This document shows, in pieces, positions 1 through 64,000 of a stretch of 64,000 nt of DNA; within the stretch, counting starts at the first letter, position 1, and each line of letters starts with the position of its first letter. A model generated the notes under the pieces. It was not told where the DNA came from and did no database searches. It saw only the letters and a list, made by a program, of their open reading frames with translations. The position numbers were made by a program, and so were the translations under genes. The stretch is from Fasciolopsis buskii. Lineage: Eukaryota > Platyhelminthes > Trematoda > Plagiorchiida > Fasciolidae. The stretch covers positions 307,877 to 371,876 of the forward strand of contig LUCM01001514.1 of NCBI GenBank assembly GCA_008360955.1. Direction: 5' to 3'.

Positions 1-516
1 TGTAGATGCCCTCCTAATCATAGCACCGGGTATGACGAAAACGGTACACGGTAAACAAGGTTTCGAAAGGAAAATCAAGAAAATAAAACCGGAGCATAGC
101 TACTTGTAGACACTATGGTATTTGAAAAGCCTAAAGAGGCAAACACGGTTTCCACAACTCATGGATAAGGACAATCCTCCAAAAAGAGTTGGGCACCAGA
201 ATTCACTGAAACATGGACATGCAAATGCCTTTTGTGTTTTATCTCCTGTCTTTTTTCGCTTGCTTGTTCTTACTGACAGAACGATTCTGACGGGCAGTGC
301 TTTGCAACTCACGTTAACCACCTGTGTTTCCGTACGGTTATATCGGCTCTTGCATTCAGCCACTGTCGTCACATATACGGGGTTCGTTTTCGCTTGTTTT
401 GATTAACTTTTTAATACAATGTCTTAGAATGTATGGATCAGTGGTGTTCTGGAATTCACTTTTGGCAACGCATTGCTAAAATGCTGTTTACACTACTTCT
501 GTTCACTAATTAGGAA
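1..516. other. no gene recognised
   Basis: Both strands carry open frames of about 90 codons between positions 100 and 406, but they mirror each other, have no recognisable motif and no convincing splice context. I see nothing supportable here. Confidence 0.5.
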
Positions 517-984
517 TTGAAGAACATTCGAAGTTCGCAAAAAGCATCGCATATCCATGACGGTTGCGAAATAGCGCGGCATGCCTCGGGTGAAATTTCT
601 GGCTTTTTTGATTCCGTTAAGCCCGTTACATCTAATCATGTCATTGGCATTTCATGTTTTACTGAAAATGACTGCAAGAATGCTGGTGTTTATAAGTTTA
701 GTAATGCAGGATTATGGAAACAACCAGCCGAGATAGCGGCCAAAGACAAGACGCAGAAAGCAAAAGCATTTGCTGCTGAAGACCAACCTAAGAATATAGG
801 CCCAGCAGTTAGATTACGTCAGGCATTATTTAAGCACAGTTCCTCCAACCCGGTCACCGTTCATTTAGGGGGGAGGGTCGGACGTTCGGCGGGCACCCCG
901 ATCAGGGCGGTGCGTTCAATGAATCCAGGATACTGGACCTGCGAGAGAGACTGCTGCGCCATACACACTACCGTCGAGGCCTAG
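517..984 (+). CDS. unassigned 155-codon open frame
   Basis: A 155-codon frame that begins at TTG rather than ATG. The first two thirds are polar and lysine-rich. The last third, from about position 840, is clearly richer in G+C and encodes an arginine/glycine-rich stretch followed by a cysteine-containing end. I do not recognise a family. The abrupt compositional change suggests that the 3' part lies in a separate inserted repeat which continues to about position 1500. It may be a decayed repeat rather than a host exon; the length alone is the only support. Confidence 0.15.
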   Translation: MKNIRSSQKASHIHDGCEIARHASGEISGFFDSVKPVTSNHVIGISCFTENDCKNAGVYKFSNAGLWKQPAEIAAKDKTQKAKAFAAEDQPKNIGPAVRLRQALFKHSSSNPVTVHLGGRVGRSAGTPIRAVRSMNPGYWTCERDCCAIHTTVEA

Positions 985-3900
985 CAAGGATGGCTATTGA
1001 TTCATGTTCCAAGCCTCCAGATCATTTCGCATCCAGTGATAAAGATGCAGAACTGCACTGTAGCTTTTGATCGCCTCGGGTATTAGCCCGATCTGGATGC
1101 AACGCAGACGCTGGAATGCATCGTCCGTTATCTGTCATTGCAGAGACAGAGCCACTAGGCAGAAAAAGCATAAGCCATAATCCGGAGTGGCCCCCGGAAA
1201 TTACCTCTGAAGACTTAAAGGGTAGCCCAATCCGGGGGACGAGAATCGCTGAGAGTAGACTCGGGTGACTAGCCCAGCCAACTGCAATGTGCTGCGAATG
1301 ATCCCGGCGGAGTATAGCCTCCGGCAAGTAAACAGCATTTCGTGCAAAGGCGCAGCCCCCTGTAAGTCTATTTTGTTTGGAGCCGACCACGGATCACCCG
1401 ACTATCCGAACTTCCCAAAGATCACCTTGAAAAAACGCGGGAAATCCGCAAAATCTCCTGGTCCCGCTTCATTTGCGTAAACCAGAAGCGCGTCAACTTC
1501 TCGCACAAAATCCGGATGTGCCGAAGAGGGTCGTCTGGGAAGGCGCCAGAAGTGGCATAACTAGGCTAAGATAGTGACGCTCACCATATTCGGGGGACCA
1601 TTTTGTTTTTGTCTACCTCTCAGACCACCACAATAGAGCTCGCTCGGCCGCAGTGGTGGTCATTTTTCGGGTTGGTAAAGACGCTTGCTGTTAATGACAA
1701 TAATTCGTGTACAATTTCGGTAAGAGAACGAGTTGCTCTAAAGCACTGACTCTTATAGACTCTTACGGTTTTAGAAATCAGCACGGCGCGCAGGACGCCG
1801 CATATGGCTGCAGGCCGTATGAGTTTGCATCACATTTTTCGGGATAACAACGAACAGATCGAGCCATAGGATGCACTTATATTAGGCTACCTTCCGACGC
1901 AAGCTGCAAAATCAGTTGATGCGATTTCGTCGGACGGCTGAACTTGCGAGACTTCAGCTCGAGCGAATGGGAATGTAAGACTTCAGATCCGCTACACATG
2001 CCGGGGGCACAGTGGATTGCAAAGCAAAGAGCTGGTGATCGCCCGGTACGATCTGCGGTGGGCACGGCACTAGGGGGATACCATATGGTCCTTCGGGCGA
2101 AAGGGTTCCGGTTGGTTACATCATCAGGGGGCCGGAGTGCATAGGTGAACGATTTAATCAATTGTACGAGCAGGAATTTCATGATTTGGAGAATGACCGT
2201 CCTAACGCGTTGAAAGCATACCTAATGGCATTGGAGAAAATACAAAGAAGCAAAGAATTCCGCGGGGATATTTTGAGGTGCAGACCCCGTGACGTTCGCG
2301 GGCTGACCGCACTGTTAATAACAGGACATATTTGTTCTAAAGTTTAGGACACTGGAGAAAACTTATTTCTCGCGACAAGAGACTGCTGGATTGGTACTCC
2401 AAAGTGATGATCCGTTAAAAAACCTTGGATACATAGAAAGCTGGCTATGCCCATCGCTGGAGGAATAGTATGGCAGTTGCTTCACCACTTTGTGTTGAAC
2501 CTAAGAAACCAGAAAAACTTCCCGCAGCTTTTGATAGCGCAGTAAAGATTTAACTAACTTTACTTATCTATCGGCATTTGCAAGTATCAGATTGGAATTC
2601 ACCACCGAAACAGGCTCCGTGTAGCTTTTGAGTCCATAAATTACCAATATTCGCTAACTCAGGATAAATGTTCTCGCATGTCAGCTTACTGGGCAAGGAT
2701 TGAGATGCGTTGGTTTCTATTGGTGAGTGCAGAACGACACAGGCAAATCAAGAGCGGAGCTTGGGATGATGTACCACACTTTAACTGCCTCAACAGTGCA
2801 TTGCCAGAGACGGCGGCAATATACGGAGAGCCAAGTAAAAGTGTCAAAGTTGGCAGCGTTACCAACGGTGTTTGTGTTGAGGACCACCTGGATTCTTTCG
2901 ATCGGGAGAACAAGGCCAAAGAACAGCAGGGGAGGTTGGGGTAATCGCTAAATTAGGGTAAATTTCATCGTAGAAAGTAGATGTCAAACGAGGACAGGAT
3001 CTGAAATGTCATCTCGATGGAAGAACAAAGGGGCACTCGACTGAGTTCTTCATCTAACCGACAGGCTCGCTCCGGTTTAAGTAAAGTGGGGCCCCAAAAC
3101 CGATGAGTTCACTTCGAAACTGAACATTCCCGACCGTCTAATCACTCGTAGCGTGGCCCATTAGTAAATCTCCGGCTTTTACGATCCTGTTGCGTTCGTT
3201 TCCACGTGGTCACTTCCAGTAAGAATGCCGCTGCAACGGCAGTACAAAAAGAAAGCTGGTCGGCTGACTCCACTGGTCCCGAAAATACACTCGTGACGAT
3301 TGGGATTCAGTCCCACTTCATCCTCCAGTCATTTAAGTGAATCATGGTTTGGCGTGATCTGACACTTTTAATGAATAAAGCTATCAATGATTAGACAATG
3401 AACACTCGGTGACAAAAGATTAAGTAAAGTGTTGACTCGATATGGGATAATACTGAACGACCGCCCACTATTATTGGACATCCTCCGTCGCCCACATGGC
3501 TTCGGCTTCAATAAACTTTCAGACTTAAGGGTCCACCAGTTGTTTCGTGGATCCAAATAAACCTCACGGATACATCTTCGCAAGTATGAGCAAGCCAATC
3601 ACTTAACCAATTACTTACTATTTTGGAGGAGGTTTCCAGAATGCATACAAGCCCGACAGACCCGGACACAGGAGCAGGCCGTTTAGGGCGGGTGACGTAG
3701 TGCCGATCGACAATGAACACGTCCATGTCGGTTAATGGACTGTGTTGAACAATGGTTGATTATCAGTTCCGATAGGCTTATGCAAAACAGTTACCATCGG
3801 AACTGCAAAGCGGACGCTGATTGGCGATACGCGTTCCATAAGCCCCTCGGAAGAGAGGAAGGAAGTAAATGATGTGACAGTTTCCAAAAGCTATAAGGCT

Positions 3901-6440
3901 TCTATTTTCAAATTGCCGGTATTCTGTCTATCCGGCGGGTATCCTAATTCAAGAAGGACGTGTTACAAATGCGCCGGTGAGCACTAGATTGTTGTTAATT
4001 CTCCCCATGTTCGCAGTGGCTTGTGGTTATATGGCAAGTAAGCAGAAACTGCATTCGATAAGCAAAGAACGGGATATATTTAGCAGGACGAGTGAGGGGA
4101 AGTTGTATCGGTGCTTTGGATGCGTATATTAATACATCAAAAGAATGTCCGCAAAATGTATCGGAGAATGTTGCAAATTGTCTCTGTTCAGGTCTTTCGG
4201 CTGTTAGTTTTGGGCTTCTTGGGGTTTATTTTATGACGTTTTTAGGTCAATTGCAGAGAGTGACTCCACTTTTGCCCTTACCGCCACCTACTTGCTCGTG
4301 ATGTTTTGCGTCTTATGCAGATCCGTTTTACACCAGTGGCTTACCGGCTCACTTTTCATCCCTCTTGATCGTTTTTGCCACTTACTGAATAACAGACCAT
4401 AATTGCGTCTCGGATATCGCCGAGTAATAAACGATTGCCATTACTCTGAGGTTTACGTTATGGAGAGGCTACCGGTAGTCCACGAACTGTCTGCAAGTTT
4501 CACTCAGCATGAAGCCTGCGGTTAATTGAAATGAAATTTGGATACTATTGGTGGTTTTAGAAACGGTTGCGAATATTAAGGTTCTGTAAAACTATCAAAG
4601 GACATGATAACTTTGATATAATCGTTTGTTGGTACTGTGGATGGACTCTTTAGAAGCTAGTCTGTTTCGCGAACCAGTTATATATACCCGATATCAAGTC
4701 AAAGATTTGTGTTGCGGCCCGGATGTTTTACAAAACGTCCAACTGCGTTCTTAAATGATCAAGGAAGTTCTCCGTGTATATTCACAACGGAAACTAATAA
4801 CACCGGAAGGAAATACAAATACCCCAATCTTGTAACCCAGAAAAATCAGATTTCTGAGTAAAATGAAAACGCCATTTTGCATACCTGTGGCATTCCTCAA
4901 CTTGGCATTCACCGAAATTAAGTTATTTGAGATAAACTAACTGTGATTTTAAGCTGGCAACGCAATTAGGTTTGTGAAACTGCCTGACAACCAAACGCTA
5001 ATTGTGAAGAGAACTATCATAGCAGCGCAATTTCTCCATCTAGAGAGGAATGTGAATGTTTAAAAGAATGTGAAGAATCATTGGATTTGTAGGGGACCCA
5101 GCTTTATCAGAATGCCGAAATGGGAAAACCTGGATCCTTGTACTGCTGAATTGCAGTAATTTCTTAGACGGCAGTCAAAATCTTCCTGGGGTATATGAGC
5201 GGTATATCATATATTGCTGTTTTTCGACCAGCCCCTGGTAATCGATTCTGCCAACATTATGTCTACGGCGTTCGACACCATGGTCTGAACTGGGTTTGCG
5301 TTCCAGTCCCGGTGGGACGAATATGCGGTTCGAACATGGACCAACTGCGTTGTGTTTTCGCGATTTCCACTGGTGACCTGGATATTGACATTGTATGCCG
5401 AATCATTCCAGAGAATTATATAAAGTGCCTACTTTCGACCAAAGGCTCCCCCTGTTGTGGGATATGTGAAGAAGATCGAACTGGAAAGTCATTGTTTTGC
5501 CAAACTTGTTGGACTGCCCCTCTACAGCCGATCTAGTTTCTCTCTTCGTAGACATTTTATCAGAGAACACTTTCGAGGTTCCTTTTACTCTTCCTACCTA
5601 CCCATCTTCCTTCCCAGTAACATGCTAACGCTAACCAGGTAGACTCCTTTCCCTTAAGTACCCAGCCTAGTTTCGCTTATTAAAAAAAGAAAAAAAATCT
5701 GTCCACGTCACACAGACGATGTGATTCGCTTATGCAAAACACAGGTCCACATTAGTAAGTTTCAAGCAGCACTCGTTAATGGAAACAAGACAAGCCGTTG
5801 ACGATGACGGAGCCATACGTACAGGTCTGCGTTTTACGGCATAAACTACCATCCTCCGTGTGCTTGCCTGTCCCCATTTTCGTTTCTGCAGTCCGTGCGA
5901 AAACCAAATGACCTGCGACAGGTTTGGCTTCAGCATCTCCGAACGTGGGGACAACAGCCACCCCCAGCAGTTGCGAAAAAAACAACGCGGAACATTAGGG
6001 TCAGGCGGAGGAACTACGGAAAGTACATATATGGGCTCAACCATTACTCTGTTAGAAAAAAGAGAAAAAGTATCGCGCTGGATCAGATTTACCCCAGCAA
6101 CCCCAACGAACTCGGGCTGCGGAAGGAATGGGCCACCTTCTGCAGATGGATATGTATGCCATCCAGCCAGACCTGACCCTGCGGAAAGGGGAAACCCCAC
6201 AACCGCCCTTGTTCGGTAAATAAGCGTTTGGCTTTGTTGGTTCGGTCTGGAAGTAGCTCATCGGACTTCCACTTATGCTTCACCACCCCACCCCTCTAAA
6301 TTTTTTAACAGCCCCTGTTCCCTAACCGCACACCTGGTACGTAGCTGACGTCTATAACAAAACTGCCGCGTTTCTTTCTTAAGTTATTCAGGCAAGCTCA
6401 CTGAAACTACTAGTGGTTACAAGTTGCTATCGTCCTGTTT
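985..6440. other. no assignable gene; GC-rich, repeat-like sequence
   Basis: The stretch at roughly 840-1500 and parts of 1900-2360 are visibly richer in G+C and CpG than the rest of the window. Short open frames occur at 5195-5536 (plus, with a CCGIC...CQTC cysteine cluster) and 5730-6219 (open on both strands at once), but none shows a recognisable domain. I read this interval as accumulated, decayed repeat DNA or intergenic sequence. Confidence 0.4.
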
Positions 6441-6950
6441 TCAACACAAATTACCGGTCCGAATTCCTTCATGCTCTCCCTTCCTCTTCTTTCCACGATT
6501 TCTCGTATAAATCCTGTTTTCCTCAGCATCCACCACACTGCCATCCGCGAGCCATTCCGTCATGTCTTTCTTGGCAACTGGATTAAGTAAACTTCGGCGA
6601 CATATCACATGATCAGTTATAACTGGACGTTCACCGTAGCAATGTACACCGCGCCGTAGTCCAGAAGAGTCCCACAAGCAGAACAAATGGTGACATATTC
6701 CTAACCATGTGCGCTGGCCTGTCCTATCAGACCACTGGTAATCTGCATCTGCGAAGATGTCGGAAGATAACGGGAAACGCGTTTCAATAAGGACTATAAA
6801 GCACAGGAATGACTGAGCCATATGCTCTATAGGTGCGAGCAGCCGATTGTTTGTTGCATACGTCCGTCCAAACTGGAAAACACACCCCTTGCCTGTTTCA
6901 TGACAGTTGTTTTGTCCCTGTAAATCTTCGTTAGAAACTGATGTAATCAC
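6441..6950 (-). CDS. unassigned 169-codon open frame
   Basis: A 169-codon frame on the minus strand, the longest in the first 9 kb. It begins with an uninformative N-terminal third. The middle is cysteine/histidine/tryptophan-rich, and the tail is basic with several KK/RK pairs. There is no catalytic motif I can name and no splice evidence deciding whether it is an exon. In this repeat-rich interval a decayed transposon ORF is as likely as a host exon. The length in moderately AT-rich DNA is the main reason to list it. Confidence 0.2.
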   Translation of the reverse strand: MITSVSNEDLQGQNNCHETGKGCVFQFGRTYATNNRLLAPIEHMAQSFLCFIVLIETRFPLSSDIFADADYQWSDRTGQRTWLGICHHLFCLWDSSGLRRGVHCYGERPVITDHVICRRSLLNPVAKKDMTEWLADGSVVDAEENRIYTRNRGKKRKGEHEGIRTGNLC

Positions 6951-7581
6951 TGTTCCGATTTTTGTTTACTCACCTTAAACACCAGCTGGAAACAAATTCC
7001 AGAACTGGCCCCCTCTCTCCGGCTCTTCTCCAGGCTCCCATGAACCACAGATGCAACGCAAACTACGCTAAAGATCCCACCTCCATCCTTTGCGCTGTTG
7101 TCTAATCACCGTTAGGAAGTTGCTGTTTAGTTCAATGGCCTCGCGACCCTGAGACAAGTCAAACCACGCTGTTGACCCCCGGGTGCCTCATCTCAGATGG
7201 ACATCAACCACGCTTGTCCACAGTTACTATCACTACTGTAATGCCCGCGCAAACCCCAACCTGCTCAAACCCGTACCGCCAGAGAACCCAATAATCTCCA
7301 ATATTAATCAAGGATAACACGAGTCATTCATGGCAAGTGTATTCAAGGATTGATTGTAAATCTTACACGTACCCGTCTACTTCCCGCCACACATCATAAT
7401 CCGCTCCCGGTCGCATAAGTCCAGTAACCATTTTTCCAAAGTATGCGCCGGCGATGCGCACCTTTGATGCGTTTAAACATGGACTGACTCGCAGTGCGCG
7501 ACTCATAGTCGGCCCCAGAAAGTTATGGCATTGGATTATCTAGCTCTGATTCGAAGCCCAAAAATTCGTGATTAGCCCATC
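6951..7581. other. no gene recognised
   Basis: No open frame of useful length and no repeat signature seen by eye. Confidence 0.5.
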
Positions 7582-7665
7582 TTAGTGCAGGTTATGTTCA
7601 TTAGAGCACAGATACCGCATCTGCACATTTTCATCTTGACTTACGATTTCCAATACGCCATCTAT

Positions 7666-7756
7666 GTGTAAATGTGATCTTGCCTTGCGCATGACTCTCG
7701 AATTTCGAGAAATATACCTATTATTATTATTATTATTAATATTATTATTATTATTA
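7666..7756 (+). repeat. dispersed repeat end with (TTA)n tail
   Basis: A unique-looking segment at 7666-7718 runs into an uninterrupted trinucleotide run of TTA/ATT at 7719-7755. The roughly 50-nt segment next to the run has a clear reverse-complement counterpart at 10099-10148. There it is again bordered by a trinucleotide-like run, of AAC/AAT type. A conserved end abutting a short microsatellite is the usual look of the 3' end of a non-LTR element or of a SINE that borrows such a tail. I infer a retrotransposon 3' end; the family is not identified. Confidence 0.6.
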
Positions 7757-8533
7757 AAAAAGGCTGTTTTCCACCTTAAAAAAGGTATCAAAACAGAACA
7801 ATGGGCTGGAATTCGTCCTAGTTTTTCTGTTGGGAATATCCCTTCCAATTTGGCTGAAATGAGTGGTGATTTCTTGGGTTTTATAACTCTCTGCCGGCCC
7901 TGTGAGCTTTTATGGCCCCAGTTGTGCTTAAAATGCTTTGGGTATTCGCCTACGCAGTGGCCTCGGTTCAAGGATATAGGATATACATATAACGGATGGC
8001 AATACCAAGCGGGGCACGAAATAGCCAGCAGCGTGCAGAAATGGGAATGGCTGTCGCCTGTGATTCATTGTGTCCAGCAAAGAGATCACATTTTCTCTGT
8101 GGGAAAATTATCGCCTCTCCATCGCATTCTTCCGCACCTGCCTGCCTGCACAAGCAGATGACATAAGTAGGCCGACATGGTGACTTGTTCTGATGGGGAT
8201 CACGGTAGCACCACCAACGATCTAGCTGTTGCGATGGATCAAATGAATGGAGGACAACACTCAGTGCCTGAACTCGCATTAGGGAACCATGGACACTCTC
8301 CTTGGTCTTCGGCTCAGGAATCACCAAAATCTACAGCGGTTTCTCAGTTCTTTCATGGATGTTGCGGTGATGTATTGCATTCTGATGGTATTCACGGACT
8401 GTGTATCCTAAACATGGATCTGGCATGGCTTGCTGTGTTGACCTTCGGCAGCAAGAGCACCAAGAATGGACATATGCAAGGTAACTGCAGAATCAAAAAT
8501 TGCGGTAGCCCTCTCCTCCTTTTAAATGAATAG
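7757..8533. other. unassigned repeat-like segment with open frames on both strands
   Basis: The plus frame 8177-8533 starts at a true ATG and runs 118 codons. It is rich in glycine, histidine and serine, with no motif known to me. The minus frame 7968-8327 is equally open. Simultaneous openness of both strands and moderate GC suggest repeat-derived sequence rather than a confirmed gene. Confidence 0.25.
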
Positions 8534-9595
8534 ACGAAGATGAACAGCTTGTATTTGCTCCTATTGCTGATATTACTCTCACCGGTGAAAGGCTAGCGTC
8601 AGCTGATGTGCGCCCAGCCGAAATAGCCTAAAAGCGCCGACACACGTCAAACCGGCGTAAATCTAATCCAACAGCTTGTTCAGGGCGCGAGGGTGCCTTC
8701 TGCCTCCAAGTCTTTGTTTCATATCCAAGGGGCTTCAGTTTTGACGAAACTCGGTAGAATTCACAGATGCTCCTCGATGTCGCATACTGAAGGGCCGGAA
8801 AATTGAAACGGGTCTCTGACGTTTTTCTGTGAACTTCTACCTAGTACCTCCGTTTGCAACCGCTCAACAAGTGCTGTACTTTCGTATTTCTGCGGTTCTA
8901 ACACTTAAATGAGGTCTCTGAATCACAACGCTCAAATGTACAATTTTCATGATCCCACTGATCGTTTGTATCCCCCAGTTACCACTTTACTGATTAAAGC
9001 AAAATAAACTACCAGTTTACTCCTGGTGAGGTCCCTGTTCTTCCTGTTTCCCATCAGCGTACAACCTAAAATATGTCTCGCTTTGGTCCTCAAATGACTG
9101 AAATTTGAACAAGGTTGCAGGAACGGTCAAGGCTGCAGCCCTTACGGAAGCACGATACTGTGGGTAAATCCTCTCCCGCACACCTCAGTCACTTCTGAAT
9201 CGATGGACTTTCCAGCCCCTTGCAATGGCTTAAACAGACATTCACAAGATCCAGTAGGCTGATAGTGCATCGTCTCTGCGCGTCCAATCATATTGTGGGT
9301 ATCAGTCGTTAGCAGCAAAACACGCATGAGTGGGTTGCAGGTGAGTACTCTATTGATTCAGCAGCCAGAGGCGATGGGAAGCTTACAGCAAATAAGAAGC
9401 ACGTTGCTTTATCTGAAAATCATGGGCTTATACACAGGCTACAGAAAATCTTGATGTTTGCATGCTTTCCGTGCGAACGCATTAGAGGTACGCTTCAGCA
9501 TCATCGTGACCCCAAGCGGCTTTGCTTTACAACGGCCTAGTTCGGATCATATCTGAAGAACTGATTGATACACCCGTTTCGTTGTGATTTTACAG
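8534..9595. other. no gene recognised
   Basis: Only short frames are present (for example 9142-9327 on the minus strand). No motif or repeat boundary is evident. Confidence 0.45.
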
Positions 9596-9814
9596 CCTGA
9601 GGACAGTTTATTATCAGGACAGAAGAGGCTATCGCGCATGTCGAAGGGTCTCAATGAGCACCTCAATACCATGGGTTCAAGTATCACGGCCAGAATTTTC
9701 TTTACGAGGACGCAGGGCGCACTTCCATATGACAGGTTGCAGTTGCCTACGAATGATTTCACTGTTTCCAACCTCCTGAGATCGGCCGACCTCAAGGACC
9801 GGCCCAAAGACTGA
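9596..9814 (+). CDS. candidate terminal exon, function unknown
   Basis: A pyrimidine-rich tract followed by TTTTACAG at 9588-9595 forms a good splice acceptor. The 73-codon frame that follows (beginning PEDSLLSG, ending SADLKDRPKD and TGA) is open in phase 0. The peptide is balanced in charge and has no compositional oddity, as expected of a soluble C-terminus. No domain is recognised. The complementary strand is also open and has a short stretch (RSADLRRLETV) faintly like the end of the fluke LINE reverse transcriptase, so a decayed LINE on the minus strand is the alternative. Confidence 0.25.
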   Translation, partial: PEDSLLSGQKRLSRMSKGLNEHLNTMGSSITARIFFTRTQGALPYDRLQLPTNDFTVSNLLRSADLKDRPKD

Positions 9815-10065
9815 ACTCATATTTCCGCTGCGGCCTTTGACAACGGACGGCGAACGGGAACTTGGGGTGTCAACATGCAGCGCGACCGGGACATCTCACT
9901 TATTCAGAAAATCCATGGACCACTTTTAGCGAAGAGAGCTATGGAACCCACTACTATGCGAAAAGTCGGGAGAAAATGGACGAGGTAAACTCCACCAATC
10001 GAAATTCCTATATTAATCCGTGAGTTGTAAATAGAAACTGAACCCATTCTTGCGCAAGCGTGATT

Positions 10066-10148
10066 TTGTTAATAATAGTAACAACAACAATATAGCGTAT
10101 ATTTCTCGATTTTTTAGGGGTATGTGCAAGGTAAGATCAAATTTGTAT
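10066..10148 (-). repeat. inverted copy of the 7.7-kb repeat end
   Basis: Read on the minus strand, 10099-10148 matches 7666-7718 over about 50 nt. Both ends of the block are nearly identical and a divergent dozen bases lie in the middle. In both places a trinucleotide run follows in the same relative position (10066-10093 here). This is a second, older or independently mutated insertion of the same dispersed element, in opposite orientation. Confidence 0.55.
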
Positions 10149-10596
10149 AGGAATGATCCGGAGGAAATGCGAATAACAGAAAGCGGAATAGATGCGAGAA
10201 AATGGGCAAGTTTGCACTACTCGGTAAGCATACCGGAAACTAGGATCAGCATGTGCGCAGGACTACGCAATGCACAAACATGTCAGTCCGTTTTACAGAG
10301 TTGTTCAAGGTTTTCTGCAAATGTTCGTGAGCAGCAGACTACGAGTCAGTTAGTGCTCAAGTGCACCAAAACTGCGTACCGCCGGGGCAAAATTTCACCG
10401 GAGTTCAATGGCAAACGTCAAAATATGGCCGGAGTCCTAGAAATTCCAGGGAGTTATTAAGTGGACAGAAAAGTGTAGCTGGAGACAAAAAGAGAAATAA
10501 GAATATAATAACTGGATAGAAATTGGGCAAAACCAAGCGGGAACTCATAAAACTGGATAAAATAACCGCAAGTAACTACAATGAAAGTTCGATAAA
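10149..10596. other. no gene recognised; AT-rich lead-in to the LINE fragment
   Basis: The plus frame starting near 10050 stays open to 10460 but shows no motif and begins inside the repeat end. The last 120 bases are purine-rich and uninformative. Confidence 0.35.
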
Positions 10597-11815
10597 TTGC
10601 TGAAGAACGTGGAGGGCAACTGTCAAAGGCTAGAGCGTTGGGCTGAGCATTTCAAGGATCAGTTTGTCTGGCCACACGCGGACGTTTTTATTGGAAAGTC
10701 TGCAGTTGCATATCCTTGGGATGTGTCACTTGAACCCACCCCCCAATGGAAGTGGAAGTGCAGAAGAAGTAAAGAAGAGGGGAAAAGCTGCCGGTCCCGA
10801 CGAAATTCCCCCAGTTCTTTTCAAATTGGGTGGAGAAGCTCCGATGAAATCACTTACCTCCTTGCTTTGTGATATTTGGAACGAGGAGCGTATCTCGCTA
10901 TCGTGGGGTGAGTCACTGATCATACGCATGTTTAAGAAGGGTACACGGAGTGACTGCAGAAATCATCGTCGGATTAGTTTAATTCCGATAGTTACTAAGG
11001 TGCTAGCTTTGATAATGCTGCGCCGTTTGACACCGATTTGCGAGAGTACTATCCGCGAACAACAGGCCGGATTTCGGCCAGGTCGAGCTTGTATGGACCA
11101 GATATTCATACGTCGACAGTTACTCAAGCGCGGCACACGCACCACTGCCCTACGATCGTAGTCTTTCCCGACTTGAATGGCGCGTTTGGCTCAGTGGATC
11201 GACCAGCACTATTCAGTGCTCTCCACCGGAAGGGCATACCAACGATGTTCGTGAAACTATTGCGAGCATTGTAAATGCATACATATGGCCTCATGGGGTA
11301 TACGGTGAAATAACTAGTTCATTCAAAACGCGTAGCGGCGTTCGATCAGGGTGTCCTATATTTCCATTCTTGTTCAGCTTTGTCATGGACGAGGTGATGG
11401 ACGATGCTTTAGAAGGTCTCCAGAAGGTAGAAGTCTAATTTGGAAACGGAGGAAAGCTGTGTAATCTAGAATAGGTAGATGACATCGTGTGCCTTTTCGA
11501 ATACGCGGATCATGCAAAACGTGCACTAGACAGATTCCGAAGGTTTGCAGCTCGGTTTGGCATTTGCCTTGCACTTTCGAAATTCAAATTGCTGTTACAG
11601 GAATAGACAGCAGTGGTCTCGAACTTGATACTGAATGGCGACGAAAAAAACCTTGTCGATCGTTTCACCTACCATGGTATCTGCTTGTCGAGCGATGGTA
11701 AATCAGTAGTAGAGTTGAACACTAGTATACCTAAGGATCAATCGGCTCACGCTGGACTGAAGCATTTCTGGAGTGAGCTGATATTTGTTTGGATTTGATA
11801 CGTTGCATCTGCTCC
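10597..11815 (+). pseudogene. decayed LINE reverse transcriptase (trematode non-LTR retrotransposon)
   Basis: The remains of a non-LTR retrotransposon polyprotein, read through several frameshifts. In order I see a linker (RLERWAEHFKDQF), the segment GKAAGPDEIPPVLFKLGGEA, IFKKG-type and NHRRISLIPI motifs, QQAGFRPGRACMDQIF, and motif A as FPDLNGAFGSVDR after a frameshift near 11150. Motif B is GVRSGCPIFPFLFSFVMDE near 11340. Motif C is present, but its tyrosine codon is a TAG stop at 11472-11474 (E-stop-VDDIVC). The thumb region (FGICLALSKFKLL, NLILNGDE) follows, with decay to about 11815. The upstream endonuclease half is absent, so this is a 5'-truncated, dead copy. Its peptide resembles the element at 15.1-17.0 kb. 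Clade (CR1-like or RTE-like) cannot be settled by eye. Confidence 0.92.
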
Positions 11816-11970
11816 TAATTTTCGGTAGTTTGCATTTCACTTGTTTAGCCCACGTCGTGGATACTTTTCAGGGATTGAATTAACCCTCTCAAACTATCTA
11901 GATATTCAACAGTTTTCTGTCTCTGACCACTAACATCGACACTCAGTAATTTGTCGACTGTTTGAAGTAG

Positions 11971-12281
11971 GATTGTTTTGGTGGATGTGACTATCCGGCA
12001 ATGGCACTCATTCTTCACTCTCGAGAGAAAGGAGACGCACCGCTGGTTTACCTGCATCACTATTTAAATAGGCAGAATTTCACATTTGAGACAATTTCAC
12101 TGCCAATATATGATTGGCTACTCCGCACAACCCGACTTCCCTCATTCAGCCAAAAAATTAAATCTGGCACTTTGGGAGAAAGCGATTCACTAGACTGTTT
12201 CATAGAAAACTCCAGCATTGGCATATGCTGCACCTGCAAATTATTGTTAGGAGAATTACTTGCAAACACCATGTTACTCAA
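11971..12281 (+). CDS. candidate exon 1 of an unassigned plus-strand gene
   Basis: A 103-codon open stretch preceded by an AG acceptor (GAAGTAG, with an in-frame stop just upstream) and ending at AA|GTAAAA in phase 2. The peptide begins DCFGGCDYPAMALILHS, has a mixed hydrophobic/charged middle (YLHHYLNRQNFTFETISLP) and a cysteine-bearing hydrophobic end. This looks like folded protein sequence, not translated noise. It joins in phase to the exon at 12834. The minus strand here is open as well and has its own plausible three-exon model; I prefer the plus strand because the neighbouring exons lie on it. No family recognised. Confidence 0.4.
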
Positions 12282-12833
12282 GTAAAATGTTGACATAATT
12301 GACCAAACAAAGCATTAGAACTCATACCTGGACTAGTGTGACTATCCTGGAGTCTTAGCAAAAGGAAGGCACCATCATTATCTCTTCTTAATGCATAAAC
12401 TAGGAAAAGTATGAACCAGAGAATCAGCCACAACCAATAGTATAACCGTTTCAACTGTAACACCATGTACGATTCTTTATCTTCTTGATCGCAGGCAATG
12501 CTAATGCGTTGGACAGGACTGTTGCAAATGCAACGGTCCCACCTTTGCGACAGAGATGAGATGCATTTTTGTCCATAAATGTGCTTATTGAAATATGTCA
12601 GATGGTTTGGTTATTCCGCCAGGCAGGTCATCTGTGAACACGGAGGGCAAATCCTAATGTAAAGCGCCCAAAATAAGCCAGAGCTGTTGCGAAGACCCAT
12701 GAAATAGAAACAATCTATTTAGGTAAAACGGACAGCTTCTTTTGGATAATTCATCAGCAATAGGGTCAGAAGCATGCCATCTGGACCTGTCAATACTAAT
12801 GAGCATGTAGTTCCCACTGCCCGCCATTTTTAG

Positions 12834-12971
12834 TAGTCACTCGCTGCATACTCAAAAAGAGTTTTTCGCTGTCGTCCGGCTTAGCATCATTTTTGAGCCA
12901 GAGGCACGTTTGTGGTTCTGTGACATTCCAAATATAAAAGTCAAGGTTGCCGGCTGCCCTATCTCCGTGTA
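12834..12971 (+). CDS. candidate exon 2 of the same gene
   Basis: The acceptor is CCATTTTTAG and the donor is TA|GTAAGT, both close to consensus. The 138-nt exon begins with one nucleotide that completes the split codon from 12281, then encodes 45 residues. They include SIIFEPEARLWFCDIPNIKV, a typical alternation of hydrophobic and charged residues suggesting beta strands. It ends in phase 2. I cannot name a domain. Confidence 0.45.
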
Positions 12972-13123
12972 GTAAGTCTTACTGGCTCCGGTTCTTGCAC
13001 TTTCTGCTACACCTGCACATAGTCTACGCTGTAAAAGATGTTCACCGAACGGTAAGCAATTCGGGTTGAATATGACTTAATGCTGGCGGCATGGTCTGCA
13101 CGAGACCCACTTTTTTCATTCAG

Positions 13124-13164
13124 TGAATTGGTAGTACTAATGTCATCAATTTCTGTGATAAGCG
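13124..13164 (+). CDS. candidate small exon 3 of the same gene
   Basis: An excellent acceptor (CTTTTTTCATTCAG) is followed by a 41-nt exon encoding ELVVLMSSISVIS, with donor G|GTAATC. It enters with one nucleotide and leaves with one, which fits the phase of exon 2 and of the exon at 13328. The short length makes it weaker than its neighbours. Confidence 0.35.
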
Positions 13165-13327
13165 GTAATCAGCATAAAACAACATCACATCCAACATGAC
13201 ATCGTTTGTGTAAAGAAGGGTCGTCATCAGATGAATTAACCACGGATTCAGAACCGTAAGTTCTACTCTGGGTACGATACATCGCTTTCTGTTTGCATTA
13301 TGCCATTGTGTCCGGGTTTATCCAGAG

Positions 13328-13377
13328 GTGATAGATATACCGAGGCTCCATTCATATGTAGGATGAGCAACCAAAAG
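13328..13377 (+). CDS. candidate small exon 4 of the same gene
   Basis: A long pyrimidine tract precedes CCAGAG. The exon starts with two nucleotides that complete the previous codon as glycine and encodes DRYTEAPFICRMSNQK, ending AAG|GTGTTT in phase 0. An acceptor two bases upstream is possible but would change the frame. Confidence 0.3.
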
Positions 13378-13692
13378 GTGTTTGTGGTATCTTGTTGAAC
13401 ACCAAATGCAAGACCTTTGGTGTCCATCTCATACCACTTAACATTCAGGTGTTATATCAGCGCCCATGACAGCGACCCACCGATCAAAATCGGATGGCTG
13501 CAAACCGTACACCTTCACCACTGATCCCATTGCACTAGACACTTCCAAAAAATCGCCCTAGACTGATCACGGCCCGTGAGGGACCCAGTTTTAATCGTCG
13601 ACAAATCATGAAACAAATGCGACTAAAGCGAGACGATTTGTTTTGACCGATTATTTACATCATCCGTAAGTTGTATGGTTTAGTTTCACAAG

Positions 13693-13916
13693 GACAAACG
13701 TTATGTGCATCTGCAGAAATATATTGATATCACCGATAATCATTGGTGCCCTATTTATTTGAAAGATGTTACCAAAACCGCAAAACCGTTATGCGACTAC
13801 GAAGAACCTACTACCAGAAGCAAGACAAAAATAATACTCAACCCGAATGGATACTTACGTCGCCGAACGGTCTCCATCCAGTCACTTGATCGAAGGACAT
13901 TTAGAAATGGACCTCA
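13693..13916 (+). CDS. candidate exon 5 of the same gene
   Basis: The acceptor is GTTTCACAAG and the donor is CA|GTAATA. Seventy-four codons are open in phase 0 with strongly protein-like content (YIDITDNHWCPIYLKDV, a cysteine, then a basic stretch NPNGYLRRRTVSIQSLDRR). The frame closes immediately after the donor at a TAA that overlaps it, consistent with a real exon edge. The following intron would be only 28 nt. Confidence 0.45.
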
Positions 13917-13944
13917 GTAATATCTGCAAAACGATGATCTCAAG

Positions 13945-13984
13945 GAATAATGAGAGAATAGATGCCTTGTGTTCTCGTCGTTAT
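13945..13984 (+). CDS. candidate small exon 6 of the same gene
   Basis: A 40-nt exon between a 28-nt and a 33-nt putative intron. It completes the split codon of exon 5 with one G and encodes NNERIDALCSRRY, ending TAT|GTGAAA in phase 0. Both flanking introns obey GT-AG. Introns this short are known in flukes, but the exon is supported by phase and composition only. Confidence 0.3.
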
Positions 13985-14017
13985 GTGAAAGACGTTTTGC
14001 TTACCATTTAACTTCAG

Positions 14018-14069
14018 ACAGGTAGCTATAATGCGTCCGGATTGCAGTACTTCATTGAATCAAAACCAG
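14018..14069 (+). CDS. candidate small exon 7 of the same gene
   Basis: Acceptor TTTAACTTCAG. It encodes TGSYNASGLQYFIESKP, a convincing protein fragment. Two donors compete: CCAG|GTGGAA at 14069 (phase 1) and the stronger AAA|GTAAGT at 14079 (phase 2). Only the first keeps the downstream frame, and even so one stop is met in the next exon. An N-A-S sequon is present. Confidence 0.4.
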
Positions 14070-14134
14070 GTGGAATAAAGTAAGTTTTATCTTTTATTTT
14101 TTCATCCTTCGGCCATAATGAAAACTTATTTTAG

Positions 14135-14372
14135 GCAGTCCGCAATTTTTTGAAATATTTTAGAGTGAAATCTGGAGAGAAGTAATTAACTTTAAAAGTG
14201 ACTCACAGGGAACTGTTTTGGATAGTTTTAACTCCACCCGTGCAGCTGAGGAAGGAGTAAATAACAAAGTTAATGTCATTATAACCGGCAAGAGAAGAAT
14301 GAGGAAAATCCACACAGTCCAATGCAAAGAATGTAAAATTTCTCGGTTGACTATTCAAGAGAACCCATTCAC
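14135..14372 (+). CDS. candidate exon 8 of the same gene, interrupted by one TAG
   Basis: The acceptor is ACTTATTTTAG. Two nucleotides complete a glycine, then SPQFFEIF is followed by an in-frame TAG at 14161-14163. The same frame then continues for 69 codons (SEIWREVINFKSDSQGTVL ... KIHTVQCKECKISRLTIQ) to AC|GTGAAT. The two cysteine pairs spaced as C-x2-C could be part of a metal site. Alternatively the TAG belongs to a second acceptor (TATTTTAG at 14163), and the exon starts there in phase 0, which does not match exon 7. So the gene may be a pseudogene, or the splice pattern is not fully solved. Confidence 0.4.
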
Positions 14373-14402
14373 GTGAATTCAACAATAGCTGTCGATGACC
14401 AG

Positions 14403-14534
14403 TGACGTCTTCAAACGAAACAATGGTGGGATGGATTTTTTCGAGAAAAGTGATGGTACAAAAATAAACCAATCCACTATATCCCCGACCGTGATAAAAG
14501 AAGCTTTCACACTAATGATCGAAAATATAAACAG
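14403..14534 (+). CDS. candidate exon 9 of the same gene
   Basis: Separated from the previous exon by a putative 30-nt GT-AG intron (14373-14402) and in matching phase. Encodes DVFKRNNGGMDFFEKSDGT and then SPTVIKEAFTLMIENIN, a clear helix-like amphipathic end, with donor AACAG|GTAATG. This is one of the most protein-like short frames in the region. A possible last exon at 14680-14788 (RYRMNTLVRKVFDSRLL, then TAG) also fits the phase. Confidence 0.45.
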
Positions 14535-15093
14535 GTAATGTGACCGAGAGGATGACAATTAATGCTTGACGGGTTCAAGGGGATAAGGGTCGGATGACAG
14601 CCGCGAATCGTCGGACGAACGACGAATTATGCATGCTTACCTAGTTGTGTTACCCATTTTACTACGGTTAAGACAACAGCCGTTACCGAATGAACACTCT
14701 GGTCCGGAAAGTCTTCGACTCTCGACTTTTGTGCTTTCCTCTGTTTAGATTGTTGAAATCTGCACGATACTCAAGTATTTCTCTTTAGCACTGCTACCAA
14801 CTGACTGATTTCACCGAGAGGAAAGTGCATGAGAATTTCCGACATTAGCCAGTACTCAGGACTCTGAATTTACGATAGTTCGAACTTCTTGGTACTTATC
14901 GTGCACCGGAAGCTGACGGAATATTGCAATCCTGAAGTTGGTGGGGACTGTGATGTAAATCAGTTCAGTTAATTTCAGCGACCATTCGGTCTCGTAACGG
15001 CACTTGCGACTGATTACCAAAATTACGCTGGAGACCTTGTGGTCAGTTATAACATCAGGAGTTGATAGTTTTCTCTTTCTGCTACCCCAAATT

Positions 15094-16960
15094 TCAGAGG
15101 TAGAAAATGCCACCGTTTAAAAGACCAGATAAAGCGTTCTGCAGATAATCCTCAATGACAAAGTTGAAGAGAAATGGGGATGTATGGCATTCTTGTCGTA
15201 CTCCACTGGAGACCACGAATGGCTGCGAAAATTGGCCATAAGCCTTAATCTGACGTGAGGTATGATGGTGCAAATGTTTGACAAGTGACACATATTTCTC
15301 AGGTACTTCATTTCCCAACAAACAGTGGCATTGTGCAGACATCAACACAGTCAGAGGTCGCATGAATATATATAAGAATAAGATGACTTCTGCACTAAGA
15401 AAGGTAAAACAATGCTGTAACACCTGTCGCAGTATGACGATTTGATCGACGCACCCACGATCAGCGCAAAACCCGACCTGTTCCTCGCAAGTTTACCCTT
15501 CACGCGTGTTGCACGAAAGCAGCTTTGACTTTATTGGGATTAAACTAATACTCTCATGGTTGGCACAGTCACTGCGCAAGCATCTTTTGAAGGTGGGGAC
15601 AACGATCAACTCCCTCCACGAGGATGGGACTTTCTCGGAGTATCATACATTCGAGAAGAAAAATTGAAGTCCCTGTCCACTTTCACTCCTCCACCTTTAA
15701 ACATTTAAGAAAACCCCATTGGACCCTAGCATCTTTTGACGTCCTAGGGTTCGGATTACTCTGATGATCCCCTCAGTTTATCGGTCTGCTGTAACGAGCC
15801 ACTGGAAGCTGCTGGTTGTAGATAGGCGAACCGTCAGCTTCACAGATCGCCTCGCTGACACATCCAATGCCTTCTTACCGGTAGCTCGGAAGAGATGAAG
15901 CAGCTTGTGAGAATTTCCCATGGCCGAAGTATATTCCATCTCCAAAGCTCGTTGAGAATACTAGATCTCGCGATCCCTATGCAAGCTTGCACTGAGTTCA
16001 CGTCTCGTTACGAGCCGTGCTTCATTATACTCGCTGCCAGCCCTTAGGAACTAACGTGCGTCAAAGAGTGGCAGATACTCAACAGAAGTCCAGAGTGTCA
16101 CAAGGCCACAACTCAATAAACCAGCAGAATGCAAGTCACTCTTGATAAGCGACCAGTGCTCATAGATGTTCTGAGATGGGGAAAATCCTAGCTTTTCAGC
16201 CGATGCGCTTCGAAGGATTGACAGGCGAGTCGGATCAGATAGCCTGTCACAGTTTAACAGGCGCTGCACTTTGTGTTTTGATCATCAAACGAAGCACATG
16301 AACAGCTTAGTGCAAAATAATTCGTGATCGGGGTCGAGGGGAGTGTTCCAGTAGCTAATAGCCATGTATTTAATTTTAATCCATCGCCTGATCAAAGTGA
16401 GCAGATACCAAGCGGCGCACCGGCGGTTAAGATGTCTGATGCTCGCAATGACGAGAAGCAATCGATGGTCTGAACACAAAGCCAACAACCGTTCCTGGTT
16501 TTCAGAAAGATAGAAATGGAAACTAAAGAGGCTTGCTAGATGCGCCTCATTCAGTGATAACCGACCCATTCTAGCATTCAATTCCCCCGCCAAAATCATT
16601 ATGTCGCCTAGCCTTGCTCTACGTAAGAGACCGTGCACCTTTTGATAGAAAGTGTTCCCGGCTGCAACTGGGTTGCAATCTGCTGGCGCGTACGCCGAGA
16701 GGACAAATAAGTTGCGTCTATCAGGTCGACGACTGTTGACTTTGCACGAAGCTCTAATTCTCACTGTGCATGGCTGGCTATCGACTGGGATCCAGTCAAG
16801 TAGTGCAGTTTCAGCTCTCTCACTGAGAGGTGGCCAGTTGATTGGTTTACGGGCATCTTTTAAAAAAACTTGCCCCCTTTACAGTGATCATCGGGCACAA
16901 TAAGAATTGTCCATCGTCGCACGGTCTCACGGTCAAGTATGTCTACAGCTGTCTCAAGAA
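15094..16960 (-). pseudogene. decayed LINE with endonuclease and partial reverse transcriptase
   Basis: The minus strand carries the remains of an apurinic-type endonuclease followed by reverse transcriptase, same family as the 10.6-kb fragment. From the 5' side: ALLDWIPVDSQPCTVRI near 16800, then in another frame FVLSAYAPADCNPV and DIMILAGELNARMGRL (the endonuclease core, with N-A retained), and YMAISYWNTPLDPDHELF near 16350. The linker (NIYEHWSLIKSDLHSAG, then SAMGNSHKLLHLFRATGKKA) runs to about 15850. The RT remnants are PTFKRCLRSDCANHESISLIP, EEQVGFCADRGCVDQIVIL and motif B VSSGVRQECHTSPFLFNF. Motif A, expected near 15340, is deleted. Several frameshifts and stops make this copy dead. Confidence 0.93.
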
Positions 16961-17135
16961 CTTTCAGTGCATGACTTAGCACCCGCCGACGAATAAGTGA
17001 TCAATCATAGGTAGATTCACGCTAACTGATGCCCTCATGGTGTAAAAGCTTGTCAACATTTTGCCATCATTGCCGTGATCATCTTCTACCATTTTGAGAA
17101 AACAAATTGAGTCTGTTCTTTCCGCGTTTCAACAG

Positions 17136-17567
17136 GACTTCTGTCTGATGAATTTAAAAGCTTTGCCTGTGCATTCAATAAAATATAATAGACACCCTTG
17201 TAAATTATCTTACAACCTTCTCGTCACATTGCTGACTTCAAGCTACTGGGACACCGCTAAAAGCTCGGCCACTTGCCGGTTTTACCTAGCTTTCATTTAT
17301 TGGGTCGGTTTCACATCAAAGTTACACTCTTTCAGTCCAATCTTAGAGATCTTAGTTTTCGATTTGTGGATTTTGGGTTCAAATTCCCCGGGAAGGCTGA
17401 AGTGGCTATCCAGTCTGCCAAATTTCAGTGGTAGATGGTATCAGGAACACAAATCAAGAATGAGTTTCGATAAAACAAATCGTTGTGTAGAGGGAACATG
17501 TCATTCATTTGGTAAGATCGAAAAGCTATGTACAAAAGGGTGGCTCACGAGCAAAAAAAATAACTAA
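17136..17567 (+). CDS. candidate exon, function unknown
   Basis: A strong acceptor (TTCTTTCCGCGTTTCAACAG) opens a 144-codon frame in phase 0 that ends at TAA. The first half is hydrophobic and aromatic (LLVTLLTSSYWDTAKSSATC, FYLAFIYWVGFTSKL) and could hold one membrane segment. The second half is basic with paired cysteines. No family is recognised. It lies just beyond the 5' end of the minus-strand LINE, so unrelated repeat sequence remains possible. An early splice donor inside it (TTTCA|GTGGTA near 17425) would shorten the exon. Confidence 0.28.
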   Translation, partial: DFCLMNLKALPVHSIKYNRHPCKLSYNLLVTLLTSSYWDTAKSSATCRFYLAFIYWVGFTSKLHSFSPILEILVFDLWILGSNSPGRLKWLSSLPNFSGRWYQEHKSRMSFDKTNRCVEGTCHSFGKIEKLCTKGWLTSKKNN

Positions 17568-19570
17568 AGCAAGTGCCTAAAGCCCTACACTCTTAAACGG
17601 GCCCAACCAAAACCGTTCAGAGCGCGACAGCCAGAAAAATAAACCGAAAAGGAATAGAACGACTGTGATCATTCGACGTGAACAACTAAGTGCAACAAAA
17701 AACTGTTTTCGGGAAGCGATACACGATATAAAACAAAACAGCATATAGTCCCCTCGATAAAGAGCATTGACTATAGAAGAGAATATCAGTTTCCTTTAAA
17801 AGAAAAAGAATACGCAAAAGAATGATTGTTGGAAAGTGCAAAACTTATTATTGTGGGAGGCAGAAAACCGTACGGGAGGTTACCACTGCCCAGCTGCATA
17901 CAATTAGGTAACTACTGGATTAGTAAATTGCGACAAACATTTCTTGAAATTTCTCTAATGAACCGGGAAATCAGAAGTTATTGTTTCCCACTTTACTCAT
18001 AACGATGTCGACAATGATTAGTTAAAGAATAATGAAGCGTGACATGATGCATTGATTGCCATAAAAGAATATAGTTCTTGTAAGCAAAGTTCCACAAACA
18101 TTTATGTATATGCATGTATATATGAGTTAATACGAAATGTACATAAATTGCATGACTAAATGTCCCACTCTGTCGTATGGGTATTGTCCATCCACGATGA
18201 GTACACTTGTACCTTCCTAAAAACGACACATTCTCGTGTCACAGCGTCCCTACAATTCTTATGGCAAATCGGTCACAGCTAGTTACTACAACTGACCTAA
18301 CGAACCCTTATTCGGTTTTGTGGTACTTCAGTTCTCAGGGTCACGGTTCTTGGTTTTCCTTGTCCCCGTTTATTGGACCATAGTGGCTATGAGGCACGAC
18401 CTTTCCACCATATTCGTATTTCTGGCATATCATAAAAAGTGAGCCATTTGGCAGTTGGAATCCTTCAAAATTCTATTTGGATTTCGGAAATCGGACAAAG
18501 TGTTCACCGTAATATCCCACTCCTTGGAATCGTTCAGCACAAACCTCGATAGGTTTTGCTATATGGAGTTTGATTCATGCTTGACAATTAACGCAGATTA
18601 CCATACAAACATCTGAGAGTTTTGATCTTTCTAGGTGAAACACACTCTTTTACCGCAGGTCTCTTCTTCCTTGTCCGGCATTCTCATTGAAACTATCAAA
18701 TTGCCCGTTTGTGTGCTGTTTTCCGGTTTGCTGATGCCACAATAGGAGTACATTGTGAAAAAGAGAGCTAACTGATTAAGTATTAGATTAAAAGCGATCC
18801 AGGAAAACGAAAAATTTTATTATCATGAAACTCAATGGTTATATGATTTGTAGGTTCATTTGTAGCAGAATGGAGCGCAGGCGGAATCCACTCGTCCTAC
18901 TTGAAATGTTCATATTTCCCAGTCCTAGCCAACCGTCTGGTCTTTCGGTTTGACCAACCTAGCCGAGTTCGTGGATCCTTAGGCTATTTAGGATGAATCT
19001 GTCTAAATGCTCGAAGCATTACTTTCACTTTTAGTCACAAAGGCACCTATTAGAAAAGCCACTTGTCGAGCAACATAAGATGAAAATTGTGGCACCGACT
19101 CATATCAATAATAATATTACCACGCAAGTAAAAGTGACAGAACCTCTGATTCTATCATGTGCATTGACACAGACCTCCAGGGAAACATTTCCTCGATTTC
19201 TGTGGCAAGTGACAAAGAAGATAAAATTTTCTCCCTTATACAAACTGGCTTTTAACTAAGCATTGTCATGGGCTAAAGCATTCCGCAATTTAGAATTACT
19301 ACCTTTGCATTACCCCTGTTTACGGCCTTGCTGTAATCTCATCACGTTTACTGGTAAAGGGCTGGAGATAAAGCTGATACATCATCACATGAAACGGGCA
19401 CATACGCAGCAACAGCGCTTACCTGTATCTCCGTAGACTTTCTGGAATCATGGACGCAATCATCGTAACCATGAAGGAAACATAACGGCACATAAAACAT
19501 TCCGCTGGTCGAAATCTGAAGATTGTAAACTGTACACTTCTGCTCTCTTCATCCCTTCCACATGGCTGTT
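17568..19570. other. no gene recognised
   Basis: Two kilobases of AT-rich sequence with only short frames (for example 17993-18229, minus). No motif, repeat end or RNA gene seen. Confidence 0.55.
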
Positions 19571-19690
19571 CCTGTGTGACCACCATAAGGGCGGCCGACG
19601 TAAATGGTGGCCATACGGGTAATGTTGTGGGTTTTGGCCGTGAAGGTCTCGGGTTCGAGTCCTTCCACCGGCGGTTAACTTCCCCATTTG
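19571..19690 (+). repeat. tRNA-derived short repeat (SINE-like)
   Basis: A GC-rich block in AT-rich surroundings contains a perfect polymerase III box B, GGTTCGAGTCC (near 19651). Upstream lies a box A-like TGGCCATACGGGTAA (near 19608). The spacing is of the order expected for an internal tRNA promoter, but no complete cloverleaf can be folded, so it is not a functional tRNA gene. It sits downstream (plus orientation) of empty sequence and just beyond the 3' side of the Penelope-like element. I read it as a tRNA-derived SINE head; its body and tail limits are uncertain. Confidence 0.55.
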
Positions 19691-19874
19691 GCAGACCTCC
19701 TTTGGCCGCGGCCCCTTTCCTGAGAAGTGACGTATGTTGTTATTTCAAACGTTTGAAAAATCCCACAGAACACACTGAGAACAACACAACTTGGCGAACA
19801 AGCTCGTTCTCAGTTATTCGTACTCATGACAATACATAACATTATATATGGTTGGGAATAGATCAAGGAAATTG

Positions 19875-21480
19875 TCAGTTTGCAGTCACATCAGTTAACA
19901 ACTCTAAGAATCTCTGCATGTGTAACTGATCAATTTGTCTCACGATCAGGTTGTAAACCACTTGCTGGATAACGATAAGTGGACCAAGGAAGTTTGAGAG
20001 TCTGGACAAATTGTTTCCGAGCCCATGGAGGGGGGTACACAAACGGATAGATACGGCTTGGGCTGTGTTCAAGATGCAACACTAGACAATTCTTGGTTGT
20101 TTACTGCTTACTTTGTGGTGCGAAAAGCATGTCGCGTTCACTGAGTGATTTTATCGGACAAGGTGTGGACACACCTCGCCAGTAATTATCATAATTGGTC
20201 CTGTGCTCAACTGAGCCGGGTGGTGTTGACGAACGCGATCGGACAAACGTCTGGTCGTGCGGCCAATGTACCTGGTCCCACAGGAGCAGGTGAATGAAAA
20301 TAAACAGAATGAAGCTGCAGAATCTGGCAGTCTGTCCTTTAGTTGGAACCACATGATCGCTGTGGATGTGGGTATAGTTTTTAACTGTGCAGCAAAGAAT
20401 GTTCCACTGATTGAACTTGACAGTCTCCGTTGGATAATTTCCGCTTCCGTGTCACCTTTGAAAGGCAAACGAACGTATACGGGTTTCTTTATTGGTCCTA
20501 TTACTTTTTGTCTTCGTGTTTTTCCATAGTTTTATTTATGAATCTTTCGGGGTATCCATTTTGTACGAATACGCTCCGCAGGAAACGAAGTTCATTTTCA
20601 ATTGTATCGTCCGTACATACTCTTCTTGCTCTATCAACTTAACAGCATATTAGGTTCCTCTTCGCTTGTAACGGCACAAAGCTGTGAAAATGAATGTACT
20701 GTCCGTCCCATGTTGCTTTTTCATAGACCGATAGTTGTGCAGATCCGTCCTGCCGTCGTCTTATGAGCACAACTAAGTATGCTAAGTTTTGATCTGTTTC
20801 TTTTCCAGTGTGAAAGTTACGTTTGAATGGGCATTGTTAAACGTGTGTAGCATATGGTTTACGTCTGCAGGTTCCTCTACCATACATAGTATATCATCAA
20901 AATAACGTTTGTGTACGGTACAGCGCAGTTGATTATTCTCCAGTTTGGACATGAAGATATCAACAAGCAATGGTACCAGAGGTGACCCTATTGTCACTCC
21001 GTCCTTTTGCAGGTATATTTCACCAATGAATTAAAATTGAACATTTTTGGTGCACAGAAAGCTTAGTTGTTTCAGTTCATCCAGTAGAATTCCTAGGGGG
21101 AAGTCAGTATCTTGAACGTACTTGCAAATGTAACTAATGGTTTCGCTGATCGGAACATTTGTAAATAAAGAAACTATATCTAGTGATAACATCTGCTTCT
21201 CTTCCAGACGTCGGCTGTTGATAGTTTCCGTGAGACGAAATGCATTTCGCACACTATGTCTAGAAATGGCTGCCTTAAATGGTTCCAGCAGACTGGCTAA
21301 CAATTGGTTTATAATTCAAATTCTCTGAGACGGTAACATATTTATACTCATCTTTCACAGTATTTCTGTAAGTAACATGCATCCAGCTATTACCATTTGA
21401 AGGAAACAAAATCAGACCTAATGAATCACATGTAGATTGATATTTCGCTAGGTCGTGGCATTTGCGACAAAATAACATCT
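19875..21480 (-). mobile_element. Penelope-like element, GIY-YIG endonuclease type, with inactivating lesions
   Basis: Minus-strand retroelement with the Penelope order, reverse transcriptase then GIY-YIG. RT motif A is MLSLDIVSLFTNVPISETI near 21180. Motif B is GSPLVPLLVDIFMSKLE at 20990-20940, and motif C is KRYFDDILCM near 20900, keeping the YxDD aspartates. Then come the thumb (KNGYPERFINK-like), the conserved LPFKGDTEAE-type segment (here MPFKGDTEAEIIQRRLSS near 20450) and the GIY-YIG core CSCGTRYIGRTTRRLSDRV near 20260. A tail (SIRLCTPLHGLGNNL) reaches about 19880. One TAA (near 21030) splits the RT within a single frame, and a frameshift separates RT from the endonuclease. PLEs prime at chromosome ends or nicks. 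This copy is recent-looking but probably inactive. Confidence 0.94.
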
Positions 21481-23507
21481 GCTTTACCTCTTACAAACAT
21501 ATATGAAAAACTTTGACAGCAATGCAGACCAAGACAATTTATTTCAGAAAACAGTGCTCGAAAAGACTGTTTTGGAACGTCTCATGTGTGCAATGGGCGA
21601 TGCGATTTAGTAAACACGAGAAAACCCAAGACCCGTCAACCATTCATCCAAGAACTGTGAAATCAGTACCGTGGATAACTAGCATGAGTGGAACTGCCCT
21701 AATGAACCCATTTCCTAGTGGTGTTTTAGTGGACTTTGTTGCGGAGGAAGATGTCAGCAAGCTCGAGGCCAAGGTGATATTGGATCAATATTGATAAAGG
21801 TAGAGTATTTTTCGAAACATGGTCCGTGTACACATTTCCGCCGCCTCAGACGACAACGGTTAATGCAGCAATTTTGATGGTTTTGAACTGATTTTGTGCA
21901 GATGATTCTCGCAATTGTTGCCACTGTGTACAAAGTCCGCATCCAACTTTGGTAATCAACAAGCGTCGTGCGTTGGGGATTTTATCTTCCCAACAAAAAT
22001 GACCGGAATGCAAACTGACCCATGTAGCTGAACAAAATTCGAGAAGAACCTCTATGGGCTTACTGAAACACAATGATTCACCATGAATTACTGATAAACC
22101 CCGTGGTGCAACAAGAGAAGGAAATGGTTACTACTGATGTGAATGGCATCTAAGGGTGGAGGTTTAAAAATAACACTAGACTGCAGATGACGTGTAAGTG
22201 CTGGAAGTGCCTCTTTATGAGCCAGGTCTAAAATAAACTAAACTGAAAATATATCAAAATGGAAACCGATCTACCGAGGGAATCTGGGATAAAATGAGCA
22301 TACTACTGAAGACCACTAATAATAAACCCCAATTAATGTATTTTGGTAAGTGAAAATACCTCAGTGAATGGAACTAAATGTTTCCGATCCGAAGTAACTT
22401 CTGTAAAGTTCAAAACACACCCGGAGCAGGAAAAATCTGGCAAGCCAAAAACACACCTAGCTAGATTACTGAAAACACCGAGCCGTGTGCATATGTTCAG
22501 TGAATGACCAAAGTGGATTTCATGGACGAATCAAATGAAGCTATTCAACCCATTCTGTTCCAGGCACAACAGTAATTGACTGATGAATAATGATGAGTGG
22601 CTTCCTGAGACAAAAAGGCAAAATTACATCAATGGAAGCCAAAGTGATTGGTGAACTGAGTCCTGCAGACCAAAAGAAACCACAATGCCATTTTCTGAAA
22701 GTCGAATACTCAGAAATAAACAACTTAATTCTAGGAATTAGCATACCGTCCGACAACCTCGAGTATTTCAAAGAAAACTAATGCATTTCACGGCAACCTG
22801 TCGCAGAAGTAAAAAATGTAACTTTAATTTGCAAAAGAGGAAGAGTTTTTAAACCCTGGGCTAGAGGCCAAGAATCTGAACATGAAAACTCACACCCTAC
22901 AATCGCATGTAATGCCACTAACATCCTTGGGAGTTTTATGAAAACGATTGGATTTAACACAGTCAAAATTGAAAGAAATGGATTCATGATCATGAAAAAT
23001 GACACCAGACTGGGTTTTCAAGTGTACACCAGCTCCTGTAATCGGCTAGATTTGCACATTGACTTAATGTGTCAAAGCTAATCAGTTTTATAACAAGTGG
23101 GTCCTCCATGCGAGAATACAATCTACCATACGACACAGTTTACGGGTTGACTTCTGTCTTCATGGACGACTAGGACGAATTGGAATGTAGACTTTCTATG
23201 TGAAGGAAACTTTCGGCGCGATTCCGATAATTGATACTACCAAACAGACGATCTTGCGAGTGATATTTTATAGTTGGCCTCCAAATTTGCATTTGGTTGC
23301 TTGTGTTTACGTTGAATTATAAAACACGGTATTCCGACCATTTTTTTTGTTAAGCTGATGAAATGGATTCGCTCATCTGCCTCAAATTTTACTGGACGAA
23401 AAATATCAACATCGGTAACTTCAGCACATTTCAAAGAATGGAAAATCCACTTACAAACAATGCATCCGGTGACTAAAACCACGTTAGAGGTTGTGTTCTT
23501 GTAATAG
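21481..23507. other. no firm gene; two weak exon-like frames
   Basis: The plus frame 21604-21794 encodes MRFSKHEKTQDPSTIHPR and ends VAEEDVSKLEAKVILDQY; a donor-like AAG|GTGATA lies near its end. The plus frame 22590-22781 (FLRQKGKITSMEAKVIGEL, end NLEYFKEN) is also protein-like. Neither has a convincing acceptor, and I assign no function. The rest of the interval is AT-rich and empty. Confidence 0.3.
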
Positions 23508-23648
23508 TGGCTCTTACAACAATGGATATTCACCTGCGGAATTACTATCCGATAACCGTGTCAACGGTCGAAGATCCAGAGGATCTGTTCGGCAGGCGGA
23601 GAGTTGCCGGTTTGACCGCGGCTCATGGCATCGACTTTGGGATGCAAA
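23508..23648 (+). CDS. candidate exon, arginine/serine-rich peptide
   Basis: The acceptor is GTTCTTGTAATAG and the donor is AA|GTGAGC. A 141-nt exon with one leading and two trailing split-codon bases encodes 46 residues, beginning GSYNNGYSPAELLSDNR and followed by an arginine/serine-rich part. The composition suggests a disordered or cytoplasmic segment. A second plus frame, starting ATG at 23522 and open for 72 codons to TGA at 23740, overlaps it (MDIHLRNYYPITVSTVEDPE). I cannot tell which is used. The local GC content is higher than the flanks, as usual for exons here. Confidence 0.35.
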
Positions 23649-23740
23649 GTGAGCAAGCGGATTTCCTGCTCTATGTGACTTCTGGCTCCTCGCGCCATCT
23701 CGAAATAAACGAAGATATTTTAAAGACGTCGGAGGCTTGA

Positions 23741-24610
23741 GACAAACAATATTTTTGATGTACCCAAAGGCGTTCTTTTTCCACAAATGGCAGGAATAAG
23801 GCAGTGTATCTAGTCTCTTGAGCATTCTCGTTGGTAGTGCGCCACAGTACAAAAAGCTTCAAATGAACTGTCACAAAAATAGCATTCTGGATTGTCAGGT
23901 TTGTTCAAAGCGTAATGACAATGTGACATTCCGATTTGATAGTGGATAATCAAGTTCCCACAGAATAACCTCGATTAAACAGACGTAGTTTCAAGTTGCA
24001 CAACGTACAAGATTCCAAGAAGTGTATCCTTAAGTCGAAGCTAACAAAATGTACAACATACAGTCAATCAAGTCATAAAACAGTTTAGCTGAAATCATTG
24101 CAGCATAAGCATTTTTTGTGGTGAGGCGCAAGCAAACGTGTGATTCCTTGCAACACCTAGATCATTTTTGTTCAAAAGGGATATTTTAAGATTGCTCTCA
24201 TAACCTGCTTCTGAGGGCGAAAAACGCACAACCAGCAGCTCCAGATCTGTAGCAATCGTATTTAGATTTACTGTACGCGAAGCTGAATAGGATGAAGTAG
24301 TACTAAATTGTTAAACACAGGCGCAGATAAGCCGACGAATGTATATGCTGCTGCAGGGATAATGTAGCTTTTGAGCCCATATGTTTGTAATTGAAGAATA
24401 AAAATGCTTGAGAGTATTACTGCAGCAGTCATATACACCAACTGCTCCTCTATTTCAAGATCACAATTTGTTGGGCTACACTTTGGTTTGAAATTTGTAA
24501 TATGTATAGAGGAGAGCTTAGTGCGCCCAAGTAAACTTTGACAATGAACAAATCCTTCAAGTGAATTTCACGACAAGCACGGGGAATTCAATGGTATAGG
24601 ATAAAGGAAA
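23741..24610. other. no gene recognised
   Basis: AT-rich, no frame of note and no repeat signature. Confidence 0.5.
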
Positions 24611-24784
24611 CCTGTCGAAACTAAATAAGGTGTTTTAACTAGAGCACTTTATCTTGAAGTGTTGAACAACTCATCTAACCCACAAGGTAATAGAACGATC
24701 TGAACGTCGCATGACCCACGGCAGACCGGCGACTAATTCCTCAGTTTATACGTCCTTCGAAACGGTTTACACATCCATGATGAC
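24611..24784 (+). repeat. left arm of a 174-bp inverted repeat pair
   Basis: This segment reappears in reverse complement at 26748-26921 with about five mismatches, roughly 97 percent identity by eye. Its 3' part contains an open frame, VIERSERRMTHGRPATNSSV then YTSFETVYTSMM, identical in sense to the other arm except at two residues. After the conserved block the frame continues here with unrelated residues and stops near 24837. The outer ends begin CTGTCGAAA. I see no clear target-site duplication. Confidence 0.8.
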
Positions 24785-25986
24785 ACTCTCGAGTGTTGCA
24801 CACTCGGGTGCACACTCCACGGGATTATTAATATAATTAAACGAGGCTTGCATTCATTTCACCGCCACATTGAGATCATAAAATGAAAATAAACATTTCC
24901 AACAGTTGACTCTGCTGTTCAATTTTTGTTTGATAACCAGTTAGTACTTATTCTCGGTAAATGTGAATTCGGCAGGACGGAACTGACCTTCGTAAAGCTA
25001 GAAACCACTCGAGAGTTTCAAAACTTCCGAGGATAAAGTGAGTACTGACCCAGAATATGGTGTACCGTCGTTAACCAAAGAGCTTTAAACGGTTTCATGG
25101 TTAGTTAAATTTCATCATTGGCTCGTAAATCTTGTGGCTGACCGCTTACTCCCACCAACTAACCTACTGCGTGAAAATCCACATAAGTTAACGTTTATGG
25201 GTGTCGCATGAGCAGAGTTTATGGAGATTAAATCAGCGCTAGCTCAAACCTGATTTCTTAGGCCCCCGGACCCGCCTGTAACACGTAGGTTAAGGGTAGG
25301 CACTTCTGACTTTACCGAGATCGGCCCAATAACAATCAACTTTTGTGAGTTGATAGCTACTGAGGTTTCCCGCTAGGAACACTTTCGCAACATTGACAGG
25401 TATGTTCCAACCGAACTCGAAGAATAATGGAACTTATTTAACCATTTCCAGTCGATATGTACACTGCCACAACAACCTTACAAAGACCCATTTCGTGTGA
25501 TTTTTTGACATATTTGGACCTTCAAAGTGGGTTGGATCGATCGAGTTGATATTGTGAGCATCGACCTTCTCAAAATCACACGATTTGACGAGAGATTAAT
25601 GCCCACTAATATAAAATTTTATGTTAAAACTGTGACGGCTTCGGATGACAGTTCCATGTCAAACCATTAACTGCAACCATCTCTGCCTGATTCGACTTAG
25701 AACAGGGATATCCGCTCAGAGGGCAGCCGGGGGCCATTTAATCCTTCTATCTCCTCGAATTGGAATGCTGCCTCAAATTCAAGTCAATAGTGCATTACCG
25801 TGAACCCGCCAGATAATAAAACTTTTGTCTCACATTCATAAGATCGCTTGTCTAGGCCGATTTTGCAATTAAACCACGGCAAAATCTTCTAACTATAAGC
25901 AATAATAAACTAGGTAGATGCATCTTTGACACAAACGATGTACAATTCATGTTATTGTCGTACATACGTCGCGTTCGCTTCGAGTG
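24785..25986. other. spacer of the inverted repeat, no gene recognised
   Basis: Non-repeated sequence between the arms. It has a short perfect-looking palindromic patch (CACTCTCGAGTGTTGCACAC) just inside the left arm. No frame of useful length on either strand. Confidence 0.45.
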
Positions 25987-26184
25987 CTACGTTGGTAATC
26001 GCCTCTTTTTGCTCTCATGGAGTTTGACTAAATGATTTGTCTTCTGGTTCCGTAAAATTCTCCGAGAATTGCGGCTCCTTTGACTGTAGCCTAGTCTTTT
26101 CGAATTGTCTTGCAATTTTTTTTGTGAACTAAAGGATTCAAGGATATTTGATCCTTTAGCGTTCTTCGGCAACTGAGTCGTCTC
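25987..26184 (-). CDS. candidate terminal exon, strongly basic C-terminus
   Basis: Read on the minus strand, an acceptor GACGACTCAG is followed by a 61-codon frame ending TAG. The peptide is very basic and polar (SQKKLQDNSKRLGYSQRSR, HESKKRRLPT) and could hold a nuclear-localisation-like cluster KKRR. No domain is seen. It lies inside the inverted-repeat interval, about 550 bp downstream (minus direction) of the exon carried by the right arm. The phases of the two do not match directly, so another exon would have to lie between. Confidence 0.3.
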   Translation of the reverse strand, partial: ETTQLPKNAKGSNILESFSSQKKLQDNSKRLGYSQRSRNSRRILRNQKTNHLVKLHESKKRRLPT

Positions 26185-26721
26185 GTTGTGGTATTAGTTG
26201 GCAGACGAGTTTCACAATCATGTCACCAAAAGTAAATTTGGCAGCAGACATAATATGGCTCCCAGTTTTTTGGTAACATCACCTTTTCCCTTGTACTAAC
26301 CTAATACCTGCTTGAAACCTGAATCAGTTGCTTTATAATTTCTCATTATCATTTATGTTTGCGTGCTAATTTCAGCCGGATTTATTGCAAATACTGGCCG
26401 ATTTCTTCCGACATTGGTTACCTCTCGAAACGTCTTGGCCTTCTCAGGATGGGTGTTTCAGGCTGTGAGTTGGTTACTCGCCCTGAATGCCTCTAGAAAT
26501 GCTCATCAAATGATAACGTGTCTGAACTAGCTTCCGCTGAATGAGATGTATGCCTTTCTTTCTAGTGCCTAGCATGTTTTCGTCATAGCCAGAGGATGAA
26601 TTTTAATGTCTGGCGCTCCCATCAGGTTGGATGATCTTCCGCGATCTGTCTGTGAGAGATGGCCAAATTTTAACTCCCAACTGACCATGGTAGCGTACTA
26701 AGCATATGGCCGCATACTCAC

Positions 26722-26845
26722 CGGCATCTGTGGTGGAGGTTTTACTGTTCATCATGGATGTGTAAACCGTTTCGAAGGACGTATAAACTGAGGAATTAGT
26801 CGCCGGTCTGCCGTGGGTCAAGCGACCTTCAGATCGTTCTATTAC
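26722..26845 (-). CDS. candidate exon inside the right arm of the inverted repeat
   Basis: The minus-strand frame runs VIERSEGRLTHGRPATNSSV, then YTSFETVYTSMMNSKTST, and ends TDA at a consensus donor G|GTGAGT (26721). A weak acceptor, CCACAAG, lies at 26846-26852. The left arm repeats the coding part up to SMM and then departs, so this arm appears to hold the complete exon and the left arm a truncated copy. The peptide is rich in serine, threonine and tyrosine, resembling a cytoplasmic tail. Function unknown. Confidence 0.35.
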
Positions 26846-26921
26846 CTTGTGGGTTAGATGATTTGTTCAACACTTCAAGATAAAGTGCTCTAGTTAAAAC
26901 ACCTTATTCATTTTCGACAGC
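26748..26921 (-). repeat. right arm of the 174-bp inverted repeat pair
   Basis: Reverse complement of 24611-24784. The ATG of the left copy reads TTG here. The pair brackets 1963 bp. It could be an inverted segmental duplication of an exon or, less likely, long terminal inverted repeats of a DNA element, since no transposase is seen between them. Confidence 0.8.
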
Positions 26922-29098
26922 TGGGTAACATCCGTCCATCAAAGAATCATGGAGCCCGATTAACAGCCGATGACACGGTTGTGGTGCCTAGAAGAGCTTC
27001 TGTGTATGATGAATTCTACACTGTTTCTTCATTTCCCTTTCTGTCTTATCGGATTTCTTGCTTACCTTCCCCCCTTAGCATAACACGGTTTGATTCATTA
27101 TGCTTAGTGGAATTAAGGTATGCAGTGAAAAGTGCACGTGTTATCAGAACCATATGCTGTGTCACAAGAACTATTCTACTCACTATTTCAAGCCCTTCGA
27201 AGTCCATCAACGCCACCGATCAAAAACAAAATGGGGTTTTAATTTACAATCAGCAGTCAGTTTTTGGATTAATGCAATAAATTACGCTTAACGGATCAGT
27301 TACAAGACACAAGTGAGCAAGGAAAGAAAAGCACATCTCTTCATTTAGGATAAATTTTACTGGGCAGAAACATGTGTGTAACTTGTTTTTTATTTTAATG
27401 GAAGTAGTACAAAAGCTTTGATTAGTAGTGACAGTCAAATGAACATGTGCACAGCCACAAAGCAACTGTGTGCTGCACACACACACTACCAATGATTCGC
27501 AATTTTGTGGGGCATGTATTAGGTGATTTCCAGTAACCACCCGGGAAATGGCCATCCAGTTCTGTTTGGACAACCACAAATTGTCACACCTGCGACATAA
27601 TCCCAAAGTTGTTACAATCAGCTGAATGACAGCAAATTGGTGGTCTATTGTACGCCAACAACTTCGGATTTCTAGATTAAATCAGGAATAAAAAGCCGGA
27701 TTTGGAGTGGTATTTCCACTGCTGATCTCACAGCAAACCCGGGGGTGAAAACATCTCTAGCTTATACGGCCGTATAATGAATGCAATCGGTCGAACGCGA
27801 AAATATAAAGGTACTCAATCATCAATAAAACATTTCGGAGGCTGTCCGAAGGTGATTAGGTAGCCGGATGCATTAAGATTGCCTGAGTGCCTGATAAATT
27901 ACTTATTTTTGGGTAAAACCAGAATTTTTTGCCAATGAAGCCACCATGTTGGAAAGGGTTACACGACTGATCAGTCATAAACAATACGAACAGTAAATAC
28001 TTCCTATTACTCAATGGAGTGCCTTATCTCTTTGAAATCCCTTATCTGTTTTTCTGCATGGCTCGGACCAAAACAGCCGTAGACTTACCCATGCTGATTT
28101 GTGATAACCCCCAATAAATACGCAAGCCCATTAAATGAAAAGTCAGAATGACCTAGGAATCAAAGTTAATGGTTCTTTCACGCCATCCTAAGTATGAGCA
28201 TAATGTAACATTGGTCGTTTGTTCATTCCCCTTGAAAATGGATCGTCTCCTATTTGATTTACGTCCGCAGAAATGTAACTCGAATACCTTGTAGAAGCAC
28301 AGTAGTGGCGTTCACCGCACAAACATTCATAAGTTGACAAAAAACGAGTTTTGTCTCGTCTTTAAATAGAATGCGTCCCAAAAATGTGCAATCGCAGAGA
28401 AATAATTGTGCAAAGGAACACTTTCAGTGTGTGCGCTTGTGTATCCTTGATAATCTAGCAACGCCTATTGCACAGGAACATCTGAACATAACGAATTCAC
28501 CTTTGAGTTGTCAACAGAAAACTGCCAAAAAACATGAATCAAATGCGCTGTGGTCCGGCGTTTTGCCCAATTTTAGTGTTTTCCATTCCTTTGAAAAAAT
28601 TCGAAAAGCAAAACGGGACATTCCATTCACGTCTGGTACTTCGAATTGAACAAACCAATGTCCTATCTGAAAGTAAAAAAAAATGTTTTTCGCGGTAAAA
28701 TAAATTAGATAGTAGAGTAAAAGAGAACAATCCTATTGATAAGTTCGAAACAGCAGACCGGTTTGACAAAACGTATTGGATGAATTTGCGTGCTTTTGTA
28801 TGAGTCGTGATGAAAAAGAAACATTAAAGACAATATAGGAAAGATTTAATTCGTGTGAGATATTTAAGACATAGAAATGTCTTTTGAGGTATTCGTTGTG
28901 GATCGGACGTAAAGTGATGTGTGCTTCGAGTAGCTATGCCGTTCAGTGGATCATTCACAAATTCAACTTTGGCAAAAGTGAAAACAAAAAAGCCTCTTCT
29001 GTGATTCGGTTGCATTACAGAACTCTCCTTTCTATGGAAATGGAATTGCAGTGGTATTGGAAATTCAGGTATTCACATTGTCGCCGCGTACAAGGCGG
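26922..29098. other. no firm gene
   Basis: A possible short minus-strand exon lies at about 27560-27615. It has acceptor GGGATTATGTCGCAG, peptide CDNLWLSKQNWMAISR and a donor-like CCCGG|GTGGTT, inside a longer open frame 27250-27606. Plus frames at 26981-27280 and 28371-28649 have no supporting signals. Otherwise AT-rich and empty. Confidence 0.35.
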
Positions 29099-29779
29099 TC
29101 ATGTGTTATCAAGAGATTTGGTCGCAGGTGGAAGGTTTACAAAGTTAACTCTAGAAACTTTGCCCCCGAAATAAGCCCCACTCTCCCGGATACATTCTTT
29201 AGGGCATTGGCTAACTGTTTTGTGCTCTGCATTTGGAAACGAACGTTCCAAAGGTCGACAAGCTGAAATGCATTTTGCAGAGATCTGAAGCTGCAAAACT
29301 AGGACCTCAGATAAACGTGGTAGTTGGAAACGTGGACAGCGACTGTGTTTGGGCTTCAGGTGAGCGAAAGGTAGACCATTCAAACAGAACTGAATTCTCC
29401 AAGGCGGCATCCGAGCCGCAGTGCTGATCCAAATCAACTGAGGCCACGGTACATTAGCCGTTTCATGCTCGTATCGATGAATACCGGTTTGGTCCTCTTT
29501 GGAAGCGATAACTACTTCATCACCCATAGAGGATATAGTTTGACTGGTGAGTGAAGCGGGAACATTTCTAGCCAAATCAATATCGCCACCTTTAAATAAA
29601 CTGGAATGATTAATAGGCTGCTGCTTGGATCGATGTCTAATCAGGGTATTCCTCATTTGATGGAGTTTGCTCCTGGAGCCATTCAGGTTTTTGATGCGTT
29701 GCAAGGAGTTAGAAGACGCGATGGACGGGTTCACGTATGCGTTGATCCGCAGTAGGCATCGAGGGAAATATGCATTTTT
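29099..29779 (-). CDS. candidate long exon, function unknown
   Basis: The longest open stretch outside transposons, 227 codons on the minus strand from 29779 to a stop at 29099. It starts just after a good acceptor (CTATCTTACCTTGACAG). The peptide begins KNAYFPRCLLRINAYVNPSI, then is polar and basic (KLHQMRNTLIRHRSKQQPI), then GDEVVIASKEDQTGIHRYE and WPQLIWISTAARMPPWR. No family recognised. The true donor is probably somewhere before the stop, since quality falls in the last third. The plus strand has a matching strong donor (CAAG|GTAAGA at 29787) with a short frame ending AFFCQ, so strand choice is not certain. Confidence 0.4.
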   Translation of the reverse strand, partial: KNAYFPRCLLRINAYVNPSIASSNSLQRIKNLNGSRSKLHQMRNTLIRHRSKQQPINHSSLFKGGDIDLARNVPASLTSQTISSMGDEVVIASKEDQTGIHRYEHETANVPWPQLIWISTAARMPPWRIQFCLNGLPFAHLKPKHSRCPRFQLPRLSEVLVLQLQISAKCISACRPLERSFPNAEHKTVSQCPKECIRESGAYFGGKVSRVNFVNLPPATKSLDNT

Positions 29780-29828
29780 CTGTCAAGGTAAGATAGGATG
29801 TCAAAAATAGTTAATGGTGACAACTCAT

Positions 29829-29843
29829 TATTATTATTATTAT
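29829..29843 (+). repeat. short (ATT)n microsatellite
   Basis: A short run of about five ATT units. No adjacent retrotransposon end was recognised, unlike the 7.7-kb run. Confidence 0.6.
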
Positions 29844-30499
29844 CCTTATCAAGAATAAGATCAACATACTTAATGTAACAGAGGTGCCATTTATGTGGTA
29901 GACGGGAGTGAATTAACTATAATGCACTGGTGCAAAGCATTCATGTTCAATTTGTCAGACTGAAATGCCATCTTCTGAAAGGCATTTGACAGAAACTTGA
30001 CGGACCTTGCACAGTTACCTGAATGTACCTTACACAGCAAAACCGTGACATTCAAATAAGCGTGACCAGCCTATTCAAAAATAATGGTAGGTCTTTGGAG
30101 AATGCACAGAGTGAACACTACAGACATAAATGCAGCTCCAGGTGTCCACATTACAGCATAGTGGCTTTCCATTCCCTTTCCTATAAGACTACAGATTTGT
30201 GAATTAGCACCATATGAAATACATTAGATGGCCTTTTTTGTAAGCATCATCTTATATAAAATCGCTGTGGTGCATAGATAGACTGATCATCCACGTATTC
30301 TTCCTGCCATTCCGACGAGATTCTTGTCGCAAACCAATACCGAAGTGTGCAGGTATAAAAACAATTGAGGAAAAAATTTATTAGGTGCACATGACAACAT
30401 AGCCGGTCGTGTGCCTCGGGTGGGCCTTTGTTCTCCTATACAACAAAGAACGTAAATATATTTGAATGAATACATTTTAGTAGTAGGAGATTGAATGTT

Positions 30500-30637
30500 T
30501 ACATGAAATAATTCACCACGTGATATCATCGCTCAACTCACCATAAAGAAACCATGGAAGCACTGTACAGCTGTTTCATCCTTGTTGGGAATCATCAGCA
30601 GTACATATCCACCGCGCCCGAACTGGGACGCGAACCC
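30500..30637 (-). mobile_element. truncated hammerhead-bearing SINE, copy A
   Basis: Minus-strand copy of the element described at 30830-31056. It keeps box B (GGTTCGCGTCC at 30636-30626), the ribozyme core (30604-30560) and the conserved 3' end, but is cut off at 30637 so that the 5' half of the tRNA-like part is missing. Ribozyme details: stem I strand GTACTG pairs with CAGTGC through one G-U wobble; the core CTGATGA and GAAA are intact. The break coincides with the edge of the 58-bp inverted repeat. Confidence 0.75.
30560..30604 (-). ncRNA. hammerhead ribozyme-like fold, copy A
   Basis: Core elements CTGATGA and GAAA are in the correct order, flanked by a 6-bp stem I with one wobble and a very short stem III (ACA/TGT). 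Stem II has a T-T mismatch at the pair next to the core, where active examples have G-C, so activity is doubtful. Same layout as copy B. Confidence 0.55.
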
Positions 30638-30829
30638 ATGATATCACGTGGTGAATTATTTCATGTAAACATTCAATCTCCTACTACTAGAATGTATCAA
30701 GTAATCAAGCTCTGTAGGTCACATCCAAAGCTTTCGTCGTACTTAGGCTACCTGCAGAGAAGTCATCTATCAGTAGGGGTCGATCGCTGTGAGCTAACGG
30801 ACAGTAACCGTGCAAATCAGTGACGGATA

Positions 30830-31056
30830 GGTGCAACATCATGTGGTGAAGTTCAATAGACCGTTCAAAGCCTGCTCGGTGGCGTAATGGCTAAGGTGTT
30901 CGACTCAGAATCGTTCGTCCCGGGTTCGCGTCCCAGTTCGGGCGCGGTGGATATGCACTGCTGATGATTCCCAACAAGGATGAAACAGCTGTACAGTGCT
31001 TCCATGGTTTCTTTATGGTGAGTTGAGCAATGATATCACGTGGTGAATTATTTCAT
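30830..31056 (+). mobile_element. tRNA-derived SINE with hammerhead ribozyme, copy B (SM-alpha-like)
   Basis: The best-preserved copy. 30874-30943 folds as a near-complete tRNA: acceptor strands GCTCGGT/TTCGGGC, anticodon stem CGA/TCG around the loop CTCAGAA (anticodon CAG), and a T-arm with box B GGTTCGCGTCC at 30923-30933. Box A lies in GGCGTAATGGCTAAGG. The hammerhead fold follows at 30955-30999, then a conserved 3' segment ending TGGTGAATTATTTCAT. Polymerase III transcription from the internal boxes would place the ribozyme inside the transcript. The tRNA-plus-hammerhead arrangement is that of schistosome SM-alpha repeats. No element-encoded protein is expected; mobilisation would rely on a LINE or similar machinery. 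Confidence 0.78.
30955..30999 (+). ncRNA. hammerhead ribozyme-like fold, copy B
   Basis: Stem I is GCACTG (30955-30960) with CAGTGC (30994-30999), six perfect pairs. The core CTGATGA is at 30961-30967. Stem II is TTCC with GGAT at 30968-30981, carrying a T-T mismatch at the pair next to the core and then three good pairs. GAAA is at 30982-30985. Stem III is only ACA/TGT with a two-base loop, and the residue before the cleavage point is A (30993) instead of the usual C. The minimal stem III is a known trait of the schistosome ribozymes. The lost G-C pair and the A suggest a weakened or dead ribozyme. Confidence 0.72.
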
Positions 31057-34000
31057 ATTTGAATGAACTTTGGACAAGAGTCACATTTTATGAACCGATG
31101 TCCTTCTGTTAACTTCATCAGTTAATTGACCCTCCCATGATTTTCTAAATTTATTCCCTTGTAATGAGATGGCTGAAAATATTGAAAATTTAGTTGGCCT
31201 AGCTACCTATGTTCGTCATATGTAACCACCATGGCATTTGAGTGCATCTACTGGAAAACACTCATTTGACTGAATGCATACAAAGACTATTATAGTACAT
31301 ATGTGTTTCTTATGCACGCCGCATTACCAACAAGCTAAAAGCAACGGTAATCAATCGATTTCATCACAACATTCGCCCGCAAGTAGGCTACACATCGCAG
31401 TTTATATTAGCTCACCAAAAGAATGGGGCGACCATTCTGATTGAAACATAGGTAACGTTTTGATTGAACATGTCGCAAGTAGACACCGGAATATTCAGGT
31501 ACACTGATCCACTCCCATTCGACTGCAAAGTATAAAAAATATGATGAAAGAATTGCAAAACAGGGACACAGGAAAAATGGCGACTCCAGTCGTTCAATAA
31601 AGACCATCAATATGTAATTCGTGAGTGCGGGGGTGTGATCGCGTCTAAGAATCCCAGATAGGATTCACTGTCGTAGACGGGGATTAAAAAGTGTGAGTTT
31701 TCTTACTGATGTTGCATATTAGCAATATTTGAATGGGGATTCACTTAGCACCATCCAGGATTTTCGCTGGGATTAGTTCCTATTTGTTCGTTATGTAAGA
31801 CATGTCGCAACAGGATTACAGGGGAACTCGCAACAATAACTCCCCAAAGCTATCAGCATGTGGTCTTATATGAAAAGCATTTCTGGTTGGGCTACTGTTA
31901 AGAAACTTAGTAGTCATTGTTGCTTTATGACACAGACGTCATCTCTGCTTGATGGTACCTTGGACTGGCGGTAGTAACCCGGACAGTATCATGGCATACT
32001 AGCATGGGTCGCGGGTGTAAATCCTCCCGAAGCTTGTTTGTTGCCCAACTCCATAACATTCAAAGGACGGCGAACTTGTTTCAATGAAAGAAAAAGAAAA
32101 AGATGCTCTTCCTATAGTTAATTCCTGACTGAAGGGTTTAGTCGTATAGTATTTGAATAAATTACTAATCACTAGACGTTAAAAAGCGAATACGACCTTG
32201 AGTTATACTAGTAAGTCAGTTCCATTGGCCAGTGTGCAACTAGCCTAACGTTGTCTCGTAGTTCATCTTCATATATGAAATCTACCGTGCTTAGTTTTGC
32301 ATTTGGGCATGTAGGTTGCAAATTATCACAATTGCCATAATTTATTGGTTCATCAAAATGACTTCAGTTCTTCAGAGTCTTACATTTGACTGCTGGTACC
32401 TCATCATCAAGTACCGTCACTCCATTAGTCAGACATTGACAGAATCTAATAATTCCGCTTCAACATCTAAACCAACGGTGACAATAACCAGCGGAAATCC
32501 TTTCCATCTTGAACCATGACCTTGAGTTACTATGATACGGTGCTTTATTTGTGTTGATCGCTTGGCATATTTTTCACGGAGCGTGAGTCACAATGATTAG
32601 CTTTTACGGCACTGATTCTCGGGACGACATCAGTTAACATACCGCGTAACATGCAACTGAGGGGGCCAGAGACTATACAACTAATAATTTCTGGTTTAGT
32701 GATTTTCACTAGTTGACAAGAGAAGTCACTAACCGCGGAACATGTTCAATGGCTCGTCAAGGAGGTTACAGTGGTCTAACACTTCTATTTAAACAAGCAG
32801 AGGTAGAATCTCTTTTCAAAAGGCAACTAGTGGGATAAAAATGAGGTTTCTTATAATCTGTTCACCACCCATTTTAGATAAAAACGACTGTGATCTGAAG
32901 ATATTAGCCTCATTCTTACAGGCCACTATGCTCCTCGTAACTCTCGCTTTTCTTCGACAGAAGCATTCTGAAATACACACGGTAAGGAAAAGTACATTCT
33001 TTACCTAAGAGGTTGAATAAATAAAAACATTTTAGAATAATGATAAGTTCCAAATGATAAAACACTGGTTACAGTTTGCTAATTCATGCACCAACACCAA
33101 CTTCAATTCCAATAGACTTTTGAGCACAGGCTGCTCAGCTCATTGGCCAACTGAGAAGGCGTACCAATAAACGAATCATACAAGCGGTTCAGTCAGTTGA
33201 TTACTAACATCAGAACCCGGAAAAAACGAGAACTGGACTATCAAATGTTATTACGACGAAGATGGTGGCAGCAAATGACAACAGAGAATAACTAACTGAA
33301 GGCGCGAACAGCTCAAAATTAAAAGAAGACAGTGGATTTGCTCTGGTGACAACTTGGGCAAAATATGAAGATGAAATTGTCTAGAGCATGACGGATTACT
33401 CTATTAACAATTCATACCTAATGCCTCGTCGATGGAGATCAAATCAATCGAAAAACAGAAAAAATACATGTTTATACCTTATCAGTTATACTTCGTTCAT
33501 TCTACAAACCAAAGACCATGTTAGCTTCGAGATTGGTTAGCAACCAAGTGAATACTTGAGATGGTTCGTTAAGGAATACATTCTTTGGTCAAAGGCACAT
33601 CTGCTCTGAAAAGCTGGAAATCCCCGGGGACGATGACGTCGAACGGGATTCGCGTAAATCTCGTTTTTTAATACTTCTAGAATCTGTTAAACATTCCAAA
33701 GGGACTGCAGAACTCCTGTCTTATTAACGAGTGGCAATGAGTAACTTGTAATCAGTCCGGACTGTGATTAGAAAGTTATTATTCGTGCTCATTGTAGATG
33801 ACGGCACACACGTATCCATCCTAATCGAGCAGATCTCCATCGCATTGTGGAATAGCGTTAAAAAATATCCCCTCCATTAAAACATCTTATCCTAGCTTAA
33901 TTATTTTCCTATGATTGGACATTGTCTGAGATCTTCCCCGTACCATTTAATCGGTTGAGTTTCTACTCCTGAATATAGGATCACTTGATAAGCGCAGACT

Positions 34001-34163
34001 CAGACGAAGCAAAATTAAATCGATAACGGGAATTTTCAAACAAATCCCGCGAACATGATGTCGTTTGTTTGTAGCTAAAAAGAATGATTACATACCAATA
34101 TGTGTCGGATTCGACCGCTGTCAGACTAACCAACAAGACTAGGATCTGGGTAGGTAAACTCAC
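31057..34163. other. no gene recognised; possible tRNA-like relic near 32.0 kb
   Basis: AT-rich sequence with short frames only. Near 31990-32030 a GC-richer patch with GGGTGTAAATCCTCCC resembles a mutated box B and could be a decayed tRNA-derived repeat. No fold was obtained. Confidence 0.4.
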
Positions 34164-34648
34164 TTTTTTTGCTAAATGGATTTTTGATCTTGGCGCTGAC
34201 TATTCCGCCGTTATCCGATCCCGACAAATAAGCATGAGCAACTGAGCTGTAGAATCTGTAGATCGGAAACGGATTACTCTTGGATCGTGGGTAAAATATC
34301 ACTTGACTGTCGTTGTTTTCGCCAGTACCCGTCGCATTGGTCATTTTTTTAAATGCTGCATGACGAATTCGAAAACCAATCGCTTCACGCACAGTGTTTC
34401 TGGATGGTGTTGGCCAGAGTTGTTGATTGTGGGGGCTTGGAAAACTTCTCAGCACGGATTGGGGTTGTAACACATGAAGACCAGACGATTGTTGTGATCT
34501 GGTAATTGTGGATTGGTCTTGCGACGGATCAGTTTGGGACAATGGCTCAGTGACCGGGAGGCTCGAATTAACCGGATAGTTGCTATGCATTGAGCAGCAA
34601 AGGGAAGACTGATTGGAAAACACAGACAAGTGAGACGCATCGGTCAGA
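34164..34648 (-). CDS. candidate exon, Ser/Pro/Gln-rich then basic
   Basis: The minus-strand frame runs about 161 codons from an acceptor (CCCGTAG, or CTGAAG eight bases earlier) to a strong donor, AAAA|GTGAGT. The first half is a low-complexity linker rich in serine, proline and glutamine (SLPVTEPLSQTDPSQDQST). The second half is structured-looking and basic (FRIRHAAFKKMTNATGTGE, then NPFPIYRFYSSVAHAYL). No domain named. With the 34648 acceptor, the entry phase matches the exon at 38659-38934, suggesting one minus-strand gene with kilobase introns. The 161-codon frame and the near-perfect donor make this one of the better host exons here. Confidence 0.45.
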
Positions 34649-37600
34649 CTACGGGCCTTCAGTCGACAGAAATTATCAGATACATATTTAGATCAGTAAA
34701 TAACTCGAAACTGTTTTTTGCATTACTGTCGTCGTTCATGCTCGGCGGAGGGCGAGTTTCATAGTTTGACAGCTGAGCGCCCTAGGGAAAAGTCCCAAGC
34801 CGCAGCCTAAACAGTTACCCCACAATGGATGGATCTTAAAAGTTGCAACGAGACCCTTAAATTGCTCTAGTTAACCTATAAATTGCACAACAGATTATAG
34901 AATGTTCAGGTAATCGGCATTGGGTTTCAGCTACTGAACGGAAATCATAGACCCGCAGTAACCACGTCAATGATGTCACACACGCAACGGACCCCTAATA
35001 TATATTTTATCGATGAATTCAACTTCACCATTTGATGATCCTCCGGCAAGAAGCAAAACACAGTGGGTTTTAACAACAACGGATGGTAGATGACTTCATG
35101 CGAAATACGCTAATCAGCCGTTTTGTTTCCAGGATAAAACGTTACAAATGTCAAACGTACGAAGGGGACAATTTATTTTTCATGGAAGCATAGACCGACC
35201 AGAAAATGTCATTAGCAATTTCAGCTACTTTCGTCAAGCTTATATGCAAAATGATATTTTCCTCCGTGCTTATGGCATTTAACAACCGTAAAGCTGTAAA
35301 TTGGACAGTTTCTCGTGCGGCCAAAACAGGACAAGTTAAATCAGTTCACACTATATATGAACCGGAATCAAAGTAATTTGACTTTAAATGTAGATTCATA
35401 GTTTTACCAGCTAAACGAGCCGGGTATAAATGAGGAACAGATTTCAATTTACTAATCAAAGCAACGACGAACTGAAACTGGTCGCACCGAAAATGCTCAG
35501 TAACAGTAGATTTGGCTAACCCGTTGGAAAAAAGTATAAATTTTACCAGCTGATGAAAGTGAAGACGTCTTTTATGAACAAAGTAGACTTATGATGCCTG
35601 CTTTTCATCCAAACCGAACTGAGGATGTATATCAATTTTAAATTCATAAATTTGTAGACGAATGAAATGTAAATAATGAGTGGGCCGGCAAAGTGTTTTT
35701 TTCGCAGAATCATTCTTTCGAACTGATAATTTTGTTTCCACTGGTTGCATTCGAATGTCCAGTGATACTTTGTTAAGTCAGGACATCATGCAATGATCAT
35801 TCCACACCTAAACAGGGTGAACTAAGTCCGCTCATATTGATTTCCCCCCCCCTTAGTTGGCATGACCATAATTCACTTTTCGCACCTGATGACTGCTTGA
35901 AATATTACACAGTTTCCTTTTGTGACCCGCTGGCATGAATTTCCTAATAAGATGTTATGCAAACTCTTTCTATTTTTTAATTACAGTTACCATAAATTCA
36001 TTTTATTCATGGGAATAAAACAGGCCATAATTAACGTCCTGGTCTGGGGTTACTGAGTGCGGTGTGCCAGGCCAGATGAGTCTGGTATTTTAGTGATCGA
36101 TTGCGACTTGTTGTCATCCGGCTCTACACTACGGCTTATCTGGGGATACACTTTATGGTTCCACACGAGTTCAAATTTTAGGATACTGATTCACAGATTT
36201 TTCCCTCTAGAGGGCCTCATGACTCACGGGGCATCCGGCTTTTCACTAAACTTTTGTCCCAGTAGTTCATCCAATGAGAACTAAATACCACTTGTGAATG
36301 TTTGGTTCGAGATAGTTACTGTGATCACTTTTTCCTATCAGCCACAAACGTATTCAGTTCATTGAATACGTTTATCATTGAAGCAAAAATCTAACGTGCA
36401 CAAACAAGGTGAGCCATTAGTGACCCAGATAGCTCATAAAAACCTGGGCGTAATTGCTGGCAAATTAATTCATTTATTGTTATGATTTTTACATTCAGCG
36501 TTAAGCGTGGTACTTGGTGAGATACGGGAAGATAATAGTGATGTATGTTTCTAAGTGATGAAACAGAATGTGTACCTTACAAATTTCTATTGAAAAACAG
36601 GCATTGTAAAATTCTTGAAACGCAGTTATCTCTGAGTTCTAGTTTCCCATTTGTATGATATGCGTTCCCTTTCTTCAAATCAAAGCTTACCGTACGAAGA
36701 TCGTCAGGATACTGTCAAACAAGGTGGCTTCAGACTGATTTAAGTGTCGATCACAAACTTCAAGGTAATTTGGGTTCTCGATTAATCACGGCCAATGATA
36801 CAATTGTCCCGATGCACTCATAAGACGTCTGCAATTATCCTTCCAGTAAAAGTACTATACGATTTAAGTTGGACATTTGTTTTCCTCGTTTTACTTTCGT
36901 ATTCCAATAGACGCTTTATATCGATACAAAGTGATATTAGAAATCAGCAGTCATAAATGACATTATTTAGCCCGATAAACTATTCCCTAGTGAACAAATC
37001 GGAGTTCAATCAGCCGAATTCGGTCAGGAATTCGCTACAACAAGTGTCCCTAAAATCAGTGTTTGGGTCAAAAAATTCAACCGCTGCCAATGATTTTCGA
37101 ATTTTCCAACAAATTGGGCGGGCTTAAAACGTCTCACAGTGAACTAGAATGTGGGAGAAAAGCCATCTCGATTTTTTCTTCCTGAAAAATGGAATCAGAT
37201 GAGATGCCTGGTAAGTGACCTATGGTTTGACAAACTCTAGTAATTTGGCAACCAGAAGCAACGGGAGTTGGAGTTCGCCTTTGGCTCACATTGCGCTGGA
37301 TTTATATATTGGAAAACTTTCCCTGCAGTCGAGTTCCTTTTGCACCAAACACAAAATCCCTTTATTCTTTGGGCTATTCATATTTCATTAACTTTTCAAA
37401 TTGCGATGGAAAGTATTTCCTCTTTCTTTATTGGTAATATTCACTTAAAAATGCGGACTGAGCACCACGGAAGGAAACGACCTCCGGATAGACCATAAGC
37501 ATGTCCACTACATTACACGGCATTTCCCCGTCAGACAGTATTTCCCCAATGACGATAAACAAAAACCTTGCCTTGAGAAATTCACGAATGATATGAAATT

Positions 37601-38658
37601 GTTCCACTCTACAAAATTTTCTGGTATCACTCATCATACCACTAAAAACGCCTAACAAATGAATGTTAGTAATCGCATTTGTTGTGCGCTCTAACGTGTT
37701 TTGGTAAAAGAATGAATTTAGTTATGCAGTCGTTCACCACAAGAATTTTTGGACCGTCGAGACATTATAAATATTGAAGCAATACACCATTGCTCCATAT
37801 TTCGAAAATTGTCAAAGGTGGACTTTCTATCCAAAGTCGGAGGCAGTCAGCTGTTACCTTGAGGACCAATCTTAAACCGTGTTAGTTACTGGCCCATGGC
37901 CAACCAGAATGGCCCAAAATCAGCGATATTCCATTCATGATTTTTCATTGAGAGCTAGTTCTATAGTCCAGGCTTGGATGATGATTAATGAAATGAAGAA
38001 AGCCCGTTTGTTTGATATTGATGAATTAAACCTACGCAGGGAATTGAAATGTTTCTATAGTTTCCGACATTCGTGTATTTTGTAATAAATATCCTAATTT
38101 ATCTGGACACCTGAAAGTAAACGACATCAACAAATTCAAACTACAGAGCTCATCATGATCAGCCTACTAACGATGAAAACATGATGCAAACTCCCACCGT
38201 CTAAATGCAGCGCGTCTTACGCAAATAACATCACCTGAAGTTGATCTAATCCTTTTTCGTTTTGTTTGTATCGAATACTCAAACGGCACTTGTTTGAAGC
38301 CCTTTAAGGAGTCGCAGGCTCATTTCGAACGGTGCGCATAGAATGGCAAATTTCACTTCTGTTTGACACTTCTCTGATGAGCAGGTTTTATAGCCCACAG
38401 AAGACTGAGTTGACTTATGCCGGTCCAAACGTCGTCATAGCGAGCTAATGATAATTTGGTGAAATTTGGATTACCGGAAACACGTTCTCATCAGCTTTGC
38501 TTTTGCCCCTACACAAAGAGCAAGCGACTGATATTGCATATTGTTACGCACTGTGAGTCAATTGACGCTGGAAACACTGTTCTCCTGGATCTCTAGGAAA
38601 TCAGAGCACAGATGATGAATTTTGAAATGATGATAAAGAGAACCATCACACTGTTTAC
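34649..38658. other. no gene recognised (possible large intron)
   Basis: Four kilobases of AT-rich sequence. Short plus frames at 36057-36284, 37268-37498 and 37879-38085 have no splice support. If the minus-strand exons belong to one gene, this is an intron. Confidence 0.45.
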
Positions 38659-38934
38659 ATAATCACGCTCCTAAACTGATAAAAATCTGTGAAGGACGTC
38701 TGTGGGTCAAACCCCTTAGCCGTCAAGCTAGCTGTATAGGTCCTTAAGAGTCTCCTGAACTTTATCATATCATACTGGCACCTATCCGTTATGTTCCGTG
38801 ACCACAGGTAGTAGCTGCGAGCTGATGGATTATCATCGATAAACTGCTTGTCTGAAGGCAGCCTACGAAGAAATTCTGGAAATGATCCACTTGGCTCGGC
38901 CACCGCACCAACTGGAGTATTAGGGGACGGGATG
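38659..38934 (-). CDS. candidate exon, function unknown
   Basis: The acceptor is TGTTCTCATGTAG. The frame enters with one nucleotide that completes the serine codon left open by the exon at 43592. About 91 codons follow, including PEFLRRLPSDKQFIDDNPSA, RSYYLWSRNITDRCQYDMIK and FRRLLRTYTASLTAKGFDPQ, a mostly helical, charged, protein-like sequence. Donors GTAAAC (38658) or GTTTAG (38676) are possible, both leaving phase 2. An N-I-T sequon is present. I cannot assign a family. Confidence 0.42.
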
Positions 38935-39044
38935 CTACATGAGAACATTCACCAAGCTTACAGGGAAGTCATCGTTCAACGACTCCAATTAGTAACAACT
39001 AGCTATTTGTGTCCACAAAACTAAGTACCGGTTAAATGCTATGT
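38935..39044. other. short intergenic or intronic gap
   Basis: Nothing recognisable between the exon and the decayed SINE. Confidence 0.4.
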
Positions 39045-39195
39045 CACACGGTGAAGTCCAATAAACCGCTAAGACTTGGCCTGATTTGATTATTGGCTCA
39101 TATAACTTTTCGGGGTTTGTTTCTTAGTTCAAAAGCAGCAAATATGCACCAATTCCTGATGGAAATGAAACAGCTGTGCATTTGTTCTCTAATTC
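39045..39195 (+). mobile_element. old, decayed copy of the hammerhead SINE
   Basis: Aligns along its length with 30838-30998. The 5' part GGTGAAGTCCAATAAACCG matches the lead-in of copy B, a decayed tRNA-like middle follows, then AAATATGCACC and the ribozyme remnant. In that remnant CTGATGG replaces CTGATGA, stem II is deleted, and GAAACAGCTGTGCA is retained. The heavy divergence against the near-identity of copies A and B implies at least two insertion periods of this family in the lineage. Confidence 0.6.
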
Positions 39196-42100
39196 ATCAA
39201 TGGTTGATAATATGTGTGCGAAACATTCCGGTAACATCTAATTGCTTACTATTCATATAGAAAAAACTGAATATTGAAGAAGCATCTGTCCACTTAGTAT
39301 AAAATACCCTAGAAACGTCCTAAATCAGCATTTTGACTTAGTTACTAAGAGAACGAATGGGATTCCTAACGTAGGTTTGTTGTTACTGAAATCAAAATTT
39401 TAAATATGATGCCTGACACTCTGGTTACTGGACATTCACATTTTGGACTAGGTTATTTTGATATTCACTAAGGCGACACAAAAAAATGACTCGCGGTACT
39501 TCGATGGTTCGGTTTAAACAAAGAAAAATACTGACATACAGAGGTTCACAACTGAGCTTTTAGAAGAAACATTTGAGGCAAAGTTTGTGGAGGAAGGTTG
39601 CCAAAATAGTTTCTGACATGTCCAACACCGAAAAACAAATAAGCGATCATGTCAAGTAGCTCTAATGCGACAAAACAGTCGTGCCTATGCATGTCCTCGA
39701 ATCAGGTCAATTGTGGTCTAAAGTTTGTGATCTTACGAGCGGAATATCATTTTTGCAGCCAACGGTAATTCCCATGCAACTCATCCTTCGGATGTGTGGC
39801 TAGCTGGACCTTCTGATAAGCACGAGTTGTGTCATTTTAAGCTGCGTATAAAATAATGCTGTCGACAACGCGGTTCAAGTGTGACTTGGCTTTTTTGACA
39901 AATTCACAGGAGTTGAAGCAGAATAGGACCTGTTGAGATTACGATAGGTATCTGCACATGTGTAGTGGTGATTTTTGCAAGTGAAGCTATTTATTCTCTG
40001 GTCTTTTGAATGCAAGCGAAAGGGTGTTTGAAATAGTATTACCCCAGTGAATAAACTACTGCACACACCTTCCGAGATCCGTTGAGTTTAGTATTCCACC
40101 AAGCGGAAGACGCAGAAGCAATTCCGACGCAATCTTTGTTACAACTTTTAGGAAAGAGAAATCCTGGCTCATAATGTTGGTCTGTAGTGAATTAAAAGAA
40201 TCCGAATATGACGGAGAGGACGATTATGCTTACGTTGTGTCGTCCACATAACACGTGAATCAAAATGTCCTTTACTCGTTTATCGGCAAAATAAGCAGCA
40301 CAGCAGTCCACAATGCCCATCCTTCTCACGAACGCGAAAATCTATCCGTTTACATCTAGATGCACTTCACGACCGAGCAAATGTCTTTGATATCTCCGTT
40401 CTAAATGTTATTTATCGTAGTTTGGACACCTGTTCCGCTTTTGTCTGCTGCACTTCTTTCGGTTAAATGATGGTACAATTTGTCATCAAAATTGCATTGT
40501 GCCCCGTGGTTCTGGGCGGTAAAAGTCCACGAAAATGATGCTTCTAGCATAATTTTCTTTCACGTCTTTTGGTGTATCAAACTGGTTAATTACTTTTACT
40601 TGGACAAACAGTTCCATTAAAACAGAAATGAAGCATGCTGTTCCCGTTAGTTTCACTTTCGACCAGCGAGGTGCAGCTTAGAGTGATAAGACCGCAAGTA
40701 GAGACTTACATACCCAAAATACCATGCAAAATGTCGCGCATAAATTGAGTAATCCATTTGCCAATCACTGCTGAAACTCATCGCATCGTTTGGTTGATCA
40801 TACCGAGCAAGCTAATACAACGTTTTCACAATTGATAAACCCTAATTATTATCTGAATAACACTGGAAGTGTGGTTCCGAATTATTTGATTTTAGTGAGA
40901 ATCTTGAAGACGAAGTAAACATTTGAATGTAAATCCACTATCAGAACAGTTCACGTACTACCCATCGACAAATGTACATACTGACAGCATGAATTCAAAG
41001 GCCAAATGGCTAAATGTCCATTCCACTTTCGAATTAACAATCTTTTACAAGGAACACCATACACCACAACGGTCCATTTTTGCGTGTGCCTAATACATGT
41101 CCCATGCACTGCAACGTGGTTGATGTGCAATCTAGTTTCACAATGCAACAACCGATTGTGAAGACCGTTTGTCCAATGTCACTCTCAATGTGCGCCCAAA
41201 ACAGGCAGACGAATGACGTCGTCTTGGCGTGATATAAAAAATAAACTGCAGTAACTGACGATGAACCAGATGTGCGGTAAAACCCAGGAGAACAAAATGG
41301 TAAGACTTTTTGATGAGGCCCGCCTGCACTAGAGTGACCAGTATTCGTTACGTCCGTTGCGTGGTCCGCAAACATGTGTCATCTACATGCATTCGGTAGC
41401 CGATTGGTACGACTTTCCAGACTTGATTCATTCACCCACGGGAAACATTGACACAGCAATTCGGCTAAAGGAAACAGGTCAATAATCAATACGTTTAAAT
41501 TACAAGTGAGTTGGGAGCACATAATCCCCATCTAAATCTCGTCATTGACAGAGGTATTGGAAAACGAATGAGACGTACTCTGTGAGAATAATATTTACGT
41601 GACTCACTTTGATTGCTACCGTGAACAGAACCGTGTAGATCAAGCCGGATAGGAGTGAACGCGTGCTGTTGCCCGAGGGAGGACGGGGGAAGTAGCATTG
41701 AATAAGGTCGCAAAAATCAATGGAAAAAGTAATCTGACGTTTCCTATTTGTACCAAAATTTGATGAGCATACTTTGGAAACAAACTCTGATATCCTTCGT
41801 TGTTTGAATGTCAAATACAACTGTTTGAGAGTACTGAATCTCTGTTCACCCTTTCTACTGACTAACTAGGATGTTAAACTTATAATTAGTTAGAATTTAA
41901 TTCAATTTTCAAAAGGTACTAAAAATATATGGGTTTGTATTTTGTAGCATACTGTGTACAAAAGAAAAAGTAAAACGGTTCCACGTATTCTTACCAGATT
42001 TTGAAAATGCCAAAGGTATCCCGGAATGAGAGAAAAAATTGTTTTTGGAATCATTTGTTATGTTCGACCTTTTTGCCTTAAAAAAGAGTCCTGCAGTTTA

Positions 42101-42716
42101 TTGGAAAATGTTAATTAGTCACTGTTTCAAGTATTTTAAGTACGGTTTACCATAATCGTCAATGTGAAGTCTGTTCAGTGAGATCCAGGTCGGATTTTAC
42201 GATTTAGAAATACTTTTTTTACAAAGCAAACGAAAGTAACAGCACGAATAATTTCGTGAAAACAAGTTAAAATAAGCTCACGAATGCAACAAAACTATGT
42301 CGCACGCTTTCGGAATAACCCATTGTTTGGGAATACTAATAAACTTGGTCACGTAGATTCCGTCGGGGTGACGGTTTTCATCTTTAAGAAACAACACAGT
42401 GTGATGAACAATCTCTTTGTCAATTAATGGTATTCATTCCCTTAACAAAGTTAAATTCGATGTACAATAAACTTGAGGAATGGTAGACTACAGTCCAAAA
42501 TCGATACTCTGATGTGTGACCTGCATAAAAATGCGGAATTCTCAAGTTGAGAAAAGGCGTTCACAAAGGTGATCCAGATTTGTGAGTGACTCGAGTTCTT
42601 CGAAGGGGAGGGTGACGGATAAGTCTTGCGAACTTCGATGTTTGCATAAATGATTTTTGTGCACACAGTCGGAGACCGTAGAAACAGATACACACAGTCA
42701 TAGCTGTGGACAGGAT
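39196..42716. other. no gene recognised
   Basis: AT-rich. Minus frames at 41034-41375 and 41495-41820 overlap each other in different frames and show no motif or splice support. A single homopurine/homopyrimidine patch at 41680 is unremarkable. Confidence 0.45.
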
Positions 42717-42790
42717 CCAGTCCTTTACCGATCTTGACAACCTAATTCGAAACTTGAAGATTTGTCCGGATGCTCAGGTATCGCTTACAG

Positions 42791-42935
42791 ATAGACTGGA
42801 ATCAAGCGGATGTGAATACAGCGTTCATAATAGATTGCATCGCTGCAGTGTCTGTCCAGGCAGGGTTTTTACCCAAGAACCAGTTCCGATGGGTGTATGG
42901 TTTTGCGATCAATATACGCTGTACCGCAAGAACAG
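42791..42935 (+). CDS. candidate exon, function unknown
   Basis: The acceptor is GTATCGCTTACAG and the donor is ACAG|GTGTAT. Forty-eight codons are open, beginning IDWNQADVNTAFIIDCIAAV and followed by QAGFLPKNQFRWVYGF, a plausible hydrophobic-core sequence. Just upstream, 42717-42776 has another plausible short exon (IQSFTDLDNLIRNLKICPDA) flanked by GTGGACAG and CTCAG|GTATCG, but only 14 bases separate the two. They cannot both be exons of the same transcript with an intron between. One may be spurious, or the segment is frameshifted. Confidence 0.28.
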
Positions 42936-43591
42936 GTGTATATATATGTATATGAGAACGGATTTTCTACTTGTAGGACCGTGATCCACTTTGTAGCTCA
43001 AATCTGTTGTAAATCACACTTAACGTTATAAGTTAACATCATTGTGAACAAGTGAAAACGACCTTGTGGGTCACATGGTATTTTTCTCCTATCTCTCACA
43101 TCTCGCGGTTCGCCTCTTGGTAGAACGCCTCTGAGTACATTTGAGTTGATGTGTAAAAGGTTATCCTGCAAGAGTTCGTTATTCCTGTTATGGGATTGCT
43201 CCACTGAGGCACATTATACTATGGCACATATTTCGAAAATTGCTTGTGTGGAAAATAAATACAATGAAATTAGTGAAATATTACGAAGTAGATTCGAGAA
43301 ATCGGAAGATAACCACCATTGTTTCTTTCATGAAGACAGATGAACAGGAAAACTAATTTACTGTCCAGTTTCCGCATACATGAAGGCAAATAAAATGAAC
43401 ACAGAACAGCCGAATGGTCAGTTTTGTCAAAAAAACATCGAACAAATCCAAAATTTCATGTAATAATAATCCTATGGCAAGGACTGTCAATGCGAAGTAA
43501 GTTCGTAAATCTGTTAATTGGAATGTTTTATGGATTTTTAATAAAAATACGACAGCTTCCCTGAATGCAGCAAAAATCCAAATCCACATAC

Positions 43592-43796
43592 GAGATAGTA
43601 CAGCAAAATGAGTCCAGTTTCATTTGCAATTTAGTAACTGGAATGTGTGCACTAAATCCCAGACTACCAAATGCTTCAAGACTAAACATTCTGTCTGCCC
43701 GCAGGTGATCAGTCCGAACCCCTAACATCTTGTTCCATCGAATCCAGTCGTTCGGTAGAAAACGATTTGTCTCAATAACACAACGCATGCAATCCG
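43592..43796 (-). CDS. candidate exon, function unknown
   Basis: The minus-strand acceptor is CTGATCGCTACAG and the donor is TC|GTATGT, both good. The 205-nt exon encodes about 67 residues, including IETNRFLPNDWIRWNKMLGV, DHLRADRMFSLEAFGSLGF and SAHIPVTKLQMKLDSFCC. It looks like a globular protein segment. It leaves phase 2, which the exon at 38934 completes correctly. No family recognised. A plus-strand frame at 43206-43343 (HISKIACVENKYNEISEIL) lies nearby without splice support. Confidence 0.42.
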
Positions 43797-43873
43797 CTGT
43801 AGCGATCAGTGGATTTTCGGTGTCTTCCTGTCCTTCTGCTTGTTTTCTGAACTCCTTGGAAGTGAAACTACAG

Positions 43874-44073
43874 CCAATGGCGGCAAGTATTTTTTAACTG
43901 AAATCAAACTCTTGTTAATGAATCGGGCTTGCGGGGAAAAAGATATGTTCGGCAGAAAGATACATGAAAGACAAAAGAAAGCGGGATTTACCACATGTTC
44001 GAAAATTCTCGAGCAGTTGTGTCTAGATGCGAACAAGTTTTTAAGACAATTCACGTGTTATTTTCATTTGTGA
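43874..44073 (+). CDS. candidate terminal exon, function unknown
   Basis: A long pyrimidine tract (43826-43857) precedes the acceptor AAACTACAG. The frame runs 66 codons to TGA. It includes GGKYFLTEIKLLLMNRACGE, KDMFGRKIHERQKKAGF and ILEQLCLDANKFLRQFTC, all credible. The minus strand is also open here. Only 78 bp separate it from the opposite-strand exon at 43592-43796, so at most one of the two models may be right, or two genes overlap tail to tail. Confidence 0.28.
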
Positions 44074-47000
44074 TTAATAACTTTACATTGCATTTTATTT
44101 CATCTTTTACTTCTCGTATTAACGAAATGACAGTATAGATCATTTTCATGAGGAGAGTAGCGGCCATTAATCTAAGGAGATTAACGGAGGTAGGAGGGTT
44201 CCAAATTTCAAGTTAAAACACCTGGATTCTGGTCTCTTAATCACTTCCGGAACTTAAACGCTGCGCTGTGGTAACTTACTTCTGCATGCGAAAACGGAAA
44301 TCAGTAGTATGTTTAAATTCAAAGTATGTCACGGTGGCAAATTATTAAGCTTTCACAGGGATGAAAATCGTGTTCAGTTGACCGTATCATTTATCTTCAA
44401 GATTTGACAAAGCAATTTGCGTGGACATGAAGTCAAACGTTTTCTGCGGTAATCGAAAGAATTTGACACAACTATTGGCATAAAGAATTTCGTAATTCAT
44501 TTATTCCACAAACAGGTTTATTCATTGCTCTTTCAAAAAAGAGACGGAAACACATATCGTTAATTTTGGCACGCGATAATCGATATCGAACTGACGCGAT
44601 TTGGGTACGCAGAACATAATATTCCGCAGTAGATCAGAGTTCCACAAACTCAGGAGGCCGGTGCAGTAGCGCATGGCTAATTACTGTAGCTCGATAAGGG
44701 CAGCATTTAGACATGAACAGTGTTCAACTTCTTCAAAAGACGCAAATGCAAGTGTCTGGAATAATGAAAATTGTTTGGAAATTGCAAATAATCTTTTTGT
44801 AACCCGTTCCTAAACCTCATTCGATCAACACTAATCATATATCGATTGTTTTGGACACTTGTTCTTGGAGACATCTAAAAATCTCTATCCAGCCATTTGT
44901 AACCGTGTACAAAACCGGGTGAAAATTGCCTCTCAGAATCCCGCTTTTTTATGTTGGATTTTTTACGGCTATTCTAGTGCTGAAGTCCACCAGCAGCGGT
45001 GGGCAGAATTTTGTAGCCAAAGCTGTAGACCTAGTAAAAATAGCGAAACACCAGCAATTCACAAAAGAACCAATTTATTCTGAGGGAAATCACCATACCC
45101 ACTTACGGTTGTCTCATATTTGCAGATTACACATATTAACAAACTAACCGCATACAATGCACATTTGAAAGTAAAATGCCTATCCAATGGTTAATAACCT
45201 GTTTTGTAGAATGCTGCATTTAATTTACTCTTTTTTCTATTCAATTTCAAAGCAAAATTTTTTCTAGAAAGTTCATCATCAGGCACAATGAAAACAGGTT
45301 TTCAAAAATACCCCATGGTCATTTTCCTTTTGTTCAACTGTATTGGTGTATAAATCAAACGGCATCTCCAGGAATTATGGTTTAATTGTATTCGTTAAGG
45401 TATGATGCAGGGAATGTCGTTCAAATCTAGGGCTCACGGCTTCTCTAAACCCGCGTCCCGCGAAATTGGCACTGGATTAAACACATTTATCCCCAAACGA
45501 AAATGACGTCACTGGGGCACAGGTCTGATTACATTAGATGTCAGAGATGAACATTAAGAGCTGCTGGAAATGAATATGGATCATTGGAGGCAGGCGGTCT
45601 GAAACGCCTAACACGAGTGATACAATCCGCTGGTGATGTTTAATGGTGTAAAACAAGCATAAAAGAGGTAGGATTGCTAGGGTGGAAGCGTCTATCTCTT
45701 CCTAGCAGACAAACCGGCTGAACACCGAGAGAGAAGGAAACGGTGGGTTCTTCTGGAGCTAATACAATTCGATCACCTTGATCAAGATGGCAATGTTCAG
45801 AGAACTGTTTGAGCAGCTTAAGTGGCTAGTCAGAATTCTGCCACGACAAATATAATAGCAGTTCTTGTTAGATGCCCCTATGCATGAGGTGCCCGTGCAC
45901 TGACTGTTATCTAGAACATGCAGATAATTTGATATAAGGTCAATTAAATGTACCAAAAGCTGAACATTCACCCAAGCCTTTATGAAGCATAAAATATGTA
46001 CTTTCAAAACCCACAGCAAAACTGAGATTTCAATACCATCGCCAACCGCTCGAAACACCGTCGCGTTTTTGTTTACTGCGAGGTGGGACTTTCATAATTC
46101 AGTGCAATGTGGTCAAGGCCGACGTTTTCCTGTACAATATTTCAATCACAATTAACAAAATGACAATCGATCTCCGACATATTGCGCTGTCAGTATAGGA
46201 CCTGAATTATGTCACGAATTGGGTTTTGGGTTAATCGTAATTCGACAACAATAAAGCCCCAAATGAGGCAAAATGTTCCATTTAACAGACTAATGTGTAC
46301 TGCAACCAAAGCAAGCCTTTCAACAGCAAATCAGAAACGTGAACCGAACTATCAAGAAACTGTATGATAACAGGCACCTAGCATAGTATTTGTGTGATCG
46401 ATGCAAAGTTGCCAAACTGGCAGGGGTTTGCAAAAGACAATAATAAATTGTGAAAACCAAAAATATCAAGAAGCAGGTACGCTCGTTTAATTTGACAGCA
46501 AACCAAACGACGGTGATGAAAAGTAAATGGTGATTAGGATGAATTTGAATAGATAACTTTCGATCAGAAAAGTAAAAATGCAATAAACAATGCAGCCCAT
46601 AAAAATACAGTGAAATTAAGCAGACACGCTGAACAACCATTTTTGAACTATGATCGACACAAATTCCTCTTCCATGCCAAAACAGCTATAAAGCCCAATC
46701 GATTTATGTAAAATACAATAAAGTTCTTCGCTCTAACCTATGTCATAAAAAAGGAAAACAGGTTAAAAAGTGCCGTGGCATGTCAGGCAGTGTGCCAACC
46801 GAGAGCGGTCAAGGTCACCGTGATCATATTTCGCCTGTACAAACAAAATGGTGGAGACCAGACAGGTCTCGACCCTTTTGAAAATTGGGTCCTATGCAAT
46901 TTCGAAGAATTCGGTGCGTCCCTTTCCGCTTCAGTTGAAATTCGGACTAGCCATCAGTAATTCGGCCACTGAGGACTACCAATTAGCTTAATATACTCCA

Positions 47001-47608
47001 TCGAGCGGAAAACGTGCACATAAATATCTAAGTGGGGAAGATGAAGTTTACAAAAAGGCCTCTTTGTCTGGTTTTCGAACCAAATATCAGCACCAATTCC
47101 GGTCTACAATCTCAGATCGATCGCGAGCCGAAACCAAGCGCCCGAGTTGTTAAGCACAGACGACAATCTAACAGACAAAAGCCGGCTAGTACAATCTGAT
47201 CGAATTTTCACTGACATTAACTAATTTAGTCAAAAACAAATGTGGCAAGGTCGACTATTTTCCTGGCCAAGCCCGATGCAACCGTTTTGAGAAAAAAATA
47301 AAGAGTACTACACAGGCGCAGAAAACAACACGATCAGGGAATTTGGTAATAATAACCTACAGTAGTTTCTCCAGATATCATTTCGTTAGAGTAAAGACAG
47401 AAAGACAGAGAGAGTGAGAGAATGAATTCCGTGCTCGGATTAGCCGAAGTGAACCAAATTCCGGACTTTGTTTATAGTGCACAATTGAATTGCGCATGGA
47501 AAATGTTCCGTCTGAATGAGATCAATCAAATTGGTTAGTTGCAACGTGAACAAAAACAAAAAACATCATTCTCAGCCATTCTTGGGGTAAGTGTGTGAGC
47601 ATGTTCAG
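44074..47608. other. no gene recognised
   Basis: AT-rich. Hydrophobic minus frames at 45759-46058 and 46320-46640 look like translated AT-rich noise. A plus frame at 44859-45147 and one at 46775-46960 lack support. Confidence 0.45.
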
Positions 47609-47814
47609 TGATTGTTGTGAATCACACATACATGGTGAGGATTTTACGCAACAGGATGAAAAAAGGCCGTGGTTTTGGAGGGGTCTGCCATGAACTAAAC
47701 AAAACTGTGCCTAAGCAAAGACTACTAGATGATACGAAATGGCAAAGTATCTCATGCAAACGTAGTACAAATGGTGCGGATAAGAAGGGATCAGGTTCGA
47801 TTGATAGGGTTTAA
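47609..47814 (+). CDS. candidate terminal exon, basic C-terminus
   Basis: Acceptor TGAGCATGTTCAG, then two split-codon bases and 67 codons to TAA. The peptide is basic and polar (HTYMVRILRNRMKKGRGFGG, KQRLLDDTKWQSISCKRS, ending GSGSIDRV). It resembles the end of a nuclear or cytoplasmic protein, without a nameable domain. No polyadenylation signal AATAAA lies immediately downstream; AAAATAAATA occurs near 47925, about 110 bases later. Confidence 0.3.
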
Positions 47815-48466
47815 GCTACTCCGATTGTAAATCGTGAACGTACATGCTAAATCTGCTTGTCAACTGTTCCTGTAAAAATGTCATTCATAATCCCGTTGAT
47901 TTCGCAATAACCCATATCGGCGAAAAAATAAATACAAATGAAGAGATTTGCAGAAACTAAGGATTGTCAGACAAAACGTTTGTTACCAAGGAAAAGAAAC
48001 AAACCATCAATCGGAGATTAAATAGAACATTCCAGTGGCCAAAACTCCTTCCAAATATTAGCTGTGTTACCTAAGATCATTCATTCTCTGGCAAAAGTAA
48101 ACAGAGGATCCAGCCAATGGGGAAACAAGACAATTTTGTTTGAATTTCACATCAGGTCTCTGATGGTTTTCAGGCCAAAGGACCAATTAATTTGCTCGTT
48201 TTTTTTCGGAACCAATGAGCAGCCGTCGATAAATCTTTCGCTGAATTTATTTTTCAATGCGAACCATGGTTAGAAGCGTTTCAATGATTATTGTTCGATT
48301 TTATTACCCGATCCATCGGCCCGAAAGAACCAATCAGAGTAGGAAGTGAGGACAGCTTGCGAGATTTCAAACTTCACACAACATTGCCTCAAATACATGC
48401 CGATCCAAACCAATAGAAACGTAGGCAACTGTGAAACTAATTATAAAATGGCAATGGATTGAATAG

Positions 48467-48612
48467 TCCAGTAATTGAACAATTAGTCAAACATTCCGAC
48501 TGGAGCTTGAAGCATTCCGTTCATGTACAAATTGATTTTTCAGGATGTTTTCTTGAACATGAATGTTCAATGTCACGAATGCATGTCCCATCTGCTAGTT
48601 GCAGTAGTTCAG
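48467..48612 (+). CDS. candidate exon, cysteine/serine-rich
   Basis: Acceptor TTGAATAG and donor TTCAG|GTGTAC. One leading base, 48 codons, one trailing base. The peptide PVIEQLVKHSDWSLKHSVHV is followed by IDFSGCFLEHECSMSRMHV and a serine/cysteine-rich end. Another donor (AC|GTAAGA, seven bases later) would extend it slightly in the same phase. Spaced cysteines and histidines could bind metal, but no known finger spacing fits. Confidence 0.3.
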
Positions 48613-51600
48613 GTGTACGTAAGAAGTGTTCGACAAAAAGTTTGGCAGATACTAGGGCACTTCTGACAACGAAAAAAATAAAAAGTAGATATTTTTAAAA
48701 ACCCTGTCAAATTCATCTCTATTTTGGAATAATGCAATTCAAACATTCTGATCAGTTTGAAATTCAAGGCAGTATTCTGTCAGTTACAAAGTACGAATTA
48801 CGACTGCCGTTATTCCACATCCAGGGGTACAATTCTAATTCGTACGTTTGCAAGTCTAAGAGGTTATGTATTATGCTTGTTTCTACGGCGCTGACGATGA
48901 ACTCGGGTAATGAGACACCGAGAAATACTTGTATCAACATTATCTGATATTAACTGGTAAATAGCATTATTTTGTTCCTGAGTGAAAATATTAACTAGAC
49001 GTACAAAACCCATAATTCTTGCACAATATATGAAGAATGCCGGTAAAGATAACTGGTTTTAGGTAGTTAGAGATCTTCTATGTATATAATACAACACATC
49101 CTTTTTGAGTGAAATGCGGATACCCTTACACATAGAAGTGGAATACTATTCCGAGGCATCCATTTGAAAATACAATACTTTTCCTCTCTTTAGAATATAG
49201 CCTGCAAAATGAATATAATCGAATTCCACAGGGTTCTACATGAAATTTCGAGAAACAATTCTGAAAAACAAAATGATTAACCAACTACCTGGAGTGATTC
49301 ACCAAAACAATTAGTCTAATTAAAGAATCAATAACGCGATGGCAATAAATGAACGAATATGACGGGAGTCAATATCAAAATGTCTGCCTTGGAACGCTAA
49401 TAACTCTTTGTCTCGTGCCGAGATCTTGACGTTCATCTAAGAGCCAGTAAACAACCGTTTTGCAAATTTTCAGGAGGCGTTAGCTTGGCGTTAAACCTGA
49501 GCCAAACTACACACCAATAGCCGAAATTGTTAAAACGTAAACATGTTTATGCGCCATTATGGAATATACAATCTTCAGTCGAGCCCAATCTGTTTTGCAC
49601 CAACATCAGTCTCGTACCAGTTGTTGCATCAAAGTACCGAAAATAATTGAAAGACAAATCTTGACGCATCCAATCCATTTTGACTCAGTAAACAAGATCC
49701 TACCTCGGTTCCACACTGATAGACTAGCGAAATAAAAATAGCAGTCAGATGAAGCATCTTCTCGGTGTTCACAAACCTAACTGAAACACTGTTTCCGAAC
49801 AACCGTTGAAAAGACAACGTGAAATGGCAAAAGTGAACCAACTGTTTCTAACAATCCCTTTGCCGCACGTTAACAGGTATTACTTACAACGTGCATATCA
49901 TCATTGCTGGCAAAGACAACTAAACTTCAATGTGCCGTTCGGTGGTTCCTAACACGAACTATTTCGGAGGATTTATGCTCTCCTTGTTGTGATCGTAAAA
50001 TAATCTCAAAAGTTAATGCATTTTATCAAAAAAATGTCTGGTTTTAATAGGTCTTATAATTTAAACACCGGGACGTCAACATCTTGTTTTACCGTCCTTT
50101 AGTCTAGCGAATTTTAGAACTAGCATGGGTTTCGCTCAGTCACCGGGTGACACATCCAGATTCCTGATATTTTCATATGTCTTGACATGAACTAATGTCC
50201 AAGGTGCATTGAGAACGGCGCGTTATCTTTCGGTGAATCAGTGCCCAAATTAAACCGATCATACAAATCTATCATGATACGTTGACCATTGGGGAGATGG
50301 GAGTTTACCAAGCAATTGATTATTTAAAACTAGAAAACCAAACTCTCAAAAGTTCGATTGTTTCTACTTCAGAAGCTTCCTCCATCGAAAACTTTGCAGC
50401 GAGCTTGCATAAATCGGGAAATCATACATGAAGAAATGTTACTAAAAGTATACATGCCTATGTACAGGTGTACATTTTTTGATCAAAGTTCTCTTTTAGA
50501 CAGGAAACGTTACGATAAAAGTTACAGCCTACTTCTCAACTTTAAAACCTTTTTACATATAAGTCTGCATCTAAAAAATTGTCAACCAGATTGTGAGTTT
50601 TAACTAAAATCACATCGGACAACAAACTATCAGATCGTCTCATACAGGACTATCAAGTTTTGTTTAGCCACATTGCAAAATGACAGTTGTGATAGACAAA
50701 TAAAGCGGACAAGCGAATCTGATTCTTGATCTCAACTCCTTGCCATCATTTAAGACGATTTTCAATCAATTGTTCTTAGGAACCAAGTGTGCAATAAGCA
50801 AGATCCAACTGTCACAATCGGACGATCAAACCTTCACTTTTCTTTTACATATCAGATGCGCGTGAATTGTTTTCATTCGGCTATCATTTTTTGTTCCATT
50901 CTTTGTGTTTATCGACTTGTTTAGAATAAGATCTAAGGATAAGTGAATCAGGCAAATCCATTCAACAAAGGGGAATCATTCTGTCATTCGTAGGTACGTG
51001 AACACAATCCTTACTATTACAGCCACGTGAAAGTAAACTGGAATAAATAAAACCCTTATGTTCATGAATTGTGCGAACATCATTTATTTCTACGCTCATA
51101 TTTTGCATCGAGAAATAAGTTATTTAACAGAAGAAAATTTATCAAAAGTCTAGAAGTTTCTGTCAAGTGTGAGACCAATGATCCCGGAATACCGATGTAC
51201 AGTCAGTACGATGCTAATTCCCCGCTTGAAGCCACCATGGAAAATAACCGATAGGCAGAATAATGGATTAACGATCACACGGAAAGGTGAATTTTCGAAA
51301 TGAATGAAATGAGTTCAACCGTTCAACGTAAAGTGATCTGACATCTTCCGCCGGTAAATAATTAACCAAAAGACAGAAACGTAAGAAGATAATCAAGAAC
51401 ATGTCATTGGTGCGTCCCGGCAACACAAATGTGGTGAATATCTCTCGCTTCGCAAATCAAAAATGACTCTGTGGAAGTAAGTTTTACCAACAGTAAGCAT
51501 TATGAAAACCGACAAAACACACATGCTTTCTAAATCTTTCGCATCAAATTTCGATCACTTCTCCCAGCTAATGTTTATTCGTAAACAAGTGTGAAGTTTC

Positions 51601-53124
51601 CAGTTTCAAGAAATCAAATTGCCAAATACATGCTGAGTTCGCCTAACCGTGCTGCTCTCGGTGACTAATTTGGAGGAACCAATCCTCAGGGGTATTGAAG
51701 AGGTTGGGGTCTTTGAATTCACTGACAACCACCGGTCAGTAAAAACATTGCAGTCAACTTTGATTGCTCGAGGGGTTTATGTGTGTGAAAATGTGGTGCG
51801 CAGACAATTACTAATATATTAATCTGGCCATATACATTTTAATGCCGGTTGATACGATTTCTCAGCTCTGGTTCCTCTTAGGTTTACCACACTCCTGCGC
51901 TTTTCGGTTGGTCAAGCACTCGCCACGAACGTGTCCCAGTGTTAGCTAAAACCGCGACAATCGGATTTCTGGTCAGGGTTGCCAAAACGTGCGGCATAGA
52001 TTTCTACTTTTTGATTAGGTTCCCATCGAAGGGGCGATTTTAAAATAGATTGTCGAACTGTGTATTTCTCGCTTTCTGAAAATGACACTGAGTCAGGGAA
52101 AGCTGCCCACTAGTAAGTACATCAATTTTTCGACTACGGTTTGTGTGATAATAGCCAGTGAACCCCAGATAAGCAATAAAAAGCTGTTTTCACTTTTTCT
52201 GCCTACCGCAGCGGATCGCAGCTGCTTTCCTCATCCCTCCTAATAACCGACTACATTTTGGGAGCTAAAACAAATCAAGCTTTACAATCTTTAAAAGTAA
52301 AGAATGCGTCAAACTTTGATAGACGAAATTCTCTCAATTGATTATCTTGTGTCAAATCGTCACGTCAAAAGAAAATATAAGCTCTCCAGCTTTATCCAAC
52401 TATTTACGCCTGACACACGACCAGCTAGTAATTTGATAGCGCCGACCTAGATTCGTAAAATAACGCAAATCGCAGCTTCAGCACTTAGACATCCATCTTA
52501 TATAGGTGGGCAATGATTTCGATTACTATCAATAAGCGACGATGAGGTAAAAATGGAACAGCTGAATAAGCGTGAAAGAACATCTGAAATTGGTAAGTAG
52601 GAGGAAAAGATTTCGAGTACCAGAGCGCCACATTCACGTTAGCAGGTCCAAAAGTTCCGCAGAATGATTTTACTGGAACAACACACTATTGCTAGAAGAT
52701 AGCACGTTGTGCTAATGTACAAAGCAATCAGGCCACGCATACATCAGATGACTTGGGAGTTTGCTGAAGCGCATCAAGCATGGTTATTCTGTTTTTCATG
52801 TTTCACGTGAAACTTCCTGCCTGCCAGGTGTCATAGGGTCAGACATTCTCATTACTCCAAAAACGTAACAAATGATTTCGAGCAAACGAGGGCAATGGTC
52901 CTAAACCCAGGTATTTGTAGAAATTGACTCGGTTTTGACCATGTCAATTGGAAAAGAATGTCAACTACAACAAATAACGAGCATTTCAAATTTGGAGCAA
53001 ATTTCTTGAAGCTGGAAGCAGTCGCAAGACTGTTAGGTAAACACGTAGTTCTGATTACGTTGGAAAATTGATTTTTCCGTTGTCATTCTGGATTAAGATT
53101 GTTTAGCCACAAGATAACAGAATA
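48613..53124. other. no firm gene
   Basis: AT-rich. Short plus frames at 48732-48947, 50358-50603 and 51069-51254 are the only protein-like ones, all without good splice signals. No repeats or RNA genes recognised. Confidence 0.4.
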
Positions 53125-53154
53125 GTGCAAGAACCCATTCAGGAGACTAATCTC

Positions 53155-53291
53155 ACCGCTTCCTTGCCTCACTATATCAAAATGAATCCGAGCAAGTTTG
53201 ACAGTTTGAAAACAATAAAAGCTGAGCGTGGAACTCAAATTACAGTGTGGTGCAGGATTGAAGATCGTTCGAATTTGAAAACAGACGATTG
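53155..53291 (+). CDS. weak exon candidate, Ig-strand-like peptide
   Basis: A plus frame (ETNLTASLPHYIKMNPSKF, then IKAERGTQITVWCRIEDRSN) ends at a poor donor, TTGA|GTACAT. The segment AERGTQITVWCRIED resembles the B-strand of an immunoglobulin-type domain with its first cysteine, but one strand is not enough to call the fold. The opposite strand is open too. Low confidence. Confidence 0.2.
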
Positions 53292-54807
53292 CTTGAGTAC
53301 ATCTTAGAACGCAGTCCTCGTAGTTACTGTTCGGAGATAATTTCATACTTTCGATGAATTTATTTTCCTCGCAAAACTGACGAAACCAGGATCAGACAGC
53401 TTGAAATATTCCTGCTACTCCAACGGTTTTGTAAGGTTCAGATAAAATAGTAATTTGGGCAGCACCACTCAGGTAGGTCATAATGAATAAACTCTCTCCA
53501 TTCCACACTTCGAGGGCCAGTAGCCAAGTGCAAAGCTGAGACTCACGAAAGTCCTATCCGAAAATATCACTCTTTTAACCTCCAACATCGCTGTTCACAA
53601 AACTATCAGACAACGGAAAATAACAACGCCCTTTCTTCCGGCACATTTCTATTATTATTCCTCATACAATTGGCATTTTAACGGCCACCGTCACGGCCTG
53701 TCTGCCTGAAAGTCGCTGATTTGATTCATTTCACCACCGGTCAACTGTCTTCACTTAGAAAAATGGTACAGTTTGCGGTTTTCACACTTATGAAGGTGAA
53801 AGTGAAAAACTAGTAAAAGAATGAACAAACTCATCAGGGTATACGACTAGCCTTTTGTACTCTCGTATACACTCGCTACTTTAACCATGATGGATTTCAC
53901 TCGAAGTGCAACAAACAGAGAAATTTAAATCTACCCAATTGATTCTAGTTATGCCTAATTTTGTCTCGTCATTATACACTGACGGAAATTGTTCCAGGGG
54001 TTGGAATAAACAAACACAGGGACTGGATACTCAGGGCATTCATATGCACAAGATTATATCGAATTTGAGTGCTTATCAAATCAGTTAGAAAAAATGTGAC
54101 TGGCTTGTGTTTAAGAAAGAAGTTTCATAAAGTGCTGCGAACTATTCACGGAGAAAAAACATATTATCATTAGTATGGCTGTGAAAACTTCATTGAACAG
54201 AAAATCAGGTGGGAATTTAAAATGATAAAATACAACTGCATCAAGTATAACGGGAGAACTCGATGATTCGTTTAGTTACGCTCAACGTAATTCAAATCAC
54301 TGTTTTTATAATACAAACGCAACAAGTTGAAATTAATTATTTGCGATTTCATTTGTAAATTATTGTATTCTCAAAGGCGAAATGGACACAGTGACCAGGG
54401 GGAAGTGCGATAAACAATCGTGTTTAAATTAGACGATAATGCAATCTGTTAACAGCGATCAACAGAACTGACCCTGTGCAGCCGGCATACGGAACAGAGG
54501 CGATAAAGTTGGTTTAGTGAAATTACAAACGGCAGACCAATAAAAGCGATGCAATGCACAACAAGTAAACCGAACTTTACTAATGACAGTAATTGATTTA
54601 CACAATTGCCAAACATGATAGCAATGGTAATAATATTGATTGTAATAATGACAATAATAACTATTTCAAAGATTGTTTCAGTGATTACTCAGGCGCGGAC
54701 TCTTAGTAATAAATGATTGTTTCTTTTGCAAATTGTAAGGCAAAATATAATGTGTTGGAGAACGTGTACATCGCAACTCACTTCATCGACCTTCAAACAT
54801 CCCACAG
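53292..54807. other. no gene recognised
   Basis: AT-rich with no supported frame. ATT/AAT-rich stretches at 54630-54660 are loose, not a true microsatellite. Confidence 0.45.
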
Positions 54808-54927
54808 CTCATGTAGATAGTTGCACTACTTTTGTAGAAGTCTTTCAATCAATTCGTACGCATATTCGTGGTTCATTTCGCCTGCCAAATTCAAAGAACA
54901 GCTGGCATACAACACTGCTTCATGGGG
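54808..54927 (+). CDS. candidate exon 1 of a three-exon plus-strand group
   Basis: Acceptor CATCCCACAG. The frame encodes HVDSCTTFVEVFQSIRTHIR then GSFRLPNSKNSWHTTLLHG, and ends GGG|GTGTGT in phase 0. A stronger donor, GT|GTGAGT, lies three bases further but breaks the phase with the next exon. A 68-nt intron separates it from the exon at 54996. Function unknown. Confidence 0.38.
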
Positions 54928-54995
54928 TGTGTGAGTTTTCCACAACTTCCGAACGATAATCATTCAGCTAGCATTTAAAACATCTTCCTTTTCAG

Positions 54996-55064
54996 GTCAC
55001 TAAGGTTATGGTTTTCATTGAAGCAAGTGGGAGAGCGAAATATACTCAACTGCTGCTTGAAACA
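54996..55064 (+). CDS. candidate exon 2 of the three-exon group
   Basis: A textbook acceptor (CATCTTCCTTTTCAG) opens a 69-nt exon, VTKVMVFIEASGRAKYTQLL then LET, ending ACA|GTATAC in phase 0. The intron to the next exon would be only 26 nt (55065-55090) and is GT-AG. If it is not spliced, the frame runs on to 55205 with a different, less protein-like sequence. Confidence 0.42.
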
Positions 55065-55090
55065 GTATACGTTGGTACTGGTTGTTACAG

Positions 55091-55346
55091 GCCTTTGAGT
55101 ATTTTTATTTCGAACCTGAGGATAGGAGGCACGAACCAAAGGATAATGTTGGATCACTGGGTTATATTGTCAGCCAGCAGAGCAGCAGGTTTCGGGCCAA
55201 TGTGACAGTTTTGAAGAATTCACAGCACAATTATCAAAATAAAGCAACAAAAGTTGAGAGCATTGTCCTACCAGACGTCATTATAGACGCAAGGACGTAT
55301 TCGAGCTCAACATTTCAAGCGTTCCGTTCAGTTATTATTTTCCAGG
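55091..55346 (+). CDS. candidate exon 3 of the three-exon group
   Basis: Acceptor TGGTTGTTACAG, donor CAGG|GTATAC. The 256-nt frame encodes 85 residues, beginning AFEYFYFEPEDRRHEPKDNV and followed by GSLGYIVSQQSSRFRANVTV and TKVESIVLPDVIIDARTYSS. It is well balanced in charge and hydrophobicity and probably beta-rich, with an N-V-T sequon that would suit an extracellular protein. I do not recognise the family. It is among the strongest host exons in the window. Confidence 0.48.
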
Positions 55347-55374
55347 GTATACCATAAGAAACCAGTTGTTGTGT

Positions 55375-55690
55375 GTATTGTCACACGCACAAGTACACAT
55401 TTAAAACGTCCGTATGGATTGCGAACTGTCGTCTGTGTGCCATATTTGCTGAGACCGACAAGTGGTCAGCTGCAAGCATTACAGACCGTGCTAGGCTGCC
55501 TGGTTCAACGACCTCGCTTCCCATACTCGCAAAGCTTGACCAAGAATCGTGGCGGGTAAAAGGGCGCTTGATTGGTGGATTCTGCGAAGGGACGCACTGG
55601 AAATACATAGCAACAAGCCAAACGCATTAGGGACACGCAAACCGCGTAGACAAAACAAAGTCTGCGACGAGCGGCCAATAAAAGAAGACA
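55375..55690. repeat. GC- and CpG-rich island, candidate retrotransposon or LTR fragment
   Basis: About 300 bp of conspicuously higher G+C and CpG in an otherwise AT-rich region, open in several frames on both strands at once. It is bounded by AT-rich sequence on both sides. It gives the impression of a transposon fragment such as a solo LTR, but I cannot place boundaries or duplications with confidence. Confidence 0.35.
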
Positions 55691-58600
55691 AGTGTCAATT
55701 ACAACAATCAAAAAGTGAAACAGACTACTGCGGTAATAATATGATTTCAGATAACAACTCAAATTACCTCGTCAATCTACTAATCAATTTTAAATACAAC
55801 GAACAACAATAATAGAGAAAAGCAATCAGATTACTCATTGTTCAAACAAACGATTTATTTGAATAATAGCGACAATAGAAGAAGTTTGTGAACGCTGGGC
55901 TAATTAGACAACAGCTTTTCCTGGGCTTTAATTAACTTGGAAATGTTGAATAATAGTTGAATTTAGCCAATCAGTTTCATTTCAATCAAGGGATACGTGA
56001 GCGTGCTCAGACTATCGAACCTGGTACCTACCACAGAAGGCTGTACATCATAACCACTGAATTATGATATCGACCGATGGCAGAAGCGAGTTGGCCGTTT
56101 CGGTAACAGCCTCGTCGTGTATTCTGACTGTGTGTGTATGTGTGTGTGTGACAAAAGTGCAGGAACACAAACTGCACTGTGAATAAGCCAAAGATAAAAA
56201 ATATTCTGGGGACTTCGTAGGATTTTCCTCAGTGACATTTCAAGATTAAGCTAAAAAAACTCAGACCGAAATGAGAAACCACGAAATGAAGCTTGGAAAG
56301 TATAGCAATTCAATTTCAGAAGAACACCACTGCTGATTTAACTCGCACTTGCCTTGCCTGGCACCGAAAGTTACGCAGTGATGTCTGACTAACCGCCTAG
56401 TGTGAAATCGAGACAAGCCTGGTGCAAACTAATATCTGGCAGTCAGTCATTCAGCTATGATGCCAAGTGTTGTGTCGCACATCCCGCATGCAGACCAAAT
56501 CGGTTGCAAAGCTTTTTTTTGGAAATGAAACGCATAATTACCCAATTTCATATCTCAGTATATTTCGTTTCATAGCGTTACATCCCTAGGTTTATTTTGA
56601 AATGATATATGTACAATTAAGGCCGATCTGGTTAGAAAAATAAGTCTACTTCCAGGAATAAGCGTGCAACGCTCCACCGAAGTGAGTGAGATATCTCAAA
56701 TGCCATATTACCTAACATCAAACCATTTCGGGCGGCGATACTTGGCATTTGCACCGTAATCCAGGATTTTTTTCGGCAATATTGTAAAATTCCCCACATC
56801 TACGCATCATAACATTTCAGAAATTTACCCATTAGGGAGAATGAAGATGAGAAGCGTATTATTCGGATGCTCGGTTAATCTTATTGACGTGTGCATAACC
56901 AGTGGAAATGATTAAACGGATCTCCTTAAACTCACTTTTTAAAAAAACCGCACATTCCTGTCTCACTGTCAGCACACAGACATAAGTAAAATAAAAAATG
57001 TCCCGTCAGTGGATCACAATAAGAGGTACACAGAATAGGCGCAAATTTTCCAATTTCTTACTTCCAAACGCGTAATATCCTAAGAAAATGATAACGTATT
57101 CGACAAATCTGCTTTGTTTAACTGGGATTGAGTGACCATTTTAACTTCAGCAGAGCAGTTATAGCACATTAATTTATTCATGTAATTGTTCACTCTTCTC
57201 TGGGATTCCGTTCGTTTAGCAACTTGGAACATAATACTATTCTTGATTTTCTTGAAAGTTCACGACGAGAATTTGCAAGTCCATTCACATGTTAGTCATT
57301 AAATTCGAAATTCTAATATCGTGGCGCATGAGATGACCTGAAAATCAAGATGCTGGACTCCGTGTCAAGGTGACACAATTAAGAAATGAAGAATCTTGAA
57401 AACCCGTCGAGTAACAGTTTGCGTGAATATCGTATTTCTATCAACATTTTAGTTGCTTAGTAATAAACAAACTTGAATTTGCAACACTTTGCATTCTCAC
57501 TGCCTCCAGGTTGAAATTTGCTGATGCTATCAAAAATAGAAAATTTGGGAAAACATACAATGTATTGATATAAACGATAAAAACTTTCCCTCTCATAATA
57601 GGTGAACGATATTAAGTGCCTTTTATTTGTACTGTCAACAAAGAAATCAGACAGTGTTCATATGATGACTATTGCATGCGTTTCCACAAGATCTGTGATA
57701 AAATATTTCATAAAAGCCAACGGCATGAAGTGTCACTGACTAATCCACTACTACAAACAATTAAATGATTGAAAATAATGCACAACCTCCTACGGAATTC
57801 TGAATTTAACACTCATCCGTATGGATGGCAAAGCATTGTATGCGACTGTGAAGGTCAGTTGCAAACAACAGATTTCCCTACCATTTGTTATTGCCTGGCT
57901 CCGAGTGCAAGAATGACCGGCCGTCTAGTCGCAGTAATACGAAATGCAATCTCCACCGTATGCTGCACTTTGGATTAGTCATTTATTATCGGTGGGTTGA
58001 AAAAAACGTACAGCTCATCAAGCGTGGAAGCAAAACAATGGTATTACAATACTAGTGTGCAACGTCTGAAGATGCGTTGCAGCACCGATTATATACCAGC
58101 TCGTTCTAGTGTTATTAGCTGTTGTTATAACAGTTTTGACAATTCTATCCTACCATAATGGGAAAGAAGACGATTTGAATGAAAACAAGGATATCATATG
58201 CCTGCATGCAAATTTGTGTATGAAAACAAAATAAAGCAAATTGAACAATACAGTATAATTAAAACAAGTGTTACGATAACAAAACTCAGACTTCAAGGTT
58301 CAATACAACAGAATGACTTGGCGTTTCGCACAATAGTCCTAACCTGCCTAGACGCCGATATCACGATAGCAGTCACAAAGCAAAACATTCATTGATTCAA
58401 GTTTAAAATGGGTCTTTAAGAAGTTTAACGACAACGATTCATCTTAACATGGTGGTACACAAAGCGTGCCAAATCAACTTACAAAGCATTTCGCACTCTG
58501 TTTGAGTTTTTGACTAATCCCACAAAGCGGAACTGGAGGATGTGAATAAGTTTATTTTCAGTGATTCTTGCCAGTCGTACTGAGCGGATCCCTTTGATCC

Positions 58601-58782
58601 CAACCGGAAAACAAAATATGTTGCTAATTTGAACGTTTGCGATTCTGGACTGTGCCCAGAAAGCAAAAGCATTTAGTTCAACTCGACTTTCAGGCGTGGT
58701 TTGCGCCATTGCGGATGGTTTACATTCAAGGAATGCAAACGTTTTTTCCCGAGGCTTGCCTTCCATCGCATATGTGTGCCAG
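55691..58782. other. no firm gene; short TG microsatellite
   Basis: A (TG)n run with one interruption lies near 56128-56151. Plus frames at 57769-57978 (HPYGWQSIVCDCEGQLQTTD) and 58198-58395 look moderately protein-like but lack good splice sites. The remainder is AT-rich and empty. Confidence 0.4.
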
Positions 58783-59036
58783 ATTACGGTAGTACTACCG
58801 TGAACGAACCATTCAAAAATCTGCATCTGCTTGCTCCATCTAAAATCACGTTTTTAGACAAACAAAACAAGTATACACCAAAAAACAGAAACAACGTACT
58901 GGCAAGCTTCTCGCGTTTTTTTCGCCCGAAGTGCACCAATAAAGTAGGCCAAAACCCCAGTTTACAGTTCGACATTAATTTTGCAAATCGTCCAGCATTT
59001 CTGATGAGAATACAGTACCAGTATTCTAGTGACTGA
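58783..59036 (+). CDS. candidate terminal exon, function unknown
   Basis: Acceptor CATATGTGTGCCAG, two split-codon bases and 83 codons to TGA. The peptide includes NEPFKNLHLLAPSKITFLDK, RNNVLASFSRFFRPKCTNKV and DINFANRPAFLMRIQYQYSSD at the end. The frame is also open upstream to about 58701. A minus frame at 58479-58826 (115 codons) competes for the left part. No domain is recognised and no AATAAA appears close behind. Confidence 0.33.
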
Positions 59037-62000
59037 TGCAGCTGCAGCTCTCCTGCAGCTATTTTCTGGTCATTCGCAAATTTAGCGCGCGAGAAATAAC
59101 AAACCTTATGGAAACGAGCCATCTGACGAAGTCTTTAAAAATATTTCGTTCTAATCTGAATAACCGGTACGTCCCAGGATGACGATGTTGACAAAAATGG
59201 ATGGTAGTTATCACGTATATATGCAGAATATTTATTTATTACCTTTATACGTAAGCCAAGATAAAATTGTGAAACAATAGCAACTTATAAAATCAAAGTC
59301 CTCATTTTGTGCACAATCCGAAATGCAGACAAAACGAAACGAGAGGACAATCTTTGTCAGTATTAAGTTTGTAACATTGTCATAACTGGACTGGACGTTC
59401 GTTTCTCAAAGCGGTTGGCTATCAGCCTTGTCGAGGGTCACGAGAACGACAGTGCCGAAAATTCTGATCCGTCATCTAACGAAACGGAATGGAAAGCGAT
59501 GGCGTCTGTTTGTGTTTTCTGTGAATGACAAGAAATAATGAAAAGAAAAGACAATTAGGGAGAGACATTCTGATTTCGCGGGCAAACAAAAGCAATGACG
59601 TTCACAGTATTGAACTGTCCGGAAGCAATGTTTCGGAAAGTAACGTTAGCTTGTCAAGGTGGTCAAGCTCTTCTAAATGATTGCTTTTAGGGCAAACACA
59701 GTAAAGAGATTCGTTGAGGGCAGCGAAGTTGCAAAATCAACTATACATGAGTGATCAAAGCCTCATTCATGCATTGTAAGCAGTTACACACTTTGGCAAG
59801 AATAGTTCCAACCTTGTCGTAGACTTCCAGTAGTAAAGGTGGACGAAAGGCAACTCGTGCCACACAATGACCATTTGTGTAGAATAATTTCCAAATGATA
59901 AGGAAACCAAGGTACATTGTTTTAGTTAATGGTTTGTATTTGGAACCATGGTTAAAAATGCACCGTAAGGGTTACGGTCACTCATCAGTTGTCATTCGTT
60001 GACTTACCAGATGCCATCAAACTATCAAGACTACAGATCCCATCATTTTCTACATCTATACAATTACCAAGCACCGATGGCATGTATCCTTACCTTAAGA
60101 AGGCCAGTTGATCCGGAACGCTCGGCGTAAGTATGCAATCTGGGGGACATCCCTCAGTTACTCAATGGATGGTAACGTTCCAACCAGTGCACTCATTAAA
60201 TTAAGATACAGTCGTCCACCATTTTAAGAAGAACTCTTAAGTTTCTGTTTCAGCCAAGTTGGTGTGTGATCTACATCCGAGAATTCCAGTTGAACAGCAA
60301 CCAAATTCTTTATAAAAACAGATAACAAAAATATGTAGATGCGGCATTTCTAAATCTGACATTATCATCACTACATTTAGGCACCCATCAGCAAACATCA
60401 TACAAACGAAAATTGTCACCAACTAATCCAAAGATAAGTAATAATTGTTTACGGTGACTTGATTATTTACTTAAAAGCGATAGAACAGCAACCAGCGGGT
60501 TTGGCGAGCATCGCACTTATCAATATTGATAAACAGAGTAACACCGTGAATCCGGAATCAATGCAACATCAAACTGTGAAAATCTTCAAGTATTCCATCA
60601 CTTTTAGAAGTAATATAAAGTACGGTTTAAGGGAAGAATCCCCATGATCAAAAGACACTGTATTCGAGAATTATAGAGTAGCGCTTGCGTAAGAACCAGT
60701 TTATTGGTACTGCTTTCGAAGGAAGAAAATTGGAAGTGTAATGGAGGGTGGGCGAGTGTTTCAGAGTTTCGAAGTTTAGGGGAAAAAGAAGACTGAAAGA
60801 TAAAAGTGCGATACCTGGTAACGGAAACTTAGAAACGTTGACTAGCTGCGTGCGTCGACAAAGGGAACAAATAGATTGCAGGAAAAGAACATACCGAGAC
60901 TAGCTCCGAAGAACAGGAACCAAAATAGTGTCGGTAGGAAAGCATTAATGAACCAATCAATTGATGATGGGTTAGTGACTGTAAAGTTAAGGAAGGGTAG
61001 GCGATCAGTCCGATAGATCTTCGTGATATCAGGTCAAATAAAGAGACTTAGGTGGGCAAAATACGTTTAACCTGGTTGTTCAATCCATCCGGTTTATCCT
61101 TAGAACTATCTTTTGGTTCAAGTTAAATAGAAGGGCCTCAATATTGTTTCTTTGGCCCTTAACAGCTCCACGGAGACGAGAAGTGCACCTCTAGGGGACG
61201 GGAGGAGAATTCATTCAAATGCTTTCATATTACGTATCACCGCATCTAACCTCGTCTGCTCAGACAGTTTTGTATTCAGAAAAATTAAACAGGAAATCGA
61301 TGCCACGAAATTGCTGTTATTTTTAAATTGCTGGATAGCTCTGTAGCGAATTTGTGATTGCATGTCTCTTAACTGCTCATTTCCATTTAGGTCAGTATCC
61401 CGAAGTTCTACCGTATCATACGCTAAAGCTTTTCGTTTTGTCTTCTAATTTGTTCATCTGGTTAAATGAGTTTTGTAAGCTAGATGCAACTCAGGGAAAC
61501 TTAGCTGTTCCTTAAACTCTCAGATTATAAATCAGATACCAACAAAAGTACGGTTTGGCCGCCTTAGTTTTGCACTAAAACCTAACGATCCACAGATTAC
61601 TAATTTGGACAAGCTTCGAGAGAGAGGTGATGGTCCAATACTAAGCTAGTCCATCACGGGTCTGCGCAACTCTCCATCCTAGTCTCGAAATGCATGTAAT
61701 ATCCAGTGGTAATTAACCTGTTTCAGTCTACGGCATACTGCATCTAAGTTCTATGAATGCTCTTTGAAGTTATAAGGATTTTAGTTTTCCCATGGTTCAT
61801 ATGTTAATTAACTCCCCCTGTCTGCTGCATTTATTTCGCTGAAACATAGTAGCCAAACCCAGTACTGATGTGTAATGATCTCCACACATTTTACTATAAA
61901 TATATATTTATGTATGTAAAGACTGGTGCAAAACGATAGCTTTCACGGGTTGATTATGCTACATCCTTCACCGAAGGAGGAAACAGTCAGGGCCTGAATT

Positions 62001-64000
62001 GGTATTCATTGCTGAAAAATGCAAGCACTAAAACACGTTTCTGCAAGAGTAAAAGCTTTCGCTAACTACGAGTGTTTTTTAATTAGTGTTAATAGACTAC
62101 TGACAATTTTGGCCTACGAAAATTACTTGGTCAAAAAGGATGTGAACTATATAAGCCACGACTATAAAATAAATTATAATTATTGGTTTTAATGGTTTTG
62201 AAATTGGTGTGGTCGTAGCTTGTGTTGTTCCTGTCCATGAAGCTCGCGTCGCTCAGGTTTAGCTGTTAGGTGCCAAACACAACGAAGTGTTGCGGTGACA
62301 GCAACATCGTAAACCCAAACCCCACATCAAGGTTATCGACTAACGTACGGTAACAAGCAACCATGTTCCACAGGAAATACACGTGACTTATACACATTGT
62401 ATAGGCTGAACGAGAAGCAAAATCGAATCAATAAGCAACCGGTCACCTAACAATGTGAGGAGACTATTTGATATGTGGGGTAACACTTGGGTTGGGTTGG
62501 GCAACTAACTAGATCTTCAGTTAGTCTCGCACACGATGTTTGGAGTATGGCAGAAGTCCTTTAATATATTTCTTTCTAATGAATTATTTCCTGCAGCATT
62601 TTAAGATCAAACTCAGAAGAAAACATACTGAAAAGGGGAAACTGCAAGATCGGTCTCCGAGTGCGACATTATGATTGGTCCACGCTCATACCAACGGATC
62701 TGTGGCATTGCCCAGTGATCATCCAATATCTACTTTACAGTTCCTCAATTTAAATAATTTCTCTGAAATAAAACAGCACGGCAAATTGATGATCACCCGT
62801 AAAAAGTGTTTTTAAAGTAACCGTAGTGTTTTGCCCAAGAAAATTCGATTTCTCTTGCCTACTGAGGAAACGGCGAACCCCAAACTATTCCGTAACTGCG
62901 AAGTTCACAAACACTCATATCGATTGTATTACATGATAATTCGAGTTATGCCTGTTCTATCTGTCCGATGGTTGCCGTAACTTCGAACTGTCCAAGATCG
63001 ATAAACCTCTGCCAACTGGACATTCGTGCGGATTTTTCGAAAACAATGAAAAAATAGACAGTAACAATAAATATTTAGTCGGTTAGTGCAAAATACACAC
63101 TGAGAGCAATCACATGACCTCCTCACAGAAAACAAGAATCCGAATAACTCGATTTACTGTGAAAGTGAAAGTCTAGCGCAGTTCATATGCGTGACAAATG
63201 TTGGTGAGATTTGTCCAGCCATTAGACAACAATGTCTGACTGATTTGATCATGCTTATTTAGGATGTTTTAAACTTCCTGGAACAAATATTCTGCGATTT
63301 AAAAGATTTTGCTTAGCATGGATGAGATAGGGTAGTAAAAATATAACGCATTACGGGCTATGTCACAAGGACCCTATAATCCAATAGCTGGTTCCTACAA
63401 AATATAGAGAAATCGCGAGATCCTTTTGGCGGGTTACCCATCCATTAGAGCAGGAGAAAAGGTTAGCTTCATTTAACCAACGACAATGCGCCTAATTGCA
63501 AATTTCCATTTCACCTCACATTATTCACTGCCGTATCAAATGTGAACTAACTGACCGATGAATTTAAAAGATCAGACAACAATTGTGGGATGGAAATGTG
63601 ATTTATTTCAACATATACTGGCATACCTTAGTCAATTTTATTTCTAAATTCTCTAGGAAAACATGATTGATGGTAGCTACGGGGATCGATGCGATGCATT
63701 GAATCGCTCCGACTTGTATTGGTGGAGAAATACTTCAGTGAAGGTAAACCAGGTTAGGAGAATGAATATTTGAGGATTTTTGTTTTACCTATGCTCTTGC
63801 CTGGTTCCTAAGATTCGGATTATTTTGGGAAAAAAACTGGAAGACCTAATAGGTAAATGAACATAATTCCAGCAGGATAGAGAGGGAGCGTTGGGTGGAA
63901 GAGTAAAACACGCGACGAATGCACCATATCCCATAAAGTTGATCAAAGAAGGACGTTAAAGGCAACGCTGAACAAGCATCGCCTATAGTGAATGTTAATA
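59037..64000. other. no gene recognised
   Basis: Five kilobases of AT-rich sequence. Short frames at 60237-60422, 60459-60647, 61152-61346 and 62929-63135 have no motif or splice support. Purine-rich, slightly GC-richer sequence at 60720-60910 may be an old repeat, but I find no partner for it in the window. Confidence 0.5.

What the first reader, a model, noticed from the sequence alone, without database searches (positions are those of the whole stretch)
30955..30999. Hammerhead ribozyme fold inside a tRNA-derived SINE
In a 45-nt stretch I can place all three stems: GCACTG/CAGTGC, a short stem II, and ACA/TGT. CTGATGA and GAAA occupy exactly the core positions, immediately downstream of a near-complete tRNA-like cloverleaf with both polymerase III boxes. 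Schistosome SM-alpha repeats are known to combine these parts. This copy differs at two functionally sensitive places: a T-T pair replaces the G-C at the base of stem II, and A replaces C at the cleavage residue.
Basis: partly seen in the sequence, partly recalled or inferred. Interest (0 to 1): 0.85.

Follow-up and report, generated by a model that had tools for sequence, protein, structure and literature searches.

The report
Penelope-type jumping element with decayed ribozyme
A short jumping element with a tRNA-like head and a hammerhead-ribozyme fold, repeated thousands of times in one animal genome, carries the double-ended insertion signature of Penelope retrotransposons, which points to the enzyme that moves such elements and suggests that a good ribozyme is not needed for it.

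Summary
The hammerhead (HHR) fold at 30955-30999 is real: RF00163, 28.8 bits, E 8e-5, below Rfam's cut-off of 34. A second copy lies at 30560-30604 on the other strand. Both belong to one insertion, 30470-31056, flanked by a 13-bp target duplication. The family has a 392-bp unit with a weak tRNA-like head; its HHR core pattern has 3288 exact matches in this 703-Mb genome against 1 for the reversed pattern.

The two "sensitive" changes are the family norm: T.T at 10.1/11.1 and A at 17. Only 2 matches combine G10.1 with C11.1.

The new point is the insertion anatomy. Copies are often joined head-to-head and have two alternative 3' ends, A, or B = A plus 25-37 nt. Of 23 head-to-head insertions with both ends classed, 22 have one of each. 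That is the published Penelope-like element (PLE) "tail" signature. PLE-type endonuclease frames are abundant here, and the one such insertion inspected shows the same geometry.

Best reading: a Smalpha/retrozyme-like SINE moved by PLE machinery, with a weak or inactive ribozyme. No PLE has been matched to it by sequence; activity was not tested.

The parts
30458..30470 (.). left target-site duplication ATATTTGAATGAA (last base overlaps the element end)
   Evidence: exact 13-bp repeat flanking the whole insertion
30470..30502 (-). 33-nt tail: end B of the left arm, copy of 30665-30697
   Evidence: BLAST to the unit, ref2 258-425
30503..30637 (-). left arm, 5'-truncated, inverted copy of 30922-31056 (98.5%)
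   Evidence: BLAST
30560..30604 (-). second hammerhead fold, same T.T and A17
   Evidence: RF00163 26.8 bits, E 3.6e-4
30638..30664 (+). 27 nt of the 3' end of a preceding unit, identical to 31030-31056; shows the template was longer than one unit
   Evidence: 27 of 27 identical
30665..31056 (+). one complete 392-bp unit (right arm)
   Evidence: tandem copies with period 392 in L016
30665..30697 (+). tail sequence GTAAACATTCAATCTCCTACTACTA... which ends the B form when it forms the outer end
   Evidence: end clustering 25-37 nt past end A, 41 classed ends
30874..30944 (+). tRNA-like head; A-box-like 30880-30890, B-box-like 30923-30933
   Evidence: RF00005 18.7 bits, below cut-off 29; boxes read by eye
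30955..30999 (+). hammerhead type I fold: core 30961-30967 and 30982-30985, T10.1 at 30968, T11.1 at 30981, A17 at 30993
   Evidence: RF00163 28.8 bits, E 8e-5; family counts
31056..31056 (+). end A, the commoner 3' end of the element (54 classed ends)
   Evidence: end clustering
31055..31067 (.). right target-site duplication ATATTTGAATGAA

Best explanation
This is one insertion of a non-autonomous retroelement of the Smalpha/animal-retrozyme kind: a 392-nt unit with a tRNA-like head and a type I hammerhead. A Penelope-like reverse transcriptase/GIY-YIG endonuclease made it. Steps: (1) tandem copies are transcribed into RNA of more than one unit (inferred; the tRNA-like head may drive RNA polymerase III). 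(2) The PLE protein binds the region downstream of the hammerhead and cuts both strands of AT-rich DNA (inferred from the published PLE and from AT-rich duplications here). (3) It starts reverse transcription at two neighbouring internal sites, A and B, 25-37 nt apart, one cDNA on each target strand. The two cDNAs stop at varied 5' points and are joined head-to-head (the products are shown; the order of events is inferred). (4) The hammerhead, whose family consensus lacks the pair at the base of stem II, is at best weak, and its cleavage is not needed for insertion (inferred).
For: 88 distinct insertions in L001-L080: 38 head-to-head, 49 single-orientation, 1 mixed. Of the 38, 23 have both outer ends strictly classed: 22 A/B, 1 B/B, 0 A/A (p 3e-6 for a fair choice). 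A target duplication of 9 bp or more in 13 of 23 against 3.3% in shuffled pairs, mean 78% AT (3 of the 13 are TA-repeat stretches). Close pairs (<1 kb, counted by hand) in the first 100 places of three pattern lists: 13 head-to-head, 1 direct, 0 tail-to-tail; 5, 1, 0; 5, 6, 1; some pairs recur between lists. A PLE-type GIY-YIG frame gives 150 matches, all 150 that were scored out of 3598 candidates; near pairs (<3 kb) among them 6 head-to-head, 2 direct, 0 tail-to-tail. The one such pair fetched has arms identical in 254 of 255 bases up to one end, then one arm runs about 50 nt further before (TA)n, and a hammerhead-like motif lies just upstream. Published: two adjacent start sites equal the tail, both strands are cut, HHR mutants still insert in vitro (PMC11167929); inverted pLTR plus 31-bp tail plus duplication (PMC3846280 passages).
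Against: The element's 3' end shows no similarity to the PLE-type end inspected (best E 0.24, and that outside the PLE arm), so the helper is not matched. Of the 150 listed matches, 133 have at least one stop inside, often a single TGA that may be the natural end. Only one PLE-type insertion was examined for A/B ends; another copy (in L005) diverges about 13 nt before end A. Only 1 of 34 single-orientation insertions shows a duplication of 9 bp or more (null 1.1%). The loci were not a random sample: L001-L028 by similarity to the window, L029-L058 by the HHR pattern, L059-L078 by hand from its list, L079-L080 by the G/C pattern. In one search one close pair is tail-to-tail, and two more (C294, C409) lie about 2 kb apart. 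RNA and protein were not tested.
Confidence: 0.8

Rival explanations
1. An ordinary tRNA-derived SINE moved by a LINE; the inversions are LINE twin-priming products.
For: tRNA-like head, variable 5' truncation, constant 3' end, target duplications.
Against: Twin priming on one RNA should give arms that do not overlap (recalled), but here both arms carry the same region (left arm 258-425, right arm 1-392 in the window copy). It does not predict two alternative 3' ends used one each in 22 of 23 insertions. No shared poly-A or simple-repeat tail follows end A in the printed flanks.
Confidence: 0.1
2. A true retrozyme: the hammerhead is active enough, perhaps as a dimer, to release 392-nt units that are ligated to circles, and the circle is the template.
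For: Tandem arrays of period 392; arms longer than one unit; the core motifs CTGATGA and GAAA are kept in the consensus; core positions differ less than the rest of the HHR, though not significantly (12 of 272 against 63 of 814, p 0.07); a few copies can pair at 10.1/11.1 (3 A-T and 1 G.T of 96). Animal retrozymes give circles of about 170-400 nt (PMC7229834 abstract and Discussion).
Against: T.T at 10.1/11.1 as the family norm; 2 of 3288 core matches with G10.1 and C11.1; 13 of 46 readable copies have a change in the fixed positions of CTGANGA.
Confidence: 0.25
3. Chance resemblance to a hammerhead.
For: The score is below Rfam's gathering cut-off.
Against: Full-length model match, thousands of copies with the pattern and 1 for the reversed control, a hammerhead in the published Smalpha and a hammerhead-like motif near the end of a PLE-type copy here.
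Confidence: 0.02

Closest known systems
Smalpha / Sjalpha SINE-like elements of Schistosoma (PMC2770079, PMC8490949, passages only)
   Same: tRNA-derived head, type I hammerhead with a very short stem III, thousands of copies.
   Different: Unit 392 bp against 335 bp for the Smalpha representative W36.2_W001; the pair at the base of stem II lost as the family norm; a PLE-type double end is not described for Smalpha in the passages I read.
Animal non-LTR retrozymes (PMC7229834 abstract and Discussion; PMC7761336 passages)
   Same: Short tandem units with type I hammerheads, non-autonomous; PLEs were already suggested as movers.
   Different: The 2020 review says the repeats show no motif that reveals the autonomous partner and seem to lack promoters (PMC4918200 passages note a tRNA in the Schistosoma repeats). 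Here the ends give a signature and there is a tRNA-like head, and the ribozyme's stem II base pair is missing.
Penelope-like elements, e.g. Poseidon of Anolis (PMC11167929) and Pen2a of Adineta (PMC3846280)
   Same: Head-to-head partial copies, optional 30-40 nt tail on one end, AT-rich target, hammerhead upstream of the end.
   Different: No coding frame in this element (longest stop-to-stop frame 99 aa); no sequence match to the PLE-type end seen here.

Membership tests
Hammerhead ribozyme type I (RF00163) | score at or above Rfam gathering score 34 | tested here: not met
   28.8 and 26.8 bits; best in the genome is another element, 35.4 bits, with 73 of 111921 candidates scored
Hammerhead ribozyme type I (RF00163) | three-stem layout with CUGANGA and GAAA in register | tested here: met
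   full-length alignment 1-45
Hammerhead ribozyme type I (RF00163) | closing pair of stem II (10.1-11.1) | tested here: not met
   T.T in the window copies and in 85 of 96 copies; 2 genome matches with G and C
Hammerhead ribozyme type I (RF00163) | self-cleavage | not testable with these tools
   needs RNA
tRNA-derived SINE (Smalpha-like) | tRNA-like head with A and B boxes | tested here: inconclusive
   RF00005 18.7 bits under cut-off 29, no ARAGORN hit; boxes by eye
tRNA-derived SINE (Smalpha-like) | dispersed copies with target duplications | tested here: met
   13 of 23 head-to-head insertions against 3.3% null; but only 1 of 34 single-orientation ones
Animal retrozyme | tandem units with a type I hammerhead, about 170-400 nt | tested here: met
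   period 392 in L016; hammerhead by layout only
Animal retrozyme | circular RNA made by hammerhead cleavage | not testable with these tools
   no RNA data
PLE-type insertion | head-to-head copies with a tail on one end | tested here: met
   22 of 23 classed head-to-head insertions are A/B
PLE-type insertion | AT-rich target | tested here: met
   duplications 78% AT, 10-bp flanks 69% and 73%, window 59%
Penelope-like element (autonomous) | RT plus GIY-YIG reading frame in the element | tested here: not met
   longest stop-to-stop frame overlapping the insertion is 99 aa; no match to the PLE-type endonuclease in the window
PLE-dependent element | 3' end shared with an autonomous PLE of the genome | tested here: inconclusive
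   no similarity to the one PLE-type insertion read at both ends; other PLE families were not read

The most novel reading that the evidence does not exclude
Hammerhead-bearing SINEs and animal retrozymes are substrates of PLE machinery as a class. The machinery obeys a strict one-A, one-B rule: a paired complex starts one cDNA at each of two adjacent sites, on opposite target strands, which makes the head-to-head product. The hammerhead can be lost as a catalyst while the element goes on to thousands of copies, so its lasting role may be as part of the folded recognition site rather than as a cutter.
Probability: 0.4. Interest if true: 0.78.

Novelty: new variant of a known kind. Interest (0 to 1): 0.62.

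Why it matters
A 2020 review states that animal retrozymes carry no conserved motif that reveals which autonomous element moves them, with PLEs only suspected (PMC7761336 passages; PMC7229834 Discussion; repeated as a proposal in PMC11722881 passages). The double-ended signature found here is such a mark and can be counted in any genome. It also separates ribozyme quality from mobility in a natural family, which fits the in-vitro result that hammerhead mutants of a PLE still insert. The one-of-each rule is a quantitative clue to how PLEs start reverse transcription.

Tried and rejected
Copies in viral contigs: none. A protein search with a translated piece of the element found 3 predicted proteins of unnamed origin at E <= 10; P0001 keeps the amino acids that correspond to T10.1, T11.1 and A17, while P0002 and P0003 each differ in that stretch (my reading of the codons). 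Searching for copies with an intact core to show an active form: 2 pattern matches, neither with a fully paired stem II. Rfam in the genome: 8 listed, of which 7 carry this family's core (six G10.1.T11.1; one, L090, A10.1-T11.1 with C17), none of these 7 over the cut-off; the best, L083, is a different element. A planned test of core conservation by counts was not finished: the control pattern was answered (978 matches) but the exact-core count did not complete. The organism was not identified; trematode is my guess from the likeness to Smalpha, not a result. Papers on the 10.1-11.1 pair: 2 listed, neither opened. That a G-C there matters for catalysis, that A17 is tolerated, how twin priming works, and the A/B box consensus sequences are recalled. 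Ferbeyre 1998, Cervera 2014 and Lunse 2017 are not held. That a PLE signature in hammerhead SINEs is not in print rests only on paper searches in the held library, by listing and the passages named.

Full report
What is there. The 45 bases at 30955-30999 match the Rfam type I hammerhead model from its first to its last position (28.8 bits, E 8e-5, cut-off 34). A whole-window scan at the cut-off lists nothing. A second match lies about 350 bases upstream on the other strand (30560-30604, 26.8 bits). BLAST of the window against itself shows why: 30922-31056 is repeated in reverse at 30503-30637 (98.5%), and 30638-30697 is repeated in reverse at 30470-30529 (98.3%).

The unit. The genome that holds the window has 703 Mb in 6974 contigs. 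A search with 30850-31080 scored 40 of 2956 candidates and listed 41 matches. Laying the fetched loci against the window shows a unit of 392 bp (30665-31056) that also occurs in tandem, e.g. successive copies in L016. The 27 bases 30638-30664 are the end of a preceding unit, so the template of this copy was longer than one unit. The tRNA-like head is weak by model (RF00005 18.7 bits, cut-off 29; no ARAGORN hit).

The insertion. Copies mostly end at 31056 (end A), or 25-37 nt further on inside the next unit (end B, the tail), and start at many points (54 ends classed A, 41 classed B). Among 88 distinct insertions in loci L001-L080, 38 are head-to-head, 49 of one orientation and 1 mixed. Of the 38, 23 have both outer ends inside the strict bounds (A 380-399, B 413-432 on the unit): 22 A/B, 1 B/B, 0 A/A; the other 15 had at least one end outside these bounds. 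The chance of 22 or more of 23 under a fair choice is 3e-6. Single-orientation copies gave 26 A, 8 B and 15 outside the bounds. The window copy is B on the left (30470) and A on the right (31056), with ATATTTGAATGAA at 30458-30470 and 31055-31067. A duplication of 9 bp or more is present in 13 of the 23 against 3.3% of shuffled flank pairs (3 of the 13 are TA-repeat stretches), but in only 1 of 34 single-orientation copies against 1.1%. The loci were not a random sample: L001-L028 were taken by similarity to the window, L029-L058 by the hammerhead pattern, L059-L078 by hand from that list and partly for unusual cores, L079-L080 by the G10.1/C11.1 pattern. A list independent of the hammerhead is the pattern in the 5' module (978 matches): among its first 100 places, 12 close pairs (<1 kb) are 5 head-to-head, 6 direct, 1 tail-to-tail (counted by hand); between 1 and 3 kb it has 1 direct (C305) and 2 tail-to-tail pairs (C294, C409), which I take for separate insertions.

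What it works like. This geometry is described for Penelope-like elements. In Adineta an inverted pLTR and an optional 31-bp tail sit on one of the inverted repeats, with target duplications, and head-to-head is the most frequent inverted arrangement (PMC3846280, passages). In Anolis the purified PLE protein cuts both strands at AT-rich sites and starts reverse transcription at two adjacent internal RNA sites, and the sequence between them is the genomic tail; hammerhead mutants do not affect insertion in vitro (PMC11167929, parts 1-2 of 4 of the text). That paper saw no difference in start site between the two strands; the one-of-each rule here is a statement about single insertions. So I asked whether PLEs exist in this genome. 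The GIY-YIG family gave two matches among 150 scored of 212 candidates, one of them in a 147-aa frame with half a GIY-YIG domain by Pfam. I take that frame for a PLE endonuclease by its look and by what follows; no reverse transcriptase was read beside it. It gave 150 matches, all 150 scored of 3598 candidates; 17 of the listed 150 have no stop inside. Close pairs (<3 kb) among them are 6 head-to-head, 2 direct, 0 tail-to-tail. For one head-to-head pair (C6338) I fetched both outer parts: the arms agree in 254 of 255 bases up to GCGAACAAAC; there one arm stops beside (TA)n, while the other runs about 50 bases further, homologous to L082, before (TA)n. A motif GCA-CTGACGA...GATGAAAC-GT-T-TGC lies just upstream, read by eye as a minimal hammerhead with one extra base after CTGACGA. 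Thus the same order, hammerhead then end A then tail then end B, exists in a coding PLE-type element of the same genome. A further copy, in L005, diverges about 13 nt before end A. The PLE-type end shares no sequence with our element.

The ribozyme. They are the family form. Of 96 distinct copies with the loose core, 85 are T.T at 10.1/11.1, 3 A-T, 1 G.T and none G-C; 90 have A17. Genome-wide, 3288 matches to the loose core contrast with 2 that have G10.1 and C11.1. In 39 arms not chosen by their own core (25 of them cover it), the HHR differs from consensus in 75 of 1086 cells and the rest of the element in 373 of 4717 (p 0.28); the catalytic core differs in 12 of 272 against 63 of 814 for the remaining HHR (p 0.07). 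In the 46 readable copies of a pattern that leaves the eight bases CTGATGAT open (1871 matches in all), 32 keep all eight; 13 have a change at a fixed core position and 1 only at the free position 7; T10.1 is kept in 46 of 46. An earlier count on copies picked for similarity to the window gave lower rates in the HHR (1.2% against 3.4% in the 5' module); I give it little weight because of that choice. So there is no clear sign of selection on the core. That T.T at the base of stem II weakens catalysis is recalled knowledge, not a result here.

Second family. The best Rfam match in the genome (35.4 bits, over the cut-off) is a different element, L083, which also has a tRNA-like stretch directly before its hammerhead and a core with G10.1, C11.1 and C17 (the tRNA-like stretch is read by eye). 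I did not follow it up.

Judgement. Membership: hammerhead type I fold yes by layout, no by Rfam score and by the stem II pair; SINE by dispersal; retrozyme by unit size and tandem form, with circular RNA untested; PLE-type insertion by end structure and target; not itself a PLE. The closest published ideas already suspect PLEs as movers of retrozymes; what is added is a structural mark that can be counted, and a large natural family whose ribozyme consensus is damaged. I put 0.8 on PLE-type mobilisation and less on the claim that the ribozyme is inactive.

Noticed in passing
L083:1420-1560 (G000:C888:33853-33897): A second element with a tRNA-like stretch and a type I hammerhead with G10.1, C11.1 and C17; the only listed match over Rfam's cut-off, 73 of 111921 candidates scored.
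   Followed up: partly
window 24612-24783 and 26749-26920: A 172-bp inverted repeat pair, 97% identical, 2 kb apart.
   Followed up: no
window 10634-11158 (+): Fragment of a reverse-transcriptase frame, RVT_1 E 6.9e-6, below the curated cut-off.
   Followed up: no
P0001, P0002, P0003: Predicted proteins in other public contigs resemble translations of this repeat's reverse strand, so the element seems to have leaked into gene predictions.
   Followed up: partly
G000:C487:243159-244429: Five places of the 5' module in about 1.3 kb, four in one direction at 369-395 bp spacing and a fifth turned round: it looks like a tandem array closed head-to-head.
   Followed up: no
L015:1986-2395: The single B/B head-to-head insertion, with palindromic flanks beside a run of N; possibly an assembly artefact.
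   Followed up: no
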